Shown here: positions 1-64,000 of the stretch, in pieces
Position numbering within the stretch: position 1 is the first letter of the stretch
How the letters are laid out: every line of letters begins with the position of its first letter
Source: Gammaproteobacteria bacterium
GTDB taxonomy: Bacteria > Pseudomonadota > Gammaproteobacteria > HK1
Length of the DNA: 64,000 nucleotides
Assembly (NCBI GenBank): GCA_022824305.1
Contig: JAJEAD010000011.1
Coordinates: forward strand, 186,001-250,000
Direction: 5' to 3'
The notes under the pieces: generated by a model
Seen by the model: the letters and a program-made list of their open reading frames with translations, nothing else
Databases searched by the model: none
Told to the model about the DNA's origin: nothing
Position numbers and translations under genes: made by a program

Positions 1-413
1 AAAGCCTGCGCGATGCGGAGGACGGGGGCAGCGAGGACCCGTCGCCCGATTCAGTCGATCGCGAGCAGAGGCTCAACGACCAGGCGTACTTCGTGCTCGC
101 GTGGGGCCAGTTGGAGGCGGACATCGAGGAGGCGTGCCGGGAGGCCATCCGGGAGGGGCAATCGCACGAGGACTGGCGGCATCGCCGCGCCTGGTCGCTC
201 TACAACCCGGAGGACCGCCGGCTCTCGGGCCTGAGCTTCCAGAACCGGCTGACGCTGGTAATCGAGAAGGGCAGCGGAGACTGGAAGAGGACCATGGAGC
301 TCTACAACGTCCGCAACCAGATCGCCCACGGTGCCCTCCTGTCCGGCGGGATCGACATGGCGAGCGTGATCCGGGATTTCTTTCGGATTCAGTCGTCGCT
401 CGCGCGGAATTGA
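1..413 (+). CDS. HEPN-like protein, 5' truncated by window edge
   Basis: The reading frame is open from the first bases of the window (codons start at base 3) and stops at 411-413, so only the C-terminal part, about 136 residues, is visible. It contains the segment RNQIAHG, which fits the R-N-x3-H signature of HEPN-fold ribonucleases. It aligns over almost its whole visible length with the protein at 20409-20867, with roughly two thirds of residues identical, including the blocks QAYFVLAWGQLEA and GQSHEDWR. The two are therefore paralogues in one genome. The partner gene that precedes the second copy would lie off the left edge. Function is unproven; an RNase toxin or defence role is inferred from the motif only. 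Confidence 0.7.
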   Translation, partial: SLRDAEDGGSEDPSPDSVDREQRLNDQAYFVLAWGQLEADIEEACREAIREGQSHEDWRHRRAWSLYNPEDRRLSGLSFQNRLTLVIEKGSGDWKRTMELYNVRNQIAHGALLSGGIDMASVIRDFFRIQSSLARN

Positions 414-675
414 TCGGCCATAGAGTGTTCGGCCGGCGCGGGGCGACCGCGGCTGTTCCATGAAGAAACACTGGGGAAGCCGTTCCTTGGTGTCTTCCGC
501 GGGTGCTATCCGGCGCCGACGATCGAGCTGGGGATGGCGTAGTATCCCGGGTCACTTCAGGAAGTCCGCGAGCCGCGACACGCAGGCCGGCATCTCGGAC
601 GACACGGCCGGTGCACAGCTCTTCCGCGAGTCGGGGCAAGACGAGTGGAGGACTGCGCTCAGGCGGAGACATCAC

Positions 676-2046
676 ATGTCCACCCATCGCATCCTCTCCG
701 CCGCAATCGGCGTCCTTTTCGTTCTGGCGGCTGGCGCCGCTCACCCGCAGGCCGAGTCCGGGGAACGCGCCGTCAGCCGGGCCTTTCTCACGCTCGTCGC
801 GGGAGAGCAACAGGACGTGCGGCATGCCCTGGAAGTTATCGAGTCGACGTGGGAGCCCTCGCACCTGCCCATGGCCCTCGACGTGCTGCGCCTCATCCGC
901 AATCCGGGCGCGTCCGTCGCCCTCGTGCAGACCATGCAGGGCGAGACCGGCGCCGAGCACGGCTACGACATCGGGGCCTGGCAGCGTGACCTGTGGAATG
1001 CGCCCGAGGCGCTGCCCTCGCGCTACGCCGCCTTCAAGGGCGCGCTCTACAGCTTCATCGACCCGCGTTTCTCGGCCTACTTCGACGCGGTGGGCGAGCC
1101 GCTGATCCGGCTCGACGAGATCGTCTGGGGAGGCGTGCGCCAGGACGGCATTCCCCCCCTGCGAAACCCCGCGATGCTCGCCGCGGAGGACGCCGGCTAC
1201 CTCGAGGACGGGCACATCGTGTTCGGCATCTCGGTGGACGGCGACGCCCGCGCCTACCCCAAGCGCATCCTCGGCTGGCACGAGATGTTCGTGGACACCG
1301 TCGGCGGAGTGCCCGTCGCCGGGGTGTACTGCACGCTGTGCGGCACCGTCATCCTCTACCTCACCGAGCACGACGGAGTGAACCACGCGCTCGGCACGAG
1401 CGGATTCCTCTACCGGTCCAACAAGCTGATGTACGATCAGGCCACCCAGTCGCTGTGGAGCACGATGCGGGGAACGCCGGTGGCGGGACCCCTCGCGGGC
1501 AAGGGCATCGTGCTCGAACGGGGCAGCGTGGTGACCACGACCTGGGGCGAGTGGCGGCGGCGCCATCCCGATACCCGGGTGCTCTCCCTCGATACCGGTC
1601 ACCAGCGCGACTACGCGGAAGGCGCCGCCTACCGGGACTACTTCGCGACCGACGAGGTGATGTTCGCGGTCCCCGCCCTCGACACGCGGCTCAAGAACAA
1701 GGACGAGGTGTTCACTCTGCTGCTGGCTCGCCACCCCGAGCATCCCCTCGCGATATCGGCCGACTTCCTCGCGGCGAATCTCGTCCATCACGACGCCATC
1801 GAGGACACCGCGTTCGTGGTGCTCACCGACCCGACGGGGGCGAACCGCGCCTACGCGAGCGACGAAGTGCGCTTCACCGCTTACGACGGCGACCGGAGCG
1901 TGCGCGACAGCGAAGGCGGGTCGTGGACTCTGAGCGAGCACGCCCTGAGCGCCGAAGACGGCCGCGTGCTCCACCGTGTTCCGGCGCAGCGGGCGTTCTG
2001 GTTCGGCTGGTACTCCGCCTTCCCCCATACCCGCCTGGTGCACTGA
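676..2046 (+). CDS. DUF3179 domain protein, exported
   Basis: This 456-residue protein has an N-terminal signal peptide (hydrophobic stretch around residues 6-22, ending near AHPQA). The ATG at 676 was chosen because it starts exactly at the signal peptide; the frame is open further upstream to 460 but that part looks non-coding. The middle holds the DUF3179 hallmark VAGVYCTLCGTVI with two cysteines, followed by the typical region with SGFLYRSNKLMYDQ and a stretch ending TRVLSLDTGH. DUF3179 proteins are periplasmic or extracellular and of unknown biochemical role. No operon partner is evident: the next gene begins about 60 bp downstream and is a nucleoside hydrolase. Bases 414-675 upstream show no other gene. 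Confidence 0.85.
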   Translation: MSTHRILSAAIGVLFVLAAGAAHPQAESGERAVSRAFLTLVAGEQQDVRHALEVIESTWEPSHLPMALDVLRLIRNPGASVALVQTMQGETGAEHGYDIGAWQRDLWNAPEALPSRYAAFKGALYSFIDPRFSAYFDAVGEPLIRLDEIVWGGVRQDGIPPLRNPAMLAAEDAGYLEDGHIVFGISVDGDARAYPKRILGWHEMFVDTVGGVPVAGVYCTLCGTVILYLTEHDGVNHALGTSGFLYRSNKLMYDQATQSLWSTMRGTPVAGPLAGKGIVLERGSVVTTTWGEWRRRHPDTRVLSLDTGHQRDYAEGAAYRDYFATDEVMFAVPALDTRLKNKDEVFTLLLARHPEHPLAISADFLAANLVHHDAIEDTAFVVLTDPTGANRAYASDEVRFTAYDGDRSVRDSEGGSWTLSEHALSAEDGRVLHRVPAQRAFWFGWYSAFPHTRLVH

Positions 2047-2107
2047 CCCCGCCTGTCCGGCGACCCCTCGATGCGCACAGCGCACCCCGGAACGGAGTAA
2101 AGAGACC

Positions 2108-3115
2108 GTGGCGCGGGACGACCCGAGCGGAGCGGCCGGCTCGACGCGCGACACGGCGTTGCCCGCGATCCTCGACTGCGATACCGGCCACGACGACGCG
2201 ATGGCGATCCTGCTCGCGGCCGGCACCCTCGACCTTCGAGGGGTGACTACGGTCCACGGCAACTCGACCGTCGAGCTCACCACCGTCAACACCTGCAAGG
2301 TCCTGGAGCTCGCGGGGCTCGCCGACGTTCCCGTCGCGGTCGGAGCGCCGCAGTCGTGGAAGCGGGAGATCTCCCACGCCCCCGGGATACACGGCGTCAC
2401 CGGAATGGACGGACCCGACCTGCCGCCGCCTTCCCTTAAGCCGATAGACGAGCCCGCGATCGAGTTCTTTCACCGAAGCGCGGCCGAGGTGGACGGGTTG
2501 CACCTCGTCGCGACCGGGCCGCTCACCAACATCGGCGCCGCGCTCCGCAGCCACGGCGGGAGACTGGCGTCGCGCATCGCCGGCATCAGCCTCATGGGAG
2601 GGTCCACCGGCCTGGGCAGCGCCACCGCGGCCGCCGAGTTCAATATCTGGGCGGACCCGGAGGCGGCCGACGTGGTGTTCCGGAGCGGCGTCCCCATCAG
2701 GATGGTGGGGCTCAACGTCACCCGCCAGGTCCCCGCCACGCCTTCGCACCGGCGCCGCATCCGCGCGCTCGGCACGCGCACCGGGCGGGCGGTCGCGGAG
2801 CTGCTCGACTTCTACAGCGAGCAGCTCGCGCTCCGCTACGGGCTTCCCGGCGCATCCATGCACGACCCGCTGGCGGTCTCCGCCCTCGCCGATCCGCAGG
2901 TGCTGCGCTTCGAGTCCATGCAGGTGGACATCGAGCTCTCGGGTGAGCACACCTACGGGATGACGGTGTGCGACCGTCGCCACCTGTCCACGGATGCCGC
3001 CGGCCTGGTCCGGCAGCGCGACCCCTTCGGGCGCCCGAATGCGGAGGTCGCGGTCGCCGTGGACCCCGAGCGTTTCTGGGAGCGCTTCATCGCGGTGCTG
3101 GCGGGCTATCCATGA
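2108..3115 (+). CDS. Inosine-uridine preferring nucleoside hydrolase family protein
   Basis: This enzyme family cleaves the N-glycosidic bond of ribonucleosides using a Ca2+ bound by an N-terminal aspartate cluster. Here the cluster reads DCDTGHDDAMA, a variant of the usual DTDPGxDD. Further family marks are the GPLTNIGAAL block, MGGS in the core and EFNIWADPEAA, and near the C-terminus MHDPLAVSAL supplies the late metal-binding Asp. The GTG at 2108 lies just after a purine-rich stretch (GGAGTAAAGAG) and was preferred to the upstream open frame, which overlaps the previous gene. It is 335 residues, normal for the family. Its stop overlaps the start of the M20 peptidase by four bases, so the two are probably co-translated. 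The substrate is not evident. Confidence 0.85.
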   Translation: MARDDPSGAAGSTRDTALPAILDCDTGHDDAMAILLAAGTLDLRGVTTVHGNSTVELTTVNTCKVLELAGLADVPVAVGAPQSWKREISHAPGIHGVTGMDGPDLPPPSLKPIDEPAIEFFHRSAAEVDGLHLVATGPLTNIGAALRSHGGRLASRIAGISLMGGSTGLGSATAAAEFNIWADPEAADVVFRSGVPIRMVGLNVTRQVPATPSHRRRIRALGTRTGRAVAELLDFYSEQLALRYGLPGASMHDPLAVSALADPQVLRFESMQVDIELSGEHTYGMTVCDRRHLSTDAAGLVRQRDPFGRPNAEVAVAVDPERFWERFIAVLAGYP

Positions 3116-4272
3116 GCCACGCCCGGCCCAACGCGCCCGAGTACGACGCCGACGACATTCTGGAAGGCATCCGGGACTGGGTATTCATCGAGAGCCCCAC
3201 CGACTTCCCCGAAGGAGTCAACCGCGTCATGGACCTCGCGGAGCGGGAGATGGTGTCTCTCGGCGCCGCCATCGAACGCGAGCCGGGCGGAGAGGGCTAC
3301 GCGGACCTGCTCACCGCGCGCGTTCCGGGCGCATCGGAGGGACCCGGGATACTGGTGCTGGGCCACCTCGACACGGTGCACACGGTGGGGACGCTCGCTC
3401 GCGAGCTGCCCTTCCGGCGGGAAGGCGACCGCGTGTACGGCCCCGGAATCTACGACATGAAAGGGGGGATGTACTCCGCCTGCTACGCGCTGAAGCAGGT
3501 GTTGCGCGCAGGAAACACCCCGAAGCTGCCCGTGACCTTCATGTTCGTCCCCAACGAGGAGGTGGGAAGTCCCACCACTCGCGGGCGAATCGAGGCGGAG
3601 GCGAAACGCCACCACTACGTCCTGGTGCCCGAGCCCGCCAAGGAGGGCAGGCTCGTGACGGGGCGCCACGCCATCGCGCGATTCCGGATCAGGGTTCGCG
3701 GCCGGCCCTCGCACGCGGGATCGACCCTCGCCCGGGGCCGGAGCGCGATTCGGGAGATGGCGGAGCAGATCGTCGCCATCGAAGGCATGACGGACCACGA
3801 GGCCGGAGTGACCCTGAGCGTCGGCATCGTTCACGGCGGCACCTTCGTCAACGTGGTGCCGATCGATTGCGAGGCGGAAGTGCTCGCGGTGCTGCCCACG
3901 CCCGAGGACATCGAGAGGATCGGCGCCGCGATGATGGCGCTCGAGCCCATCAACCCGGATGTCGCCGTGGCCGTCGAGGCCGGCCCCCTTCGGCCCGTAT
4001 TCTCGCCCCACGCGGGAGTGATGGACCTCTACGCCCGGGCGGAAGCGATCGCGAGGGAGATCGGGTTCAGCCCCGGCCACGGCAGCTTCGGCGGGGGCAG
4101 TGACGGCAACTTCACCGGGGCGCTCGGCCTCGCCACGCTCGACGGGCTGGGCCCCTGCGGGGACGGCGCCCACACCCACGACGAGCACGTCCTGTACTCG
4201 TCGCTGGTCCCGCGGGCGCGCCTGCTCGCGGGCCTGCTGGAGACGCTCGAGGCGCCCGAGGCGCGGGCCTGA
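3112..4272 (+). CDS. M20 family metallopeptidase (glutamate carboxypeptidase-like)
   Basis: This 386-residue di-zinc hydrolase resembles the CPG2/ArgE-DapE group, which removes C-terminal glutamate or hydrolyses N-acyl amino acids. Metal-ligand motifs are visible in order: GHLDTVH (H85, D87), YDMKGG (D115), the catalytic pair NEEVG (E149/E150), and a late His in HTHDEHVLY. The dimerisation (lid) domain lies between about residues 185 and 300. The ATG at 3112 overlaps the nucleoside hydrolase stop as ATGA, which fixes the start. Pairing with a nucleoside hydrolase suggests salvage of nucleoside- or folate-like compounds, but the exact substrate is unknown. Confidence 0.85.
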   Translation: MSHARPNAPEYDADDILEGIRDWVFIESPTDFPEGVNRVMDLAEREMVSLGAAIEREPGGEGYADLLTARVPGASEGPGILVLGHLDTVHTVGTLARELPFRREGDRVYGPGIYDMKGGMYSACYALKQVLRAGNTPKLPVTFMFVPNEEVGSPTTRGRIEAEAKRHHYVLVPEPAKEGRLVTGRHAIARFRIRVRGRPSHAGSTLARGRSAIREMAEQIVAIEGMTDHEAGVTLSVGIVHGGTFVNVVPIDCEAEVLAVLPTPEDIERIGAAMMALEPINPDVAVAVEAGPLRPVFSPHAGVMDLYARAEAIAREIGFSPGHGSFGGGSDGNFTGALGLATLDGLGPCGDGAHTHDEHVLYSSLVPRARLLAGLLETLEAPEARA

Positions 4273-4291
4273 CGCGCCCGCCCGCCCCGCT

Positions 4292-5224
4292 TCAGACCGC
4301 GTCGTAGTCCACCGGAGTGGCGTGCCAGCCTTCCTCGTGCCTGCGCCAGTAGCGGTCCTTGAGCCGCTCCGACAGGGGGCCGGGACGCCCGTTGCCCATC
4401 ACGCGCTCGTCCACCTGCACGATGGGCATGATGCCGCCCGCGGTGCTGGAGAGGAACACTTCGTCCGCCTCGCGCAGCTCCTCGGGGGTGACCCGGCCGA
4501 GCTCGAAGGGGATCTCGAGCTCGTCGCAGAGCTCCGCCACCGAGCGCCGGGTGATGCCCTCGAGCACCGTGCCGCCCGGTGAGACGACGCGCCCCCCGCT
4601 CACGCAGAAGACGTTGAACCCGGGCCCTTCGGACACACAGCCTTCCGCGTCGACGAGCACCGCGGTGTCCGCGCCCTGCTCCACCGCCTGGAAGAGTCCT
4701 CTCGTCAGGTCGCCCCAGTGGAAGTTCTTGATGGTGGGATCGACCGAGTGCGGCGAGATCCGCGGCACGTCCGAGATGATGATACGGGCGCCGCGCTCCT
4801 GAACCTCGGGCGGCAGGACCCAGATGAAAGGCACCGCGTAGAGGATCAGCCGGTTGCGGCAGGTGCGCGGATCGCGCGATCCCGGTGCGGGGTGCCCGCG
4901 GGTGCAGACCATGTCCACGTAGGCGTCCCGCAACCCGCTGAGACGCACGACGTGAATGAGGGCATCCCTCAGGGAGTCTCGGTCGAGTCCCGGGTCGAGG
5001 CGGAGCGCGGCGCAGGAGGCCCGGAAGCGGTCCAGGTGATCCTCGAGCCGGAAGAAGCTCCCCTTCCACACGTGCACCACGTCGTAGGTCACGTCCGAGC
5101 GGCTGAAGCCCCAGTCGAGGACCGAGACCCGCGCCTCGGAGACCGGAACGAACTCGCCGTCCACGAAGGCGGCGCCGTCGGAGTAGTCGACGCGCGAGGT
5201 GATGTCCAGTGCCGTCTGCGCCAT
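4292..5224 (-). CDS. Class IV (fold type IV) PLP aminotransferase
   Basis: This is a 310-residue enzyme of the branched-chain/D-amino-acid aminotransferase and 4-amino-4-deoxychorismate lyase superfamily. The PLP lysine is expected at K166 in DPTIKNFHWGD, followed by the conserved glutamate segment EGCVSEGPGFNVF and the phosphate-binding SPGGTVLEGITR. The ATG at 5224 precedes MAQTALD; the longer open frame to 5341 overlaps the divergent GMC gene and was rejected. It is transcribed towards the M20 gene (19-bp convergent gap) and away from the GMC oxidoreductase. Substrate specificity within class IV cannot be assigned by eye; amine:pyruvate or branched-chain transamination are possible. Confidence 0.85.
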   Translation of the reverse strand: MAQTALDITSRVDYSDGAAFVDGEFVPVSEARVSVLDWGFSRSDVTYDVVHVWKGSFFRLEDHLDRFRASCAALRLDPGLDRDSLRDALIHVVRLSGLRDAYVDMVCTRGHPAPGSRDPRTCRNRLILYAVPFIWVLPPEVQERGARIIISDVPRISPHSVDPTIKNFHWGDLTRGLFQAVEQGADTAVLVDAEGCVSEGPGFNVFCVSGGRVVSPGGTVLEGITRRSVAELCDELEIPFELGRVTPEELREADEVFLSSTAGGIMPIVQVDERVMGNGRPGPLSERLKDRYWRRHEEGWHATPVDYDAV

Positions 5225-5331
5225 GGGAGTGTCCGCCCTGTCACGAATCGAGAGGCGAGAGACTACCCGCTGGTGCGTGCCGTCTACAATGCGGCGTCGT
5301 CGGGCAGGCATGCAGGCGACAGCGTCTCCCC

Positions 5332-6957
5332 ATGACGGCATATGACTACATCATCGTCGGCGCCGGGTCCGCCGGCGCCGTGCTGGCGGCCCGCCTGAGC
5401 GAGGAGCCCGGGCTCCGGGTGCTCCTCGTCGAAGCCGGGGGAAAGACGGACCACTGGTCTATTCGCATGCCGGCCGCCCTCGCCGCCAACTTCGAAGGCG
5501 GTCCGTGGAACTGGTGCTACTACTCGGTGCCGCAGCGAAACCTCGCCGGCCGTCGCATCTATCAGCCCCGCGGCAAGGGGCTCGGAGGATCGTCCGCCAT
5601 CAACGGTATGGCCTACATCCGCGGCCACGCCCGGGACTACGAGCGATGGTCCGCCGAAGGCGCCCCCGGCTGGTCCTACGCGGAGGTCCTGCCCTACTTC
5701 AAGCGCGGCGAACGCCACGGCCGGGGCGAGGATGCCTGGCGCGGCGGCAGCGGCCCCGTGGCCACCGTCTGCTACGGCATCGTCGACCCGCTCAACCGCG
5801 CCTTCGTGGAGGCCGGGGCGGAGGCGGGATTCCCCGTGACGGAGGACGTCAACGGCTTCCGGCAGGAAGGCTTCGGCCCCTTCGACATGAACATCGACCG
5901 GGGCGAGCGCGCAAGCACCGCGCACGCCTACCTCCGCCCGGCGCGGGCGAGAGCGAATCTGAGCGTCCGCTCCGAGAGCGCGGTCACCAAGGTCCTCCTG
6001 GACGGCCGCGGGGCCTGCGGCGTCGAGCTCGCCTCTCACGGCACCACCGAAGCCGTTCGCGCGGAGAGAGAGGTGATCCTCTGCGCCGGCGCCTTCCAGT
6101 CCCCTCAGTTGCTCATGCTCTCGGGGATAGGTCCGGCGGACCACCTGCGCGACCATGGAATCGAAGTCGTGCACGATCTGCCGGGCGTGGGCGGCAATCT
6201 CCAGGACCACCTGGAAATGCACCTGCAGTGGGGGGCGGAGAAGCGCCACACGCGCAACCGCCATGCCGGTCCGCTCGCGAGGATTGCGGTCGGCGCGCGG
6301 TGGTTTCTGACCCGCGGCGGCGTCGGGGCTTCGACCCAGGTCGAGGTCGGCGCCTTCACCCGCACCTCGCCGCAGGTCCCGCATCCCGATATCCAGTACC
6401 ACTTCTTTCCCCTCCTGCTGGAGGGTTGGAAGCCGAGCCGCAAGCGCGGCGGGTTCTGTGTCGTCGTGGGCACCCTCCGCGAACACAGCCGCGGCACGGT
6501 GCGCCTCGCCTCCGCCGACCCCTTCAGGGCCCCCCTCATCGACTTCAACTTCCTCGACGATCCCCGCGACCTCCACGACCTGCGAACCTGCGTTCACCAG
6601 GCGCGTGAGGTCGTGTCCCGGAGCGCCTTCGATGCCTTTCGGCAGGAAGCCGTGGAGCCCTGGGCGTCGGCGACCGACGATGACGCGATCGATGCCCTGA
6701 TCCGGGAATCGGCGGAGAGCGCCTATCACCCCTGCGGGACCTGCAAGATGGGAAGGGACCCGCAGGCCGTCGTCGATCCGCAATGCCGGGTTCGCGGAAT
6801 CGAGAACCTGCGCGTGGTGGACAGCGCCATCATCCCGTCGATCGTGAGCGGCAATCTCAACGCGCCCACCATGATGATCGGCGAGAAGGCGTCGGACATG
6901 ATCCTCGGCCGCGAGCCGCTTCCGCCTTCCAATGCGGGGTACCACGGCGCCCCTTGA
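5332..6957 (+). CDS. GMC family FAD oxidoreductase, choline dehydrogenase-like
   Basis: This is a 541-residue flavoprotein, close to the usual length of choline dehydrogenase BetA. The N-terminus carries the FAD dinucleotide fold VGAGSAGAVLA, then the GMC signature with GLGGSSAINGMAYIRG. Near the C-terminus AYHPCGTCKMG supplies the catalytic histidine and GNLNAPTMMIGEKASD ends the FAD domain. BetA-type enzymes oxidise choline to betaine aldehyde and betaine at the membrane; other alcohols are possible for GMC members. The phosphodiesterase gene follows after about 40 bp. Together they could release choline from glycerophosphocholine and oxidise it, which is an inference consistent with the sarcosine oxidase and C1 genes elsewhere in the window. 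Confidence 0.88.
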   Translation: MTAYDYIIVGAGSAGAVLAARLSEEPGLRVLLVEAGGKTDHWSIRMPAALAANFEGGPWNWCYYSVPQRNLAGRRIYQPRGKGLGGSSAINGMAYIRGHARDYERWSAEGAPGWSYAEVLPYFKRGERHGRGEDAWRGGSGPVATVCYGIVDPLNRAFVEAGAEAGFPVTEDVNGFRQEGFGPFDMNIDRGERASTAHAYLRPARARANLSVRSESAVTKVLLDGRGACGVELASHGTTEAVRAEREVILCAGAFQSPQLLMLSGIGPADHLRDHGIEVVHDLPGVGGNLQDHLEMHLQWGAEKRHTRNRHAGPLARIAVGARWFLTRGGVGASTQVEVGAFTRTSPQVPHPDIQYHFFPLLLEGWKPSRKRGGFCVVVGTLREHSRGTVRLASADPFRAPLIDFNFLDDPRDLHDLRTCVHQAREVVSRSAFDAFRQEAVEPWASATDDDAIDALIRESAESAYHPCGTCKMGRDPQAVVDPQCRVRGIENLRVVDSAIIPSIVSGNLNAPTMMIGEKASDMILGREPLPPSNAGYHGAP

Positions 6958-6998
6958 GCCGAAGGGCGCTCCGGCTCCGCTCCGTGTCCGCGCCACCG

Positions 6999-7901
6999 AT
7001 GGAGATTCACGGGCATCGCGGCGCCCGGGGACTGCGGCCCGAGAACACGATGCCGGCCTTCGAGTGCGCCATCGCCCTCGGCGTGGACGCCCTGGAGCTC
7101 GACGTGGTGATGACCCGGGACGGCGTCCCCGTGGTGCACCACGATCACGCCCTCGATCCGGCACGCACCCGGGACGCGAGCGGCCGGTGGCTGACAGCAC
7201 CGGGCCCCCGTGTCGATTCCCTGGACCTGGCGGCCCTGGACCGATTCGACGTGGGCCGCGCGGCGCCGGGCAGCGAGATCGCACGGTGCTTTCCGGATCA
7301 GCTTCCCTGCGACGGCGCGCGAATCCCGACCCTGGAGCAAGTGCTGTCCCTGGGGAACGGAGGTCCCGACGCGCAGAAGATCCGCTTCCAGGTCGAGATC
7401 AAGTCCCAGCCCCTGGTCCCGGGCGCCGGCGCGGGACCGGAAGCGCTCGCACGGGCCGTGGTTGCCGTCCTGCGGGAGCAGCGCATGATCGGGCGTGCCT
7501 CCATCCTGTCCTTCGACTGGCGCGTGCTCCTCGAAGCACGCCGGCTGGCCCCCGAACTCTCCATCGTCTGCCTCAGCGCCGAGCGGTCCTGGCTCGACAA
7601 CATCCGGCGCCACGCGCCCGGCCCCTCGCCCTGGACCGCCGGCCTCGAGATCGAGGCCTTCCGGGGATCGCTTCCCCGAATGGTCAAGGCGACGGGAAGC
7701 GGCGTCTGGGGCCCCTACTACCGGGACTTGACGAGAGAGGCCCTCGCGGAAGCGCGCGCGCAGGGCCTCGAGGTCGTGGTCTGGACCGTCAACGACATCG
7801 ACGAGATGCGCAGCCTGGCCCGCCTTGGCGTCGACGGTCTCACCACCGACTATCCGGATCGCGCCAGGGCGGCGCTTGCACCCTGGCGCAGGTCCCGGTG
7901 A
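6999..7901 (+). CDS. Glycerophosphodiester phosphodiesterase
   Basis: The 300-residue protein begins almost at the catalytic core: MEIHGHRGARG contains the first catalytic His and metal ligands, ENTMPAF and ELDVVMTRDG supply the Glu/Asp ligands, and VVHHDH the second His. The C-terminus has the expected WTVNDIDEM and DGLTTDYPD. Such enzymes hydrolyse glycerophosphodiesters to glycerol-3-phosphate and an alcohol such as choline. There is no signal peptide, so it is probably cytoplasmic (UgpQ-like) rather than periplasmic. It lies directly downstream of the choline-dehydrogenase-like gene and is probably co-transcribed with it. It is convergent with znuA, separated by a strong inverted repeat. 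Confidence 0.88.
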   Translation: MEIHGHRGARGLRPENTMPAFECAIALGVDALELDVVMTRDGVPVVHHDHALDPARTRDASGRWLTAPGPRVDSLDLAALDRFDVGRAAPGSEIARCFPDQLPCDGARIPTLEQVLSLGNGGPDAQKIRFQVEIKSQPLVPGAGAGPEALARAVVAVLREQRMIGRASILSFDWRVLLEARRLAPELSIVCLSAERSWLDNIRRHAPGPSPWTAGLEIEAFRGSLPRMVKATGSGVWGPYYRDLTREALAEARAQGLEVVVWTVNDIDEMRSLARLGVDGLTTDYPDRARAALAPWRRSR

Positions 7902-8038
7902 CCGGGCGCCCCCTTCCGGGCAAGCGCCCCGTGCCCGTACCGATGTCGTTTTCCCGCTACCCCTGTCTCGGAGACCGGACCATCATCCCGCTTCCCGACC
8001 TTCGTGCGAGGGCAAGCGCCGTCATTCGGCCTCGACCC

Positions 8039-8076
8039 GACCGGCGATCGCAATGCGTGTCAAGCGATCGCCGGTC
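8039..8076. terminator. 13-bp perfect inverted repeat, bidirectional terminator candidate
   Basis: Bases 8039-8051 (GACCGGCGATCGC) are perfectly inverted at 8064-8076 around a 12-base loop. The element sits between the 3' ends of the convergent phosphodiesterase and znuA genes. On the plus strand it is followed by a short T-containing stretch (CTGTCTTT). The position fits a shared terminator. The core of each arm (GCGATCGC) is itself palindromic. Confidence 0.65.
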
Positions 8077-8102
8077 CTGTCTTTCGAAGACCGCGCCGAG
8101 AA

Positions 8103-9233
8103 CTACGGAGCCAGCGCCTGCGCGAGCGTCGTCGCGTTGTGTCGCATCATGTCGAGGTAGGTCGGCGCGGGACCGTCCGGGCCGGACAGCGCACCGGGAT
8201 AGAGCGTACCGCCGATGACGGCTCCTGTCTCATCAGCGATGCGTTCCAGGAGGCGGGAGTCCGCGATGTTCTCGATGAACACGGCACGAATGCCCAGATC
8301 GCGTATCTGGAGAATGAGGCGGGCGACATCCTGTGCGGACACCTCCGACTCGGTGCTGACCCCCTGCGGCGCAATGAAGCTCAGCCCGTAGTCGTGACCG
8401 AAGTACTGGAACGCGTCGTGGGAGGTGACGACGGTCCGACTGCCCTCGGGAAGCCCGGCGACAAGCTCGTGGATCTCCGCGTCGAGCGCCTCGAGCTCGT
8501 CCACATAGGCCGCACGATTCTGATAGTACGTGCCGGCATTGTCCGGATCGACCTTGGACAGCGCCGCGGCAATGTTGTCCACGTACACCGTGGCATGCCG
8601 GAGGCTCTGCCAGGCATGGGGATCGAAGGCGCCATGGTCATGGGCATGGTGATCGTCGTCCCCGGCATGATCGTCGTGCATGGCATGCTCATCGTCCTCG
8701 GCGTGGTCGTCGTGCTCGGCATGCTCGTCGTCCTCGGCGTGGTCGTCGTGCTCGGCATGGTCGTGGTCGCCGTGATCGTCATGCTCGTCGGCGGCCGTCT
8801 CCATGCCGTGGTCATCGTGCTCGGCATGCTCGTCGTGTTCTTCGTCCTCCATGTGTTCGTCGTGGGCGCCGTGCTCGGCAGGAAGAGGCTCGATGCCATG
8901 GGTCGCCACCACCCGGACACCGTCGAACTCCGAAGCGTCGATCAGCCGGTCCAGCCAGCCTTCGAATTCCAGCCCGTTGACGATGAGGACCTCCGCTTCG
9001 CTGACGGCCCGGGCATCGGCAGGGGTCGGTTGGTAGACATGCGTGTCGCCGTCAGGACCGACGAGCGTCGTGACATCGACGTGCTCGCCTCCGACGCGTT
9101 TTGCCATGTCGCCGAGGATCGAGAAGGTAGCGACCACCCGGATCGCTTCGTCGGAGTGTGCGGCGACCGGAGCGGCGAACGCCAGAACGAGGAGAGTGGT
9201 GACGGAATTCAGAATGGCTCTGCGGGTAGGCAT
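8103..9233 (-). CDS. znuA: Zinc ABC transporter substrate-binding protein ZnuA
   Basis: This 376-residue periplasmic zinc-binding lipocalin-unrelated (cluster A-I) protein has a signal peptide (residues 1-25, ending VAAHS). It shows the family ligands GDTHVYQPTP (H65), FDPHAWQS (H206) and a later SHDAFQYFG. Between the first and second ligands, residues 112-200 form an Asp/Glu/His-rich loop with about two dozen histidines, much longer than usual. It includes a perfect 12-residue duplication at residues 160-183. Such loops are thought to gather zinc. It is the last gene of a minus-strand operon after zur, a small membrane protein, znuC and znuB; znuB ends 12 bases before its start. Zur repression is expected. 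Confidence 0.93.
   Translation of the reverse strand: MPTRRAILNSVTTLLVLAFAAPVAAHSDEAIRVVATFSILGDMAKRVGGEHVDVTTLVGPDGDTHVYQPTPADARAVSEAEVLIVNGLEFEGWLDRLIDASEFDGVRVVATHGIEPLPAEHGAHDEHMEDEEHDEHAEHDDHGMETAADEHDDHGDHDHAEHDDHAEDDEHAEHDDHAEDDEHAMHDDHAGDDDHHAHDHGAFDPHAWQSLRHATVYVDNIAAALSKVDPDNAGTYYQNRAAYVDELEALDAEIHELVAGLPEGSRTVVTSHDAFQYFGHDYGLSFIAPQGVSTESEVSAQDVARLILQIRDLGIRAVFIENIADSRLLERIADETGAVIGGTLYPGALSGPDGPAPTYLDMMRHNATTLAQALAP
8634..8900 (-). repeat. Histidine/acid-rich low-complexity loop of ZnuA
   Basis: This stretch encodes residues 112-200 of ZnuA, composed almost only of H, D, E, A and G. At 8685-8756 a 36-bp unit encoding AEHDDHAEDDEH is present twice in tandem. The DNA repeats are recent enough to be nearly identical, so the loop length probably varies between strains by slippage without breaking the frame. 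Confidence 0.8.
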
Positions 9234-9245
9234 GGAGAGGCTCCT

Positions 9246-10112
9246 TCAGGCTTCGAGGTAACGGCCCCAGAAGACCCGCGCGGCCAGACCGCTGACCGGG
9301 CCAAAGACCAGGGAGAGCCCGTAGGCGAGACCGGCGACAAGGATGATCGCCGGACCGGAGGGCAGGCTGAAATGGTAGGAAAGAAGCAGGCCGCTCACGC
9401 TCGAGAACATCCCGACGGCGGTCGCGACCGCGATCAGCGCGCCGATGCTCACTGTCCAGAAGCGCGCGGCGGCGGCGGGGAGGATCATGATGCCGACCGC
9501 CATCAGCGTGCCGAGCGCCTGGAATCCTCCCACGAGGTTGAGCACGACAAGGACGAGAAGAGTCAGGTGCGCCGTGGCGCTGAGCCCGCTGACCGAACGC
9601 AGAAACTGCGGGTCCGTGCATTCGAGCACGAGCGGCCGGAACAGCGTCGCAAGCGTCAACACCGAGACGCTCGCGATGGTGCCGAGCAGGATCAGGGCAG
9701 CGTTGTCGAGCGCCAGCACGGTGCCGAACAGCACGTGCATCAGGTCGACGTTGCTGCCTCGGGTGGACACGATCAGCACGCCGGCCGCCAGCGAGATCAG
9801 GTAGAAGGCCGCGAGGCTCGCGTCCTCGCGCAACGCCGTGGCTCGGGTCACGAAGCCCGCGAGAAGCGCCACGGTCATGCCCGCAATCAGTCCGCCCACG
9901 GTCATCGCCCCGAGCGAGAGGCCCGCGATGAGATAGCCGACGGCCGCGCCCGGCAGGATCGCATGGGCCATCGCATCGCCGGTGAGGCTCATGCGGCGCA
10001 GCATCAGGAACACCCCGACGGGCGTCGCGCCCAGCGAAATCGCGAGGCAACCCACGAGCGCGCGCCGCATGAAACCGAAGTCGGCGAAGGGCTGGACGAG
10101 CACCTCCCACAT
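9246..10112 (-). CDS. znuB: Zinc ABC transporter permease ZnuB
   Basis: This is a 288-residue polytopic ABC-3 family permease with about eight hydrophobic segments, the family motif ATPVGVFLMLRRMSLTGDAMAHAILPG near the N-terminus, and the central conserved VSTRGSNVDLMHVLFG. The start at 10112 gives MWEVLVQPF and overlaps the znuC stop as TGATG; the longer open frame to 10163 lies within znuC and was rejected. It forms the inner-membrane channel for Zn2+ with ZnuC as ATPase and ZnuA as donor. Confidence 0.9.
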   Translation of the reverse strand: MWEVLVQPFADFGFMRRALVGCLAISLGATPVGVFLMLRRMSLTGDAMAHAILPGAAVGYLIAGLSLGAMTVGGLIAGMTVALLAGFVTRATALREDASLAAFYLISLAAGVLIVSTRGSNVDLMHVLFGTVLALDNAALILLGTIASVSVLTLATLFRPLVLECTDPQFLRSVSGLSATAHLTLLVLVVLNLVGGFQALGTLMAVGIMILPAAAARFWTVSIGALIAVATAVGMFSSVSGLLLSYHFSLPSGPAIILVAGLAYGLSLVFGPVSGLAARVFWGRYLEA

Positions 10113-10855
10113 CACGCCGCGTTCCTCCCGCAGACGTGGGGGGGACCGGCGCAGGCCTCGCACATCTGACGCGCGCGGAACTGGTTCTCGGCCGTCAGCA
10201 CCCGCTCCGTGGGCCCGTGGGCAACGAGTTCGCGGGCGAGCATGAACGTGCGAGGGAAGTGAGCCCGCACCGTGTCGAAATCGTGCAGGACGGCGAGCAC
10301 CGTGCGCCCTTCGCCGTGCCAGCGCCGAATCACGCCGATCAGGTCGGACATGGTTCTCGCGTCAACCGCGGTGAAGGGCTCGTCCAGCAGGACGAGGCGT
10401 GCGTCCTGCAGCAGAAGCCGCGCAAAGAGCGCGCGCTGCATCTGACCGCCCGACAACGACCCGATCGGCCGTCTCTCGAACCCTTCGAGCCCGACCGCGG
10501 CGATCGCTTCGGCAACGCGCGCGCGGTGGCCGGCCCGCAGGCCGCCAAAGCCGCCGATCTCTCGCCACAGGCCCATGCCCACCAGGTCGGCGACCGTGAT
10601 CGGGAAAGAGCGGTCGACGTCCGATTCCTGCGGCAGGTAAGCGATCTCGCTCCGCGTGAGCCCGCCGAAGGCGATCCGACCCTCGAGCGGGCGGAGTGTG
10701 CCCATCACCCCCTTCAGGAGCGTGGACTTGCCGGCCCCGTTGGGTCCGACCATGGCGGTCAGGCTGCCCTCGGCGATCTCGCTGTGCAGGCGAAGCACGG
10801 CCGGATGCCGGTCGTAGCCGAGGCTCAGGTCCTGAAACTGGAGGGCGTAGGTCAT
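10112..10855 (-). CDS. znuC: Zinc ABC transporter ATP-binding protein ZnuC
   Basis: This 247-residue ABC ATPase has Walker A GPNGAGKST, signature LSGGQMQRALFARL, Walker B LVLLDEP and switch His in AVLHDFDTV. The C-terminus carries several cysteines and histidines (CEACAGPPHVC) that could sense or bind metal. Its ATG at 10855 overlaps the stop of the small membrane-protein gene upstream (ATGA), and its stop overlaps znuB, so translation of the three is coupled. It energises zinc import. Confidence 0.92.
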   Translation of the reverse strand: MTYALQFQDLSLGYDRHPAVLRLHSEIAEGSLTAMVGPNGAGKSTLLKGVMGTLRPLEGRIAFGGLTRSEIAYLPQESDVDRSFPITVADLVGMGLWREIGGFGGLRAGHRARVAEAIAAVGLEGFERRPIGSLSGGQMQRALFARLLLQDARLVLLDEPFTAVDARTMSDLIGVIRRWHGEGRTVLAVLHDFDTVRAHFPRTFMLARELVAHGPTERVLTAENQFRARQMCEACAGPPHVCGRNAA

Positions 10856-10986
10856 GGCCCCCCCCACACGGACATCGCCCACAGGAGTGCGCCCCAGAGC
10901 GCGACCAGGATCAGGGCCGCGACGACCAGCCGGGGGCCGGCGCCGAGCGCCAGCAACCGGATTGAACGCGTGTGCCGCGTTCTCAT
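10852..10986 (-). CDS. Small single-span membrane protein coupled to znuC
   Basis: This 44-residue reading frame lies between zur and znuC on the same strand. It begins MRTRHTRSIRLLALG, followed by one hydrophobic span (about residues 19-38, LVVAALILVALWGALLWAMS) and a short tail. The basic N-terminus predicts an inner-membrane protein with its N-terminus in the cytoplasm. Its stop overlaps the znuC ATG by four bases (ATGA), the same coupling used elsewhere in this operon, which argues that it is really translated. It is too short for routine gene calling. I do not recognise the family; an accessory or regulatory subunit of the zinc importer is an inference from position. Confidence 0.6.
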   Translation of the reverse strand: MRTRHTRSIRLLALGAGPRLVVAALILVALWGALLWAMSVWGGP

Positions 10987-11064
10987 GCCAGCGCCCCCGG
11001 TCGAGTGGCGACGCTCACGTCCGGCCGCCGCGACGGTCCATCCGCGCCCTGGCAATTCATGGGC

Positions 11065-11589
11065 TCAGGACCCGGTTCCCGCCTGCGCCGCGCCGGCCTC
11101 TGCGCACCGCGCGCACATGCCCTCGACCTCGACCATGCGATGTGTCGTGACGAACCCGAGGACGGCGGCATCCTCGGCAAGCAGTCCTCCAATCCGCGAA
11201 TCCTCGAACTCGACCGATGCCCGACAGCCGCTGCAAATGAAGAACAGGCAATCGTGGTCTCGCTCGGGATGGGCGCACGGGACATAGGCGTTCAGGCTTT
11301 CCAGCCTGGAAACGAGGCCCTGCGCCACCAGGAAGTGAAGCGCCCGGTACACGGTCGGCGGTCCGATCGGACGCGAATCTCTCTGCTTCATCGCTTCGAT
11401 GAGCTGGTAGGCGCTCGTCGGCCCACCGCTGGCCCACAGCAGCTCCAGGACACGCCGGCGCAGCCTGGTCATCTGCACGCCGCGTCTCTCGCATATGGAG
11501 ACTGCCAGCGCGACCCGTTCGCCTGGTGAGTGCCCCCCGCGACAATCCGGTTCGGCACAGGGCCGGGGGCGGGTCGACGCTCTTGTCAT
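11065..11589 (-). CDS. zur: Fur-family zinc uptake regulator Zur
   Basis: This 174-residue protein is a Fur-family repressor: a winged helix with PPTVYRALHFLVAQGLV, then a C-terminal dimerisation domain with HPERDHDCLFFICSGC and the structural zinc cysteines CSGC and CARC. It heads the operon zur-small membrane protein-znuC-znuB-znuA, which identifies it as Zur rather than Fur. The ATG at 11589 is preceded immediately by AGGAG with almost no spacing; a start at the internal Met in GVQMTRLRRR would give a more typical length, so the exact start is uncertain. With zinc bound it should repress its own operon through the palindrome at 11624-11639. Confidence 0.88.
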   Translation of the reverse strand: MTRASTRPRPCAEPDCRGGHSPGERVALAVSICERRGVQMTRLRRRVLELLWASGGPTSAYQLIEAMKQRDSRPIGPPTVYRALHFLVAQGLVSRLESLNAYVPCAHPERDHDCLFFICSGCRASVEFEDSRIGGLLAEDAAVLGFVTTHRMVEVEGMCARCAEAGAAQAGTGS

Positions 11590-11623
11590 CTCCTGGTCTC
11601 ACCTTGAGAGACACGCTGGCGAA

Positions 11624-11639
11624 GTTATAACGTTGCAAC
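11624..11639. promoter_or_regulatory. Candidate Zur operator
   Basis: The sequence GTTATAACGTTGCAAC is an imperfect palindrome (GTT-n2-AAC-GTT-n2-AAC) lying about 35 bases upstream of the zur start in an otherwise GC-rich region. The A/T-rich, TATAAC-containing dyad resembles the Zur boxes known from proteobacterial znu promoters. Its place would allow autoregulation of zur and the downstream transporter genes. Confidence 0.55.
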
Positions 11640-11790
11640 CCATATCGCAAGCGGATCACCGCCCGCGGATCACAGAGTCAGGGGCGAACGGACGGTCTCA
11701 TCGCCGTGTCGCCGCATGACACCGGTTGTCCCCTGCTGCCGTTGACTCCGCTGCTTGCATTATGCACGGTCATGCCGTACACACATGGAC

Positions 11791-12081
11791 ATGATCGTCC
11801 ATTCCTTTCGCCACCGGGGGTTGCGCCAGCTATACGAGAACAATTCGTCCCGCCTGCTGAAACAGGACTTGGTGGAGCGGGTGCGTGGCATCCTGGCCGC
11901 GCTGGCCATGGCGGAGAACATGCAAGGTTTCATTCGCGAGGCGGCTCCCGGATGGCGGATCCACCGGCTGTCGGGTGAGCGTCGGAACGAGTGGAGCATT
12001 TCGGTGTCGGCCAACTGGCGGATCACTTTCGAGGAACGGGACGGCGGAATCGACCGCGTGAACCTGGAGGACTACCACTGA
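11791..12081 (+). CDS. higB: HigB-like toxin (RelE superfamily mRNA interferase)
   Basis: This 96-residue protein begins MIVHSFRHRGLRQLYE, the typical HigB N-terminus, and contains GWRIHRLSGERRNEWSISVSANWRITFE, the conserved beta-strand core of the family. HigB toxins cut mRNA at the ribosome. An in-frame ATG two codons upstream (11785) is an equally possible start. The stop overlaps the antitoxin start as TGATG, and the toxin-first order is the usual higBA arrangement. The pair lies between the zinc operon and an unrelated flavoprotein gene, so it looks like an independent insertion. Confidence 0.88.
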   Translation: MIVHSFRHRGLRQLYENNSSRLLKQDLVERVRGILAALAMAENMQGFIREAAPGWRIHRLSGERRNEWSISVSANWRITFEERDGGIDRVNLEDYH

Positions 12082-12386
12082 TGACCAGCGGCGGCATCAA
12101 GATGGGGATGGCTCCCCCACACCCCGGAGCCTTCATCCGGATCGAGGCCCTCGAGGAGCTGGGGTTGAGCGTTTCGGCGGCGGCCCGGATTTTGGGCGTG
12201 CGCCGTGCAACGCTCTCCGACCTGCTGAACGGCAACGCGTCGCTCTCGCCCGAAATGGCGTTGCGGGTCGAGAAGGCCTTCGGCCTCAGCATGGACCTGC
12301 TGCTGCGGATGCAGGCATGGCACGACGCGACGCAGATGCGTGCGCGGGCCGACGAGATCCACGTTCGGCGCTACCAGCCGGCATGA
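12081..12386 (+). CDS. higA: HigA-like antitoxin (XRE-type HTH)
   Basis: This 101-residue protein has the HigA signature HPGAFIRIEALEELGLSVSAAARILGVRRATLSDLLNG, an XRE helix-turn-helix, followed by SPEMALRVEKAFGLSMDLLLRMQAWHD. It overlaps higB by one base. It should bind HigB and repress the higBA promoter. The family match is clear; activity is untested. Confidence 0.9.
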   Translation: MTSGGIKMGMAPPHPGAFIRIEALEELGLSVSAAARILGVRRATLSDLLNGNASLSPEMALRVEKAFGLSMDLLLRMQAWHDATQMRARADEIHVRRYQPA

Positions 12387-12423
12387 GCGTCGCGCTGCGC
12401 GACCGGATCGAGCATTGGCGCGG

Positions 12424-13710
12424 ATGAAGCCGCTCGAGCGTCCCGGTCTCTCCCTGTGGGCCGCGACCGCCAACCCTCCGCCCGCGACCCGGCCGCTCGA
12501 GGGCGAGCGCAGGGCGGACGTGGTGATCGTGGGGGCGGGTTACACCGGCCTGTCCTGTGCCGTGCACCTCGCGGATGCGGGAAGGGAGACGGTGGTGCTC
12601 GAGGCCAGGGGCATCGGGCACGGCGGGTCGGGGCGGAACCTGGGACAGGTGAACCCGGGCGTGTGGGCGGACCCGCAGACCGTCGAGAAGCACCTCGGCG
12701 AGGCGAGGGGCCCCCGCTTCAACGAGGCGTTCGGGAGGAGCTTCGAGCTCGTCGAGTCGCTCGTGAACCGCTTCCAGATCGCCTGCGGCCTCACCCGAAG
12801 CGGCAACGTCTACGTCGCCCACTCGGCCCGGGCGGTGCGCGTCGTGGAGGAGCGCTACCGCCAGCTTCGCGCCTGCGGCTTCGACGTCGAGTTCCTGGAC
12901 CGGCCGCGAACCGCCGCCCTCATCGGCAACGATTGCTACCACGCGGCGCTCCTGGACAAGCGCGCCGGGAACATCCACCCGCTGAACTACGCCCTCGGCC
13001 TGGCGGACGGGGCGATCTCGCTGGGAGCGAGCGTGCACACCGCCTCGCCGGTGCACCGCCTCACCCGGAACGGCGACGGCTGGCGGGCGGAGACGGGCGC
13101 GGGCAGCGTGGTGGCGAAACGCGCGGTCATCGCCACCGACTCCTACTCCGGCGAGCTGTGGCCCGGCCTCGCCCGCACCATGGTGCCGATAGGGGTGTAC
13201 GCGGCGGCGACGGAGCCGCTCGGCGAGAATCTGCGCACGAGCTTTCTGCCTCAGCGCACCTCCACCTTCGAGACCGCGCTCGTCCCGACCTACGCCCGCA
13301 TGCTCGCCTCGGGCCGCTGCGTGGTCGGCACCCTCGGCTACCCCCCTCTCTGGAAGGAGGGGCCCCTCGACCGGTGGCCGCGCCGGCAGCTCAAGCGCCT
13401 CTTCCCCGCGGCCGCCGGCGCGCGCTTCGAGTTCCGGTGGGGCGGCACCATCGGCATGTCGGACAACCACCTGCCCCGCCTGCACGAGCCGGCGCCCGGC
13501 CTCACAATCTGCTGCGGCTTCAGCGGCCGGGGCGTCACCTCCGCGACCCTGGCCGGCAGGATCGTCGCCGAGCGCATCGGTGGCCTCATGAAGGACGAGG
13601 ACTGCCCGCTGCCGGTGCAGCCGATACGCCCCCTGAACTTCCGGCGCTCGAGAGCGGTGGCCCTGGAGCTCGCCTTCCGCGCCTACCGGGCGCTTTCCTG
13701 GCTCCCCTGA
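12424..13710 (+). CDS. FAD-dependent amine/amino-acid oxidoreductase (DadA/PuuB-like)
   Basis: The 428-residue protein starts MKPLERPGLSLWAATANP, typical of the gamma-glutamylputrescine oxidoreductase/OrdL group. It then shows the FAD fold VVIVGAGYTGLSCAVHLA, a second conserved segment GIGHGGSGRNLGQVNPG, and the C-terminal FAD contact GFSGRGVTSATLAGRIVAE. Enzymes of this group oxidise secondary amines such as sarcosine, dimethylglycine or gamma-glutamylputrescine. The ATG at 12424 follows a gap of 37 bases after higA. It has no operon partner. In this window full of methylamine enzymes a role in N-methyl amine oxidation is possible, but the substrate cannot be read from sequence. Confidence 0.82.
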   Translation: MKPLERPGLSLWAATANPPPATRPLEGERRADVVIVGAGYTGLSCAVHLADAGRETVVLEARGIGHGGSGRNLGQVNPGVWADPQTVEKHLGEARGPRFNEAFGRSFELVESLVNRFQIACGLTRSGNVYVAHSARAVRVVEERYRQLRACGFDVEFLDRPRTAALIGNDCYHAALLDKRAGNIHPLNYALGLADGAISLGASVHTASPVHRLTRNGDGWRAETGAGSVVAKRAVIATDSYSGELWPGLARTMVPIGVYAAATEPLGENLRTSFLPQRTSTFETALVPTYARMLASGRCVVGTLGYPPLWKEGPLDRWPRRQLKRLFPAAAGARFEFRWGGTIGMSDNHLPRLHEPAPGLTICCGFSGRGVTSATLAGRIVAERIGGLMKDEDCPLPVQPIRPLNFRRSRAVALELAFRAYRALSWLP

Positions 13711-13748
13711 AGCAGCGGGCACGGACAAAGCCTCGAGAAAAGCTGGCC

Positions 13749-13779
13749 TCGGGCGCGCTCCCTTCGACGGCGCGCCCGA
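13749..13779. terminator. 10-bp perfect hairpin between convergent genes
   Basis: TCGGGCGCGC at 13749-13758 is perfectly inverted at 13770-13779 around an 11-base loop. It is followed on the plus strand by AAAACG. It lies between the 3' ends of the flavoprotein gene (plus) and the giant fibronectin-type gene (minus) and probably terminates one or both transcripts. Confidence 0.55.
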
Positions 13780-13851
13780 AAACGCCGTTTGGCGCGGGTC
13801 ACTCGACCCACGCTCGAGACGGCCGGGGAAGGGATGCGGCCGCAGCCCGGG

Positions 13852-16800
13852 TCAGTCGCCGGGCTCCGCCGCCGGTACCGTGGACAGGTTGCTGAGATAC
13901 CCCGTCGCGCTCGCGAGCAGGCTCATGACCACCACGGGGCGGTCGGCGGTGACCACCAACTGCCACTTGCCGGCGCCGGTGCCGAGGGCGCCGGTCAGGC
14001 CCTCGGCGTCTCCAGACTCCAGCTCGCTCGCGCTCAACGTCCGGGCCGCGCCCGCGGGCAGGCTGAGCACCACCGCGCTCTCGCCCGCCGCGCCCTGTGC
14101 GTCGATGCCCTCGATGGTGACCTCCGCGGCCTCCGCTCCGGGGTTCACCAGGCGCAGCCGGCTCGCGAGGCTGCGGTTGCGCCCGGGGTTGAAGAAGGGC
14201 ACCCGGTGCTCCTCTCCAACGAGCGCGACGGTGTCGTGCATCGTGGCGAGGAAGCCGTCGGTGGTGAGCACGTAGCCGAGCACCCGGAGGTCGAGCGTGC
14301 TCGAAAGGTCCAGCCGCCAGTCGCCCTCGCCGTCTCCCACGCCTCCCGAGAGGCCCTTGCCCGCGTTGCCCTCCTCGAGATCGGCGGAGCTGAACTGCAC
14401 CGCCTCGTTGGCGCCGATGCTGAGCGTCACCGGGCCGTGGAGGGCGCCTGCGTCGTCGAATGCCTCGATGCGCACCTCTCCCGCCGTGTCGGAGCGGTTG
14501 ACGAGGCGCGTGATGCTGCGCAGCCCCAGGGCGTGGCCCGCGGGTATGACCAGGGGGAGGCGATGCGCGGCCGGGGCGTCGTCCGTGCCCGCCGCCGGCT
14601 CCGGCGCGGTGGACAGGTTGCTCAGGTAGCCGGTCGCGCTCGCGAGCAGGCTCATGACCACGACGGGGCGGGAGGCAGAGACCACCAACTGCCACTTGCC
14701 GCTTCCGGTGCCGAGCGCGCCGGTCAGGCCCTCGGCGTCTCCGGACTCAAGCGCCTGCGCGCTCAGGGTCCGGGCCGCACCCGCGGGCAGGCTGAGCACC
14801 ACCGCGCTCTCGCCCGCACCGCCGCGTGCGTCGACGCCCTCGATGGTCACCTCCGCGGCCTCCGCCCCGGGGTTCACCACGCGCAGCCGGCTCGCGAGGC
14901 TCTGGTTGCGACCGGGGTTGAAGAAGGGCACCCGGTGCCCCGCTTCGCTGCCCGGGACCACGTCGTGCATCGTGGCGAGGAAGCCGTCGGTGGTGAGCAC
15001 GTAGCCGAGCACCTGGAGGTCGAGCGTGCTTTCGAGCTCCAGACGCCAGTCGCCCTCGCCGTCTCCCACGCCTCCCGAGAGCCCCTTGCCCGCGTTGCCC
15101 TCCTCGAGGTCGGCGGAGCTGAACTGCATCGCCTCGTTGGCGCCGATGCTGAGCGTCACCGGGCCGTGGAGGATGCCGTCGTCGTCGTAGGCCTCGATGC
15201 GCACCGTGCCCGCCTCCGCCGAGCGATTGACGAGGCGCGTGATGCTGCGCAACCCCAGGGCGTGGTCCGCGGGGATGACCAGCGGGAGGCGGTGCGCGGC
15301 CAGGTCGTCGCTCACGATCGTCCCGGTCGCCGTGGCATCGCTAATCGTCACGCCAGCGGGCAGGCGCGTCCCCGGCCTCGGGGAGAGCGTCACCGTGAAG
15401 GTCTCGTCGGCCTCCGCCTCGTCGTCCCGGACGGTGGCCACCGCGAAGGTCGCCGAGCGCTGCCCCGGTGCGAGGCGGACAGTCTGCGCCGCCGTCGCGT
15501 AGTCCGCGCCCGCGGTGGCGGTGTCGCCCGTCCCCGACGAGGGCCGCGCCACCAGCTCCAGCGCCTCACCCGGCACCTCGCCGGAGACCCGCACCGTGAA
15601 GCGCACCGCCTCGCCCTCGCTCGCGCTCGCATCGGACACGCCGAGCGCCGTGCCCGAGTCCGGCGGCGGCGGGTCCGCCGGGTCCGTCGCCTCGCCGACC
15701 ACCACCGCGCTCGCCGCGCTGGTCCGGCTCTCCGCGTTGCCCGCGCCGTCGGTGAACGTGGCGCGCACCTTCAGCCGCCGGCCCAGGTCGGTATCGGTGA
15801 CCGCGTAGGCATCGGAGTTTGCCCCGGCGATGTCGTTCTCCACCCCGTCGCGCTCCACCCACACCCACTGCCAGGTGAAGCCCGAGGCGCCGGGCACGCC
15901 GTCCGCGTCGGCCATCGTGCCCCGACCCGCCCGCAGCGTCTGGCCCACCCGGGCCGCGCCCGTGATGACCGGCGCCCCGGTCGCCGGGGTGTTCGCCCCC
16001 GCCGGGGTCGTCGCCGTCGCATCCGCCGACCACGCGCCCTCCGCCGGCGCCTTGACCGTGATCGCGCGCACCCGCGCCGTGTACGAGGTGCCCGCCGCGA
16101 GGCCGGAGACCGGCAGGTAGCTGCGCCCCGTCGTCCTCTGCCGGGCGGTATCGGCGTCGTTCCACACGTGCTCGCTCGACTCCCGCCACTGCACCCGGTA
16201 GCCGTGCGCGCCCGCAACCCGCTCCCACTCGACCAGCACCAGGCCGGGCGAGGCCCGGGCCGTCACTCCCCTCACCTGCCCCGGCGTCACCTCGTCCGTC
16301 GCCGTCACCGGGACCGTCACCACCACGTCGTCGCGCCAGCCGTGCGTCTCCTCGTCAATCGTCAGCCTCAGCGTGGCGTCCTCGTCGAAGTCCACCCCCG
16401 CGTAGGCCAGCACCACCGCCACCCGCGCGCCCGACACCCGCTCGACCCGCTCCACCCACACCGGCACGCCCTGCACCCGGAAGCGGTACCTGGGCACAGC
16501 AAGCGCCCACTCCGCGCCCTCCAGCTCCACCGTGAGCACCGCCTCGTTCAGGCTCTGCTCGGTCAGCGGTGAGGGGGCGGTGGCCGACAGCCTGGCGCCG
16601 AAGGCCGGCGTCCTCGCCGTGCGCCCGGCCGAGGCCGCACCGTCGGGCGCGCGGGCCTTCAGGGCGGTCACCGTGACCGTGTAGTCCGTGCCCGGCGCGA
16701 GGTACTGGATCACGTGGCGCGTGCTCTCGCCGCGGGCGGCGCTGCTGCTGAGGCCGCCCGCGCCGGGCGGCGTCCACGACACCCGGTAGCCCGTCGCCCC

Positions 16801-19302
16801 CGGCACCGCGTCCCAGTCCGCCTCGATGCGTTGCGGACCCGGCGTGAGCCGCACGCCCTGCACCCGTGCCGGCGCCGCCTCGACCACCGCCGCCACGCCC
16901 ACCGTCGCGGTGAACGCCTCCGCCTCGCTGTGCGCCGAGCCCGCGATGGCGAGGCGCAGCGTCCTGCCCGCGTCGAAGTCCGTGGCCGGGTCGTCGCCGT
17001 CGAAATCGAGCGTCACCGTCGCCCGTGAGCCCGTCTCGCGCGTCACCGCGCGCACCGACGCGCCGGCCACGCCGCTCACCGTGAACTGGCCGGTGGAAAG
17101 GCTCGACGCCCAGCTCGCGTTCAGCAGGTCCACCGTCAACCGCGCGCCGTTCAGATTGGATTCCGTCAGTGGAGAGGGGTCGGTGGCGGAGACGATGGCG
17201 TCGGTCGGCCCGGTGGTCGCCCTGGCGATTTCCGAAAAAGCGCCATTGCCGGCCCCCTCGCGGACGGCGGCCACCCGCACTCCGTACTCGGTATCGCCCC
17301 TCAGTCCGTCGATGACGGTCCGCGTCGTCGATCCGCCGGCGACCGTTCGACTGCCGTTATCGTCCGCGCTGAACCATCCGACGAAGTAGCTGTCAGCGTC
17401 GGGCACGGCATTCCAGGTCACCGTGAGGCTGCCCGGCCCGCCGGTCGCGGTCACGCCGGTCACCCGCGCCGGCTTCGCCAGCGTGGTCGCGGTCGCGCGG
17501 GCGGTGAAGGCGCCCGAGCGGTCCGCGTTCCGGGCCCGCACCCGGAACTGGTAGTCCGTGCCACGCGCCAGTCCCGTCACGTCGACGCTGGTGTCAGTGG
17601 TCGTGCGCTCGTTCGGCCAGGTCGCCCCGCCGTCGTCTCGCCCCCACTGGTAGGTGTAGCCGGTGACCGGCTTGCCGCCGGTGGCCGAGGGCGGGTTCCA
17701 TTCGAGGGTGACCTGCCCCCCCTGCACGTCCCTCACCGCAAGCCCCGTCGGCGCGCCCGGCGGCGCGGCCACGGTCCGGATGGCGGACCAGGGGCTGTTG
17801 CCGGCGGCGTTGATGGCCTGCACGCGGAATTCGGAGGCGTCGCTCGTGGACAGGGTGCCCACGACAACCGTAGTCCCAGTGGGGGTGGACGGCCCACCCG
17901 ATAGGGGCCAGGTGCTAGTGCCTACCGGCCTCGCCTCCCACCTGTAGCCGGTGATGGCGCTGCCCCCGTCGTCCGGCACGGTCCAGGACAAGTTGGCTGC
18001 GTTGTTCTGGGTCGGGTGGGCCGTCGCGGTGAGGACCGGCGCGGCGGGCGGGTCGCCGGCGCTCGTCCTCGCCTCGAACTCGCCGGCGCCCGGATGGTGG
18101 AAGCTCGAGCGGTCCTCGTTGTGGGCGCGGTAGCGGAAGTTGTAGATCGTGTTGGGCGCGAGGCCGGCGGACACCGTCACGCTGGTCCCGGAGGTGACGA
18201 TCGTCTCGCCGGTGTGGCCGTCGGTGCCCCAGTCGTTGTTCGAATCCGGCCGCCACTGCACGACGTACTGGGTGATGGGCTTGCCGCCGTCGTCTGAGGG
18301 CGCGGACCAGGACACCGTGACCGCCACCCGGTCCGTCGCCGACGTGAGCGTCAGGTCGCCGAGATTGTTGGGCCGTCCGGCAACCTTGATGACGCCGGAG
18401 TTGGCGCCTTCGCCCTCGCTGTTGACCGCTCGCACCCGGTACTCGTAGGCGACGCTCCACGACGCCTTGTTGTAATTGTGGGTCCGCTGCGTCGGACCCT
18501 TGTCCACCGCCGTCTCCCAGCCGGTCTGACCGATCTCCCGCCGCTCCAGCTTGTAGCCCGTGATGGCGCTGCCGCCGGTGTCGGACGGCTCATTCCACGC
18601 CAGCACGTCGAGGACGTCGCTGGACGTGTCGGTCACGCGCAGATTGCTCGGCGCATTCGGCTCTTTCACGATGTGGAGGCCGGTGAACGTCGCGTAGGGG
18701 CCGCAAGAGGAATCGTCGTCAAATGACCCTACACAGGCACGCACCCTGAAATTGTAGGTTGCGCCAGTGCCGAGGTTTCCAACATGAACTGACGTTATGG
18801 TCGCTGCATAACCATTTGCGTTGACAGCATTCCAGTTCTGCGAAGTACTGATTTGCCGCTGGACGAAGTACCTGCTTATGCCAGCTCCGAGATCCGAGGG
18901 AGCGCCCCAACTAACAGTCGCCGAGGTACTGGAGCTAACGCTCGCGCTAATATTTGTGGGTTCAGAAGGAACATTGACCTGCGCCTCGGCCACCGGCGCA
19001 AAGGCGAGCAGCGCGAACGTCGCGAAGAGGACGGCGCCCGCCGCGCGGCGGGCGAGGGCGGCTACGGAGCGGGAGCGGTAATCCCGGTTCCGGTGCGGGG
19101 GAGGCGCCCGGCTGCCATGGCGGTCCCGGCCCTCGGTATCACCGCGGCCGGATGCGTTCGGAAGGTCGGGATGCGACCGGCGGCGCGGACGCAGGAGTGG
19201 CGCTCGGCGCTCGGCGCTCGGCGCTCGGCGCTCGGCGCTCGGCGCTCGGCGCTCGGCGCTCGGCGCTCGGCGCTCGGCGCTCGGCGCTCTTAATTGTAAC
19301 AA
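13852..19302 (-). CDS. Giant secreted multidomain protein (FN3, Calx-beta, duplicated C-terminal domain)
   Basis: This is a protein of about 1,800 residues. After a hydrophobic signal sequence (AVLFATFALLAF, cleavage near VAEAQ, codons about 19050-19000) come eight fibronectin type III modules. Two unclassified beta-rich modules, each opening with SATxPSPLTE, are interleaved with the last ones. Then follow an Ig-like module (VITGAARVGQTLRA), a Calx-beta domain (ASEGEAVRFTVRVSG...ADETFTVTLS) and two near-identical 243-residue C-terminal domains. It is probably an exported adhesion or surface protein. The start is unresolved: in-frame ATG 19485 and TTG 19323/19302 all lie upstream of a 13-copy 7-bp repeat, and no ATG, GTG or TTG lies in frame between the repeat and the signal sequence. 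The best-placed ATGs (19393 and 19118) are out of frame. The coordinate given is the last conventional in-frame codon. Confidence 0.75.
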   Translation of the reverse strand: MLQLRAPSAERRAPSAERRAPSAERRAPSAERRAPLLRPRRRSHPDLPNASGRGDTEGRDRHGSRAPPPHRNRDYRSRSVAALARRAAGAVLFATFALLAFAPVAEAQVNVPSEPTNISASVSSSTSATVSWGAPSDLGAGISRYFVQRQISTSQNWNAVNANGYAATITSVHVGNLGTGATYNFRVRACVGSFDDDSSCGPYATFTGLHIVKEPNAPSNLRVTDTSSDVLDVLAWNEPSDTGGSAITGYKLERREIGQTGWETAVDKGPTQRTHNYNKASWSVAYEYRVRAVNSEGEGANSGVIKVAGRPNNLGDLTLTSATDRVAVTVSWSAPSDDGGKPITQYVVQWRPDSNNDWGTDGHTGETIVTSGTSVTVSAGLAPNTIYNFRYRAHNEDRSSFHHPGAGEFEARTSAGDPPAAPVLTATAHPTQNNAANLSWTVPDDGGSAITGYRWEARPVGTSTWPLSGGPSTPTGTTVVVGTLSTSDASEFRVQAINAAGNSPWSAIRTVAAPPGAPTGLAVRDVQGGQVTLEWNPPSATGGKPVTGYTYQWGRDDGGATWPNERTTTDTSVDVTGLARGTDYQFRVRARNADRSGAFTARATATTLAKPARVTGVTATGGPGSLTVTWNAVPDADSYFVGWFSADDNGSRTVAGGSTTRTVIDGLRGDTEYGVRVAAVREGAGNGAFSEIARATTGPTDAIVSATDPSPLTESNLNGARLTVDLLNASWASSLSTGQFTVSGVAGASVRAVTRETGSRATVTLDFDGDDPATDFDAGRTLRLAIAGSAHSEAEAFTATVGVAAVVEAAPARVQGVRLTPGPQRIEADWDAVPGATGYRVSWTPPGAGGLSSSAARGESTRHVIQYLAPGTDYTVTVTALKARAPDGAASAGRTARTPAFGARLSATAPSPLTEQSLNEAVLTVELEGAEWALAVPRYRFRVQGVPVWVERVERVSGARVAVVLAYAGVDFDEDATLRLTIDEETHGWRDDVVVTVPVTATDEVTPGQVRGVTARASPGLVLVEWERVAGAHGYRVQWRESSEHVWNDADTARQRTTGRSYLPVSGLAAGTSYTARVRAITVKAPAEGAWSADATATTPAGANTPATGAPVITGAARVGQTLRAGRGTMADADGVPGASGFTWQWVWVERDGVENDIAGANSDAYAVTDTDLGRRLKVRATFTDGAGNAESRTSAASAVVVGEATDPADPPPPDSGTALGVSDASASEGEAVRFTVRVSGEVPGEALELVARPSSGTGDTATAGADYATAAQTVRLAPGQRSATFAVATVRDDEAEADETFTVTLSPRPGTRLPAGVTISDATATGTIVSDDLAAHRLPLVIPADHALGLRSITRLVNRSAEAGTVRIEAYDDDGILHGPVTLSIGANEAMQFSSADLEEGNAGKGLSGGVGDGEGDWRLELESTLDLQVLGYVLTTDGFLATMHDVVPGSEAGHRVPFFNPGRNQSLASRLRVVNPGAEAAEVTIEGVDARGGAGESAVVLSLPAGAARTLSAQALESGDAEGLTGALGTGSGKWQLVVSASRPVVVMSLLASATGYLSNLSTAPEPAAGTDDAPAAHRLPLVIPAGHALGLRSITRLVNRSDTAGEVRIEAFDDAGALHGPVTLSIGANEAVQFSSADLEEGNAGKGLSGGVGDGEGDWRLDLSSTLDLRVLGYVLTTDGFLATMHDTVALVGEEHRVPFFNPGRNRSLASRLRLVNPGAEAAEVTIEGIDAQGAAGESAVVLSLPAGAARTLSASELESGDAEGLTGALGTGAGKWQLVVTADRPVVVMSLLASATGYLSNLSTVPAAEPGD
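13855..15300 (-). repeat. Tandem duplication of a 729-bp domain in the giant gene
   Basis: Bases 15300-14572 and 14571-13855 encode two copies of one domain, each starting AAHRLPLVIPA(D/G)HALGLRSITRLV and ending VVMSLLASATGYLSNLST. The period is exactly 729 bp (243 codons). The copies differ at scattered positions only, indicating a fairly recent duplication or ongoing gene conversion. The domain matches no named family that I recognise. Confidence 0.85.
19199..19289. repeat. Heptanucleotide array (GGCGCTC) x13
   Basis: Thirteen perfect copies of GGCGCTC fill 91 bases without interruption. On the minus strand the unit is GAGCGCC, read in the giant gene's frame as (PSAERRA)n. Because 7 is not a multiple of 3, each gain or loss of one unit shifts the reading frame, the hallmark of a contingency (phase-variable) locus. 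Confidence 0.95.
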
Positions 19303-19390
19303 CGCGCGAGTGCGTGCTTGCAACGGTCGGAGACGATGTGAGGCCTGGAGCCGCCCCGCTCTGTGGCTTGTTGCCGAAGTGGTCTCCGAA

Positions 19391-19404
19391 CATGGAATCC
19401 TCCC
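19391..19404 (-). promoter_or_regulatory. Strong Shine-Dalgarno and ATG upstream of the heptamer array
   Basis: On the minus strand GGGAGG (19404-19399) is followed after five bases by ATG at 19393. This is the best initiation signal upstream of the giant gene. The frame it opens (MFGDHFGNKPQSG...) runs through the array but is one frame off from the giant protein and stops at 19139 after 84 codons. Deleting one heptamer would join the two frames. Confidence 0.5.
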
Positions 19405-19575
19405 GCACTTGCAACACCCGAGGCGGACGCATCGGCTTCCGCCGCCCTCGGCGAAGCCGCGCGGGCGCAGGGTCCGGCGCGGCATCTCCGGCTGCCGGAC
19501 CGAGACATTCCGCTTCGTCGAGCCGGCAAACCCGAATCGGCGGAACTATAGGAAACTACGTGTTAAATGTGTGTG

Positions 19576-19604
19576 TTTATTCTGATTTTTTGATGTCGTT
19601 TCAA
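19576..19604 (-). promoter_or_regulatory. Possible sigma70-type promoter for the giant gene
   Basis: In the only A/T-rich stretch of the neighbourhood, the minus strand shows TTGAAA (19604-19599), a 17-base spacer and AATAAA (19581-19576). It reads towards the heptamer array and the giant gene. The -10 match is weak, so this is tentative. Confidence 0.35.
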
Positions 19605-19760
19605 TAAATTCTTCGTCAATCTTCCTCTCGGCGCGGCGCACCGCGGTCTCGATGCCCGGGTGAGCCGCGATGCGTGCCGAACCAGAGAGGGGGCAGCCTT
19701 GACGCGCTGCGTCACGCCCCGGAGTCGTCCGCCATTCGCATCTCGGCGGCGCGTGAGGAG

Positions 19761-20046
19761 GCACATGTCGCGATCCCGACCTCCGACGAGGGCCCGGGCC
19801 TGGCACCGGAGCGCCTCGCGAACCCATTCCGCAAGCACGCCGCCCCTGGTGCCGGCGGGCAGGAGGGCACGAGGCCGGGCTACGGCCTGGGCCTCGTTAC
19901 ATTCAAGCCCCTCTCGCCGACCGAGCTCACCGCGCGGGTGCGCACGGCGCTACGCAGGCGCAAGAGTCCCGCTCCCTTCGCGCCCGGCCTTCGTCTTCAA
20001 CCACCGCAGCGTCGGATACCGCATGCCGAACTCGGCCGAGCGATAG
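19761..20046 (+). pseudogene. Remnant of a sensor kinase/response regulator pair
   Basis: Short pieces of two-component proteins can be read here in broken frames. DEGPGLAPERLANPFRKH followed by GYGLGLVTF resembles the ATP-binding G boxes of a histidine kinase. KPLSPTELTARVRTALRRR resembles the end of an OmpR/KdpE receiver domain. After a frame change FVFNHRSVGYRMPNS resembles the end of a winged-helix output domain. The order kinase, receiver, effector is right but most of each protein is missing, so this is a decayed, internally deleted gene pair. A KdpDE-like origin is a guess. No functional start is visible. Confidence 0.45.
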
Positions 20047-20209
20047 CCCGGATTCGGCAGCGGCGCCCGAAGACGCCAGCTCACGATCCGTTCAGCCGGG
20101 CCGCAGGCACCACGGGACGCCCGCCGTCACCGGCCGGCGCGGCACACTCGACACGCGCGGGATTCGCCGCTACTAGTCCCGTGTCGACCGCCGACCGGAG
20201 GAACCGCAA

Positions 20210-20389
20210 ATGAACAAAAGGGAGCTGTGCGCGCGCGTCGCCGAGGCCGCGTCCTTGTCCAGGGTCGAGGCCGACATTGCCGGGAGCGCCGTGTTCACCG
20301 CCGTCGCCGACACCCTGGCCGCGGGCGAGACCGTCGCGATCGCGTCACGCTCGACGCCCTTGGGTGTGCGGGCCTTTACCTGGTCCTGA
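20210..20389 (+). CDS. Truncated HU-like DNA-binding protein
   Basis: The 59-residue product MNKRELCARVAEAASLSRVEAD...TAVADTLAAGETVAIA matches the N-terminal helical half of HU (compare MNKxELVxxVAExxxLSKxxA). After VAIA, where HU continues with GFGTF and the DNA-binding arms, it ends with an unrelated tail (SRSTPLGVRAFTWS) and a stop. A good Shine-Dalgarno (GGAGG) lies eight bases before the ATG. It has the dimerisation part but lacks the beta arm, so it is either a broken hupB copy or a small dominant-type HU fragment. It ends 20 bp from the convergent HEPN gene. Confidence 0.6.
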   Translation: MNKRELCARVAEAASLSRVEADIAGSAVFTAVADTLAAGETVAIASRSTPLGVRAFTWS

Positions 20390-20408
20390 CCGAATGCCCT
20401 TCGATCGC

Positions 20409-20867
20409 TCAATCCCGCGCCAAGGACAACTGGATGCGATAGAAATCCTCGATTACCGTCGGGACGTCAATGCCTTCGGAAAGCAGGTCGCCGTGCGCAA
20501 CCTGATTGCGAACCTCGTAGAGCACCATGATCCTCCTCCACTCGTCGCTGGTCCGATCCAGAACGAGCATGAGACGGTTCCTGAAGCTCAGCCTCGGGTT
20601 GTCCGAATCGTACAGGCTCCATGCCCGGCGTTGCCGCCAGTCCTCGTGCGACTGCCCCAAGCGGATGGCATCCCGGCAGGCTTCGCCCACCTCCGCTTCC
20701 AACTGTCCCCAGGCGAGAACGAAGTAGGCTTGCTCGTTGAGCCGTTGTTGACGGGCTACGCGGTCGCGCTCTTCGGACTCGCCCGCCGCGTGGTGCCGAT
20801 CGCGCAGGTCTTCGAGAGATTTGTCGACCTGCAGGAACGAGGCGGCGATGGCCTCCAGATCTCTCAC
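20409..20867 (-). CDS. HEPN-like protein (R-N-x3-H motif), second gene of a two-gene module
   Basis: This is a 152-residue, mostly helical, charged protein. The motif RNQVAH (R120, H125) fits the R-[NDH]-x3-H catalytic signature of HEPN ribonucleases. The GTG at 20867 overlaps the stop of the upstream gene (GTGA), which decides the start; the longer frame to 20942 lies inside that gene. It is a paralogue of the protein at the left window edge. HEPN proteins commonly act as toxins or RNases with a neutralising neighbour, often an MNT nucleotidyltransferase. Here the neighbour has no MNT motif, so the pairing would be different. Function is inferred. Confidence 0.65.
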   Translation of the reverse strand: MRDLEAIAASFLQVDKSLEDLRDRHHAAGESEERDRVARQQRLNEQAYFVLAWGQLEAEVGEACRDAIRLGQSHEDWRQRRAWSLYDSDNPRLSFRNRLMLVLDRTSDEWRRIMVLYEVRNQVAHGDLLSEGIDVPTVIEDFYRIQLSLARD

Positions 20868-21301
20868 TGAAGGGCGCGCTTCAGCCAGCCCCGCGTAACG
20901 GCTTCCCGGTCGCGCCGCCGCTCGGCACGCGCGACCTGCCAATCAGGCGTCTCGAAGTTCTCGGCCATGTCGACGATGAGGTAGCGTTGACTGCCGCCCT
21001 TCAGATCGACCCGGCCATTAGTACCGATGATCCACAGTCCGCGAGGTTCGAGCCTGGCGGCATGGCCGGCGCAGTCATGGAGTTCGAGCGTCGGCATCGG
21101 TTTCGCGTCCATGCCGAACTTGCGCATCAACGGCTCGTGCATGACGACCGGAGCGCCCGGGCGGGCCTCCCATCCTTCCGGCAGCCAGTCGCCGATCTTG
21201 GCGTAGAGCCCGTTCAGGCGCTCTTCCCAGTCCTCGACGCGCCGCCGTATGTGGGTCGCATCGACCGTATCGCTCGTGACGTCTTCGAGAACCGTGCCCA
21301 T
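20864..21301 (-). CDS. Conserved-looking protein coupled to the HEPN gene, function unknown
   Basis: The 145-residue protein starts MGTVLEDVTSDTVDATHIRRR at the ATG at 21301; an upstream extension to 21487 reads poorly and was not used. It contains RVEDWEERLNGLYAKIGDWLPEGW, then a beta-rich second half (LEPRGLWIIGTNGRVDL, RYLIVDMAENFETPDWQVA) and a basic C-terminus. I do not recognise the family. It has no nucleotidyltransferase GS-DxD motif, no HTH and no membrane segment. The four-base GTGA overlap with the HEPN-like gene implies obligatory co-expression, so it may be the antitoxin, substrate adaptor or effector partner of that protein. Confidence 0.6.
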   Translation of the reverse strand: MGTVLEDVTSDTVDATHIRRRVEDWEERLNGLYAKIGDWLPEGWEARPGAPVVMHEPLMRKFGMDAKPMPTLELHDCAGHAARLEPRGLWIIGTNGRVDLKGGSQRYLIVDMAENFETPDWQVARAERRRDREAVTRGWLKRALQ

Positions 21302-21709
21302 CGAACCTGTCTCCGCTGCCGCCAGTGCGGCGCGACCATCAATTATCCGCGTCCCAGCGGCGCTTGAACAACCAACTTGGGGCATCGGGTGGCGTTTCAA
21401 CATGGCCGACATCCCTTCGCACGAATGCCCGGCCGCCGCCGGCCTCGGAACGCCGGCGTGCGGGACCAGGTCGTGCATTCCGGTCACGAGACCGTCGTTG
21501 CCGCGGATGCAGCCCGGCGCCGCAGCGCCCGCCCCATTGACGCGGCGCGGCGCGAGGGGGACGATTGCCGGGTTGCCCCCTCAGGTTCCCGGATCGCCCG
21601 AATCGGGGCAGGGGAGCCGGCAAAGGTCCCTTCCGGCGGTCGCACGAAGAAGAGTCTTGTCCTGCTTGAACGCTAATGAGGCACCCGTCCGGCGGTCGGA
21701 GGCGAGCCG
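21302..21709. other. Gene-free divergent intergenic region
   Basis: This 408-bp stretch separates the minus-strand HEPN module from the plus-strand GlxA/GbdR-type regulator and must hold both promoters. Short open frames occur on both strands but none shows family features. No convincing terminator, repeat or promoter consensus was found by eye. Confidence 0.5.
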
Positions 21710-22792
21710 ATGAGCAACCCGAGCGTCGAGGGCGAACGCGGCGGCGAAGCGCGCCACATCGGGTTCCTGCTCGTTCCGGACTTCTCGTTCATCGCCTTCG
21801 CGTCCGCGGTTGAGCCCCTGCGCATGGCCAACCGGATGAGCGGAAGCGAGCTGTATCGCTGGAGCCTCTACTCGGTCGACGGACAGCCGGTGCGCGCGAG
21901 CAACGAGATCGAGCTCCCGACCCAGCCCGCGGTGCCGGGCGCGCGCGCCTGCGACGTGGTGCTGGTGTGCGCGGGAGAGCGCGTGTGCGACTTCGCCGAC
22001 CGGCTGCTTCTCTTCTGCCTGCGGCGCCTCGCCCGGGAGAAGAGGCCGCTCGGCGCCATCTGCACCGGAAGCTACCTGCTCGCGAAGGCGGGGCTTCTCG
22101 ACGGGTACCGCTCGACCATCCACTGGGAGAACATGGCCAGCCTTCGCGAGGAGTTTCCCGAGGTCATCGTGTCGCCGGAGCTCTTCGAGATCGACCGCGA
22201 CCGCTACACCTGCTCCGGCGGGACCGCACCGCTCGACATGATGCTGAACCTCATCCACCGGCAGCACGGCGGCCACCTCGCGATCGCGATCTCGGAGGAG
22301 TTCATCTGCGAGCGCATCCGGGGGCGGAACGACCGCCAGCGGGTGCCGCTTCGCCTTCATCTCGGCACCTCCCAGCCCAAGCTGGTGGAGGCGGTGTCGC
22401 TGATGGAGGCGAACCTCGAGGAGCCCATGAGCCTGGACGAGATCGCGCGACACGTGCGACTGAGCCGGCGGCAACTCGAACGTCTCTTCCAGAAGCACCT
22501 CCACTGCGTGCCGACCCGGTACTACCTGGAGCTGCGCCTGACCCGTGCGCGCCAGCTCCTGCTGCAGACGCCGATGACCGTGGTGGACGTCGCGTTCGCG
22601 TGCGGATTCGTCTCCGCTCCGCACTTCAGCAAGTGCTACCGGGACTCCTTCGGGATCCCGCCGCGCGACGAGCGCCGCATGCGCGGAGGCGCGGGGGCGG
22701 GCCGGAAGGCGGAACGGAAGGTCCTTGCGCTTCGGCCCGAGTTCACCGCGTCGCTGCCGCACGCCGCCGCGTCCGGACGCGACCCCGCCTGA
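21710..22792 (+). CDS. GlxA-type AraC regulator, GbdR/CdhR-like
   Basis: This 360-residue regulator has an N-terminal DJ-1/PfpI-like ligand domain (about residues 16-195; IGFLLVPDFSFIAFASAVEPLRMANRMSG, GAICTGSYLLAKAGLL with the nucleophile-elbow cysteine, SGGTAPLDMML). A C-terminal double helix-turn-helix of the AraC family follows (SLDEIARHVRLSRRQLERLF and VVDVAFACGFVSAPHFSKCYRDSFG). The opening AFASAVEPLRMAN matches regulators of glycine betaine and carnitine catabolism in Pseudomonas (GbdR, CdhR). Its place next to the corrinoid/C1 operon and upstream of sox genes supports a role as activator of betaine/sarcosine breakdown, although the ligand is not proven. Confidence 0.85.
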   Translation: MSNPSVEGERGGEARHIGFLLVPDFSFIAFASAVEPLRMANRMSGSELYRWSLYSVDGQPVRASNEIELPTQPAVPGARACDVVLVCAGERVCDFADRLLLFCLRRLAREKRPLGAICTGSYLLAKAGLLDGYRSTIHWENMASLREEFPEVIVSPELFEIDRDRYTCSGGTAPLDMMLNLIHRQHGGHLAIAISEEFICERIRGRNDRQRVPLRLHLGTSQPKLVEAVSLMEANLEEPMSLDEIARHVRLSRRQLERLFQKHLHCVPTRYYLELRLTRARQLLLQTPMTVVDVAFACGFVSAPHFSKCYRDSFGIPPRDERRMRGGAGAGRKAERKVLALRPEFTASLPHAAASGRDPA

Positions 22793-22888
22793 CTCGCCGC
22801 TGACCGGCGGCCCGCCCGCCACGGCGTTCCGACGCCCTGCCCGGCCACGAGCCCGGGGTGCGCGCGCCGGCCGCGCCGGCGGATGCGG

Positions 22889-24268
22889 CTAGAGAATCTT
22901 CCCCGGGTTCATGATGCCGGCGGGGTCGAGGGCCTGCTTCACCTGCCGCATCACCGACACCGCCTCGCCGTGCTCGCGGCGCAGGAAGTCGATCTTCCCG
23001 AAGCCGATGCCGTGCTCGCCGGTGCAGGTGCCACCCATGTCGATCGCGCGCGCCACCATGCGCTCGTTGACCGACTCCGCCCGTCCCATCTCTTCGGCGT
23101 CGTCGGGGTCGACGATGAAGGAGAGGTGGAAGTTGCCGTCGCCCACGTGCCCGACGATGGGGGCGAGCAGACCCGCCTCGTCCACGTCCCGGCGGGTCTC
23201 GAGAATGCACTCCGCGAGGCGCGAGATGGGCACGCAGACATCGGTCGGCCATCCCTTGGCCCCGGGTCGCATCGCGAGCGCGGCGTAGTAGGCGTCATGG
23301 CGCGCCTGCCAGAGACGGGAACGCTCTTCCTGGCGCGTCGCCCACCGGAAGTCCCCGCCGCCGAGCTCCGACGCGATGTCGCCGACGCTGCGGGCCTGCT
23401 CCTCCACGCCCGCCTCGCTGCCGTGGAACTCGAAGAACAGGGTCGGCTGCACCGGATAGTCGAGCCCGCTGTGACGGTTGATCGCGCCCACCATCACCTC
23501 GTCGAGCAGCTCGATGCGGGCGACCGGAATGCCGGACTGGATGGTGAGGATGGTGGTGTCCACCGCGCCGCCCAGCGTCTCGAAGGAGCACACGGCGGCG
23601 GACATCGCCTCCGGAATGCCGTAGAGGCGGAGCTGTATCTCGGTGATGACGCCCAGAGTGCCCTCCCCTCCGACGAAAAGCCGGGTCAGGTCGTAGCCGG
23701 CAGCGGACTTGCGCGCCCGCCCTCCGGTGCGGATGACCCGGCCGTCCGCGAGCACCACCGTCAGGCCGAGCACGTTCTCGCGCATGGTGCCGTAACGCAC
23801 CGCGTTGGTGCCCGAGGCCCGCGTCGAGGTCATGCCTCCGAGCGAGGCGTCGGCGCCGGGGTCGATGGGAAAGAACAGGCCCGTATCGCGCAGGTAGGTG
23901 TTCAACTGCTTGCGGGTCACGCCGGCCTGGACCCGGCAGTCGAGGTCCTCGGAGTTCACTTCGAGCACTTCGTCCATTCCCGATAGATCCACGCAGACTC
24001 CGCCGTGGAGCGCCTGGACGTGACCCTCGAGCGAAGTGCCCGTTCCGTACGCGATCACCGGGGTGCGGTGCCGCGCGCAAGTCTCGACGATCGCCGCCAC
24101 CTCCTCCGTGCTCCGGGCGAATGCCACCGCATCGGGCAAGGCGGGCGCGTGGTAGGACTCGTCCCGGCCATGCTGCTCGCGCACCGATTCCGACGTGGAA
24201 AGGCGCTCCCCGAGAAGCTGGCGCAGCGCATCGGTGACGGCGCTCCGCGGCTGAAGCTGTGCGCTCAT
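22889..24268 (-). CDS. FAD-binding oxidoreductase, GlcD/D-lactate dehydrogenase-like
   Basis: This 459-residue flavoprotein has an FAD-binding type 4 (PCMH) domain with YGTGTSLEGHV, FFPIDPGADASLGGMTSTRASGTNAVRYGTMRENVLGL and GGEGTLGVITE. The C-terminal FAD-linked oxidase domain ends HVGDGNFHLSF...CTGEHGIGFGK...MNPGKIL. These enzymes oxidise 2-hydroxy acids such as D-lactate, glycolate or D-2-hydroxyglutarate. The ATG at 24268 has AGGAG about six bases upstream; the frame to 24307 was rejected. It is the last gene of the corrinoid operon (63 bp after the ASKHA gene), so it may handle a product of that pathway or simply be a passenger. Confidence 0.85.
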   Translation of the reverse strand: MSAQLQPRSAVTDALRQLLGERLSTSESVREQHGRDESYHAPALPDAVAFARSTEEVAAIVETCARHRTPVIAYGTGTSLEGHVQALHGGVCVDLSGMDEVLEVNSEDLDCRVQAGVTRKQLNTYLRDTGLFFPIDPGADASLGGMTSTRASGTNAVRYGTMRENVLGLTVVLADGRVIRTGGRARKSAAGYDLTRLFVGGEGTLGVITEIQLRLYGIPEAMSAAVCSFETLGGAVDTTILTIQSGIPVARIELLDEVMVGAINRHSGLDYPVQPTLFFEFHGSEAGVEEQARSVGDIASELGGGDFRWATRQEERSRLWQARHDAYYAALAMRPGAKGWPTDVCVPISRLAECILETRRDVDEAGLLAPIVGHVGDGNFHLSFIVDPDDAEEMGRAESVNERMVARAIDMGGTCTGEHGIGFGKIDFLRREHGEAVSVMRQVKQALDPAGIMNPGKIL

Positions 24269-24331
24269 CTGCGACTCCTGCCGATGGTGCGGGCCGGATT
24301 GTAGCACCGGCGCCGCACGCTCCCCGGCTTC

Positions 24332-26368
24332 TCAGGCCCGGCGGCGGACCCGGCGCCGGGCGCGGCGACCGGTCCCTTCGCTCCTCCTCGGGACCGGCAG
24401 GGTCAGCACCTCCTCGAGGTGGGGATAGGCGGCGCTGCGATGGGGGATCGCCATCGCCTCGACGAAGTGCTCCTGGAATCGCGGCTCGACCGCGGTCTCG
24501 ATCTTCTGGATGCGGCGCACCACGTCCTCGATCTCTTCCCGGGAGCGCTTGTCGAGAAGCGCGATGCGCGCCCCGGTGCCGGCGGCGTTGCCGGCCGAGG
24601 TCACGTGCTCGAGCGCGCAGTCCGGCACCATGCCGAGCACCATCGCGTACTTGACGTCGATATGGCTGCCGAAGGCGCCGGCGAGGCGCACCCTGTCGAC
24701 CGTGTCCACCCTCAGGTGATCCATGAGCAGCCGTACGCCCGCGTACAGCGCGGCCTTCGCGAGCTGGATGGCGCGCACGTCGTTCTGGGTGATCCGCAGC
24801 GGCACGTCCCCGCGGTGCAGGATGTAGCTGAAGGTGCGCCCCTCGGCCACGACGCGATCGCTCCTCGCGGCAAGGGACCCGTCGATGACGCCGTCGGCAT
24901 CGACGATGCCGGCGAGGAACATCTCGGCGATCGCCTCGATGATGCCGGAGCCGCAGATGCCGGTGATGCCGCTCTCCGAGGTCGCCGGCGCGAACCCCGG
25001 CTCGTCCGACCACAGATCCGTGCCGATCACCCGGAAGCGCGGCTCGAGGGTTCCGGGATCGATGCGCACGCGCTCCACCGCGCCGGGCGCGGCGCGCTGC
25101 CCGCAACTGATCTGGGCGCCTTCGAAGGCGGGACCGGTCGGGCTCGAGCAGGCGAGCATGCGAAGCCGGTTGCCGAGCATGATCTCGGCATTGGTGCCGA
25201 CGTCCACCACCAGGCTCATCTCGTCGCGGAGATAGGGCGCTTCGGAGAGCAGGACCCCCGCCGCGTCGGCTCCGACGTGACCGGCGATGCAGGGCAGCAC
25301 GTAGACCCGGGCATTGGCGTTGAGCTCGAGCCCGAGGGGACGCGCGCGCGCGACCACCGCCTCGTCGGTCGCGAGCGCGAAGGGCGCGCCGCCGAGCTCG
25401 ATCGGATTCATGCCGAGCAGCAGGTGGTGCATGATGGGGTTGCCGACGAAGGTCACTTCGAGGATGTCGGCGACGTCCACTCCGGCGTCGTCGGCCACCG
25501 CGCGCGCGAGCCCGTTGATCGCGCCCCGGACCGCCTCCGTCATCTCCTTCTCGCCCCCGGGATTCATCATCACGTAGGAGACCCGGCTCATCAGGTCCTC
25601 GCCGAAGCGGATCTGGGGATTCATCACTCCCGAGGACGCGACGACCTCCCCCGTCGACAGATCGCAGAGGTGCGCGGCCACCGTGGTGGAGCCGACGTCC
25701 ACCGCAAGCCCGAAGATCCGGTCCTTGTAGCCCGGCCACACCGCGATGATCTCGCGCTCGTCGTAGATGGCGACGGTGACGCTGAACCCGCCCTCGCGCA
25801 GGGTGTCCTGCAGTGCGTGCAGCACCTCCGGGTGGCACGCGAGACGTTCCAGGCGCCACTCGAACTCCAGGGCCTCCTTCAGCCGGCGCAGGTCCGATGC
25901 GGGATCGTGCATGTCCGGCTCCTGCACCTCGACGTAGTGCAGGTGAACCATGGGGTTCATCTCGATGTCGTGCACTTCGACCCGCTTGCGCACCACCTGG
26001 CGGTGGACCTGGCTCTCCGGCGGCACGTCGATGACGACGTCGCCGAGGACGCCGGCCGAACAGCCCAGGCGACGCCCCTCCGCGAGCGGGTTCTCGCTCG
26101 CGTAGCGCCTCTCGACCTCGGTGACCGGACTCAGGTGGGCGGGCGCGGACTCGATGCCGTGCTTGGCGAAGGCGCCGATGCTCTGAACCACCTGGCACCG
26201 GCCGCATATGCCGCGCCCGCCGCAGACCGAGTCGAGATCGACGCCCAGCGCGCGCGCCGCCTGCAGGACCGATGTTCCGACGGGAAAGCGCCCGCGCCGC
26301 CCGGAAGGAGTGAAGACGACGAGAGCTTCGTCAGGCACGGCGACGCCGGCGCCCTTCGCGGCGGCCAC
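24332..26368 (-). CDS. Corrinoid reductive activator (ferredoxin + ASKHA domain, RACo-like)
   Basis: This 678-residue protein has an N-terminal 2Fe-2S ferredoxin domain with C49-x5-C55-x2-C58 and C103. A linker follows, then an ASKHA-type ATPase (DUF4445/RACo) with LAVDVGSTTVAAHL, VVDVGTNAEIML, ITGICGSGIIEA and VRLAGAFGSHID. RACo/RamA proteins use ATP to re-reduce corrinoid cofactor from Co(II) to Co(I) when it is accidentally oxidised. Adjacent methyltransferase and corrinoid-protein genes fit this role. The GTG at 26368 overlaps the previous gene by 38 bases; a GTG at 26338 would overlap by only 8 and still keep all domains. The C-terminus is strongly basic. Confidence 0.88.
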   Translation of the reverse strand: MAAAKGAGVAVPDEALVVFTPSGRRGRFPVGTSVLQAARALGVDLDSVCGGRGICGRCQVVQSIGAFAKHGIESAPAHLSPVTEVERRYASENPLAEGRRLGCSAGVLGDVVIDVPPESQVHRQVVRKRVEVHDIEMNPMVHLHYVEVQEPDMHDPASDLRRLKEALEFEWRLERLACHPEVLHALQDTLREGGFSVTVAIYDEREIIAVWPGYKDRIFGLAVDVGSTTVAAHLCDLSTGEVVASSGVMNPQIRFGEDLMSRVSYVMMNPGGEKEMTEAVRGAINGLARAVADDAGVDVADILEVTFVGNPIMHHLLLGMNPIELGGAPFALATDEAVVARARPLGLELNANARVYVLPCIAGHVGADAAGVLLSEAPYLRDEMSLVVDVGTNAEIMLGNRLRMLACSSPTGPAFEGAQISCGQRAAPGAVERVRIDPGTLEPRFRVIGTDLWSDEPGFAPATSESGITGICGSGIIEAIAEMFLAGIVDADGVIDGSLAARSDRVVAEGRTFSYILHRGDVPLRITQNDVRAIQLAKAALYAGVRLLMDHLRVDTVDRVRLAGAFGSHIDVKYAMVLGMVPDCALEHVTSAGNAAGTGARIALLDKRSREEIEDVVRRIQKIETAVEPRFQEHFVEAMAIPHRSAAYPHLEEVLTLPVPRRSEGTGRRARRRVRRRA

Positions 26369-27239
26369 GCGCGCCCTCGGCCCCTTCCGCGCCCGAAGAA
26401 GCGCGGTACTTGCGGATCCAGCGCCGGCAGTCGGGGTCCTGTCCCATCATGACGTCGGCCCCGAGGACGGCCTGCACCACGCTTTCCTCGAGCGGATTGG
26501 TGATCGCGGAAGTGAGTCCCGCCCCTATCGCCATGGTGAGAAAGGCGTTGTTGATTCCCGGCCGGTTGGGCAGCCCGAAGCTCACGTTCGAGGCCCCGCA
26601 GGTGCTGTTGACGCCGAGCTCCTCGCGCAGCCGCCGCACGATGTGCATCACCTGTCGCCCGGCCCGGTTGATCGCGCCTATCGGCATGACCAGCGGATCC
26701 ACCACCACGTCGGCGCGCGGAATGCCGTGGTCCTCGGCACGCTCGACGATCTTCCTGGCCACCGCGAAGCGAACGTCCGGGTCTTCCGAGATGCCCGTCT
26801 CGTCGTTCGATATCGCCACGACCGCCGCCCCGTGCTTCCTGACCAGGGGCAGAACGGACTCCAGGCGTTCCTCTTCGCCGGTCACCGAGTTCACCAGGGC
26901 CTTGCCCTGGTAGACCTCGAGCCCCCGCTCCAGGGCCGCGACGATGGACGAATCGATGGACAGCGGCACGTCGGTGATCGACTGCACGAGCTGCACCGCG
27001 CGGGCGAGGATCGCCGGCTCGTCGGCGAGCGGGATGCCGGCGTTCACGTCGAGCATGTGGGCCCCCGCCGCGACCTGGGCGAGCGCGTCGGACTCCACCC
27101 GGCTGAAGTCGCCCGCCGCCATCTCCGCCGCGAGCACCTTGCGCCCGGTGGGGTTGATGCGCTCGCCGATCACCACGAAGGGGCGATCGAAGCCGATGAC
27201 GACCTCCCGCCGGAGGGAGCTGATGACGGTATCGGTCAT
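26331..27239 (-). CDS. Methyltetrahydrofolate:corrinoid methyltransferase (pterin-binding)
   Basis: This 302-residue protein has the pterin-binding (DHPS-like) TIM barrel: VVIGERINPTGRK at the start, GAHMLDVNAGIP, PLSIDSS, KALVNSVTGEE, ISNDETG, DVVVDPLVMPIG and GASNVSFGLPNRPGINNAFL. These residues match the AcsE/MtgA/MetH family that moves a methyl group between a corrinoid protein and tetrahydrofolate. ATG 27239 overlaps the MTHFR stop by four bases. In this operon it most likely takes the methyl group from the corrinoid protein and forms methyl-THF. The last ~25 residues are low-complexity (GAEGAEGARGRRE). Confidence 0.9.
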   Translation of the reverse strand: MTDTVISSLRREVVIGFDRPFVVIGERINPTGRKVLAAEMAAGDFSRVESDALAQVAAGAHMLDVNAGIPLADEPAILARAVQLVQSITDVPLSIDSSIVAALERGLEVYQGKALVNSVTGEEERLESVLPLVRKHGAAVVAISNDETGISEDPDVRFAVARKIVERAEDHGIPRADVVVDPLVMPIGAINRAGRQVMHIVRRLREELGVNSTCGASNVSFGLPNRPGINNAFLTMAIGAGLTSAITNPLEESVVQAVLGADVMMGQDPDCRRWIRKYRASSGAEGAEGARGRREGRRRRRA

Positions 27240-28246
27240 TGAACGGCTCTCCTTTCCCATGGAGATTCGTCGCCGGGCCGCCAGGGACGGCGCTCACCGA
27301 GCACTTCCGACGCGTCGATGATCTCGGCTATCGCCTCTTCCTGGCGATAGGCCATCACGTGCACCCCCGCCACCCCGTCGATCTCGCGGATCTCCTGCAT
27401 CGTCTCCACGCACAGGCGCCGGCCCTCCATTCGGGGCGAGCGCGCGCGCGCGAGCCTATCGATGGACGCCTCGGGAATGTGCACCCCCGGAACGTGGGCG
27501 AGAATCCACCGCGCCGCCCGGGCCGACGCCAGCGGCCCCACCCCCACGAGAATGTGGCAGCGCTCGTGGAGCCCGCGGTCGCGGACCCGCGACATGAAGG
27601 TGCGCAGTCGCGGCACGTCGAAGCAGTACTGGGTCTGCACGAACTGCATTCCGGCCTCGATCTTCTTCTCGAGGCGGTCCACGCGGAAATCGAAGGGCGG
27701 CACGAAGGGATTGGCGGCGCCGCCGACCAGGACCCGGGGCGGGCTGCTGATGGCCCGCCCGCTCTCGAAGCGGGACTCGTCGCGCATCCGGCGGACCAGC
27801 GAGATGAGCGATACCGCGTCGAGGTCGAACACGGGCTTCGCGGCTGGGTGATCCCCCGCCTGCACGCCGTCACCGGTGAGGCACAGGATGTTCGCGACCC
27901 CCATCGCCGCGGCGCCGAGCACGTCGCCCTGGATCGCGATGCGGTTGCGGTCGCGGCAGGAGATCTGCATCACCATCGAGTAGCCGAGACGCGTCAGCAG
28001 GGCGCAGACCCCGACGCTCGACATGTGGCAGTTCGCGCCGGAGCCGTCGGTGGCGTTGATCGCGTCCACGTAGCCTTCGAACACCCGGGCGCGGGAGAAC
28101 ACCTCCTCGGGGTCGGCGGAGTCCGGCGGCGAGAGCTCCGCGCTGACCGCGAAGCGGCCGCTGCGCAGGATCTGCTCGAAGCGTCCCGGAGAGCTCGAGC
28201 CCGGGGGAGTCGGGAGCGTCCGGAAGACCGGGTCCGCCTCCGTCAC
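27236..28246 (-). CDS. Methylenetetrahydrofolate reductase-like protein
   Basis: This 336-residue protein of the MetF TIM-barrel family shows VSAELSPP, DAINATDGSGANCHMSS, MVMQISCRDRNRIAIQGD, NILCLTGDGVQAGDHPAAKPVFDLDA and EAGMQFVQTQYCFDV. The GTG at 28246 overlaps the upstream stop (GTGA). In this setting it probably runs in the oxidative direction, methyl-THF to methylene-THF, feeding FolD. It is paired with a separately encoded MTHFR C-terminal cysteine-rich protein, as MetF/MetV are in acetogens. A second, more divergent paralogue sits at 40118-40987. Confidence 0.88.
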   Translation of the reverse strand: MTEADPVFRTLPTPPGSSSPGRFEQILRSGRFAVSAELSPPDSADPEEVFSRARVFEGYVDAINATDGSGANCHMSSVGVCALLTRLGYSMVMQISCRDRNRIAIQGDVLGAAAMGVANILCLTGDGVQAGDHPAAKPVFDLDAVSLISLVRRMRDESRFESGRAISSPPRVLVGGAANPFVPPFDFRVDRLEKKIEAGMQFVQTQYCFDVPRLRTFMSRVRDRGLHERCHILVGVGPLASARAARWILAHVPGVHIPEASIDRLARARSPRMEGRRLCVETMQEIREIDGVAGVHVMAYRQEEAIAEIIDASEVLGERRPWRPGDESPWERRAVQ

Positions 28247-28719
28247 GATGCGGCCTCCTCCGCCTCCGGCGCCGGCGCCGAGCGCCGCCGCGCCGCTTCC
28301 AGCCAGAAGGAGCGGCCGGCCGATCGATGATCGAAAGCGACCTGCACCGCGAGGATGCCGTCGCCGTGGCGCATGCGGCGGCTCCCTTCCCACGCCTCGA
28401 CCCACACGCAGCGCATCCCGGGGTCCACCTCGCAGTTCCCGTCGGGACGCACGCCGCCGCAGGGCCCGTTTCGCAGTTGCTTGGGACAGTTCATCGGGCA
28501 GGACATGCCGGTCGAGCTGAGCAGGCAGTCGCCGCACATCCGGCAATCGAAGAGGAAGCTCTTGACGGCCTTCTCGACCGCCGCCACCGGACGCTCCAGG
28601 CGACGGTATCCGATGCGCCGGAACACCGGGTCGAGGGACTCGAGAAGGGTCTCGAACACCGCGTAGAGCGCTTCGAGGAGGCGCGCATTGCGGACCGACC
28701 AGAGACGCACGGAGTACAC
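28243..28719 (-). CDS. MTHFR C-terminal cysteine-rich domain protein (MetV-like)
   Basis: This 158-residue protein carries eight cysteines in a compact pattern: C59-x2-C62-x2-C65, C74, C78, C87, C96 and C104, with CPMNCPKQLRNGPCGG as the family hallmark. In acetogen MetVF complexes the homologous subunit contributes Fe-S/zinc chemistry to methylene-THF reductase. GTG 28719 starts five bases after the preceding stop, and its own stop overlaps the MTHFR start (GTGA). This arrangement strongly suggests a physical complex with the downstream MTHFR. Confidence 0.85.
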   Translation of the reverse strand: MYSVRLWSVRNARLLEALYAVFETLLESLDPVFRRIGYRRLERPVAAVEKAVKSFLFDCRMCGDCLLSSTGMSCPMNCPKQLRNGPCGGVRPDGNCEVDPGMRCVWVEAWEGSRRMRHGDGILAVQVAFDHRSAGRSFWLEAARRRSAPAPEAEEAAS

Positions 28720-28724
28720 CGGAG

Positions 28725-29036
28725 CTACCCTTCGCCGCGCGGGTCGACGCCGCCCGCCTTCACCATCGCCTCGAGCCGCTCGTCGCTGAATGCCGCCTCG
28801 AGACTCGCCGCCTCGGCCTGCATCGCCTCCTCGATGTCGCCTGCGCAGGGCCGCGACACCCGCCGCCACTCTTCGAGGTACTTGTCGCTGCTGCCCTTGC
28901 CCGCACGCATCGCGGCGCGATCGATGGCGGTATGGAAGCGCTCGGAGAGCATGATCTTGGTGTTCGTCCGTCCGCGCCGGGCTATGACCTGGGCCGGAAT
29001 GTCGCGCCAGTACACGGTGATGAGCCTGGCCGCCAT
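28725..29036 (-). CDS. Small PF13769-type (virulence factor domain) protein
   Basis: This 103-residue protein begins MAARLITVYWRDIPAQVIARRG and ends in an acidic helical region. It resembles the small domain labelled virulence factor (PF13769) that recurs beside corrinoid and MTHFR genes in alpha- and gammaproteobacteria; the name is historical and says nothing about virulence here. The gap to the upstream DUF1638 gene is three bases and to the downstream MetV-like gene five bases, so it belongs to the same transcription unit. Its biochemical role is unknown. Confidence 0.7.
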   Translation of the reverse strand: MAARLITVYWRDIPAQVIARRGRTNTKIMLSERFHTAIDRAAMRAGKGSSDKYLEEWRRVSRPCAGDIEEAMQAEAASLEAAFSDERLEAMVKAGGVDPRGEG

Positions 29037-29039
29037 CGT

Positions 29040-29717
29040 TCAGGCGCCTCCTTTTGCGCCGGACGGTGCCGGGGGCAGGGAGCGCAACGCACCTTCCAGC
29101 TCCCCGTAACCGGTCACGTAGTGCTCGAAGCGCAGCGCGAGGCGCTCCGCTGCCGCCCGGGCCCGGGCGAGAAGCTCCGGGTCCTCGCGCTGCGCGAGGT
29201 AGACGAGCTTGCGGTAGTTCCCGAAGTACAGCGGCTCGAGCTCCGGGTGCCGGTCGATGCCGAGCCCCCGGACGATGAGGCGATCGAAGTGGCGAGCGAG
29301 AAAATCGGTGAGGTAGAGCGTGCCCGGCTCGGCCTCGGAGAGGCGGGTGAAGAGCTCGGAACCGGCGAAGAAGCCGTAGCAGTGGGCGCCGGGGATGCGC
29401 GCGACCTGTTCTTCCTCGAGCACCTCGTCGAGGAGTCCGCCGGTCCCGCAATCCGCGTAGGCGACGAAGACCTGCGCGAACCTGCCGCGAGCGGCGCGGA
29501 TCTTCTCCCTCACCGCCCCCGGGATCCGTTCCGGCCGATTGTGCAGGTCCGCGGGCAGGCACTGCAGCGTGATGTGCGTCCAGCCGTTCGCCCGTCGCAG
29601 CGCCACGATTTCATGGGAAATGGCGCCGCAGGCGATCACCAGCGTGTTCCCCGGCGCCGGAGTGGGCCCCGCCTTCCCGCCGGTCGCCGAATCGATCCGC
29701 GTCGGCCTGTCCTGCAT
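29040..29717 (-). CDS. DUF1638 domain protein
   Basis: This 225-residue protein contains TLVIACGAISHEIVAL, VAYADCGTGGLLDEVL, GAHCYGFFAGSELF, and GTLYLTDFLARHFDRLIVRGLGID, the conserved blocks of DUF1638 with cysteines in ACGA, DCGT and HCYGF. The ATG at 29717 follows a GAGGATAGG ribosome-binding region. It lies between the corrinoid protein and the PF13769 gene. DUF1638 is repeatedly found with MttB-like and corrinoid genes, but its reaction is not established; the conserved Cys/His set would suit metal or corrinoid handling. Confidence 0.82.
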   Translation of the reverse strand: MQDRPTRIDSATGGKAGPTPAPGNTLVIACGAISHEIVALRRANGWTHITLQCLPADLHNRPERIPGAVREKIRAARGRFAQVFVAYADCGTGGLLDEVLEEEQVARIPGAHCYGFFAGSELFTRLSEAEPGTLYLTDFLARHFDRLIVRGLGIDRHPELEPLYFGNYRKLVYLAQREDPELLARARAAAERLALRFEHYVTGYGELEGALRSLPPAPSGAKGGA

Positions 29718-29797
29718 CGGCCTATCCTCGCGTGGAGGTGCGCCGCGTCACCGCGAGAGGGTCGACATCCGCAGCGGCAAGCGGGTGGGGAATCGGG

Positions 29798-30517
29798 CTA
29801 TACCGCCGCCGCTTTCGCCCGGTGGCGAGCCACCAGTTCCTTGGCGGTTTCCACCGCGACCGCGGCGTCGCGGCAGTAGGCGTCCGCTCCGATCGCATCG
29901 GCGAACTGCTCGTTGAGCGGCGCGCCGCCGACGAGCACGACGTAGTCGTCCCGGATTCCCTTCTCGACCAGCGTGTCGATGACCACCTTCATGTAGGGCA
30001 TCGTCGTGGTGAGCAGCGCGGACATGCCGAGAATGTCGGGCCGGTGCTCCTCGAGCGCCTCCAGGTAGTTCTCCACCGGATTGTTGATGCCGATGTTGAA
30101 GACTTCGAAACCCGCGCCCTCCAGCATCATGGCGACCAGGTTCTTGCCGATATCGTGGATGTCGCCCTTTACGGTGCCGATGACCACCGTTCCGATCGTC
30201 TCCGCTCCCGTCTCGGTGAGAAGCGGGCGCAGGATCTCCATGCCGCCCTTCATGGCGTTGGCGGCGAGCAGCACCTCGGGAACGAAGAGGATCCCGTCCC
30301 GGAAGTCGATGCCCACGATGCGCATGCCTTCCACCAGCGCCTCGTCGAGCAACTGCTTCGGCCCCCATCCGCGCTCGAGCAGGATATGCGTCCCGTCCTC
30401 GATCTCTTCCTTCAGACCGTCGTAGAGATCGTCGTGCATCTGCTTGACGAGCTCGTCGTCCGGAAGAGTGCGCAGGTCGAGATCTTCACCCTCGTCAAGA
30501 TCGACTTCTTCGTTCAC
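29798..30517 (-). CDS. Corrinoid (cobalamin)-binding methyl carrier protein
   Basis: This 239-residue protein has an N-terminal helical cap (about residues 20-105, ending LRPLLTETG) and a Rossmann-type B12-binding domain. The signature is GDIHDIGKNLV (D119, H121 and G124 of DxHxxG, H121 being the lower cobalt ligand), followed by SALLTTTMPYMK and VLVGGAPLN. The GTG at 30517 has AGGAG seven bases upstream and was preferred to the longer frame to 30772. It is the first gene of the operon. It should carry the methyl group taken from a methylated amine. No MttB/MtgB-type substrate methyltransferase is encoded nearby. Confidence 0.9.
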   Translation of the reverse strand: MNEEVDLDEGEDLDLRTLPDDELVKQMHDDLYDGLKEEIEDGTHILLERGWGPKQLLDEALVEGMRIVGIDFRDGILFVPEVLLAANAMKGGMEILRPLLTETGAETIGTVVIGTVKGDIHDIGKNLVAMMLEGAGFEVFNIGINNPVENYLEALEEHRPDILGMSALLTTTMPYMKVVIDTLVEKGIRDDYVVLVGGAPLNEQFADAIGADAYCRDAAVAVETAKELVARHRAKAAAV

Positions 30518-30819
30518 GCCGGGGCTCCTGATGGTCTTCTCTCGCCGCGAGGCATCGGCCAGCGACGCATCGAAGGGACCGCGGAAGATTAAGTGGCCCG
30601 GAGCCTGCTGCTGGCGCGACCGCGACATTGTGTTACCGAAAAACGACACCGGGCGCTCCCACCGAATCGGAACTCCGTCCTCCGCCTTCCCGGGCGATGA
30701 GAGGGAACTCAGGTCGCGCCGCGCAATGCCGGTGTCGCTCGCGAGCAAGTGAGAGACGAGCCCGCCGCTCACACTGCCGCGTCGTCTCCGACGCCCCCGG
30801 GGGCGGCCCGCCGAATCCC
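30518..30819. other. Divergent promoter region, corrinoid operon / folD
   Basis: This 302-bp region separates the minus-strand corrinoid operon from plus-strand folD. It contains a shorter A-rich stretch (TTACCGAAAAACGACACC, about 30635-30655) in otherwise GC-rich DNA, a plausible site for a regulator. I looked for a cobalamin riboswitch core and saw none. Confidence 0.45.
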
Positions 30820-31731
30820 ATGCCAGAAGCAGCGAACGAGACCGGAGTCCTGATCGACGGCAAGGCCTTCGCCGCCGGCCTGCGCGACCGGATCCGGCAT
30901 CAGGTCGCCCGCCTGCACGAGGCCCATGGACTGACCCCGGGCCTCGCGGTGGTGCTGGTGGGCGAGGACCCGGCGAGCCAGGTCTACGTACGCAGCAAGG
31001 CGCGGCAGACCCGGGAGGCCGGCATGACCTCCTTCGAGCATCGCCTCGACGCCGGCGCTACGGAAGAGGAGCTGCTCGGGCTCGTGCGGCGGCTCAACGA
31101 GGACTCGCGTGTCAACGGCATCCTGGTGCAGCTTCCGCTGCCCGAACAGATCCGCGGGGATGCGGTGATCGAGGCGATCGACCCGGCCAAGGACGTGGAC
31201 GGCCTCCACCCCCGCAACGCCGGCCTGCTCTCGAACGGGGGACCGGCGATGGTGCCCTGCACGCCGCTCGGGTGCCTGATGCTGCTCAAGGACCGCCTCG
31301 GCCCGCTGAAGGGCGCGCGGGCGCTCGTGCTCGGCCGATCGAACATCGTCGGCAAGCCGATGGCGCAACTGCTGCTCGCCGAGCACTGCACCGTCTCCAT
31401 CGCCCACTCCCGCACCCGGGATCTCGCCGAAGAGTGCCGGCGGGCGGAGATTCTCATTGCCGCGGTGGGGCGGCCGAGGCTCGTGCAGGGCGACTGGGTC
31501 CGACCGGGAGCGGCGGTCATCGACGTCGGAGTCAATCGCATCGACGCCGGCAACGGCAAGACGCGCCTGGTGGGCGACGTGGACTTCGAGGAGGCGAAGA
31601 AGCGCGCGGGAGCCATCACCCCGGTGCCGGGCGGAGTCGGTCCGATGACCATCGCCTGCCTGCTCCTCAACACGCTCAGCGCCACCTGCCGGCAAAAGGG
31701 CATTCCCGCGGCGGAATTCGCTCCCGGCTGA
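30820..31731 (+). CDS. folD: Bifunctional methylenetetrahydrofolate dehydrogenase/cyclohydrolase FolD
   Basis: This 303-residue protein has the FolD blocks [23 protein letters not shown] (catalytic Lys), [48 protein letters not shown] (NADP site) and [19 protein letters not shown]. It interconverts methylene-, methenyl- and formyl-THF. Next to an operon that produces methyl-THF, and followed by a folC-like gene, it completes C1 oxidation. ATG 30820 follows a G-rich upstream segment; the frame to 30628 is open but not supported. Confidence 0.95.
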
Positions 31732-31747
31732 GGCGCGAGCGCGGGAA

Positions 31748-33139
31748 GTGCGCACCCCCGCCGCCGCGTACATCGAGAGCCTGATCCGGCCCGAGGCGAG
31801 CGGGCGGGACGCGCGCGAGCGGCGCGGCCTGGCCCCCATGGAGGCACTGCTCCGGCGTCTCGGCGACCCGCATCGAGGGCTTCGCTGCGTGCACATCGCG
31901 GGCTCCAAGGGCAAGGGCTCCACCGCGCTCCTGATCGAGGCCGCGCTTCAGGGGCTGGGCGTTCGCACCGGGACCTACACCTCACCGCACCTGGAAGAGT
32001 GGACCGAGCGATTCCGGCTCGAGGGCCGGCCGATCTCCGATGCGCTGCTCCAGCGCACCATCGAGCGGGTCCGCCCGCAGGTGGAGCGGCTGTCGCACGA
32101 GTGTCCGGACCTGGCGCCGAGCTTCTTCGACGTGCTGAGCGCTGCCGCCCTGCTGCTCTTTCGCGAATCGCGCGTCGATTGCGCGATCCTCGAGACGGGG
32201 CTGGGGGGCCGCCTCGATTCCACCAACGTGGTGCGGCCCGCGGTGACCTGCATCACGACCATCGAGCGGGAGCATACCGCGCGCCTCGGCAACGAGATTC
32301 CGGGCATCGCCCGGGAGAAGGCGGGCATCATCAAGTCCGGCGTGCCGCTCGTGCTGGGACGCGTTCCGCGCGAGGCGGAGCGCGTGATTCGGGAGCGGGC
32401 CGGAGAAGTGGAGGCCGAGGTGTTCGGACTCGACGCGGAGCTCGGAGCGAAGTTCCTGACCGCGCCACGAGGATGCATTCTCCGCATGCCGGCCGGCGTG
32501 GCGGAGCCCCTGGAAGTCGAGCTTCGCCACCCGGCTCCCTTCCTGGCCCACAACGCCGCGCTCGCGCTCGCCTGCGTCGAGCGCCTGGGGCTCTTCGCGG
32601 CGGCCGGCGCCCGCGATCGGGCCGCCCGCGCCGTCGCCGGCGCGAGCCTTCCCGGCCGCGGCGAGATCCTTGCCCGTTCCCCCTTCGTGGTAGTGGACGG
32701 CGCGCATACCCGGGAGTCGGCGGCGGCGCTCTCGGGACTCCTGGACACCCTCGCCCACGACGCCATGGATCTCGTGGTCTCGCTCGGAGCGGACAAGGAT
32801 GCGGGAGAGGTGCTGCCGGTGCTGCTCGCAAGAGCGAGAAGGGTCTACGCGACCACCGCGGAGCCCACCCGCTCGCACCCCGCGGAAGTCCTGGCCCAAG
32901 CCCTGCGCTCCCTCTCCCCCTTCGTCCCGGTGCGGGCGATGGAGGATCCCGCCTGCGCCCTGCGCGAAGCGCTCCGGCCGCTCTCGCCGGGGGACCTGCT
33001 CTGCGTCACCGGCTCGATGTACCTGGCGGGCGCAGCGCGGCGGATCTTGAGCGAAGCGCTCGCAGGCCGGCCTTGCCGGCCGGGCGGGCGAGCCCCGAAA
33101 ATCTCCGCCTCGCATTCAGACGGGGGATGGGGCGCATGA
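31748..33139 (+). CDS. Folylpolyglutamate synthase/dihydrofolate synthase family (FolC-like)
   Basis: This 463-residue Mur-ligase-family protein has the ATP P-loop HIAGSKGKGSTALLIEAAL, the family segment YTSPHLEEWTERFRLEGRPI, FDVLSAAALLLF, ETGLGGRLDSTN and the linker to the C-terminal domain VVVDGAHTRESAAAL. It adds glutamate to folates, and this retains THF cofactors in the cell. GTG 31748 follows folD after 16 bases, and its stop overlaps the next gene as ATGA. A second, general FolC may exist elsewhere; this copy is embedded in a C1 cluster and could be specialised. Confidence 0.88.
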   Translation: MRTPAAAYIESLIRPEASGRDARERRGLAPMEALLRRLGDPHRGLRCVHIAGSKGKGSTALLIEAALQGLGVRTGTYTSPHLEEWTERFRLEGRPISDALLQRTIERVRPQVERLSHECPDLAPSFFDVLSAAALLLFRESRVDCAILETGLGGRLDSTNVVRPAVTCITTIEREHTARLGNEIPGIAREKAGIIKSGVPLVLGRVPREAERVIRERAGEVEAEVFGLDAELGAKFLTAPRGCILRMPAGVAEPLEVELRHPAPFLAHNAALALACVERLGLFAAAGARDRAARAVAGASLPGRGEILARSPFVVVDGAHTRESAAALSGLLDTLAHDAMDLVVSLGADKDAGEVLPVLLARARRVYATTAEPTRSHPAEVLAQALRSLSPFVPVRAMEDPACALREALRPLSPGDLLCVTGSMYLAGAARRILSEALAGRPCRPGGRAPKISASHSDGGWGA

Positions 33140-33888
33140 ACCGGATCGATCTCGAGGGCCGATTCGCGGTGGTGACGGGAGCGGCACAGGGCATCGGATA
33201 CGCGGTGACCGAACGCATGCTCGGCTCCGGGGCCGCGGTGGCGATGTGGGACCACGACGCCGCGCGGCTCGCGGAAAGCGAGGCCGCGCTTCGCCCCGCC
33301 GGCCGGGTGCTGCCCGTGGGGGTGGACGTCACCGACGCGGACGCGGTGGAGGCGGCGGCGCGGCGCACCCTCGACGCGTTCGGACAGGTCGACATCCTCG
33401 TCAACAACGCGGGCATCGCCGGCCCCTCGATCAAGTCATGGGAGTATCCGCTCGACGAGTGGCTGCGGGTGGTCGACCTCGACCTGAACGGCGTCTTCTA
33501 CTGCTGCCGGGCGCTGCTCCCGCACATGCGGGAACGAAGCTACGGCCGCATCGTCAACGTCGCCTCGATCGCGGGCAAGGAAGGCAATCCCAACGCCGCC
33601 CCCTACAGCGCCGCCAAGGCCGGAGTCATCGCGCTCACGAAGTCGATCGCCAAGGAGACCGCGGACCGCGACATCGCGGTGAACTGCATCACGCCCGCCG
33701 CTGCGCGCACCCGGATCTTCGATCAGATCAGCCAGGAGCACATCGACTACATGCTCTCGAAGATTCCCCGGGGACGATTCCTGCAGGTGCACGAGGTCGC
33801 GGCGATGGTCGCCTGGCTGGTCTCCGAAGAGAACTCCTTCACCACCGGCGGAGTCTTCGACCTGAGCGGCGGCCGCGCGACGTACTGA
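33136..33888 (+). CDS. SDR family oxidoreductase (FabG-like)
   Basis: This 250-residue short-chain dehydrogenase shows NAD(P) site VTGAAQGIGYAV, NNAGIAG, the catalytic SIAGKEGNPNAAPYSAAKAG (Ser, Tyr, Lys) and the C-terminal TTGGVFDLSGGRATY. ATG 33136 overlaps the folC stop; a second in-frame ATG lies three codons upstream. It is the last gene of the folD-folC unit. Substrate is unknown; sugars, 3-ketoacyl or alcohol substrates are all possible in the family. Confidence 0.88.
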   Translation: MNRIDLEGRFAVVTGAAQGIGYAVTERMLGSGAAVAMWDHDAARLAESEAALRPAGRVLPVGVDVTDADAVEAAARRTLDAFGQVDILVNNAGIAGPSIKSWEYPLDEWLRVVDLDLNGVFYCCRALLPHMRERSYGRIVNVASIAGKEGNPNAAPYSAAKAGVIALTKSIAKETADRDIAVNCITPAAARTRIFDQISQEHIDYMLSKIPRGRFLQVHEVAAMVAWLVSEENSFTTGGVFDLSGGRATY

Positions 33889-33930
33889 GCGGCCGGGCTC
33901 TCCCGTCCCCGCGCCGCGCGAAGTTTCGGA

Positions 33931-34542
33931 TCAGACCTCGACCGTGACGCCGAACTCGGCCGCCGCGTCCTCGAGCCAGGACCACAGGTAGCGGGCGAAG
34001 CTGCGCTGGATGTAGAGGTCATAGGCGGGAGCGTCGTCGGTCTGGTGCAGCAGGACGTGGCATCGGGCGAACTTCGACTGGGCCACGCTGCCGGCGCGAA
34101 AGCGCGAGGGGTGCAGATCGAGGTGACACCCCTTCTGGAGCACACTCCGCGCGTGCGCACCCGACAGCTCGACAACCGCGCGGGAATGGCTCACGTCCAC
34201 CACCGCGACATGCAAGGGCGCGAGCGCATCTCGGAGGCGCGAGAGGACTTCCTCGCTCCGCTCGTCCGGAAGGACGGCGAGCCACTCGTCCGGCCCGAGC
34301 CAGAGCAAGGTCCGGTCGCCATTTCGTGCTGACATCCCCGACTCGAGCGGCGGACGGACTCCCAGCACCCCTTCGACCGCTTTCTCGAAGTCCGCGCCGG
34401 GGCCGCCGCGCAGGCAGAGCTGGGCGCGGGGAGCGCACTCGCGCAGGATCACGCCGGCTCCCCGCGCAGGTCCCGCGCCCGCCTTCGCCGCGAGGCCGAG
34501 GGCGGCGAGCGCGGACTGACGCAGGTACTCGCTAGCGGGCAT
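33931..34542 (-). CDS. soxG: Sarcosine oxidase gamma subunit SoxG
   Basis: This 203-residue protein belongs to the SoxG/GcvT-related family: LWLGPDEWLAVLPD, VVDVSHSRAVVELSGAHARSVLQKGCHLDLHPSRF and YDLYIQRSFARYLWSWLEDAAAEFGV. SoxG is the small subunit of heterotetrameric sarcosine oxidase. The ATG at 34542 (MPASEYLRQSAL) was chosen over the open frame to 34650. In the usual operon soxG follows soxA directly; here a toxin-antitoxin pair of about 550 bp lies between them, so soxG may have lost or changed its transcriptional link. Confidence 0.88.
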   Translation of the reverse strand: MPASEYLRQSALAALGLAAKAGAGPARGAGVILRECAPRAQLCLRGGPGADFEKAVEGVLGVRPPLESGMSARNGDRTLLWLGPDEWLAVLPDERSEEVLSRLRDALAPLHVAVVDVSHSRAVVELSGAHARSVLQKGCHLDLHPSRFRAGSVAQSKFARCHVLLHQTDDAPAYDLYIQRSFARYLWSWLEDAAAEFGVTVEV

Positions 34543-34646
34543 GTGACCGGTCTTGCCGTGGGCACGAGAGCACGGAGACACCGGTGACGATACCGGCGGC
34601 GTGGCAGCCCCCACACCCACGACTCCGGATGCCGCGTGGAATACCG

Positions 34647-34910
34647 TCACCCACGTCCGTAGGCCCGGCTGCGGTGAACGACCCTCACTACCACGATGTC
34701 AGTCCCCGTCGATCCCCGGGTGTACAGAATGCGCCAGTCTCCGACTCTGAGCCGCCAGACTCTCGGACTCCGTCCCCTGAGGCGCTTGACGTCGCCCTCC
34801 CACGTACGAAGGTAGTGCTCGATCGCTCCCATGATGCGCTTTCGGGTCGGCCTGTCGAGTCTCTTCAGGTCGTGAAGCGCACGCCGAGTAAACGAAACGG
34901 CTTCGCTCAG
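34647..34910 (-). CDS. RelE/ParE-family toxin, probable CTG start
   Basis: The conserved part reads VSFTRRALHDLKRLDRPTRKRI, GAIEHYL, VWRLRVGDWRILYT and VVVRVVHRSRAYGRG, a complete RelE-type fold of 87 residues. The first ATG (34832) would remove the N-terminal strand and helix. In frame upstream there is no ATG, GTG or TTG, but a CTG at 34910 overlaps the antitoxin stop as CTGA, mirroring the ATGA/GTGA junctions common in this genome. A CTG start with translational coupling is therefore likely; decay of the start codon is the alternative. Confidence 0.7.
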   Translation of the reverse strand: MSEAVSFTRRALHDLKRLDRPTRKRIMGAIEHYLRTWEGDVKRLRGRSPRVWRLRVGDWRILYTRGSTGTDIVVVRVVHRSRAYGRG

Positions 34911-35197
34911 AGATCGAGCTCCCGCTTTACCTCGTCCAGACCAAGCACCCGCCCGGCGACGACGTCCGCCAATCCCTCCTCCAGAAGACGTTCGCCCTCC
35001 GGGGCGAGTTCATCGCTCTCCTCCGGCGCATCCGCCAGGTGCCGGGCAAAAGCATCGCCCCGCTTCGAGAGAAACTCCAGGTACCGGGCCGCAGCGTGTA
35101 TCTCGGCTTCCGGCAATCGATCCACGAGGCGCATGAGCCCATCCCGATCGTATTCTTCCGTTCCGGACACTGTGCCAATCCTCACCGTCGCGCTCAC
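34907..35197 (-). CDS. Antitoxin of RelBE/ParDE-like pair
   Basis: This is an acidic, helical protein of up to 96 residues. The C-terminal tail RLLEEGLADVVAGRVLGLDEVKRELDL is typical of toxin-wrapping antitoxins encoded before RelE-type toxins. The start is uncertain: GTG 35197 gives the full frame, and further in-frame starts lie downstream, including the ATG of MRLVDRLPEAE. It precedes and overlaps the toxin gene. The pair sits inside the sox operon, after soxA. Confidence 0.65.
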   Translation of the reverse strand: MSATVRIGTVSGTEEYDRDGLMRLVDRLPEAEIHAAARYLEFLSKRGDAFARHLADAPEESDELAPEGERLLEEGLADVVAGRVLGLDEVKRELDL

Positions 35198-35315
35198 AAG
35201 CGTACCACGACAGTCCGGTCGTCAAGCGCCGATGCTCCCGGCTCTTCGAACCGCTACGACTTCAGGAGATGAGGCGAGAGACGCCCGAATTCCATTCGCT
35301 CGGCCCTTCCTCTCC

Positions 35316-38300
35316 TCAGGCACGCAGGCGCTCCCCCTGCTCGTCGTAGAAGACGGGCGCGGTGACGGTCGCGGCCACCCTTCGCTTCGGCAGCGGCAAG
35401 ACCACCCGCTCCCCGTGGCGCTCGCGACCGCCGCGCAGGAGCGCGAGCGCGATGGAACGGCCGAGGTTGGCGCTGAAGTAGCTCGAGGTGACGTGCCCGA
35501 TCATCTTCATCGGCGGCCGGGGCAGGACCCGGTCCACGATCTGCGCGCCCTCCGGCAGCACAGTCTGCGGATCCTCGGTGAGCAGCCCGACGAGCTGCTT
35601 GCGGTCGGCGCGGCGGCAGTCCGGCCGCGCGAGCGAGCGCTTCCCGATGAAGTCCTTGTGCCGGCTCACCATCCTCCCCAGGCCGAGATCGTCGGGGGTG
35701 ACGGTGCCGTCGGTGTCCTGACCGGCGATGATGAACCCCTTCTCCGCGCGCAGGACGTGCATCGCCTCGGTTCCGAAGGGCGTGATGCCGTAGCGCGCGC
35801 CCGCCCGCATGAGGGTGGTCCACAGGTACAGGCCGTAGTCGGAAGGCACGTTGATCTCGAAGGAGCTTTCACCGGTGAAGGAAACCCGCACGATGCGGGC
35901 GGGTATTCCCGCCACTCGTCCTTCGCCCCAGCTCATGAAGGGCAGCGCCTCCGGGCCGAGGTCGATGCCGGTGGCGAGCTCCTCGAGCAGGGCCCGGGCG
36001 AAGGGGCCCGAGATCGAGGCCACCGCATACTGCTCGGTGACCGAGTTGAAGTAGACCTCGAGCTCCGGCCACTCGGTCTGGGACCACTCCTCCAGCCAGG
36101 CGAGCACCCTCGCCGCGCCGCCGGTGGTGGTGGACATCAGGAAGTGCCGGTCCGCGAGGCGCGCGGTCACCCCATCGTCGAAAACCATGCCGTCCTCGCC
36201 GCACATCAGCCCATAGCGGCAGCGGCCCGGAGCGAGCTTCCTGAACCCGTTGGTGTAGATGCGATCGAGGAACTCCGCCGCATCGGCGCCCTGGATGTCG
36301 ATCTTGCCGAGCGTGGTCGCGTCCAGGATTCCGATCGCGTTGCGGGCGGCGAGGCATTCCCGATCCACCGCGTCCTGCATCGACTCCCCCGCCGCGGGGT
36401 AGTACCAGGGCCGTTTCCACTGGCCCACGTCTTCGAAGGCCGCCCCGTGCGCCAGGTGCCAGTCGTGCATCGGGGTGGTCCGCACCGGGTCGGCGAGCTC
36501 GCCGATATCGCGTCCCGCCAGCGCCCCGAAGGTGAGCGGAGTGTAGGGGGGGCGGAACGTGGTGACCCCGACCTGCGAGGGGTCCACGCCGAGCGTCTGC
36601 GAGATGATCGCGATCGCGTTGGTGTTGCTCGTCTTTCCCTGGTCGGTGCCCATCCCGGTGGTGGTATAGCGCTTCACGTGCTCGACGGAGCGGTAGCCTT
36701 CGCGCGCGGCGAGCGCGATGTCCGCCGCACTGACGTCGTTCTGGAAATCGACGAAGTGCTTGTTGAGCGGAGCGCCAGCGCGAGACGGCGGACTGATCCA
36801 CCATGCCTCCGCCGGCTGCTCGCGTTCCCCCTCCACCTTCGGAGAGCGCAGGCCGCCGCGCTTTCGGAACCCCGCCGCGGCCGCGGCCGCCTTGCCCGCC
36901 TCGCGTCCCTCGGACAGACAGTAGGCAAGGGGAAAGGTGCCGTTCGCGGCCCCCGCCGATCGCTCGGCCTGGACCGACTCGCCGGGAACGAAGCAACCGC
37001 GTTCCGGCGAGTAGACGATTCGGCCCCGGGACTGGGAAAACAGGTGCACGGCGGGATTGAGGCCGCCGGACATGGCGACGAGGTCGCAGGACAGCCGGCG
37101 CGGCGTCCCCGTGTAGCCGGTCCGGGCCGCGTCGAGGGAGGCGAGCGTCACCTCGCGCACCCGTGCGTGGCCGTGGGCGGCGACGAGCGCATGACCCGCG
37201 AAGATCTCGATCGAGCGCTGCCTCGCCGCGGCCGCCATCGCCTCCGGGGGCCGGCTCCGCACGTCCACGATATGGACCTGCATCCCGCAGTCGGAGAGAT
37301 CGATGGCCGCCGGGTAGGCGCTGTCGTTGTTCGTGACCACCACCGCCGATTCCCCGGGACGCACCGCGTAGCGGTTCACGTACTGGCGCGCCGCTCCCGC
37401 GAGCATGATTCCGGGCCGGTCGTTGTTGCGGAACACCAGGGGCCGCTCGTGCGCGCCGGTCGCGAGCACCACCTGGCGCGCCCGAATCTTCCACAGGCGC
37501 TGGCGCGGACGCGCCCCGCCCGTTCCGGGCGGCAGGTGATCGCCGACCCGTTCCAGCGCGACCAGGTAGTTGTGGTCGTAGTAGCCGGTGACGGTGGTTC
37601 GGGGAAGCACCCTCACCTCCGGCATAGACCGCAGATCCTCGAGCGCGGAAGCGATCCATTCGACGGCGGGAGCGTCGTCGATGGCGGTCTTCGAGCCGAG
37701 CAGCCAGCCTCCCGGTTCCGACTGCTCGTCGGCGAGCATCACCCGGGCTCCCGTTCGCCCCGCGGACAGCGCCGCCGCGAGTCCCGCGGCGCCGGCGCCG
37801 ACGACGAGCACGTCGCAGTGCACGTGCATCTTCTCGTAGCGGTCCGGGTCGGGTTCGGTCGGGCTGCGGCCGAGCCCCGCCGCCCTTCGAATGAGCGGCT
37901 CGTAGTGCCGCAGCCAGAACGACGGCGGCCACATGAAGGTCTTGTAGTAGAAGCCGGCGGGAAAGAGGGGTGAGAGCAGGCTGCTCACCGCCCCCGCATC
38001 GAACCTGAGGCTGGGCCAGCGGTTCTGGCTGGTCGCGCTCAGTCCCGCGTAGAGCTCGACCTGGGTCGCGCGCTGGTTGGGCAGCGTGTACGCCCCCCGG
38101 CCGACCTGCAGCAGCGCATTGGGCTCCTCGGCGCCGGCGCTCAGGATGCCGCGTGGGCGGTGGTACTTGAAGCTCCGCCCCACCAGGTGCACCCCGTGGG
38201 CGAGCAGCGCGGAAGCCACGGTGTCGCCCGCAAACCCGGTGTAGCGCTCTCCGTCGAAGTCGAAACGCACGGCGCGCTCCCGGTCGATGCGGCCACCGGC

Positions 38301-38327
38301 AAAGAGACGGAAGCGCTGCTCGTTCAT
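35316..38327 (-). CDS. soxA: Sarcosine oxidase alpha subunit SoxA
   Basis: This 1003-residue subunit, full length for the family, has an N-terminal 2Fe-2S-fold-like region (YTGFAGDTVASALLAHGVHLVGRSFKYHRPRGI), a NAD(H)/FAD-type domain starting VLVVGAGAAGLAAAL (residues 173-187) and VVLATGAHERP, and a C-terminal GcvT-like tetrahydrofolate-binding domain from about residue 610 (WKRPWYYP, FTGESSFEINVPSDYG). The complex demethylates sarcosine to glycine, with the formaldehyde unit captured as methylene-THF. The ATG at 38327 overlaps the soxD stop (ATGA). The frame is open much further upstream across soxD and soxB, but that is a shadow. Confidence 0.95.
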   Translation of the reverse strand: MNEQRFRLFAGGRIDRERAVRFDFDGERYTGFAGDTVASALLAHGVHLVGRSFKYHRPRGILSAGAEEPNALLQVGRGAYTLPNQRATQVELYAGLSATSQNRWPSLRFDAGAVSSLLSPLFPAGFYYKTFMWPPSFWLRHYEPLIRRAAGLGRSPTEPDPDRYEKMHVHCDVLVVGAGAAGLAAALSAGRTGARVMLADEQSEPGGWLLGSKTAIDDAPAVEWIASALEDLRSMPEVRVLPRTTVTGYYDHNYLVALERVGDHLPPGTGGARPRQRLWKIRARQVVLATGAHERPLVFRNNDRPGIMLAGAARQYVNRYAVRPGESAVVVTNNDSAYPAAIDLSDCGMQVHIVDVRSRPPEAMAAAARQRSIEIFAGHALVAAHGHARVREVTLASLDAARTGYTGTPRRLSCDLVAMSGGLNPAVHLFSQSRGRIVYSPERGCFVPGESVQAERSAGAANGTFPLAYCLSEGREAGKAAAAAAGFRKRGGLRSPKVEGEREQPAEAWWISPPSRAGAPLNKHFVDFQNDVSAADIALAAREGYRSVEHVKRYTTTGMGTDQGKTSNTNAIAIISQTLGVDPSQVGVTTFRPPYTPLTFGALAGRDIGELADPVRTTPMHDWHLAHGAAFEDVGQWKRPWYYPAAGESMQDAVDRECLAARNAIGILDATTLGKIDIQGADAAEFLDRIYTNGFRKLAPGRCRYGLMCGEDGMVFDDGVTARLADRHFLMSTTTGGAARVLAWLEEWSQTEWPELEVYFNSVTEQYAVASISGPFARALLEELATGIDLGPEALPFMSWGEGRVAGIPARIVRVSFTGESSFEINVPSDYGLYLWTTLMRAGARYGITPFGTEAMHVLRAEKGFIIAGQDTDGTVTPDDLGLGRMVSRHKDFIGKRSLARPDCRRADRKQLVGLLTEDPQTVLPEGAQIVDRVLPRPPMKMIGHVTSSYFSANLGRSIALALLRGGRERHGERVVLPLPKRRVAATVTAPVFYDEQGERLRA

Positions 38328-38614
38328 CCGCCGCCCCGGGATTGGACGGGCGGCGCTTCGCCCATGCCGTACACGGCCTCGATCCGGTGGGTCACGGTGT
38401 CGCGGGCCACGTTGAACCAGCGCCCGCAGCCGTGGGTGTGCACCCAGCGTTCGAGGTTCAGTCCCTTGCGGTTGGTGCGCATGAAGAGATAGTCGGCCCA
38501 CTGCGCATCGCTCTCCGCCTCCGGCGCCGCCGGACGCACGATGTGCGCCTCGCCGCCGTAGCTGAACTCGTCCTCGTTCCGGGGCCCGCACCACGGGCAG
38601 TGGATCAGGAGCAT
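38324..38614 (-). CDS. soxD: Sarcosine oxidase delta subunit SoxD
   Basis: This 96-residue subunit has the zinc-binding pattern CPWCGPRNEDEF near the N-terminus and HTHGCGRWFNVARDT near the C-terminus, both diagnostic for SoxD. It lies between soxB and soxA, and its stop overlaps the soxA ATG. Confidence 0.93.
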   Translation of the reverse strand: MLLIHCPWCGPRNEDEFSYGGEAHIVRPAAPEAESDAQWADYLFMRTNRKGLNLERWVHTHGCGRWFNVARDTVTHRIEAVYGMGEAPPVQSRGGG

Positions 38615-38665
38615 CCCATCCTCTCCGTGAACGACCTCGGCGCGTGTCGAGCGAGTGCCACGGCT

Positions 38666-39913
38666 TCAGTGGGCAACCGCCGCCGCGCCGTGCTCGTCGA
38701 TGAGCGCCCCGCTGGTGAATCGCTCGAGGGTGAAGGCGGCGTTCAGGGGATGCGGGGTGTCGTGGGCGATCGTGTGGGCGAAGACCCAGCCCGAACCCGG
38801 CGTCGCCTTGAAGCCACCCGTGCCCCAGCCGCAGTTGAAGTACAGATTCCGCACGGGAGTCTTGCCGATGATCGGACTGGCGTCGGGGCACACGTCCACG
38901 ATGCCGCCCCACTGACGCAGCATGCGCAGGCGCGAGAAGATGGGGAAGAGCTCGATCAGCGCCCCCATCTGCTCCTCGATGACCGGCAGGCTGCCGCGCT
39001 GCGCATAGGAGTGGTAGGCGTCGATCCCCGCGCCGATCACCAGCTCTCCCTTGTCGGACTGGCTGACGTAGACGTGGACCGCGTTCGACATGACCACGCA
39101 GTGGTGGATCGGCTTGATCGGTTCCGACACCAGCGCCTGGAGGGGATGGCTTTCCACCGGCAGGCGGAAGCCCGCCATCTCTGCGAGCACGCTCGCGTGG
39201 CCCGCGACCACCACCCCCACCTTCTTCGTCCTGATGTAGCCCCGGGTGGTCTCCACTCCCTCCACCGCACCGCCGCTGTGGCGGATGCCGGTGACCTCGC
39301 AGTTCTGGATGATGTCCACCCCGCGCGCGTCCGCTCCCCTCGCCAGCCCCCAGGCCACCGCATCGTGCCGCGCGGTCCCGCCCCGGCGCTGCAGCGAGGC
39401 CCCGAGCACCGGATACCGGGAGCTCGGCGACGTGTTGAGGATGGGCACCATCGCCTTGATCTCGGCGGGATTCAGTATCTCGGAGTCGATCCCGTTCAGG
39501 CGAATGGCATTGACGCGGCGAGACAGCTCCCGGAGGTCCCCGAGGTTGTGGGCGAGGTTCAGCACTCCGCGCTGGCTCAGCATGATGTTGTAGTTGAGGT
39601 CCCGGCTCAGGCCCTCGTAGAGGCGCAGGGCGTGCTCGTAGAGGTGGGCGCTCTCGTCCCACAGGTAGTTGGACCGGATGATGGTGGTGTTGCGGCCGGT
39701 GTTTCCGCCCCCGAGCCAGCCCTTCTCCAGCACCGCGACGTTGGTGATGCGGTGGTTCCTGGCGAGGTAGTAGGCGGTGGCGAGCCCGTGTCCGCCGCCG
39801 CCCACTATCACGACGTCGTAGGCGGACCTGGGATCCGGACTGCGCCACGCCGCCGGCCAGTTCTCGTGGTAGGAGAAGGCGTTGCGCAGCAGACTGAATA
39901 TCGAGTACTTCAT
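38666..39913 (-). CDS. soxB: Sarcosine oxidase beta subunit SoxB
   Basis: This 415-residue flavoprotein is the first gene of the sox operon. Motifs are the FAD fold [18 protein letters not shown], the conserved [23 protein letters not shown], and the C-terminal FAD contact [17 protein letters not shown]. It begins [19 protein letters not shown], the family N-terminus. SoxB carries the sarcosine-oxidising FAD and covalent FMN site. The gap to soxD is about 50 bases. Upstream lies a 204-bp divergent region shared with the second MTHFR-like gene. Confidence 0.95.
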
Positions 39914-40117
39914 CGTCGCTCGCGACGGCGGCGGGACCGCGGCAGGACCGCGGCGGAACCTTGAATTATGCGGGAAGCCTTCGCCGCCGTGCCATCGAGG
40001 CGGGTCCGTGCCGTTGTCGTCCCCCGGGCGCAGCGTCCTCCGCCGCCTTGTGAGGTCCGGGGATGTGCCTTAACCTCCGCCCGCCCCGGCCCCCCGGTCG
40101 TCGCGCTCGGGAGAACC

Positions 40118-40987
40118 ATGAGCAAGCTCGCCGCCGCCCTGGAGAGGGATCGATTCGTCGTCACGTCCGAGCTCACCCCTCCCAAGGGAACCGAGCTCGC
40201 GGCCCTGCTCGCAAAGGCGGAGGCGTTGCGCGACGTGGTCACCGCGTTCAACCTCACCGACTCGCACGCGGCGCGGATGGCGATGGCCCCGATGGCGGCG
40301 GCACGCCGTCTGCTCGAGAACGGGCTCGAGCCCATCGTCCAGATGACCAGCCGGGACCGCAACCGCCTCGCGCTGCAGGCCGACATGCTGGGCGCCCACG
40401 CACTGGGAGTTCGCAACCTGGTCTTCATGGGCGGCGATCCTCCCGCGAACGGCGACCATGCCGAGGCCAAGGCGGTGTTCGACCTGCCCTCCTCCGCCCT
40501 CCTCCGGGCCGCCTCCGCGCTGGGCCGAGGGGAGGACATGATGGGAAATGCGCTCAGCGGCGCCGCGCACTTCCTGCTCGGCGCGGTGGTGAACCCGGGC
40601 GCGGCGGACATCGAGGGAGAGATTCGCCGCCTGGAGGAGAAGCTGGAGGCGGGCGCACGCTTCTTTCAGACCCAGGCCGTGTATGACATCGGAGCCTACG
40701 AGCGCTTCATCGAAGCGACCCGCCACATGGATCTCTGCCTCCTCACCGGCATCATTCCCCTGAAGTCTCCGAAAATGGCGCAGTACATGAACACCAGGGT
40801 GCCGGGCATCTCCATTCCCGACGCCTTGATCAGGGAGATCGGCGATGCTCCCGACCGCCGGGCGGCGAGTGTGGAGATTGCGGCGCGGATAGTCAGAGAG
40901 GTGCGCCCCATGGCGCGCGGCGTGCACATCATGGCCATCGGTTGGGAAGAGCTGATTCCCGAGATCGTGGCGCGCGCGGACCTTTGA
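40118..40987 (+). CDS. Methylenetetrahydrofolate reductase-like protein, second copy
   Basis: This 289-residue MetF-family TIM barrel shows VVTSELTPPKGTE, FNLTDSHAARMAMAPMAA, PIVQMTSRDRNRLALQADMLGA, NLVFMGGDPPANGDHAEAKAVFDL and EAGARFFQTQAVYDI. It differs clearly from the copy at 27236-28246 and has no MetV-like partner. It is divergently transcribed from soxB. The ATG at 40118 was chosen because the family motif begins at residue 13; the frame upstream is open but unsupported. A catabolic role in handling C1 units from sarcosine is plausible. Confidence 0.85.
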   Translation: MSKLAAALERDRFVVTSELTPPKGTELAALLAKAEALRDVVTAFNLTDSHAARMAMAPMAAARRLLENGLEPIVQMTSRDRNRLALQADMLGAHALGVRNLVFMGGDPPANGDHAEAKAVFDLPSSALLRAASALGRGEDMMGNALSGAAHFLLGAVVNPGAADIEGEIRRLEEKLEAGARFFQTQAVYDIGAYERFIEATRHMDLCLLTGIIPLKSPKMAQYMNTRVPGISIPDALIREIGDAPDRRAASVEIAARIVREVRPMARGVHIMAIGWEELIPEIVARADL

Positions 40988-41090
40988 GGCGCAGCGCCCG
41001 GACCCTCGACGGGCGCCGGCCCGGCAGCGTCTTCGCCCCGGAGTCCGGCAGGAGCGAACGCAGGTCTCCGCCCGGCGGCGGGTACGGGTC

Positions 41091-41852
41091 TCAGGGCGTC
41101 GGGACGGCGGGAACGCGGTTTCCGGCGGTGCGCATCGGAGCGCCGTACAGAGTGTAGAGCGAGCGCGCCACCGCCCGGGCCCGTTCGAGCTCCGACCGGG
41201 TCAGGAAACTCCCCACGCTGTCCCGGAGCTCAGCTCCGCCGGGATAGCCCCCCGCGGCGGCGATCCCGTACCATGCGTAAGAGGCGAGGTAGTCGCGCTC
41301 CACGCCCTCCCCCGTCCGGTACACGTGGCCGAGATGGGCCCAGGCCTCGACGTGGCCCTGGCGCGCCGCCCGATTCAGCCACTCGACCGCGGCGCGATGA
41401 TCCATTCGAGTGCCGCGTCCCCGGGAGAACATCCGGGCGACGCTGGTCTGGGCCTCCCGGTCGCCCTGAGAAGCGGCGCGGTGATACCACCTGAACGCCA
41501 GCTCTTCGTCCGCGGGCACTCCCCAACCGTTTTCGTACAGCAGTCCCAGGTTGGTCTGGGCGGCGTGATAGCCCTGCATTGCGGCGAGGCGAAACCACCG
41601 TACCGCCAGCGCGATGTCCTGTTCGACTCCGGTCCCGCGCAGGTAGAGCACGCCGAGGCCGTTCTGCCCCCTCGCATCCCCCGCGTCCGCCAGGCGCCGG
41701 AACTCGGCCTCCGCGCGGCTGTAGTAGCCACCGTGGGCGGCCCGTACCGCATCGTCAAACTGCGCGAGAGCCAGCGGGGAGCCGAGCAGCAGCAACCCAC
41801 CCAGCGCTCCGATACGGCACCAGCCGCGCCAGCTCGCCGTACATCCAATCAT
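41091..41852 (-). CDS. Exported Sel1-repeat (tetratricopeptide-like) protein
   Basis: This 253-residue protein has an N-terminal signal peptide (hydrophobic GALGGLLLLGSPLALA). Four consecutive 36-residue Sel1-like repeats follow, each with the pattern A-x2-LG-x-(L/M)-Y-x-x-G-x-G-V...W(F/Y)xxAAxQG, beginning ARGQNGLGVLYLRGTGV. Such solenoids mediate protein-protein contacts in the periplasm or at the surface. ATG 41852 was used; the frame to 41894 adds nothing recognisable. No operon partner. Confidence 0.82.
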   Translation of the reverse strand: MIGCTASWRGWCRIGALGGLLLLGSPLALAQFDDAVRAAHGGYYSRAEAEFRRLADAGDARGQNGLGVLYLRGTGVEQDIALAVRWFRLAAMQGYHAAQTNLGLLYENGWGVPADEELAFRWYHRAASQGDREAQTSVARMFSRGRGTRMDHRAAVEWLNRAARQGHVEAWAHLGHVYRTGEGVERDYLASYAWYGIAAAGGYPGGAELRDSVGSFLTRSELERARAVARSLYTLYGAPMRTAGNRVPAVPTP

Positions 41853-42069
41853 AAGCGCATATAGTAGACCAATGTCGGGCGCTGCCCAAACCATTAGCTC
41901 GATGCTGAATCGAGCGTTCGGGCCCGTAGCCGCTCTTCGAAAGCGGCCGGGACACGGGGTGGGAAAGGTCTCCGCCCGGCGCGCCGCCCGGAATCCGCGC
42001 TCACGATCATGCCGTGCGCGACGGACAAGCGACGCCCCGGGCGCGCCCTCCTCGCGTCACCCGCCGGAA

Positions 42070-43077
42070 TCAGGCGCAAACCTGCGGCATCACCTCTTCG
42101 GCGAAACGCTGCATCTGCTCCAGGCGTTCGGTCATGGAATCGGCGGCGACGTGCAGCACGTTGAAATGGGTGATTCCGGTCTCTCTCACGATGCGGTTCA
42201 GCTTCTCCGCCACTTCCTCCGGCGTACCGATCCAGTGCTCCTCTACCAAGCGATCGGCGGGAAGGCCCCTCACCTTGGTGCGCTGATGCCCCATCCGGCT
42301 GCCGAAGTATCCCGCCACCGCAGCCTCCCGGCTCGAGGCAAGGCGCATGTCGCCTTCCGCGATCACGTCGAGTTCCTCCAGGGAACGTCCGTTCGCCTCG
42401 AGATGGGGAAGCATGGCCTGAAGGTGGGCGGCGGCGCCTGCTCCCGGCACCATCAGCCCGTGCCCGTATCGCGCGATGCGCGCATGTGCGGCATCGTTGC
42501 GACCGGGCAGATAGAAGGGCAGCGGCTGCTGTCGGGGACGCGGGTGCATGCGCACATCCTTCACCTTCACGTAGTCACCCGCGAAGCTCACGGGCTCGTC
42601 CGCTCCGTTCAGCAGGTGATGCAGGACCTCGAGGTGCTCGTCCATCATGCGTCCGCGATGCGCCCGGCGCCGTCCGGCCCGGACGCTCTCGAACTCGTCG
42701 CGGAAGGCCCCCAGCCCGAGCCCCAGCAGGAGGCGCCCTCCACTGAAGTGATCCAGGGTTGCCGCCTGCTTGGCCAGTATCACCGGATTCCGGAAGGGGA
42801 GCATGACGACGCCCGTCCCGAGCTTGATGCGTTCGGTGCGCCCGGCGAGCGCGGCGAGCGAGATGAGCGGCTCGTACCAACGGGGAGGCTCTTCCTCGGG
42901 CATTCCGAAGCTCGGTGTGGGGTTGAGGAAGTCGGTAGCCCATACCGCATCGAATCCCCACTCCTCGGCTCTGATTACGGTTTCGGCAATGTCCTCCGCG
43001 CCCCCGAAGGGAGCCGGCACGAACACGCCCTCCCGGCAAGTGGGAATCTCGACGTCGAAGCGCAGGCGTGCGTTCAT
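42070..43077 (-). CDS. LLM-class flavin/F420-dependent oxidoreductase
   Basis: This 335-residue luciferase-like TIM barrel contains FGFDAVWATD-type sequence (EWGFDAVWATDFLNP), ERIKLGTGVVMLPFRNPVILAKQAATLDHFSGGRLLLGLGLG and a C-terminal WIGTPEEVAEKLNRI. Members use FMN or coenzyme F420. The start at 43077 (MNARLRFDVEIP) has GGGAG nine bases upstream. The FrhB-like protein at 49592 makes F420 use conceivable but does not establish it. Substrate unknown. Confidence 0.82.
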   Translation of the reverse strand: MNARLRFDVEIPTCREGVFVPAPFGGAEDIAETVIRAEEWGFDAVWATDFLNPTPSFGMPEEEPPRWYEPLISLAALAGRTERIKLGTGVVMLPFRNPVILAKQAATLDHFSGGRLLLGLGLGAFRDEFESVRAGRRRAHRGRMMDEHLEVLHHLLNGADEPVSFAGDYVKVKDVRMHPRPRQQPLPFYLPGRNDAAHARIARYGHGLMVPGAGAAAHLQAMLPHLEANGRSLEELDVIAEGDMRLASSREAAVAGYFGSRMGHQRTKVRGLPADRLVEEHWIGTPEEVAEKLNRIVRETGITHFNVLHVAADSMTERLEQMQRFAEEVMPQVCA

Positions 43078-43155
43078 CTCTCGCATCTCCCGAAGTCGCA
43101 CCCTGCCGGCGGCTCCTGCCCCGGCACGGAGCGAATACGGTATCATCATCCGCTT

Positions 43156-43233
<78 letters not shown>

Positions 43234-43308
43234 TAGCATCTATCGGCGTTGTCCACGACCACGGTGGCGACGGAGTCCTCACCGTCCTGCCGCTCCCGCC
43301 CGAGCACA

Positions 43309-44052
43309 GTGACGCACGACACGTTTCGCTTCTACTACTGGCCGACGATCCAGGGTCGCGGCGAGTTCCCGCGCCTGGTCCTCGAAGATGCCGGCGCCGA
43401 CTATGTGGATGTCGCCCGGCGGGACGAAGCCGAGGGCGGAGGCGAGCCGGCCCTCATGAACCTGCTGCAACGCCGCGATGTCGGCACGCCGCTCTTTGCG
43501 CCGCCCATCCTGCAGCACGGAGCGTTGTTCGTATCGCAGACGGCCGCGATCTGCATCTATCTCGGAGATGTGCTCGGACTGAGCCCCCGGGACGAGTCCG
43601 GAAGATGGCGCGCGGCTCACCTGCAGATGACCATGGCCGACTTCGTCGACGAGATTCACGACACCCACCACCCCATCGCCGGGCAGATGTACTACGAGGA
43701 ACAGAAGCCGGAGGCGCTACGCCGGGGCCGGCACTTCTCGAGCGAGCGGCTGCCGAAGTTCCTGACCTACTTCGAGCGCGTGCTCGAAGCCAACGCGGAT
43801 TCGGGGGGCTGGCTCGTGGGCAGCGAGTGCTCCCACGCGGATCTGTCCTTGTTCCAGATCGTCGAAGGGCTCGGCTATGCGTTTCCGAGCGCGCTGCGCC
43901 GCACCGCGGCCGAATGCCCGCGGACTCGGGCGCTGCGTGGCCGTGTCGCCGAACGGCCCGGGATCGCGGCATACCTCGAGTCGGACCGGCGCATTCCGTT
44001 CAATCAGCACGGCGTCTTCCGGCACTATCCGGAGCTGGATCAGGTGGTCTGA
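43309..44052 (+). CDS. Glutathione S-transferase family protein
   Basis: This 247-residue protein has an N-terminal thioredoxin-like half ([29 protein letters not shown]...[22 protein letters not shown], with the SNAIL-like SQTAAI that binds glutathione) and a helical C-terminal half. Start at GTG 43309 gives the usual short lead-in before the first strand; a TTG at 43249 is open but unconvincing. It follows tRNA-Pro and stands alone. The substrate is unknown; GST-like proteins often conjugate or isomerise electrophiles. Confidence 0.82.
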
Positions 44053-44179
44053 AAGAAGGCGCTTCGCCGAGTCGGGCGGCACCGTTTCCGGATCGACCGA
44101 GCGCGGGCAGAGCCCGATGCGGTCGAAGACCTCATCTGAGCGGACATCCTGCCGTGAGGGTGCGCGTTCTCCTTGGCTG

Positions 44180-44644
44180 TCAGAACCCGATCACGCCGCC
44201 GTGAAACGCCATGAGATAGACCAGGGTGTCATCGTGTCGGATGTGCTCGCGCCCGGAAAACCCCGCGATGTCGCCTTCGACGCGGTTGTCGTAGCTGAAC
44301 GCCCCGTGCGCATAGTGGCGGGGTCCGCGCATGAGATGGTCCGGATCGGGATCCCCGAGGACCCGGCGCTGAAACGCATAGATGGCGTCGCTCGAGGGTT
44401 CGTCGGCGAGGATCTCCGCGCGATAGCCCATCATCCAGACCACCCGTCCCTTGTGCCACACGAGCTCCTGCCCGCCGTAGGGGTTGGTGCCCGCGTAACG
44501 ATCGACATAGCGCCATGCGTCCCGCTGCCAGGCGTTCTGGGAGGTGCCGTCCGGATTTCGATCCCCTTCGGGGACGGCGTAGGTCTCGCGCCGGGCCTGC
44601 GCCAGGAAGTCGACCAGGGCCTCGATATCAATGGTCTGCGACAT
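44180..44644 (-). CDS. DUF5680 domain protein
   Basis: This 154-residue cytoplasmic protein (MSQTIDIEALVDFLAQARRETYA...GGQELVWHKGRVVWMMGYRAEIL...GFSGREHIRHDDTLVYLMAFHGGVIGF) fits the DUF5680 pattern. The ATG at 44644 is preceded by GGAGGAGACC. It overlaps the upstream deacetylase gene by 17 bases, so the two are co-transcribed. The role is not known. Confidence 0.7.
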   Translation of the reverse strand: MSQTIDIEALVDFLAQARRETYAVPEGDRNPDGTSQNAWQRDAWRYVDRYAGTNPYGGQELVWHKGRVVWMMGYRAEILADEPSSDAIYAFQRRVLGDPDPDHLMRGPRHYAHGAFSYDNRVEGDIAGFSGREHIRHDDTLVYLMAFHGGVIGF

Positions 44645-45503
44645 GGTCTCCTCCTGGACCTGCCAAGGTCGCCTTCGCGTGCATGGCCGCCTGCGCGCAG
44701 GTGCCGAACCAGACATCGTCGAATTCTCGCATGTGCCGGAACAACCGCTCCAGCATCTTCAGACGGCCCGGCCGGCCGCTCAGGTGCGGATGAAGGGTCG
44801 AGTTGAAGTATCCGGATACCGAACGCAGGCCGTCGAACTCCTCGCCCCAGATCTCCAGAGCGTGAGCGGCCGGGGCCGCGAACGTCGAGCCCGCATCCAG
44901 AGAGGCGCCGAAGAGCGCCCAGTCGTCGAGCACCGTGCTGATCGGAAGCTCTATCAGCTCGGCATCGCCGCAGCGCACCCGGTGCGGCCGGTCGTACTCC
45001 ATCAGGCTCGCGTCGTAGACGAGGCCCAGGGAGACCAGCACGTCGAATGTCTCGGCGCGAAGGCCCCAGCTCGGTGCGCTCCAGCCGAGCGGCGCCTGTC
45101 CGGTCCTCGACTCGAGCACCGAAGCCGCCCGAGCGAAAAGCTCGAGCTGCTCCGTGCGGCCCAGGCCCTGCACGTTCTCGTGCAGCACGCCGTGGAGGGC
45201 GATCTCGTTGTCCGCCTCGACGACCGCATCGACCAGCGCCGGGCTGTGCTCGGCGACCCAGGAGGGCAGGAAGAAAGTCGCGGGAATCTCGTAGCGCCGG
45301 TGGAGCTCGATGATTCGTGGAAGAGCGGTGGTGGTCCCGTAGGCCACCTCGGAGAGCGCAACCGGATGCGGCGGCCGGGCGTGCAGTGCCCCCACCTTGA
45401 CGTGCCAGCCGACGCTCACGCCGCAGCGCTTGCCGTCGGGCCAGGCGAAGGCGTCGATGGGGAGGCAATCTATCCCGATCGAACGCAGGCTTCGGGCGGT
45501 CAT
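44628..45503 (-). CDS. Polysaccharide deacetylase family protein
   Basis: This 291-residue NodB-type hydrolase shows SVGWHVKVGALHARP (in place of the usual TFDDG), IPATFFLPSWVAEHSPALV, EIALHGVLHENVQGLG (metal His pair) and APLGWSAPSWGLR. The variant first motif resembles the PuuE/allantoinase-like subgroup, which acts on small amides rather than on cell-wall polymers. The ATG at 45503 (MTARSLRSIG) was chosen over the open frame to 45536. It overlaps the DUF5680 gene downstream. Confidence 0.78.
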   Translation of the reverse strand: MTARSLRSIGIDCLPIDAFAWPDGKRCGVSVGWHVKVGALHARPPHPVALSEVAYGTTTALPRIIELHRRYEIPATFFLPSWVAEHSPALVDAVVEADNEIALHGVLHENVQGLGRTEQLELFARAASVLESRTGQAPLGWSAPSWGLRAETFDVLVSLGLVYDASLMEYDRPHRVRCGDAELIELPISTVLDDWALFGASLDAGSTFAAPAAHALEIWGEEFDGLRSVSGYFNSTLHPHLSGRPGRLKMLERLFRHMREFDDVWFGTCAQAAMHAKATLAGPGGDHVADH

Positions 45504-45688
45504 GAGTCTCTCGAGTCTGCTGAGCCGGCGCGTCAATCTATCGCACCCGGCTGTCCGATGCGTGGGGCGCGTACCGGGCGGACGCCGACGTCATCCGCCC
45601 GCTGCCCTGACGTCGCCGTAGAAATTCGTCAAGATTCCGGGCAGGCTGTCCCCGGTTCCGAGGCGCACCGTCCCAGGGCGAGCATTCC

Positions 45689-46603
45689 ATGAAGACGACC
45701 CCTCTCCACCCCCGTTTCGGGGTCCGTATCGACGGCGTGGACCTGCGCCGGGTGAGCGCGGCGGACGGATTCCCGGAGATCCGCGCGCTGTTCGAGGAGC
45801 ACTCTCTGCTGCTGTTCAAGGATCAGCAGGTGGACGATGCCGAGCACGTCCGGCTGTGCAGGCTCTTCGGCCCGATGGAGGACCGCAGCCAGGGTGAGCC
45901 CGACCCCGAGCCGGGAGAGATCGGCGGCGTGACGAACCTGCGGGCGGACGGGACCCTGGCGAGCGCCGGCGACCTCAGGACCCTGAATCTCCAGGCGAAC
46001 ATGCTCTGGCATACCGACAGCACCTTCCTGCCGGTGCCGGCGCTGATCAACATGATCGTTCCCCGGGTGCTGCCTTCGGAGGGGGGCGCGACCGAGTTCG
46101 CATCCGCACGTGCGGCCTTCGAGCGTCTCGAGCCGGAGCTGCAGGCGCGACTGGAGGGGACTTTCCTCTGGCACCGCTACAGCCACTCGCGGGCGCGCAT
46201 CTCGCCTGCGCTGGCGCGGCAGGGGATCTTCACGATGTGGCCGGATCAGTGCTGGCGCGCAGTCTGGGAGAACCCGGTGAACGGCCGGAAGTCGCTCTAC
46301 GTCGCCTCCCATGCCTATGGCGTGGAAGGGATGGGCGCGGCGGAGGGGCAGGCTTTCATCAACGATCTGCTGGCCCGTGCGACCGCCCCCGACAACGTCT
46401 ACGCCCACCGGTGGGCGATCGGCGACGTCCTGGCCTGGGACGAGCGCGCGGTCCTCCACCGGGGCACTCCCTGGCCCTACGAGCAGCAGCGCACGCTCGG
46501 GTCCTATTGCACGACGGCGCAGGAAAGCGACGGCCTCGCCTCCATCCGGCCGACGGACTGGTCGGCGCGCAACCGCGAGCTGCTCGAGGTCTTCCCGCGC
46601 TAG
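45689..46603 (+). CDS. TauD/TfdA family Fe(II)/2-oxoglutarate dioxygenase
   Basis: This 304-residue dioxygenase has the metal triad H108-x-D110 (WHTDSTF) and H257 (VLHRGTPW), with R268 (QQRTL) to bind 2-oxoglutarate. The N-terminus FGVRIDGVDLRRVS is typical of the TfdA branch. Members hydroxylate sulfonates, phenoxyacetates, carnitine precursors and others; the substrate here is not evident. It has its own promoter region (185 bp divergent from the deacetylase) and converges with the truncated oxygenase gene. Confidence 0.88.
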   Translation: MKTTPLHPRFGVRIDGVDLRRVSAADGFPEIRALFEEHSLLLFKDQQVDDAEHVRLCRLFGPMEDRSQGEPDPEPGEIGGVTNLRADGTLASAGDLRTLNLQANMLWHTDSTFLPVPALINMIVPRVLPSEGGATEFASARAAFERLEPELQARLEGTFLWHRYSHSRARISPALARQGIFTMWPDQCWRAVWENPVNGRKSLYVASHAYGVEGMGAAEGQAFINDLLARATAPDNVYAHRWAIGDVLAWDERAVLHRGTPWPYEQQRTLGSYCTTAQESDGLASIRPTDWSARNRELLEVFPR

Positions 46604-46672
46604 CCCGCGCCGCCGCGTTGAGGGATGCCGGCCCGAACGTCGGGCGTCTCGAGCCGACCCGCGTCCTGACGC

Positions 46673-47650
46673 TCAGCGGACCCGTTCGCACGCGTGGAGG
46701 ACCCTGGCCTGGAAGTCCTGCACCGCGTGCTCGCTCATGGACGAGCGCTCCGCGTCGACCATCAGCGGGCCGCGCTCGAAGCTGCGGCTGCGCAGGCCGC
46801 GCTGCACGCTCTCGACAATCGCAAAGTCCTCGCTGCGCACCGTATCGTGCAGGAACTCGATCACCGCGAGCTCGGCCGGAGTCGGGCGCTCTCGGGCGCA
46901 GTGCCACTCGATGATCAGCGTGGAGTGCTCCGGCGCGCGCGGCACCACCGCGAGCACGCTCACGATGCCGGTGGGATAGACCTCGAGCGCGGTGCTCGGC
47001 CACAGGTACCAGCCGCCGAGCGCCTTGGGGCTCGGCCCGGCGGCAGCGCCGGCATCGCCTCTGCGCTTCGCCGCGCTGGAGTGATGGTGGTAGCCGGGGT
47101 GGATGGTGATCGAGTAGGTGGCGACCTGGGAGTGGCCGTCGATGAAGCCGCGGTGGGCGACCGGGCAGTGATAGCACTCCGAGTAGTTGTCGACGACATT
47201 CTTCCAGTTCGCACGCAGCTCGTAGTGCCTGCGGTGGGCGAGATGCAGGGCGTCGAGCCGCGGCGCGGCGGCGCGTATCTCCGCCTCTGCCTCCTCCACC
47301 GCTTCGTGCAACGGTGCCGCCCCCGCGTCCAGGTTGACGAAGAGCAGCCCGCAGAAGGCTTCCACCGCGACCGCCGCGTCACGCTCGCGATCACGCCCTC
47401 TCAAGGCGCCGTTCTCGCCGTACTCGAGCGTCACCTCGCGCCCGCCGACCTCGACGCGGAGGCGGCCCGCTCGCGGCGGGCAGCGCGCCCCCGCATAGAG
47501 CCAGGCGTGCTCGAAGATCGCGGACATCTCCCGCCGATGCGCGGCCGGATCGTAGTAGCTGCGGCTCGGCAGCGAGTACGGCGGCCTCCCGTCGGGGTCG
47601 AGCCCCCGCCCCCGGCGCGGGAGAGGGGGCTCTTCGTCGACCGGCCTCAC
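46673..47650 (-). CDS. Ring-hydroxylating/GbcA-like oxygenase alpha subunit lacking the Rieske domain
   Basis: The catalytic half is intact: WKNVVDNYSECYHCPVAH carries E158, H161 and H166, and VRSEDFAIVESVQRGL supplies D275, matching the mononuclear iron site of glycine betaine monooxygenase-like Rieske oxygenases. The N-terminal half starts normally (SYYDPAAHRREMSAIFEHAWLYAG...VEVGGREVTLEYGENGALR). It then jumps at about residue 84 straight to GRDRERDAAVAVEAFCGLLFVNL. The expected Cys-x-His...Cys-x2-His cluster segment is absent, and only C57 and C100 occur in the first 110 residues. The protein is thus 325 residues instead of about 400. The frame is unbroken, so this is a neat deletion or a genuine Rieske-less variant. 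GTG 47650 follows the ABC binding-protein gene by 15 bases. Confidence 0.8.
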   Translation of the reverse strand: MRPVDEEPPLPRRGRGLDPDGRPPYSLPSRSYYDPAAHRREMSAIFEHAWLYAGARCPPRAGRLRVEVGGREVTLEYGENGALRGRDRERDAAVAVEAFCGLLFVNLDAGAAPLHEAVEEAEAEIRAAAPRLDALHLAHRRHYELRANWKNVVDNYSECYHCPVAHRGFIDGHSQVATYSITIHPGYHHHSSAAKRRGDAGAAAGPSPKALGGWYLWPSTALEVYPTGIVSVLAVVPRAPEHSTLIIEWHCARERPTPAELAVIEFLHDTVRSEDFAIVESVQRGLRSRSFERGPLMVDAERSSMSEHAVQDFQARVLHACERVR

Positions 47651-47665
47651 GGCACGTGGCGGATC

Positions 47666-49270
47666 TCAGACGTCGAGCCAGGCGGTCTCGAAGTACTCCC
47701 CCGCCTGCAGGCTGAACGCGGGATGGGGATCCCAGCCCTTGAGAACGTTCTGCTTCGCGTCGACGTAGTTGGTGAACGCGGGCAGGAGCGCGCCGCCCTC
47801 CTCGTGCAGCAGGCGCTGCAGCTCGCAGTAGATCTCGCGGCGGCGGTCCGGGTCGAGCTCGACCCGGCCCTCGAGCAGCAAGGTGTCGAATCGCTCGTTC
47901 TTCCACTGGATCTCGTTCCACGGCGCGTCGCTCTTGTGCGCGATGGTCAGGATGAGATCCGCGGTGGGGCGTGCGTTCCAGCCCGACTGATTGACCGGCA
48001 CCTTCATCCAGGTGTCGCTCCAGTAGCCGTCGACGGGACGGCGCACCACGTTGATGTCCATGCCCGCCGCCTTGGCGCTCTCCTTGAAGATGATCGCCAT
48101 GTCCTCGGCCCCGACGCTCGCCGCGTTCGAGGTGTAGAAGTCCAGCGTCTGGCCCTCCATGCCCGCCTTCTTCCAGTGGAACCTCGCCTTGTCGGGGTCA
48201 TACTGGCGCTGCGGGACATCGGCGCAGAAGTCGGCCATGATCGGGGCCACCGGATGGTCGTTGCCGACCACCGCATGACCTGCGAACACCTGCTTGACCA
48301 CCAGCTCGCGGTCCATCGCGTACTTCATCGCGAGGCGCACGTCGAGGTTGTCGGTGGGCGGCCGATCGCACATGAGATCCGTCACCACGAAGGCGGAGCT
48401 CGGCGCCGACACGATGTCGATGCCTTCGACCCGCTCGAGCTGCGCGACCAGCTTCGGCTCCACGTCCTGGATGAAGTGGACCTCGCCGGTGCGGATCGCG
48501 TTGATGCGGCTCGCGATGTCGTTGATCGAGATCTGCTCGATCTCGTCGAGGTGCGCCACCCCGCTCTTCCAGTAGTTGTCGAAGCGCTTGAACAGGCAGC
48601 GCACCCCGGGGTTGAACGAGGCGATGGTGTAGGGGCCGGTGCCGACCGGATTCTGGAAATCGGTCCAGCCCGCGGGGTGGATGGTGCTGTGGTAGTCGGC
48701 CGCGAAGGTCATCGGCAGCAGTGCGTTGCCCTGCGCCAGAGTGAAGTTGACGCGGTACTTGCCGTCCGCCTTCATGTCCACGATGTCTTCGAGGAGCGGC
48801 TTGGCCGGCGACTTGGAGTCCTCCCCGAGGTGGCGTGACAGGCTGTCGATCACGTCCTCGGCGTCGAGCGTCTTGCCGTTGTGGAACTCCACCCCCTCTC
48901 GCAGCTTGAAGGTCCACCACTTCGCGCCCGGCTTGGTCTCCCAGGACTCCGCGAGCATCGGCTCCGCCTCCAGCTTGCGGGTGACCCGGGCGAGGCCGTT
49001 GTAGATGCCCCACGAACGGTTGGCGTCGATGCCGGTGGTCATCTGGGTCTGCTCGAGGGTCTCGGTGGTGGTGCCGGCCGAGTAGCCCATGACGAGGCGT
49101 CCCCCTCTCTTCGGGGAGGCTGCGTGGAGGGTGCTGCTCATCAGCGCGGACGCGGCGCCGGCGCTCAGGCCGACGGCGGTCGCCCCGGCGATGAAGTCGC
49201 GCCGGGTGATGCGCCCGCGCGCGAGGGAGCTTTCGAGTTTCGAGAGATCGGGTCGTTTCGGTTCGGCCAT
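47666..49270 (-). CDS. ABC transporter family 5 solute-binding protein (Tat-exported)
   Basis: This 534-residue DppA/OppA-type binding protein has a twin-arginine signal (ARGRITRRDFIAGATAVGLSAGAASAL). Family blocks include LVMGYSAGTTTETLEQ, EGVEFHNGKTLDAEDV, NPVGTGPYTIASFNPG and AGMEGQTLDFYTS. Such proteins bind peptides, opines, nickel or other solutes. ATG 49270 has a strong AAGGAGGA site. No permease or ATPase gene is in the vicinity; the next gene downstream is the Rieske-less oxygenase, so it is an orphan receptor or its membrane partners lie elsewhere. Confidence 0.9.
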   Translation of the reverse strand: MAEPKRPDLSKLESSLARGRITRRDFIAGATAVGLSAGAASALMSSTLHAASPKRGGRLVMGYSAGTTTETLEQTQMTTGIDANRSWGIYNGLARVTRKLEAEPMLAESWETKPGAKWWTFKLREGVEFHNGKTLDAEDVIDSLSRHLGEDSKSPAKPLLEDIVDMKADGKYRVNFTLAQGNALLPMTFAADYHSTIHPAGWTDFQNPVGTGPYTIASFNPGVRCLFKRFDNYWKSGVAHLDEIEQISINDIASRINAIRTGEVHFIQDVEPKLVAQLERVEGIDIVSAPSSAFVVTDLMCDRPPTDNLDVRLAMKYAMDRELVVKQVFAGHAVVGNDHPVAPIMADFCADVPQRQYDPDKARFHWKKAGMEGQTLDFYTSNAASVGAEDMAIIFKESAKAAGMDINVVRRPVDGYWSDTWMKVPVNQSGWNARPTADLILTIAHKSDAPWNEIQWKNERFDTLLLEGRVELDPDRRREIYCELQRLLHEEGGALLPAFTNYVDAKQNVLKGWDPHPAFSLQAGEYFETAWLDV

Positions 49271-49591
49271 GAAGTCCTCCTTCGCACGGCTCATGCATTG
49301 TGGGCCGGTCGCGACGTCGCATCGCGTGCGCAGCAAGTCGCCGGTCCAGCGCTCGAAGGTCGATGCCGGTGGGAGACTCGCCGCCCGGCCGAATCATCAT
49401 TGGAAACCTCCCGTGGACCGGTGTCAATCGACTCCTCGGGCGGCGTCGCAGCGCGTCGCCGAAGACGGCCTCGTTCCGTCGCCTCGATGCAGAATCGCGG
49501 AGAGCGGCCCGCGCGCCCGGCGACTATGATTAGGAGCAAGACTGCGAACGCTTTCGAACGCGGAACTCCCGGTCCGTCGCGAGCCGGATCG
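49271..49591. other. Divergent promoter region, binding protein / FrhB-like gene
   Basis: These 321 bp have no supported gene. TATGAT at 49525-49530 on the plus strand is a good -10 match about 60 bases before the FrhB-like start, but no clear -35 accompanies it. Long open frames that cross this region are extensions of neighbours or shadows. Confidence 0.45.
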
Positions 49592-50893
49592 ATGGAACGC
49601 CGCGCCGTGGAAGCAATGGGAGGGCCACTGGTGGCCGAGTTCGAGCGGCTCACGGACATCGTCGAGAACGGCTACTGCATGGGATGCGGGCTGTGCACCC
49701 AGGTGGTGGAGCCGGGCGCGATCGAGATGGGCTTCACCGGAAACGGTCAGATCCGGCCGCGCGCCCGACGTGCTCTCGAGCCCGGGGAGGAGGCGCGGAT
49801 CTGCCGCGTCTGCCCCGGCGTGTCGGTGAACGGACCTTTCGACGGCGCGCTCGAGCGGCCCGACGCGGTGTGGGGCGACCTGCGGCGGGTGGTGTCCGGT
49901 CACGCGGCCGATGCGGCGCTTCGTTTCCGCGCCTCCACCGGTGGAGTAATGACCGCGATCAACCGTTACCTGCTCGAAAGCGCACGGGTCGCGTTCGTGC
50001 TCCAGGTCGAGCCGGGCGGGGCGGATGCGCTCAGCTCCGATCCGGTGCTGGTGCGCGAGCCCGAACGCCTGCTGGACGGCGCCCAGTCACGCTACGGCGC
50101 GAGCGCTCCGCTCGCGGCCATCAGGGAGGCGCTGGCCCTCGGCGAGCGCTTCGCGGTGTCGCTCAAGCCCTGCGACATCGCGGGGGTGCGAAACCTGCAA
50201 CGCGAGGACGCCTGCGCGCGCGAGCTGATCGTCTTCACCCAGACGATGTTCTGCGGCACCGTGCCGAGCCGCGAGAGCAGCTTCGAATTCTTTCGCCGCC
50301 GCGGAGTCGATCCGCGACGCGAGCCGCCGAGCGCCTTCCAATGGCGGGGCAACGGGTGCCCCGGCCCGACGGTAGGGCAGACGGCGGACGGGCAGGTGCT
50401 GGAGGGCACCTACAACGAGCTGTGGAACGACAATCCCTGGACCACGCAGTACCGCTGCAAGATCTGCCCGGACGCGATCGGGCTGCAGGCCGACATCGCA
50501 ACCGGCGACACCTGGCCGGGAGGTGCGCCGGTAGGAGAGTCGGAGGGCACCAATGCGATCATCGCTCACACCGCGATCGGGCTGGAGGTGCTCGAGGCCT
50601 GCGAGCGAGAAGGTCGACTCGTGCTGCGCGCGGCCGAGCCTCGCTGGCTCGACTCGGTGCAGCCGCATCACGTCCGGCTGCGGCGCTCGTTCGCGGCGCG
50701 GGTGGAGGGCGCCTCGCTCGGCGGGCTGCCCACGCCGCGCTTCGAGGCGCTCGCCGCCGAGGCATGCGCCGCCGGACTGAGCGAGACGGAGCTCGCCGAT
50801 GCGTTTGGCGGCTCGTTGAAACGGGTTCGCGCCGGGCAGGGCGACGAGGCGGACACCTACGACGACTGGGTCGCGGTCGGTGCTCCACAGTGA
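49592..50893 (+). CDS. FrhB-like F420 hydrogenase/dehydrogenase beta-subunit family protein
   Basis: This 433-residue iron-sulfur flavoprotein has GYCMGCGLCTQVVEPGAIEMG with ICRVCPGVSVNGPF (4Fe-4S ligands), the flavin/F420 domain FRASTGGVMTAINRYLLES, SLKPCDIAGVRNL, and a second cluster TQYRCKICPDAIGLQADIATGDTWP. In many bacteria without F420 these proteins act as generic ferredoxin- or flavin-linked oxidoreductases or supply electrons to a partner. ATG 49592 precedes the motif region; upstream open frame is not used. The enoyl-CoA hydratase follows by about 30 bases. Confidence 0.82.
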   Translation: MERRAVEAMGGPLVAEFERLTDIVENGYCMGCGLCTQVVEPGAIEMGFTGNGQIRPRARRALEPGEEARICRVCPGVSVNGPFDGALERPDAVWGDLRRVVSGHAADAALRFRASTGGVMTAINRYLLESARVAFVLQVEPGGADALSSDPVLVREPERLLDGAQSRYGASAPLAAIREALALGERFAVSLKPCDIAGVRNLQREDACARELIVFTQTMFCGTVPSRESSFEFFRRRGVDPRREPPSAFQWRGNGCPGPTVGQTADGQVLEGTYNELWNDNPWTTQYRCKICPDAIGLQADIATGDTWPGGAPVGESEGTNAIIAHTAIGLEVLEACEREGRLVLRAAEPRWLDSVQPHHVRLRRSFAARVEGASLGGLPTPRFEALAAEACAAGLSETELADAFGGSLKRVRAGQGDEADTYDDWVAVGAPQ

Positions 50894-50924
50894 ATGGCGA
50901 GACAGGAAACCAGGGAGAAAGTGC

Positions 50925-51704
50925 ATGTCATCCAACGAAGTCCGGTACCGCAAGCGTGGTCACAGCGCGTGGATAACCTTGAATCGCCCCGAGGTGTTGA
51001 ATGCGGTCACCCCGGAGATGATCGGCACCCTGGGCGAGATCCTCGCGAACGCGAGAGACGATGACGACGTTCGCGTGCTGGTAATCACGGGCACCGGCCG
51101 CGGGTTTTGTCCGGGATTCGATATCAAGGTGTTTCGGGACATGGATCTGGACGCGACCTGGCGACTCGCCGATCGCATGATCGAGGTGTGGACCGCGGTG
51201 CGCACCTTTCCCAAGCCGACGATTGCCGCGCTGAACGGCGTGACCGCCGGCGGCGGCTTCGAGCTGGCGCTGAGCTGCGACCTCAGGATTGCCGCGAGCA
51301 ACGCAAGGATCGGCTCCTGCGAGGTGCGTATCAATCAGCCGACCACCAACGGCTCCAGCTACCTGCTGGCGAGGCTCATCGGCGAGAGCAAAGCAAAGGA
51401 GCTCTGCCTGACGGGGGACATCTGGAGTGCGGGTGAGGCGGAGCGGTTCGGCCTGGTCAATGCGATCGCCCCGCCCGAAGAGTTCGAGGACACGGTTCAG
51501 GGTTGGGCGGATCGCATTGCAAGCCGCGCTCCCATCGCGGTGCGGGCCGTCAAGGGCTTCTTCGAAAGGGGGCGAACCATGAGCGCGGATCAGGCAGTGC
51601 AGATGGAGGAGAAGGCCGCGATCGATTGCACGTTGACCGCGGATCAGCGCGAAGCCTTCACGGCATTCCTGGAGAAGCGGGAGCCCCGGTGGTCGAACAG
51701 CTGA
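50925..51704 (+). CDS. Enoyl-CoA hydratase/isomerase family protein
   Basis: This 259-residue crotonase-fold protein contains WITLNRPEVLNAVTPEM, ITGTGRGFCPGFDIK (oxyanion hole), KPTIAALNGVTAGGGFELALSCDLRIAASNARIG and the later FGLVNAIAP. The position of the second catalytic glutamate is occupied differently (INQPTTNGSSYLL), so isomerase or hydrolase activity is as likely as hydration. ATG 50925 follows AGGGAGAAAG. It is probably co-transcribed with the FrhB-like gene. Confidence 0.88.
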   Translation: MSSNEVRYRKRGHSAWITLNRPEVLNAVTPEMIGTLGEILANARDDDDVRVLVITGTGRGFCPGFDIKVFRDMDLDATWRLADRMIEVWTAVRTFPKPTIAALNGVTAGGGFELALSCDLRIAASNARIGSCEVRINQPTTNGSSYLLARLIGESKAKELCLTGDIWSAGEAERFGLVNAIAPPEEFEDTVQGWADRIASRAPIAVRAVKGFFERGRTMSADQAVQMEEKAAIDCTLTADQREAFTAFLEKREPRWSNS

Positions 51705-51773
51705 CGGCATGCCGCCGGCCCGACGCAGGGGCGCGGTCCGGTCACCCGCCGGTGGGGTCGGGAAGCGGGCGGG

Positions 51774-52133
51774 CTAGCGCCTCAGGATGTTGAGCACGTC
51801 CTCGAGCTCGACGCGGAGCTGGCGGATGATCTGCTGGCTCTGCGTCACGTCCTCGCGCGCTTCCTCGCCCGACAGGCGCTGGCGAGCCCCGCCGATGGTG
51901 AAACCGTGCTCGTAGAGCAGGCTTCGAATCTGCCGGATGAGAATGACGTCCTGACGCTGATAGTAGCGCCGGTTGCCCCGGCGCTTGAGCGGCTTGAGGT
52001 GCGGAAACTCCTGTTCCCAGTAGCGCAGAACGTGAGGCTTGACCCCGCAGAGATCGCTGACCTCGCCGATGGTGAAGTAGCGTTTGCCCGGAATTGCCGG
52101 AAGGTCGCTACTGTTGCTGGTTGGATCCAGCAT
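51774..52133 (-). CDS. MerR-family transcriptional regulator next to ihfA
   Basis: This 119-residue protein has the MerR helix-turn-helix [45 protein letters not shown], followed by a short dimerisation helix. The effector-binding domain is minimal. It overlaps ihfA by 26 bases. This pheT-ihfA-MerR order is a conserved gammaproteobacterial arrangement. Targets are not known. Confidence 0.9.
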
Positions 52134-52413
52134 AGGCTTCTACTCGTGCCTTGAGTTTCTGTCCGGGGCGGAAGGTGACCACCCGACGTGCCGTGATGGG
52201 TATCTCCTCGCCGGTCTTCGGGTTGCGCCCGGGGCGCTCGTTCTTGTTGCGCAGGTCGAAGTTGCCGAATCCGGAGAGCTTCACCTGGTCTCCCGATTCG
52301 AGCGCCCCGCGAACCTCTTCGAAGAAGAGCTCCACGAGCTCCTTCGCCTCCCGCTTGTTGAGGCCCAGCTCCTCGTAGAGCCGTTCCGCCATGTCGGCCT
52401 TGGTCAGTGCCAC
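52108..52413 (-). CDS. ihfA: Integration host factor alpha subunit IhfA
   Basis: The 101-residue protein [92 protein letters not shown] is unmistakable IhfA. It bends DNA at specific sites together with IhfB. Start is GTG 52413, one base after the pheT stop, so expression is tied to pheST. Confidence 0.97.
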
Positions 52414-52414
52414 T

Positions 52415-56276
<3,862 letters not shown>

Positions 56277-56288
56277 CAGCTCATCTCC

Positions 56289-56489
56289 TCAGCTATGGGG
56301 CATCATGGCATGCAGCCGGGGCGCATCCGAGTCGGATGCGAAGCTCGCCGGCGTACGAAGATGGCGCTTCCGCTTCGAGCGCTTGGGCGTCAGGTAGTGG
56401 CGTCGATAGGACTTGATCCGCTTGAAGCGCCCACTTCCGGTGCGCTTGAATCGCTTGGCCGCACCGCGCCTGGTCTTGAGTTTGGGCAT
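56289..56489 (-). CDS. rpmI: 50S ribosomal protein L35
   Basis: The 66-residue protein [45 protein letters not shown] is L35, with a slightly variable C-terminal tail. The start at 56489 is set by the family N-terminus; a long upstream open frame is a shadow. It lies between infC and rplT. Confidence 0.96.
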
Positions 56490-56533
56490 CTGCTGCTGTG
56501 CTCCGATTGGCATTGGGGGTCGGGAACCAGGAC

Positions 56534-57049
56534 TCACTTGCGCGGGGTCAGCACCATGGAAAGCCGCCGCCCCTCCAGCTTGGGGTACTGCTCTACCTTC
56601 GCCAGCTCGTCGAGATCGGATTCGACGCGCTCGAGGAGGCGGTGTCCCAGATCCTGATGCCGCATCTCCCGTCCCCTGAACCACAGGGTGACCTTGGTCT
56701 TGTCCCCGTGCCGGAGAAAGCGCCTGAGATTCCTGAGCTTCGTCTGATAGTCGCCCTCTTCGGTTCCCGGTCGAAACTTGACTTCCTTGAGTTGTATCTG
56801 CTGCTGCTTGCGTTTCGCGGCCTGGCGTTTCTTGTTCTGCTGGAAGAGATACTTCCCGTAGTCCATCAGTCGGCACACGGGCGGATCCGACATCGGCGAG
56901 ATCTCGACCAGATCCAGCCCGGCGGCCCGCGCGTGGTCGAGTGCAGCTTCCTTGCTCATGACGCCGAGGTTCTCCCCGTTGTCGGTTATGAGGCGCATCT
57001 CCGGCGCCATGATGTCGTCGTTCACTCGACTCTTCTTTTCTGAAGCGAT
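56534..57049 (-). CDS. infC: Translation initiation factor IF-3, non-canonical ATC start
   Basis: This 171-residue protein shows [48 protein letters not shown], the basic linker, [23 protein letters not shown] and [15 protein letters not shown], all diagnostic for IF-3. The first conventional start (GTG 57025) has no ribosome-binding site. Eight codons upstream an ATC at 57049 lies six bases after a strong GGAGGA (57061-57056). Initiation at AUU/AUC/AUA is the known autoregulatory trait of infC, because IF-3 rejects such codons. thrS, the usual upstream neighbour, is absent. Confidence 0.93.
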
Positions 57050-57521
57050 AACCAGTCCTCCAAACCTCCAAACATGGCGAAACCGTTCGCAGGACGAACG
57101 GAGTCGGATTCCCGCCGAACGGCGGGAGGCGAATCATAAGACCGAAGGATCCGGGACTCAACCCCGATGGCGGCGGGAACCATTGATTTTTCAGGCATTT
57201 CCCCGGACCCCGCCTCGGGGTCGGGAGTCGCGCCCGCGCGAATCCGAGGCAGCGGCGCGGAGTCGCCCACTTGGTCTCCAAGCTTTTGAAAAGGGGGAAT
57301 TTTTCGAGCGCCGTGAACACCCCGGTCCCTGCTCGGGGCGGTCCGGGAACATCCGCCTCTCCCCGCCCGGGTCACGGCGCTCAGGCGCCCCACCGTGCCC
57401 TCGGGTTCCGGCAAAGCGGCACGGATCCGCCTCGCAGGTCAGAAGGCGTACAATTGGGAGATCAGATAATCGGTCGCGAAAACAAGCAGATGCCGCATCG
57501 CGGGCGGGCGTCGACAGACTC
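57050..57521. other. infC leader with two hairpins, divergent from CHAD gene
   Basis: No gene is supported in these 472 bp. Just upstream of infC are two perfect hairpins: CCGTTCG/CGAACGG at 57083-57101 (five-base loop) and CCCGCC/GGCGGG at 57111-57126 (GAAC loop). The infC Shine-Dalgarno is at 57056-57061. The hairpins probably belong to the 5' untranslated leader of the infC operon and may shape its translational control. The plus-strand side must hold the promoter of the CHAD-ParA pair. A poly-A/T patch (TTTTGAAAAGGGGGAATTTTT) lies near 57282-57302. Confidence 0.5.
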
Positions 57522-59015
57522 TTGAAACCCTTGGAGCTCATTCCGCCTCCGGGCACTTCCGCGGACCGCCTCGCGGACCGGCTCGGCGCGCTCGGGAGAG
57601 TGCGGTTGGAGGCCGCGCGGCGGATTCGCAGCACGCTCCTGGATCGGGCGGACGGCGTCCTGCGCGAGCGGGGCATCACGCTGGAGTGGCAGGCGACGCC
57701 GGAGGGGCACCGCCTGGCGTGGAGAGACGGGCCCCTCAATTCTGTCTCGATTCCGCTCTCGGCCCCCCCGCCCCGACATGTCGCGCACCTGCCCGAAGGC
57801 GTCCTCCGCCGGCGCCTTCAGCACAGCGTGGGCCACGGCGACCTCGTCGAGGTGGCGAGCGTCCGGGGCTCGAGCCGTCGCGTACGCCTGATCGACCGCG
57901 AGGAGAAGACGCTCTGCAGCGTGAGTGTGGAACGGGCCGCCGCGCTGAGCCCGAACGGAGCGCGACCCCTGCGCCTTGAGGATCGTGTGCGCGTGGTCCC
58001 GGTGAAGGGCTACGAAGGGCTGGCCAGGCGCATCGCCGCCCACCTCGCGGAACAGCCGGGCTGGAAGGCGAGTCCGGAGGGGCTCTACGAAGAGGCGGCG
58101 CGCCGCACGGGCGGAGACGCCCGAGCGCGGCTGAAGGCTCGAATCTCCGACCTTCTGCGTACCATGGAGCATCACCGCGGGGCCATCGATCCGCGAGGAG
58201 ACCCGGAGGAGCTTCATGATTTCCGGGTGTGTCTGCGCCGCATACGCACGCTCTTCGCGCAGATCGAGCCATCGACCGCCTCCAGCGCGGTAGCACTGGA
58301 ACTGAAGTGGCTGGGACAGGTTTCCGGAGCGGCAAGGGACCTCGACGTGCAGGCGGAAGACCTGTGGCGCACCTTGCGCGAGAGTTGCACGCACCACGGC
58401 CCCGCGCACGCGAGAATCGAGGAGCTCATCGAAGAGCACCGGCACGAGGCGCATCGCGGACTCGCCGATGCGCTGGCATCCCGGCGCTACGCACGGCTGC
58501 TGCGCGCGGCACGGGACGCGCTGCGAAAGGAAGGTCCCCGGCCCCGCGGGCCGGACGGCGACGACGCTCCGGCCCGACCTCCGCTCAGCGCGGCGAAGCT
58601 CTATCGAAAGGCGCTGCGCCAGGGACGCGGCCTCGGACCTCGCGACCCCGACGAACGTTTCCACCGCTTGCGCAAGACCCTCAAGAAGCTCCGCTACCTG
58701 CTGGAAGCGGGGCCGGCACGAGAAGATGCGCGGCGAGGAGACGACGCGCTGAAGTCGCTCAAGGGCATGCAGACGATCCTGGGCGACCTCAACGACGTCA
58801 GCGTGCAGAGGGAGCTGCTCGAGTGGCTGCGGCGCGAGCTCGAAGGCGAGACTCCCGCCGGCCTCCATGGATGCGTCGACGAGCTCGTCGCCCTGGCCGA
58901 GGAGCGCCGCCGCGCGCTCAAGACCGATTTCGCCCGACACTTCGGGAGCCTCGCCTCCAGCGCCGCGCTCCGAAGCCTGCTCGAGGCGGAAAGAGGGTCG
59001 AAGGCGGCCTCGTGA
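57522..59015 (+). CDS. CHAD-domain protein
   Basis: This protein of about 497 residues has a C-terminal CHAD domain (about residues 205-490) made of two helical repeats, each opening with the His/Arg-rich signature: LHDFRVCLRRIRTLFAQIE and FHRLRKTLKKLRYLLEAG. CHAD domains bind polyphosphate through these basic residues and localise to polyphosphate granules. The N-terminal ~200 residues are not recognised. The start is uncertain: TTG 57522 (LKPLELIPPPGTSADRL) is the first plausible codon, with TTG 57531 as alternative, both with weak ribosome-binding sites. The stop overlaps the ParA start (GTGA). Confidence 0.82.
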   Translation: MKPLELIPPPGTSADRLADRLGALGRVRLEAARRIRSTLLDRADGVLRERGITLEWQATPEGHRLAWRDGPLNSVSIPLSAPPPRHVAHLPEGVLRRRLQHSVGHGDLVEVASVRGSSRRVRLIDREEKTLCSVSVERAAALSPNGARPLRLEDRVRVVPVKGYEGLARRIAAHLAEQPGWKASPEGLYEEAARRTGGDARARLKARISDLLRTMEHHRGAIDPRGDPEELHDFRVCLRRIRTLFAQIEPSTASSAVALELKWLGQVSGAARDLDVQAEDLWRTLRESCTHHGPAHARIEELIEEHRHEAHRGLADALASRRYARLLRAARDALRKEGPRPRGPDGDDAPARPPLSAAKLYRKALRQGRGLGPRDPDERFHRLRKTLKKLRYLLEAGPAREDARRGDDALKSLKGMQTILGDLNDVSVQRELLEWLRRELEGETPAGLHGCVDELVALAEERRRALKTDFARHFGSLASSAALRSLLEAERGSKAAS

Positions 59016-59764
59016 CCATCATTGCCGCCTTCAGCATCAAGGGCGGGGTCGGCAAGTCCACCGCGGCGGCCAACCTCGCCTACCTCGCCGCGCGAGCGGG
59101 AAAGGCAACCCTGCTCTTCGACCTCGATCCGCAGGGGGCGGCAAGCTACTTTTTCCGAATCCGGCCGAAGGTCAAGGGCGGGGTGGAAGGGTTGCTCGGC
59201 GGAGAGCAACGCCTCCAGAAGCGCATCAAGGGAAGCGATTTCGAAAACCTCGACCTCCTGCCCGCCGACCTCTCCTACCGTCACTTCGATCTCGCCTTCG
59301 ACGACATGAAGAAGCGCCGGAGCCGGCTGCGCAAGATGCTCTCTCCGCTCGGCGCCCACTACGATTTCGTGTTTCTCGACTGTCCGCCCAACCTCACTCT
59401 GCTCGCCGAGAACGTCTTTCGGGCCGCCGACGCCCTGCTCGTGCCCCTGATTCCCACCCCCCTCTCCGTGCGCACTCTGGAGCAGCTCCATGCCTTCCTC
59501 GACGAGGACGGGAAGGGACCGAAGCTGCTGCCCTTCTTCTCGATGGTCGATGCACGGAAGAAACTGCATCGGCAGGTGATGGATTCCCTGCCCCGGAGCT
59601 TCCCCGAAGTGCTCGCCACCCGCATCCCCTACCTGGTGCAGGCGGAGTGGATGGCGACGCAGCGCGCGCCCATCAACAGCTTCGCGCCCCGCTCCCGTCT
59701 CGCCGCCGCGTTCGAGGAGCTCTGGGCGGAAGTCGCGGCACGCTGCGAGGTGCGGTGGTGGTAG
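59012..59764 (+). CDS. ParA/MinD-family ATPase coupled to CHAD gene
   Basis: This 250-residue ATPase has the deviant Walker A KGGVGKSTAAANLAYLA, switch LLFDLDPQGAAS and FLDCPPNLTLLAENVF. Such ATPases position plasmids, chromosomes or protein cargos on the nucleoid or membrane. No ParB-like gene or centromere-like repeat is near. Instead the gene overlaps the CHAD gene by four bases (GTG 59012), implying that the CHAD protein is its partner. The stop lies within the 3' end of the convergent tRNA-Val gene. Confidence 0.88.
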   Translation: MTIIAAFSIKGGVGKSTAAANLAYLAARAGKATLLFDLDPQGAASYFFRIRPKVKGGVEGLLGGEQRLQKRIKGSDFENLDLLPADLSYRHFDLAFDDMKKRRSRLRKMLSPLGAHYDFVFLDCPPNLTLLAENVFRAADALLVPLIPTPLSVRTLEQLHAFLDEDGKGPKLLPFFSMVDARKKLHRQVMDSLPRSFPEVLATRIPYLVQAEWMATQRAPINSFAPRSRLAAAFEELWAEVAARCEVRWW

Positions 59765-59833
59765 GCGCGAGTGGAGTCGAACCACCGACCACTACCATGT
59801 CAAGGTAGTGCTCTACCGCTGAGCTACGCGCCT
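59759..59833 (-). tRNA. tRNA-Val (anticodon GAC)
   Basis: A 75-base cloverleaf on the minus strand with acceptor AGGCGCG paired to CGCGCCT, D-arm GCTCAGCGGTAGAGC, anticodon stem CTACC/GGTAG with loop TTGACAT (anticodon GAC) and T-loop GTTCGACTC. CCA is encoded at 59761-59759, inside the end of the convergent ParA gene. Confidence 0.95.
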
Positions 59834-59924
59834 GCGCAGCGCAGAAGATAACCATTCCCCGTAGCGCCCGCAACAAAGGCGTCGCGGGCGCCGGGTCGGG
59901 GATGCGGCGCCTCGATTCGCGCGT

Positions 59925-61976
<2,052 letters not shown>

Positions 61977-62051
61977 CGCTCCCTTGCTCGCCTAAGCGAT
62001 CCACCCTCGCGTATATTACGCGACCCCTCGTGACGGAGTTGGCATCGAGCC

Positions 62052-63254
62052 ATGTCCATCGACCTCGCCGATCGTGTCCGCAGCCTGAAGCCCTCCGCCA
62101 CCCTGGCGGTGAGCGCCCGTTCGGCCGAGCTGAAGGCGCAGGGCCGGGACATCATCGCGCTGGGGGCGGGCGAGCCCGACTTCGACACTCCCGAGCACAT
62201 CAAGGAGGCGGCCCGGGCGGCCATCGACGCCGGCGACACCAAGTACACCCTGAGTGACGGCACTCCGGCGCTGCGCGAGGCGATCTGCCGCAAGCTCGCC
62301 CGGCAGAACGGCCTCGACTACGAGCCGAGCCAGGTCGTGGTGTCCAACGGCGCGAAGCACTCCCTCATCAACGTGCTCCTCGCGCTGGTAGGCCCGGGAG
62401 ACGAGGTCATCGTGCCCGCTCCGTACTGGGTTTCCTACCCCGACATGGTCAAGCTCGCGCAGGGGGTGCCGGTCATCATCAGAGCCGGCATCGAGACCGG
62501 ATTCAAGGTCACGCCGGAGCAGCTCGAGGCGGCCATCACCCCCCAGACCCGCCTGCTCATGCTGAACAGCCCTTCCAACCCCACCGGCGTGTGCTACTCG
62601 CGAGCAGACTGGGAACGCCTCGGAGAAGTGCTGCGCCGCCACCCGCGCGTGGCGATCGCGAGCGACGACATCTACGAGCTCATCTACTGGGACGAAGAGC
62701 CCTTCTCCAACATCGTGATGGCCTGCCCCGATCTCTACGAGCGTACCGTGATCGTCAACGGCGTCTCCAAGGGCTACGCGATGACCGGCTGGCGGATCGG
62801 ATACACCGCCGCGAGTCCCGAGATAACGGGCGCGATGAAGAAGATCCAGGGCCAGATGACCTCGAACGCCTCCTCCATCTCGCAGGCCGCCGCCGTCGCC
62901 GCGCTCGACGGAGACCATGGCTGCGTGCGCGACATGGTCGAGGTCTTCCGGCAGCGCCACGATTTCGTCGTCGAGCGCCTCAACCGGGGGAACGGAGTGC
63001 GCTGCCTCGAAGCCCAGGGCGCCTTCTACGCCTTCCCCGACGTGCGCGGCGCCATCGAGGCGCTGGACGGCATCGACAACGACATCGAGCTGGCGTCCCA
63101 CCTCATCGAGGGGTGCGGCGTGGCGCTGGTGCCGGGCACCGCGTTCGGCTCCCCCGGATACCTGCGCCTGTCCTACGCCACCGCCATGGAGGAGCTCGAG
63201 CAGGCGATGGACCGCCTCGACCAGGCGCTGTCGAGCGGGTCGGCCACGGGATGA
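62052..63254 (+). CDS. Class I aspartate/aromatic aminotransferase
   Basis: This 400-residue fold type I PLP enzyme of the I-gamma aspartate aminotransferase group begins LADRVRSLKPSATLAVSARSAELKAQGRDIIALGAGEPDFDTPEHIKEAA. It carries YTLSDGTPALREAI, VSNGAKHSLINVL, NSPSNPTGVCYS (Asn, Pro), SDDIYELIYWD (Asp), NGVSKGYAMTGWRIGY (PLP Lys) and a C-terminal YLRLSYATAMEEL (Arg). It transfers the amino group between aspartate and 2-oxoglutarate; prephenate use is also known in the group. Confidence 0.93.
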   Translation: MSIDLADRVRSLKPSATLAVSARSAELKAQGRDIIALGAGEPDFDTPEHIKEAARAAIDAGDTKYTLSDGTPALREAICRKLARQNGLDYEPSQVVVSNGAKHSLINVLLALVGPGDEVIVPAPYWVSYPDMVKLAQGVPVIIRAGIETGFKVTPEQLEAAITPQTRLLMLNSPSNPTGVCYSRADWERLGEVLRRHPRVAIASDDIYELIYWDEEPFSNIVMACPDLYERTVIVNGVSKGYAMTGWRIGYTAASPEITGAMKKIQGQMTSNASSISQAAAVAALDGDHGCVRDMVEVFRQRHDFVVERLNRGNGVRCLEAQGAFYAFPDVRGAIEALDGIDNDIELASHLIEGCGVALVPGTAFGSPGYLRLSYATAMEELEQAMDRLDQALSSGSATG

Positions 63255-63541
63255 GCGACGAACCCCGCCGGTGCCTTGAGGCTGATCGCTCCTGGTGAAG
63301 GCGGCGTCGGAGGTGCGCCCGGCCGCCTCGAACCGGCGTGCAGCATCAGGAACGGCGCCAAGCGGGTGATCCGCGGTCGAGACGCCTTGCGGCACCACAT
63401 CGACGCAGCTCGGAAGGCGGGACATCCCTGCACTTTCGAATGCGTGCACCGCCAGCCGAACCCCAACCTGGCGCAGAGCCTCGGACATACGCCCCGGCAC
63501 CGCGCAAGACGCCCGCCTGCGAGTCGTCGGGGAGGGTGAAG
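63255..63541. other. Gene-free region between aminotransferase and tRNA-Asn
   Basis: Short frames cross these 287 bp on both strands but none shows a family motif or a good start. No repeats or clear terminator were seen. The last bases lead into the tRNA-Asn promoter. Confidence 0.4.
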
Positions 63542-63571
63542 TTGACCGACAACTTTCCCTGCCGGTAGTAT
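63542..63571 (+). promoter_or_regulatory. Promoter of tRNA-Asn
   Basis: TTGACC (63542-63547), an 18-base spacer and TAGTAT (63566-63571) form a good sigma70-type promoter. The tRNA begins 15 bases after the -10 box. Confidence 0.65.
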
Positions 63572-63585
63572 GCGTGGCTCACCGA

Positions 63586-63661
63586 TCCTCGGTAGCTCAG
63601 TTGGTAGAGCGGGTGACTGTTAATCACTAGGTCGGCGGTTCGAGCCCGTCCCGGGGAGCCA
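63586..63661 (+). tRNA. tRNA-Asn (anticodon GTT)
   Basis: A 76-base cloverleaf closely resembling E. coli tRNA-Asn: acceptor TCCTCGG with CCGGGGA, D-arm GCTCAGTTGGTAGAGC, anticodon loop CTGTTAA (GTT), T-loop GTTCGAGCC, and encoded CCA at 63659-63661. Confidence 0.96.
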
Positions 63662-63806
63662 TTCATGACAGGGGGTTATGTCAGCTCTCGAATTGACCTG
63701 CAATCTCCGAGTCACCACCAGGTCACCGAATGGAAGACCTGGTGGCGGTCGCTCCGACCCCTGTAACCAAGCGAATCGAGCATGGTCCTGGCGAAATCCC
63801 CAGGCC

Positions 63807-64000
63807 AGGTGCTCCTGGGACGCACCGGGCCGGCTGGTCGATACGCCCCATCTTGATCTCCGACGCACGATCATGATGGACGCTGCAATGACCGGACCGG
63901 GAATGCACGAGCTCGGCGCTCTCCTCGGACACGACACCACCGCATTGTTGCGCTTCCATTCGTCTCGTCACGAGTGTCCCGGACTCAGCCGTCGTGCCGG
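63807..64000 (+). pseudogene. Tyrosine recombinase C-terminal remnant
   Basis: Downstream of tRNA-Asn one frame reads TPHLDLRRTIMMDAAMTGPG then MHELGALLGHDTTALLRFHS. This resembles the C-terminus of phage-type integrases (HDLRRT, LLGH and the region of the catalytic tyrosine). The catalytic Tyr position reads F/H and no start or N-terminal part is visible before 63807, so it looks decayed. The frame is open to the window edge. tRNA 3' ends are common integration sites, which supports the reading. It may mark the edge of an old genomic island. Confidence 0.4.

Follow-up and report, generated by a model that had tools for sequence, protein, structure and literature searches.

A heptamer tract at the 5′ end of a giant secreted protein gene of an uncultured bacterium and its possible role in expression

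Described heptamer systems and the present locus

Most of the well-studied contingency tracts come from a handful of pathogens. In Haemophilus influenzae, the hmw1A and hmw2A genes carry (ATCTTTC)n tracts, strains vary, and in reporter studies more copies result in less mRNA and protein; in hmw1A, the −10 box overlaps the first heptamer and the P2 transcript has the array in its 5′ UTR (PMC8262952). The (AAGACTC)n array of neuO in E. coli K1, by contrast, lies within sequence proven to be coding, in the gene for an enzyme carried by a phage, and ranges from 3 to 53 copies between strains (PMC13001214). Finally, Xanthomonas and Nostoc possess numerous heptameric arrays (GGGAATC / GGGGAYT) which are not tied to surface genes (PMC4692102).

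The tract described here is located in a 64,000-nucleotide stretch of DNA (the window, to which all unlabelled coordinates refer) from a genome of 5.0 Mb in 101 contigs, of which 744 kb were sampled for genome-wide scans. Positions 19199–19289 consist of 13 perfect head-to-tail copies of GGCGCTC (13.0 copies, 100% matches), i.e. GAGCGCC on the gene strand, which is the minus strand for all features of this locus. Both this count and the PSAERRA sequence encoded by the array if translated are as stated in the original prediction. With hmw1A/hmw2A, the locus has in common a 7-bp array in front of a giant secreted protein, the existence of two paralogous array loci and a putative −10 box next to the array, which would place the array in the 5′ UTR; the layout of the array region is strikingly like that of hmw1A. 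In contrast to hmw1A/hmw2A, the promoter is a sequence match only, the repeat unit is a GC-rich hairpin and the 13-unit copy has no start codon behind the array. The resemblance to neuO lies in the 7-bp units, which would produce heptapeptide repeats if translated and permit a full-length product only when the count is right modulo 3, whereas coding of the leader that precedes the GGCGCTC array is not supported. Like the Xanthomonas and Nostoc arrays, these are intergenic and possibly structure-forming heptamers, but GGCGCTC arrays occur at two sites of the genome, each before a giant secreted protein.

The giant protein, its paralogues and the history of the tract

The gene downstream of the array (13852–19068) specifies a protein of about 1738 amino acids, counted from the signal peptide, with eight FN3 domains, one Calx-beta domain and two C-terminal modules, in line with the giant FN3/Calx-beta protein originally proposed. 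The signal peptide (SVAALARRAAGAVLFATFALLAFAPVAEA; 18982–19068) was recognized by inspection, and it is only from here onward that the coding signal rises. Between the two C-terminal modules dN/dS is 0.38; in comparison with paralogues it is 0.28–0.32 for the first copy (14602–15297) and 0.26–0.34 for the second (13873–14568), and by this measure of 0.26–0.34 overall the modules are under purifying selection. The second copy is predicted to be beta-rich (pLDDT 94.7), and searches with the module yielded neither a confident structural match over the full length nor a sequence match in PDB. An autotransporter barrel at the C-terminus was also considered, but is not supported, the prediction for the module being a small pair of beta-rich domains. 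By its domains, the protein may be surface-located and may act in adhesion. Sponge-associated genomes show an enrichment of FN3 domains (PMC8163846), and a clear case of a contingency tract before FN3-domain proteins in an uncultured lineage would suggest that bacteria of this kind also switch host- or surface-facing proteins. Beside the signal peptide, an 18-codon ATG frame ending with TAG (19118–19062, minus strand) is present in both array copies (MAAGRLPRTGTGITAPAP / MPAGGLPRTSTGTIAPAP) and may be due to chance.

Paralogues sharing the C-terminal module are clustered on contig C4 and are also found on C22, C92 and C6 as well as elsewhere on C98. Three copies on C4 are informative about the 5′ region. 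The C4 47.8k paralogue has the entire 5′ region in common with the 13-unit gene at about 78–80% identity, including its own array of nine units at the matching place before a giant gene; in the C4 58k paralogue the upstream region is present, followed by no more than about two imperfect units, and the C4 14k paralogue shares only the post-array part. In addition, the giant C4 58k paralogue has ATA where a neighbouring paralogue has its ATG start (L039 16110–16070 versus 11432), i.e. its start seems to be lost. Further upstream of the 13-unit array, parts of 19629–19800 recur with 72–87% identity at five other genome sites (upstream of the giant paralogue C98:319315 as well as on C4, C30, C35 and C90), which characterizes this segment as a dispersed intergenic repeat.

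Perfect 7-bp arrays of at least three copies are represented in the 744 kb by the 13-unit array and its paralogous sister alone, and the 13-unit array is therefore not a product of chance. The divergence between the flanks of these two arrays is 15% ahead of the array and 19% behind it, with the array-flanking DNA diverging close to the synonymous rate between paralogues, whereas all 22 units (13 + 9) are perfect. At the divergence of the flanks, 12–15 substitutions would be expected in the 154 bp of the two arrays; the probability of finding none, as is the case, is about 6 × 10⁻⁶ to 2 × 10⁻⁷, assuming half the divergence per lineage. Since the units are all perfect while the flanks differ, both tracts must have been rebuilt by slippage after the duplication, and, with 13 versus 9 units, copies were gained and lost in that time. 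On an evolutionary scale, to which this change in copy number between paralogues refers, a slippage-active heptamer tract 5′ of the secreted giant gene and its sister is thus well supported by sequence comparison, and so is the slippage-prone character originally assigned to the repeat. For each strand of the array, folding predicts a long GC-paired hairpin in which every unit has one mismatch, and a single long hairpin is also predicted for the RNA. Hairpin-forming DNA is a known cause of slippage, and the array hairpins may well favour it here.

Reading frames across the tract and the proposed start

The tandem array is perfect, and its unit is not a multiple of three in length. As in neuO, whether the frame starting at ATG 19393 is open or closed depends on copy number modulo 3. 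With the 13 copies present in the assembly, this frame passes through the array and ends at a TGA (19141–19139) after 84 codons, whereas with 12 or 15 copies it joins the signal-peptide frame. With 11 or 14 copies, a TAA lying directly against the array (19290–19292), which is conserved in the paralogue L039, closes the frame such that zero starts are left. The frame arithmetic of the original prediction, in which 12 copies link ATG 19393 to the giant protein and 13 do not, is therefore correct. Its designation of 12 copies as ON holds in the sense that ATG 19393 then reaches the giant frame, but 13 copies are not strictly OFF, because the signal-peptide frame stays open across the array as far as an ATG at 19485 (19483–19485) and two TTGs; none of these three has a good Shine–Dalgarno sequence, and none usable accompanies the ATG.

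Between the array and the signal peptide of the 13-unit gene there is no in-frame ATG, GTG or TTG. All canonical starts are consequently upstream and lead through the array, and the ordinary start codon with ribosome-binding site that follows the array in the hmw genes is absent. The sequence thus supports the array as the gate to the signal-peptide frame of this gene. At 19132–19134, three paralogous copies have a GTG where the 13-unit gene has GAG; in the C4 47.8k and 14k copies this GTG is in the signal-peptide frame and represents a candidate post-array start, in the nine-unit copy with no clear ribosome-binding site. A simple error of sequencing or assembly that masks a start codon beside the signal peptide was rejected as the sole cause, as the frame layout of the paralogue is identical, with no indels over 194 bases. 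As assembled, the 13-unit gene may use array-crossing translation or a non-canonical start, or it may have lost its start. If translation truly crosses the array, copy number matters.

The proposed start has a good Shine–Dalgarno sequence. GGGAGG (19404–19399) is followed after five bases by ATG 19393 (GGGAGG-ATTCC-ATG, 19391–19404), and a related purine-rich motif together with the ATG is kept at C4 47.8k and 58k; of the ATGs in the 744 kb, only 1.3% are preceded by GGAGG at this distance. Coding properties of the leader point in the opposite direction. In a codon model trained on the source genome and applied to windows of 34 codons, true coding windows score 0.51 on average with a 5th percentile of 0.03, whereas the leader, which runs over 34 codons from ATG 19393 up to the array, scores −0.31 and the two paralogous counterparts −0.51 and −0.40. 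These values fall in the middle of the distribution of open intergenic windows, under the 5th percentile for true genes. When the two array copies are compared, pN/pS of the leader is about 1 (0.166/0.168). The DNA upstream of the array thus behaves as non-coding, which leans against its translation and, in contrast to neuO, against an array inside translated sequence. As the stretch is short, translation of the leader is less likely yet possible. Translation from ATG 19393, as assumed in the original prediction, accordingly did not find support: to the non-coding median of the codon score and the pN/pS of about 1 comes a promoter-like extended −10 box that lies downstream of the ATG, next to the array. 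The distance of the signal sequence, given in that prediction as more than 100 residues from this ATG and as its weak point, indeed amounts to about 115–125 residues.

Leader, frame switch or bystander

The extended −10-like box TGTTACAAT (19293–19301) stops three bases short of the array in the 13- and 9-unit copies alike, and a weak −35-like hexamer, TTGCAA (19318–19323), is found 19 bases before its TACAAT. TGNTAYAAT is rare, with three matches over 1.49 million strand-bases, two of them at the array sites. Since the pattern was picked after viewing the sequence and the two sites are homologous, this evidence is suggestive only. In front of predicted genes, TACAAT occurs seven times in sense and twice in antisense orientation, counts that may include the array sites. 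A strict promoter scan of the array region returned no promoter and did not pick up TTGCAA, and no riboswitch or other known RNA was matched there in Rfam. With the extended −10-like box abutting the array in both copies, the array may be a transcribed leader.

This suggests a tentative picture, the most likely of those considered, to which we assign a probability of about 0.36, in which a hypermutable, hairpin-forming tract acts on expression from the 5′ leader, with promoter, transcription start and effect on expression all being putative. Slipped-strand replication would alter the copy number of the array; transcription would begin at the extended −10 abutting it, such that the array would form the 5′ end of the mRNA, folded into one long GC hairpin; and the number of units would then influence transcription, the stability of the mRNA or the access of ribosomes, in a way resembling Haemophilus hmw1A. 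Two paralogous giant genes with an array at the matching place (13 and 9 units) speak for this leader function, and the weak −35, the negative strict scan and a six-copy heptamer between unrelated genes in a relative speak against it. With no ATG, GTG or TTG behind the array of the 13-unit gene, the leader transcript would need a non-canonical start there.

The translational frame switch, in which translation starts at ATG 19393, runs through the array and yields the giant protein only at 3n copies (9, 12, 15), like the neuO switch of E. coli K1, draws its strength from the exact frame arithmetic, from the good Shine–Dalgarno sequence at an ATG which is kept in three paralogous copies, and from the combination of no canonical start after the array with a TAA that shuts the third phase. 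It is nevertheless unlikely in view of the intergenic-like codon score of the leader, its pN/pS of about 1 and the remote signal peptide, and the nine-unit paralogue is out of phase for its ATG (ten copies would be needed) and has the GTG as a post-array candidate. We therefore place the hmw-like leader slightly ahead of the neuO-like switch; that the array acts on expression in either of these two ways is plausible, with the odds moderately in favour. A serious rival, although rather unlikely when taken by itself, is a neutral GC-rich microsatellite that grew through slippage within non-coding sequence and is without regulatory function. The heptamer can expand without a surface gene, as indicated by GGCGCTC ×6 between ABC-transporter and deacetylase-like genes in another genus of the family (L057 8106–8147), an independent array; hairpins favouring slippage, surrounding DNA that diverges near the synonymous rate, and the Xanthomonas and Nostoc heptamer arrays, for which no regulatory role was seen (PMC4692102), are also in accordance with neutrality. 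On the other hand, both arrays in the genome precede giant secreted proteins, yet by common descent this represents one event, and the array gates the only canonical start codons of the 13-unit gene.

Alternatively, the post-array GTG may have mutated to GAG, leaving a silent or decaying gene with the array as a bystander. GTG in the three other copies and the ATA in place of ATG in the neighbouring C4 58k paralogue would fit such a start loss, but a frame of more than 1700 codons without a stop and C-terminal modules with dN/dS of 0.26–0.34 versus paralogues make a decaying gene very improbable. Improbable too, but less so, is the most far-reaching proposal, i.e. a phase-variable pair of giant proteins with eukaryote-like domains under hairpin heptamer control in an uncultured bacterium, with the array of one copy having become an obligate gate after start loss.

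The array is not a wide family trait, an option that was rejected on the basis of its distribution: among 369 genomes of the class, GGCGCTC ×4 is found in one, the source genome, and among 17 genomes of the family GGCGCTC ×3 is found in two, the other of which has it at unrelated genes. Near related giant proteins of other genomes, no arrays were found in the stretches examined. Within the sampled genome, the only other perfect array in a scan for units of 4–12 bp is CCCGAC (6-bp) ×8 on contig C92 (L091 15330–15377). A repetitive sequence of a different kind occurs elsewhere in the window, where positions 8653–8837 (minus strand, in the open reading frame 8103–9233) encode a His/Asp-rich repeat in a gene for a ZnuA zinc-binding protein that adjoins ABC-transporter and Zur-like genes.

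Follow-up and report, generated by a model that had tools for sequence, protein, structure and literature searches.

Introduction

In several RelBE pairs the antitoxin gene precedes the toxin gene, an order also found in the pair described here. Pairs of the RelBE and RelE-StbE type are represented by T. thermophilus RelE (2khe) and by RelBE of M. jannaschii, P. horikoshii and M. tuberculosis. Our pair has the RelE fold and the superfamily profile in common with them; it differs in the apparent CTG start of its toxin, in an antitoxin that falls outside the Pfam and NCBIfam families, and in its location inside a metabolic operon. We refer to the whole stretch of DNA that was analysed, 64,000 nucleotides of a Gammaproteobacteria genome, as the window.

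Two homologous pairs are especially informative. On an Alicyclobacillus fastidiosus plasmid (NZ_CP104069.1), the homologous antitoxin and toxin genes (NZD89_RS28825/RS28820; locus L063) overlap by four bases at the same codon as ours. This pair differs from ours in that the overlap reads ATGA, the toxin is annotated, with its start at that ATGA, and a helix-turn-helix gene lies upstream. The latter (1056-1247) overlaps the antitoxin gene, making a three-gene unit. Our pair, with soxA directly upstream, may be without a repressor of its own. The other pair (L004, contig G016:C162), from another genome of the same family as ours, carries CTGA at the same codon, with no canonical start (ATG, GTG or TTG) either in codons 1-26 or in the seven codons back to the preceding stop. 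Unlike ours, it is not part of a sox operon; it is flanked by a Rieske-type ORF and a transporter-like ORF of the opposite strand, both named by eye.

Initiation at all codons has reportedly been studied in E. coli, and in the Salmonella Rhs orphan system the toxin gene is said to precede the immunity gene. The accessible part of PMC7043789 describes a Salmonella Rhs orphan toxin that has a CTG start, a low level and an immunity partner, as we propose for ours; it is unlike ours in being an unrelated protein whose start is internal to the rhs gene. According to that part of the paper, a CTG-started toxin as such is already known. Overlaps of four bases are more frequent than any other kind, and coupling has been reported for them (PMC10666635 and PMC6728339, in the sections available). 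The termination-reinitiation pairs treated in those sections have a four-base stop/start overlap like ours, with ATGA and GTGA named, and in both papers the main text lacks the term CTGA.

The rarity of CUG starts is well illustrated by the available portion of PMC5622118, which for bacteria and archaea counts switches to CUG at 2 of 61,358 ancestral AUG starts, 1 of 5,080 GUG starts and 1 of 2,468 UUG starts, and in which GUG and UUG starts go with stronger Shine-Dalgarno motifs. CUG initiation complexes are described as less stable in the accessible part of PMC11497404, and translational control of antitoxin-to-toxin ratios is the topic of PMC5535158, going by the part available. The portions available of PMC9955659 and PMC4825925 contain no natural CUG start. 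Among the matches listed, the literature searched contains no RelE-family toxin with a CTG start.

Results

A toxin-antitoxin pair between soxA and soxG

The pair and the surrounding sox genes are arranged as follows, in the order of transcription:

38666-39913, minus strand: soxB, passing the NCBIfam cut-off
38324-38614, minus strand: soxD, passing the NCBIfam cut-off
35316..38291, minus strand: soxA, sarcosine oxidase alpha subunit, upstream of the pair (NCBIfam soxA, 1479.3 bits against a cut-off of 1164)
34543..35315, minus strand: apparent inserted stretch with the pair, delimited by absence in relatives and by GC3, with presumed exact ends
34907..35170, minus strand: antitoxin, 87 residues if the start is GTG 35170 (frame open to GTG 35197, 96 residues)
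34907..34910, minus strand: CTGA four-base overlap, toxin CTG 34910-34908 over antitoxin TGA 34909-34907
34647..34910, minus strand: putative RelE/ParE-superfamily toxin, 87 codons and stop, codon 1 being CTG 34910-34908
33931..34542, minus strand: soxG, sarcosine oxidase gamma subunit, downstream of the pair (Pfam SoxG, E 2.2e-29, above cut-off)

The soxA stop codon is at 35316-35318. The soxG product scores 126.2 bits with the NCBIfam soxG model, below the cut-off of 143.95. Judged by the N-termini of its relatives, soxG likely starts at ATG 34542, before which no Shine-Dalgarno motif is visible. Upstream of this ATG its frame continues without a stop as far as GTG 34650, where start and toxin stop share the bases GTGA, an overlap not unlikely by chance; a 36-residue N-terminal extension of SoxG, coupled to the toxin, is possible.

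Insertion of the pair at the soxA-soxG junction had been proposed from the DNA alone, and comparison with the sox operons of relatives bears this out: in 12 of 12 soxA relatives (L023-L034), soxG follows soxA with neither toxin nor antitoxin between them. In nine of these the soxG start can overlap the 3' end of soxA; in L027, L029 and L030 it lies farther downstream. The GC3 of the two genes of the pair is 0.74 and 0.72, versus 0.90 for soxA. No toxin homologue besides ours was found within 10 kb of a soxA-like match among the matches listed, and the surroundings of the L004 place (also sampled as L052, on the gammaproteobacterial MAG contig JAJDUQ010000262.1) contain no sox gene. Because the pair is absent from all 12 relatives, has a lower GC3, and has toxin homologues that elsewhere are not near sox, it is probably a recent arrival, gained by this lineage when its sox operon already existed.

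The pair is oriented in the direction of the sox operon, and its transcription may ride on that of sox, since a simple promoter scan of 34400-35500 returned nothing upstream of the antitoxin. The sole promoter-like site in that region is on the minus strand at 34858-34831, within the toxin gene, and exceeds its shuffled controls (mean 0.0). It is directed towards soxG and could serve that gene. A single terminator-like site, within the antitoxin gene, falls inside the shuffle background (mean 0.5).

A repeat search for insertion-sequence ends gave none that were clear. The sequence TGCC (minus strand) occurs at 35319-35322 and at 34538-34541, flanking the inserted stretch; it is a possible short target duplication, though four bases are weak. 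Separately, the C-terminal, GcvT-like part of soxA has 16 matches at E 1e-20 or better in the same genome, among the matches listed, suggesting many related demethylating folate enzymes there.

A RelE-fold toxin and an antitoxin without a family

The toxin matches the Pfam profile ParE_toxin PF05016 over positions 1-89 of 89 (E 1.7e-13, 51.4 bits, cut-off 23). Modelled from the CTG on with AlphaFold2, it has a mean pLDDT of 87.6, and the top Foldseek matches of the model are RelE toxins, the best being T. thermophilus RelE 2khe (E 6.1e-7; TM 0.80 by query length). Residues 5-88 of the 2khe sequence align to toxin residues 5-84. In the model the first strand comprises residues 5-7, so that the fold is complete from the CTG. 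Matches to designed TIM barrels, consisting of short repeats and weak single domains, were taken as spurious, and the padloc library contains no match. Based on the Pfam match, the confident model and the RelE matches in Foldseek, we assign the predicted protein to the RelE/ParE superfamily as a RelE-fold member.

The assignment agrees with the complete RelE fold of the original prediction and qualifies its label 'RelBE-type'. The fold stands, as does the gene order, with the antitoxin gene upstream of the toxin gene and overlapping it at CTGA. The family names do not carry over: with 24.2 bits the toxin lies below the curated cut-off of 27.9 of NCBIfam RelE_StbE TIGR02385 and is not a member of that model, and the antitoxin matches no family in Pfam or NCBIfam and so receives no RelB-family assignment. 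The C-terminus of the antitoxin homologue in L063 has a weak match to the RelB-like model NF048017, with 19 bits against a cut-off of 50.

The antitoxin model is of low confidence (mean pLDDT 70.2, pTM 0.46). Homologues of this antitoxin are found paired with related toxins in L004, L005, L006, L053, L054 and L063. The antitoxin probably starts at GTG 35170 rather than at the outer limit, GTG 35197, because AGGA lies 8 nt upstream of the former. The L004 antitoxin is also 87 residues long from the ATG chosen there, yet its frame is open to 121 residues from a GTG; for both antitoxins the chosen start is tentative.

The toxin frame and its CTG

The toxin frame (minus strand, TGA at 34647) reads LSEAVSFTRRALHDLKRL...HRSRAYGRG followed by the stop, with CTG as codon 1. 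Upstream of the CTG the frame is open for 33 further codons, throughout which ATG, GTG and TTG are absent; they are absent also from codons 1-26. The earliest canonical start is ATG 34832 at codon 27, giving 61 residues. Reading of the frame thus confirms that a CTG overlaps the antitoxin stop with no ATG, GTG or TTG available, and the homologues described below, which start at the same codon and one of which also has CTG there, support the predicted start.

The CTG is preceded at 8 nt by GGAG, a Shine-Dalgarno-like motif, and the CTG of L004 at 9 nt by AGGA. A match as good as ours is found at 13% of the 341 CTGA sites in the window, and one as good as that of L004 at 14%; the motif alone is weak evidence for a CTG start. 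Among the five ATG homologues the Shine-Dalgarno match is poorer than ours in four and equal in L063.

In five homologous pairs (L005, L006, L053, L054 and L063), ATGA is placed at exactly the codon where ours has CTGA. The CTGA of L004 stands at this codon as well, in a pair whose toxin is 50% and whose antitoxin is 49% identical to ours. To place these cases in a wider sample, 60 distinct homologous loci were compared, drawn from the 70 of 71 searched loci that had a match, with identical sequences dropped; excluded beforehand were the sox loci L022-L051, the weak own-genome matches L002 and L003, and L062 and L093, which are our place again. A canonical start within 8 codons of the CTG register is present in 55 of the 60. 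The remaining five are ours, L004, L084, L100 and L103, and the last three have no in-frame CTG near the register. L084 and L100 appear out of frame at the register. In L084 (G064:C1, near 44327) the toxin frame seems shifted relative to the antitoxin overlap, owing to a pseudogene, an error or a frameshift. L103 (G155:C11, near 395332), in a genome scored 100% complete, has a RelE-family frame without ATG, GTG or TTG near the N-terminus. Near the register, an NTGA terminates an upstream frame of 45 or more open codons in 15 of the 60 loci: ATGA in seven, GTGA in four, TTGA in two and CTGA in two. Since two separate assemblies carry the CTG, the comparison speaks against a sequencing error.

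As a control, PF05016 matches were listed in five genomes of the family, and 30 of the 47 were inspected, a sample in which the place of L004 is not included. In 27 of the 30 a script located a canonical start close to where the profile begins; at most 25 of these are clean, since L112 has a stop immediately behind the start and L131 is a partial match. The three without a canonical start are ours and the partial matches L114 and L122. The remaining four PF05016 matches of our own genome (L108, L113, L124 and L128) have canonical starts; in L128 a CTGA stands 13 codons ahead of the profile and a GTG, the likely start, 3 codons ahead. Overlaps are common in the control loci, with GTGA in eight, TTGA in three and ATGA in two, and for this reason CTGA can be regarded as the fourth letter of an ordinary overlap architecture.

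The family of the pair is rare within what was searched, and the CTG cases are two: an antitoxin-based search of viral contigs gave no relative, the phages searched gave no toxin match, the plasmids searched yielded two toxin records and one antitoxin record, and a scan of genome contigs with a single 10-residue pattern gave 10 loci, several already in the sample. An antitoxin profile detected just our own antitoxin in 398 genomes of the phylum, and another detected none in 61 relatives of G101. Our own genome (94.7% complete) contains one full toxin match and two more that are weak (E 0.002 and 0.007).

Constraint ahead of codon 27 and alternative readings

Comparison of our toxin with that of L004, a single sequence pair with high dS values, gives 13 of 25 identical residues, dN 0.36, dS 1.02 and a dN/dS of about 0.35 for codons 2-26, just 25 codons, and 28 of 58 identical residues, dN 0.46, dS 1.48 and a dN/dS of 0.31 for codons 27-84. 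The stretch before ATG 34832 looks to be held as protein like the rest of the toxin. In a tree of seven rows ours and L004 group together with support of 87/91, below the tool's bar of 95/80, and L063 forms a long branch. A single origin of the CTG in the two is the simplest reading, held with moderate confidence.

These values bear on whether the CTG is used at all. The toxin may have lost its start and be silent or nearly so, with the antitoxin persisting or the whole pair decaying after its insertion into sox. CUG is a poor start codon according to the available part of PMC11497404, and such a loss would be an easy path to a harmless toxin. A decaying gene is at odds, however, with a toxin frame that is intact across 87 codons and retains conserved family residues, with the low dN/dS of both segments, and with the occurrence of the same state in L004 at 50% identity. 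We consider a lost start unlikely.

The original prediction had itself raised the opposing case of a toxin made from ATG 34832 alone, which would be 61 residues long. Both CTG cases have a potential canonical start at codon 27, ATG in ours, where it is the first such codon, and GTG in L004; L063 has Val there. A start at this position would yield a protein without strand 1 and helix 1 of the model and with an incomplete helix 2; it would leave the conservation of codons 2-26 unaccounted for; and it is not the position used by the homologues with ATG, which begin at codon 1 and of which L005, L006, L053 and L054 have Arg as residue 27. Production solely from codon 27 is very improbable, and because selection on the protein seems to extend over codons 2-26, the true start is probably not ATG 34832 and the toxin is best read from CTG 34910. 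Hardly credible is a -1 frameshift near the antitoxin stop that yields an antitoxin-toxin fusion and no separate toxin, since the 33 open codons of the toxin frame within our antitoxin gene are matched by just 7 in L004, no slippery run is seen by eye at either overlap, and an ordinary ATG occupies that codon in five of the six other members.

Discussion

We consider it probable that the locus is a type II toxin-antitoxin pair inserted between soxA and soxG, whose toxin is made when ribosomes terminate and reinitiate at a CUG, a weak start that has been retained. The pair would have been gained horizontally. If the CTG is the start, stop and start codons overlap at CTGA as in termination-reinitiation pairs, and a ribosome that ends the antitoxin would stay at the UGA and restart at the overlapping CUG, aided by the GGAG or AGGA motif within the final codons of the antitoxin. 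The antitoxin would thereby be made before the toxin, and the poor start codon would hold toxin output low. Coupling of the two genes at CTGA is plausible, as is a low level of toxin. The toxin is presumed to be toxic and the antitoxin to neutralise it.

The overlap also dictates how the start codon is set. The stop of the antitoxin supplies the TG, so that a CTG requires just a C, and the first base of the toxin start is the third base of the last antitoxin codon. The antitoxin ORF ends in ...GAT CTC TGA, with the stop at 34907. This last codon is Leu CTC in ours and in L004, Leu CTA in L063, and Ile ATA in L005, L006, L053 and L054. For an antitoxin ending in Leu, the codons CTA, CTG, CTT and CTC give the toxin starts AUG, GUG, UUG and CUG, respectively, with the antitoxin unchanged. 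Among the 155 Leu codons of the four sox genes, CTA occurs 0 times, CTC 77 times and CTG 72 times. A CTG as the last antitoxin codon would produce GUG, a normal start, and leave the antitoxin protein as it is, yet both genes use CTC. The use of CTC may be accidental, the site being four-fold degenerate; it may have been inherited from a common ancestor; or a weak start may have been selected. It is a tentative idea, and one we would not favour at present, that CUG is the selected weak setting of a silent dial, on which a clade of GC-rich hosts, with CTA nearly unused, settled on CTC, and that further hidden CTGA toxins exist. If this were true, gene finders restricted to ATG, GTG and TTG would shorten or miss such toxins.

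An annotation blind spot is already apparent in the two cases at hand: a listing of ORFs with ATG, GTG or TTG starts yields just 61 codons of our toxin, and in L052 it contains no ORF of at least 60 codons in the toxin frame. For the sox operon, the insertion means that two genes able to overlap in nine of 12 relatives have apparently been split, in one lineage, by a toxin-antitoxin module. A polar effect of the insertion on soxG, suggested in the original prediction, is conceivable. For the toxin family, the presence of CUG at one stop/start overlap in two toxins that are 50% identical suggests that reinitiation tolerates, or uses, a start codon that is poor for fresh initiation.
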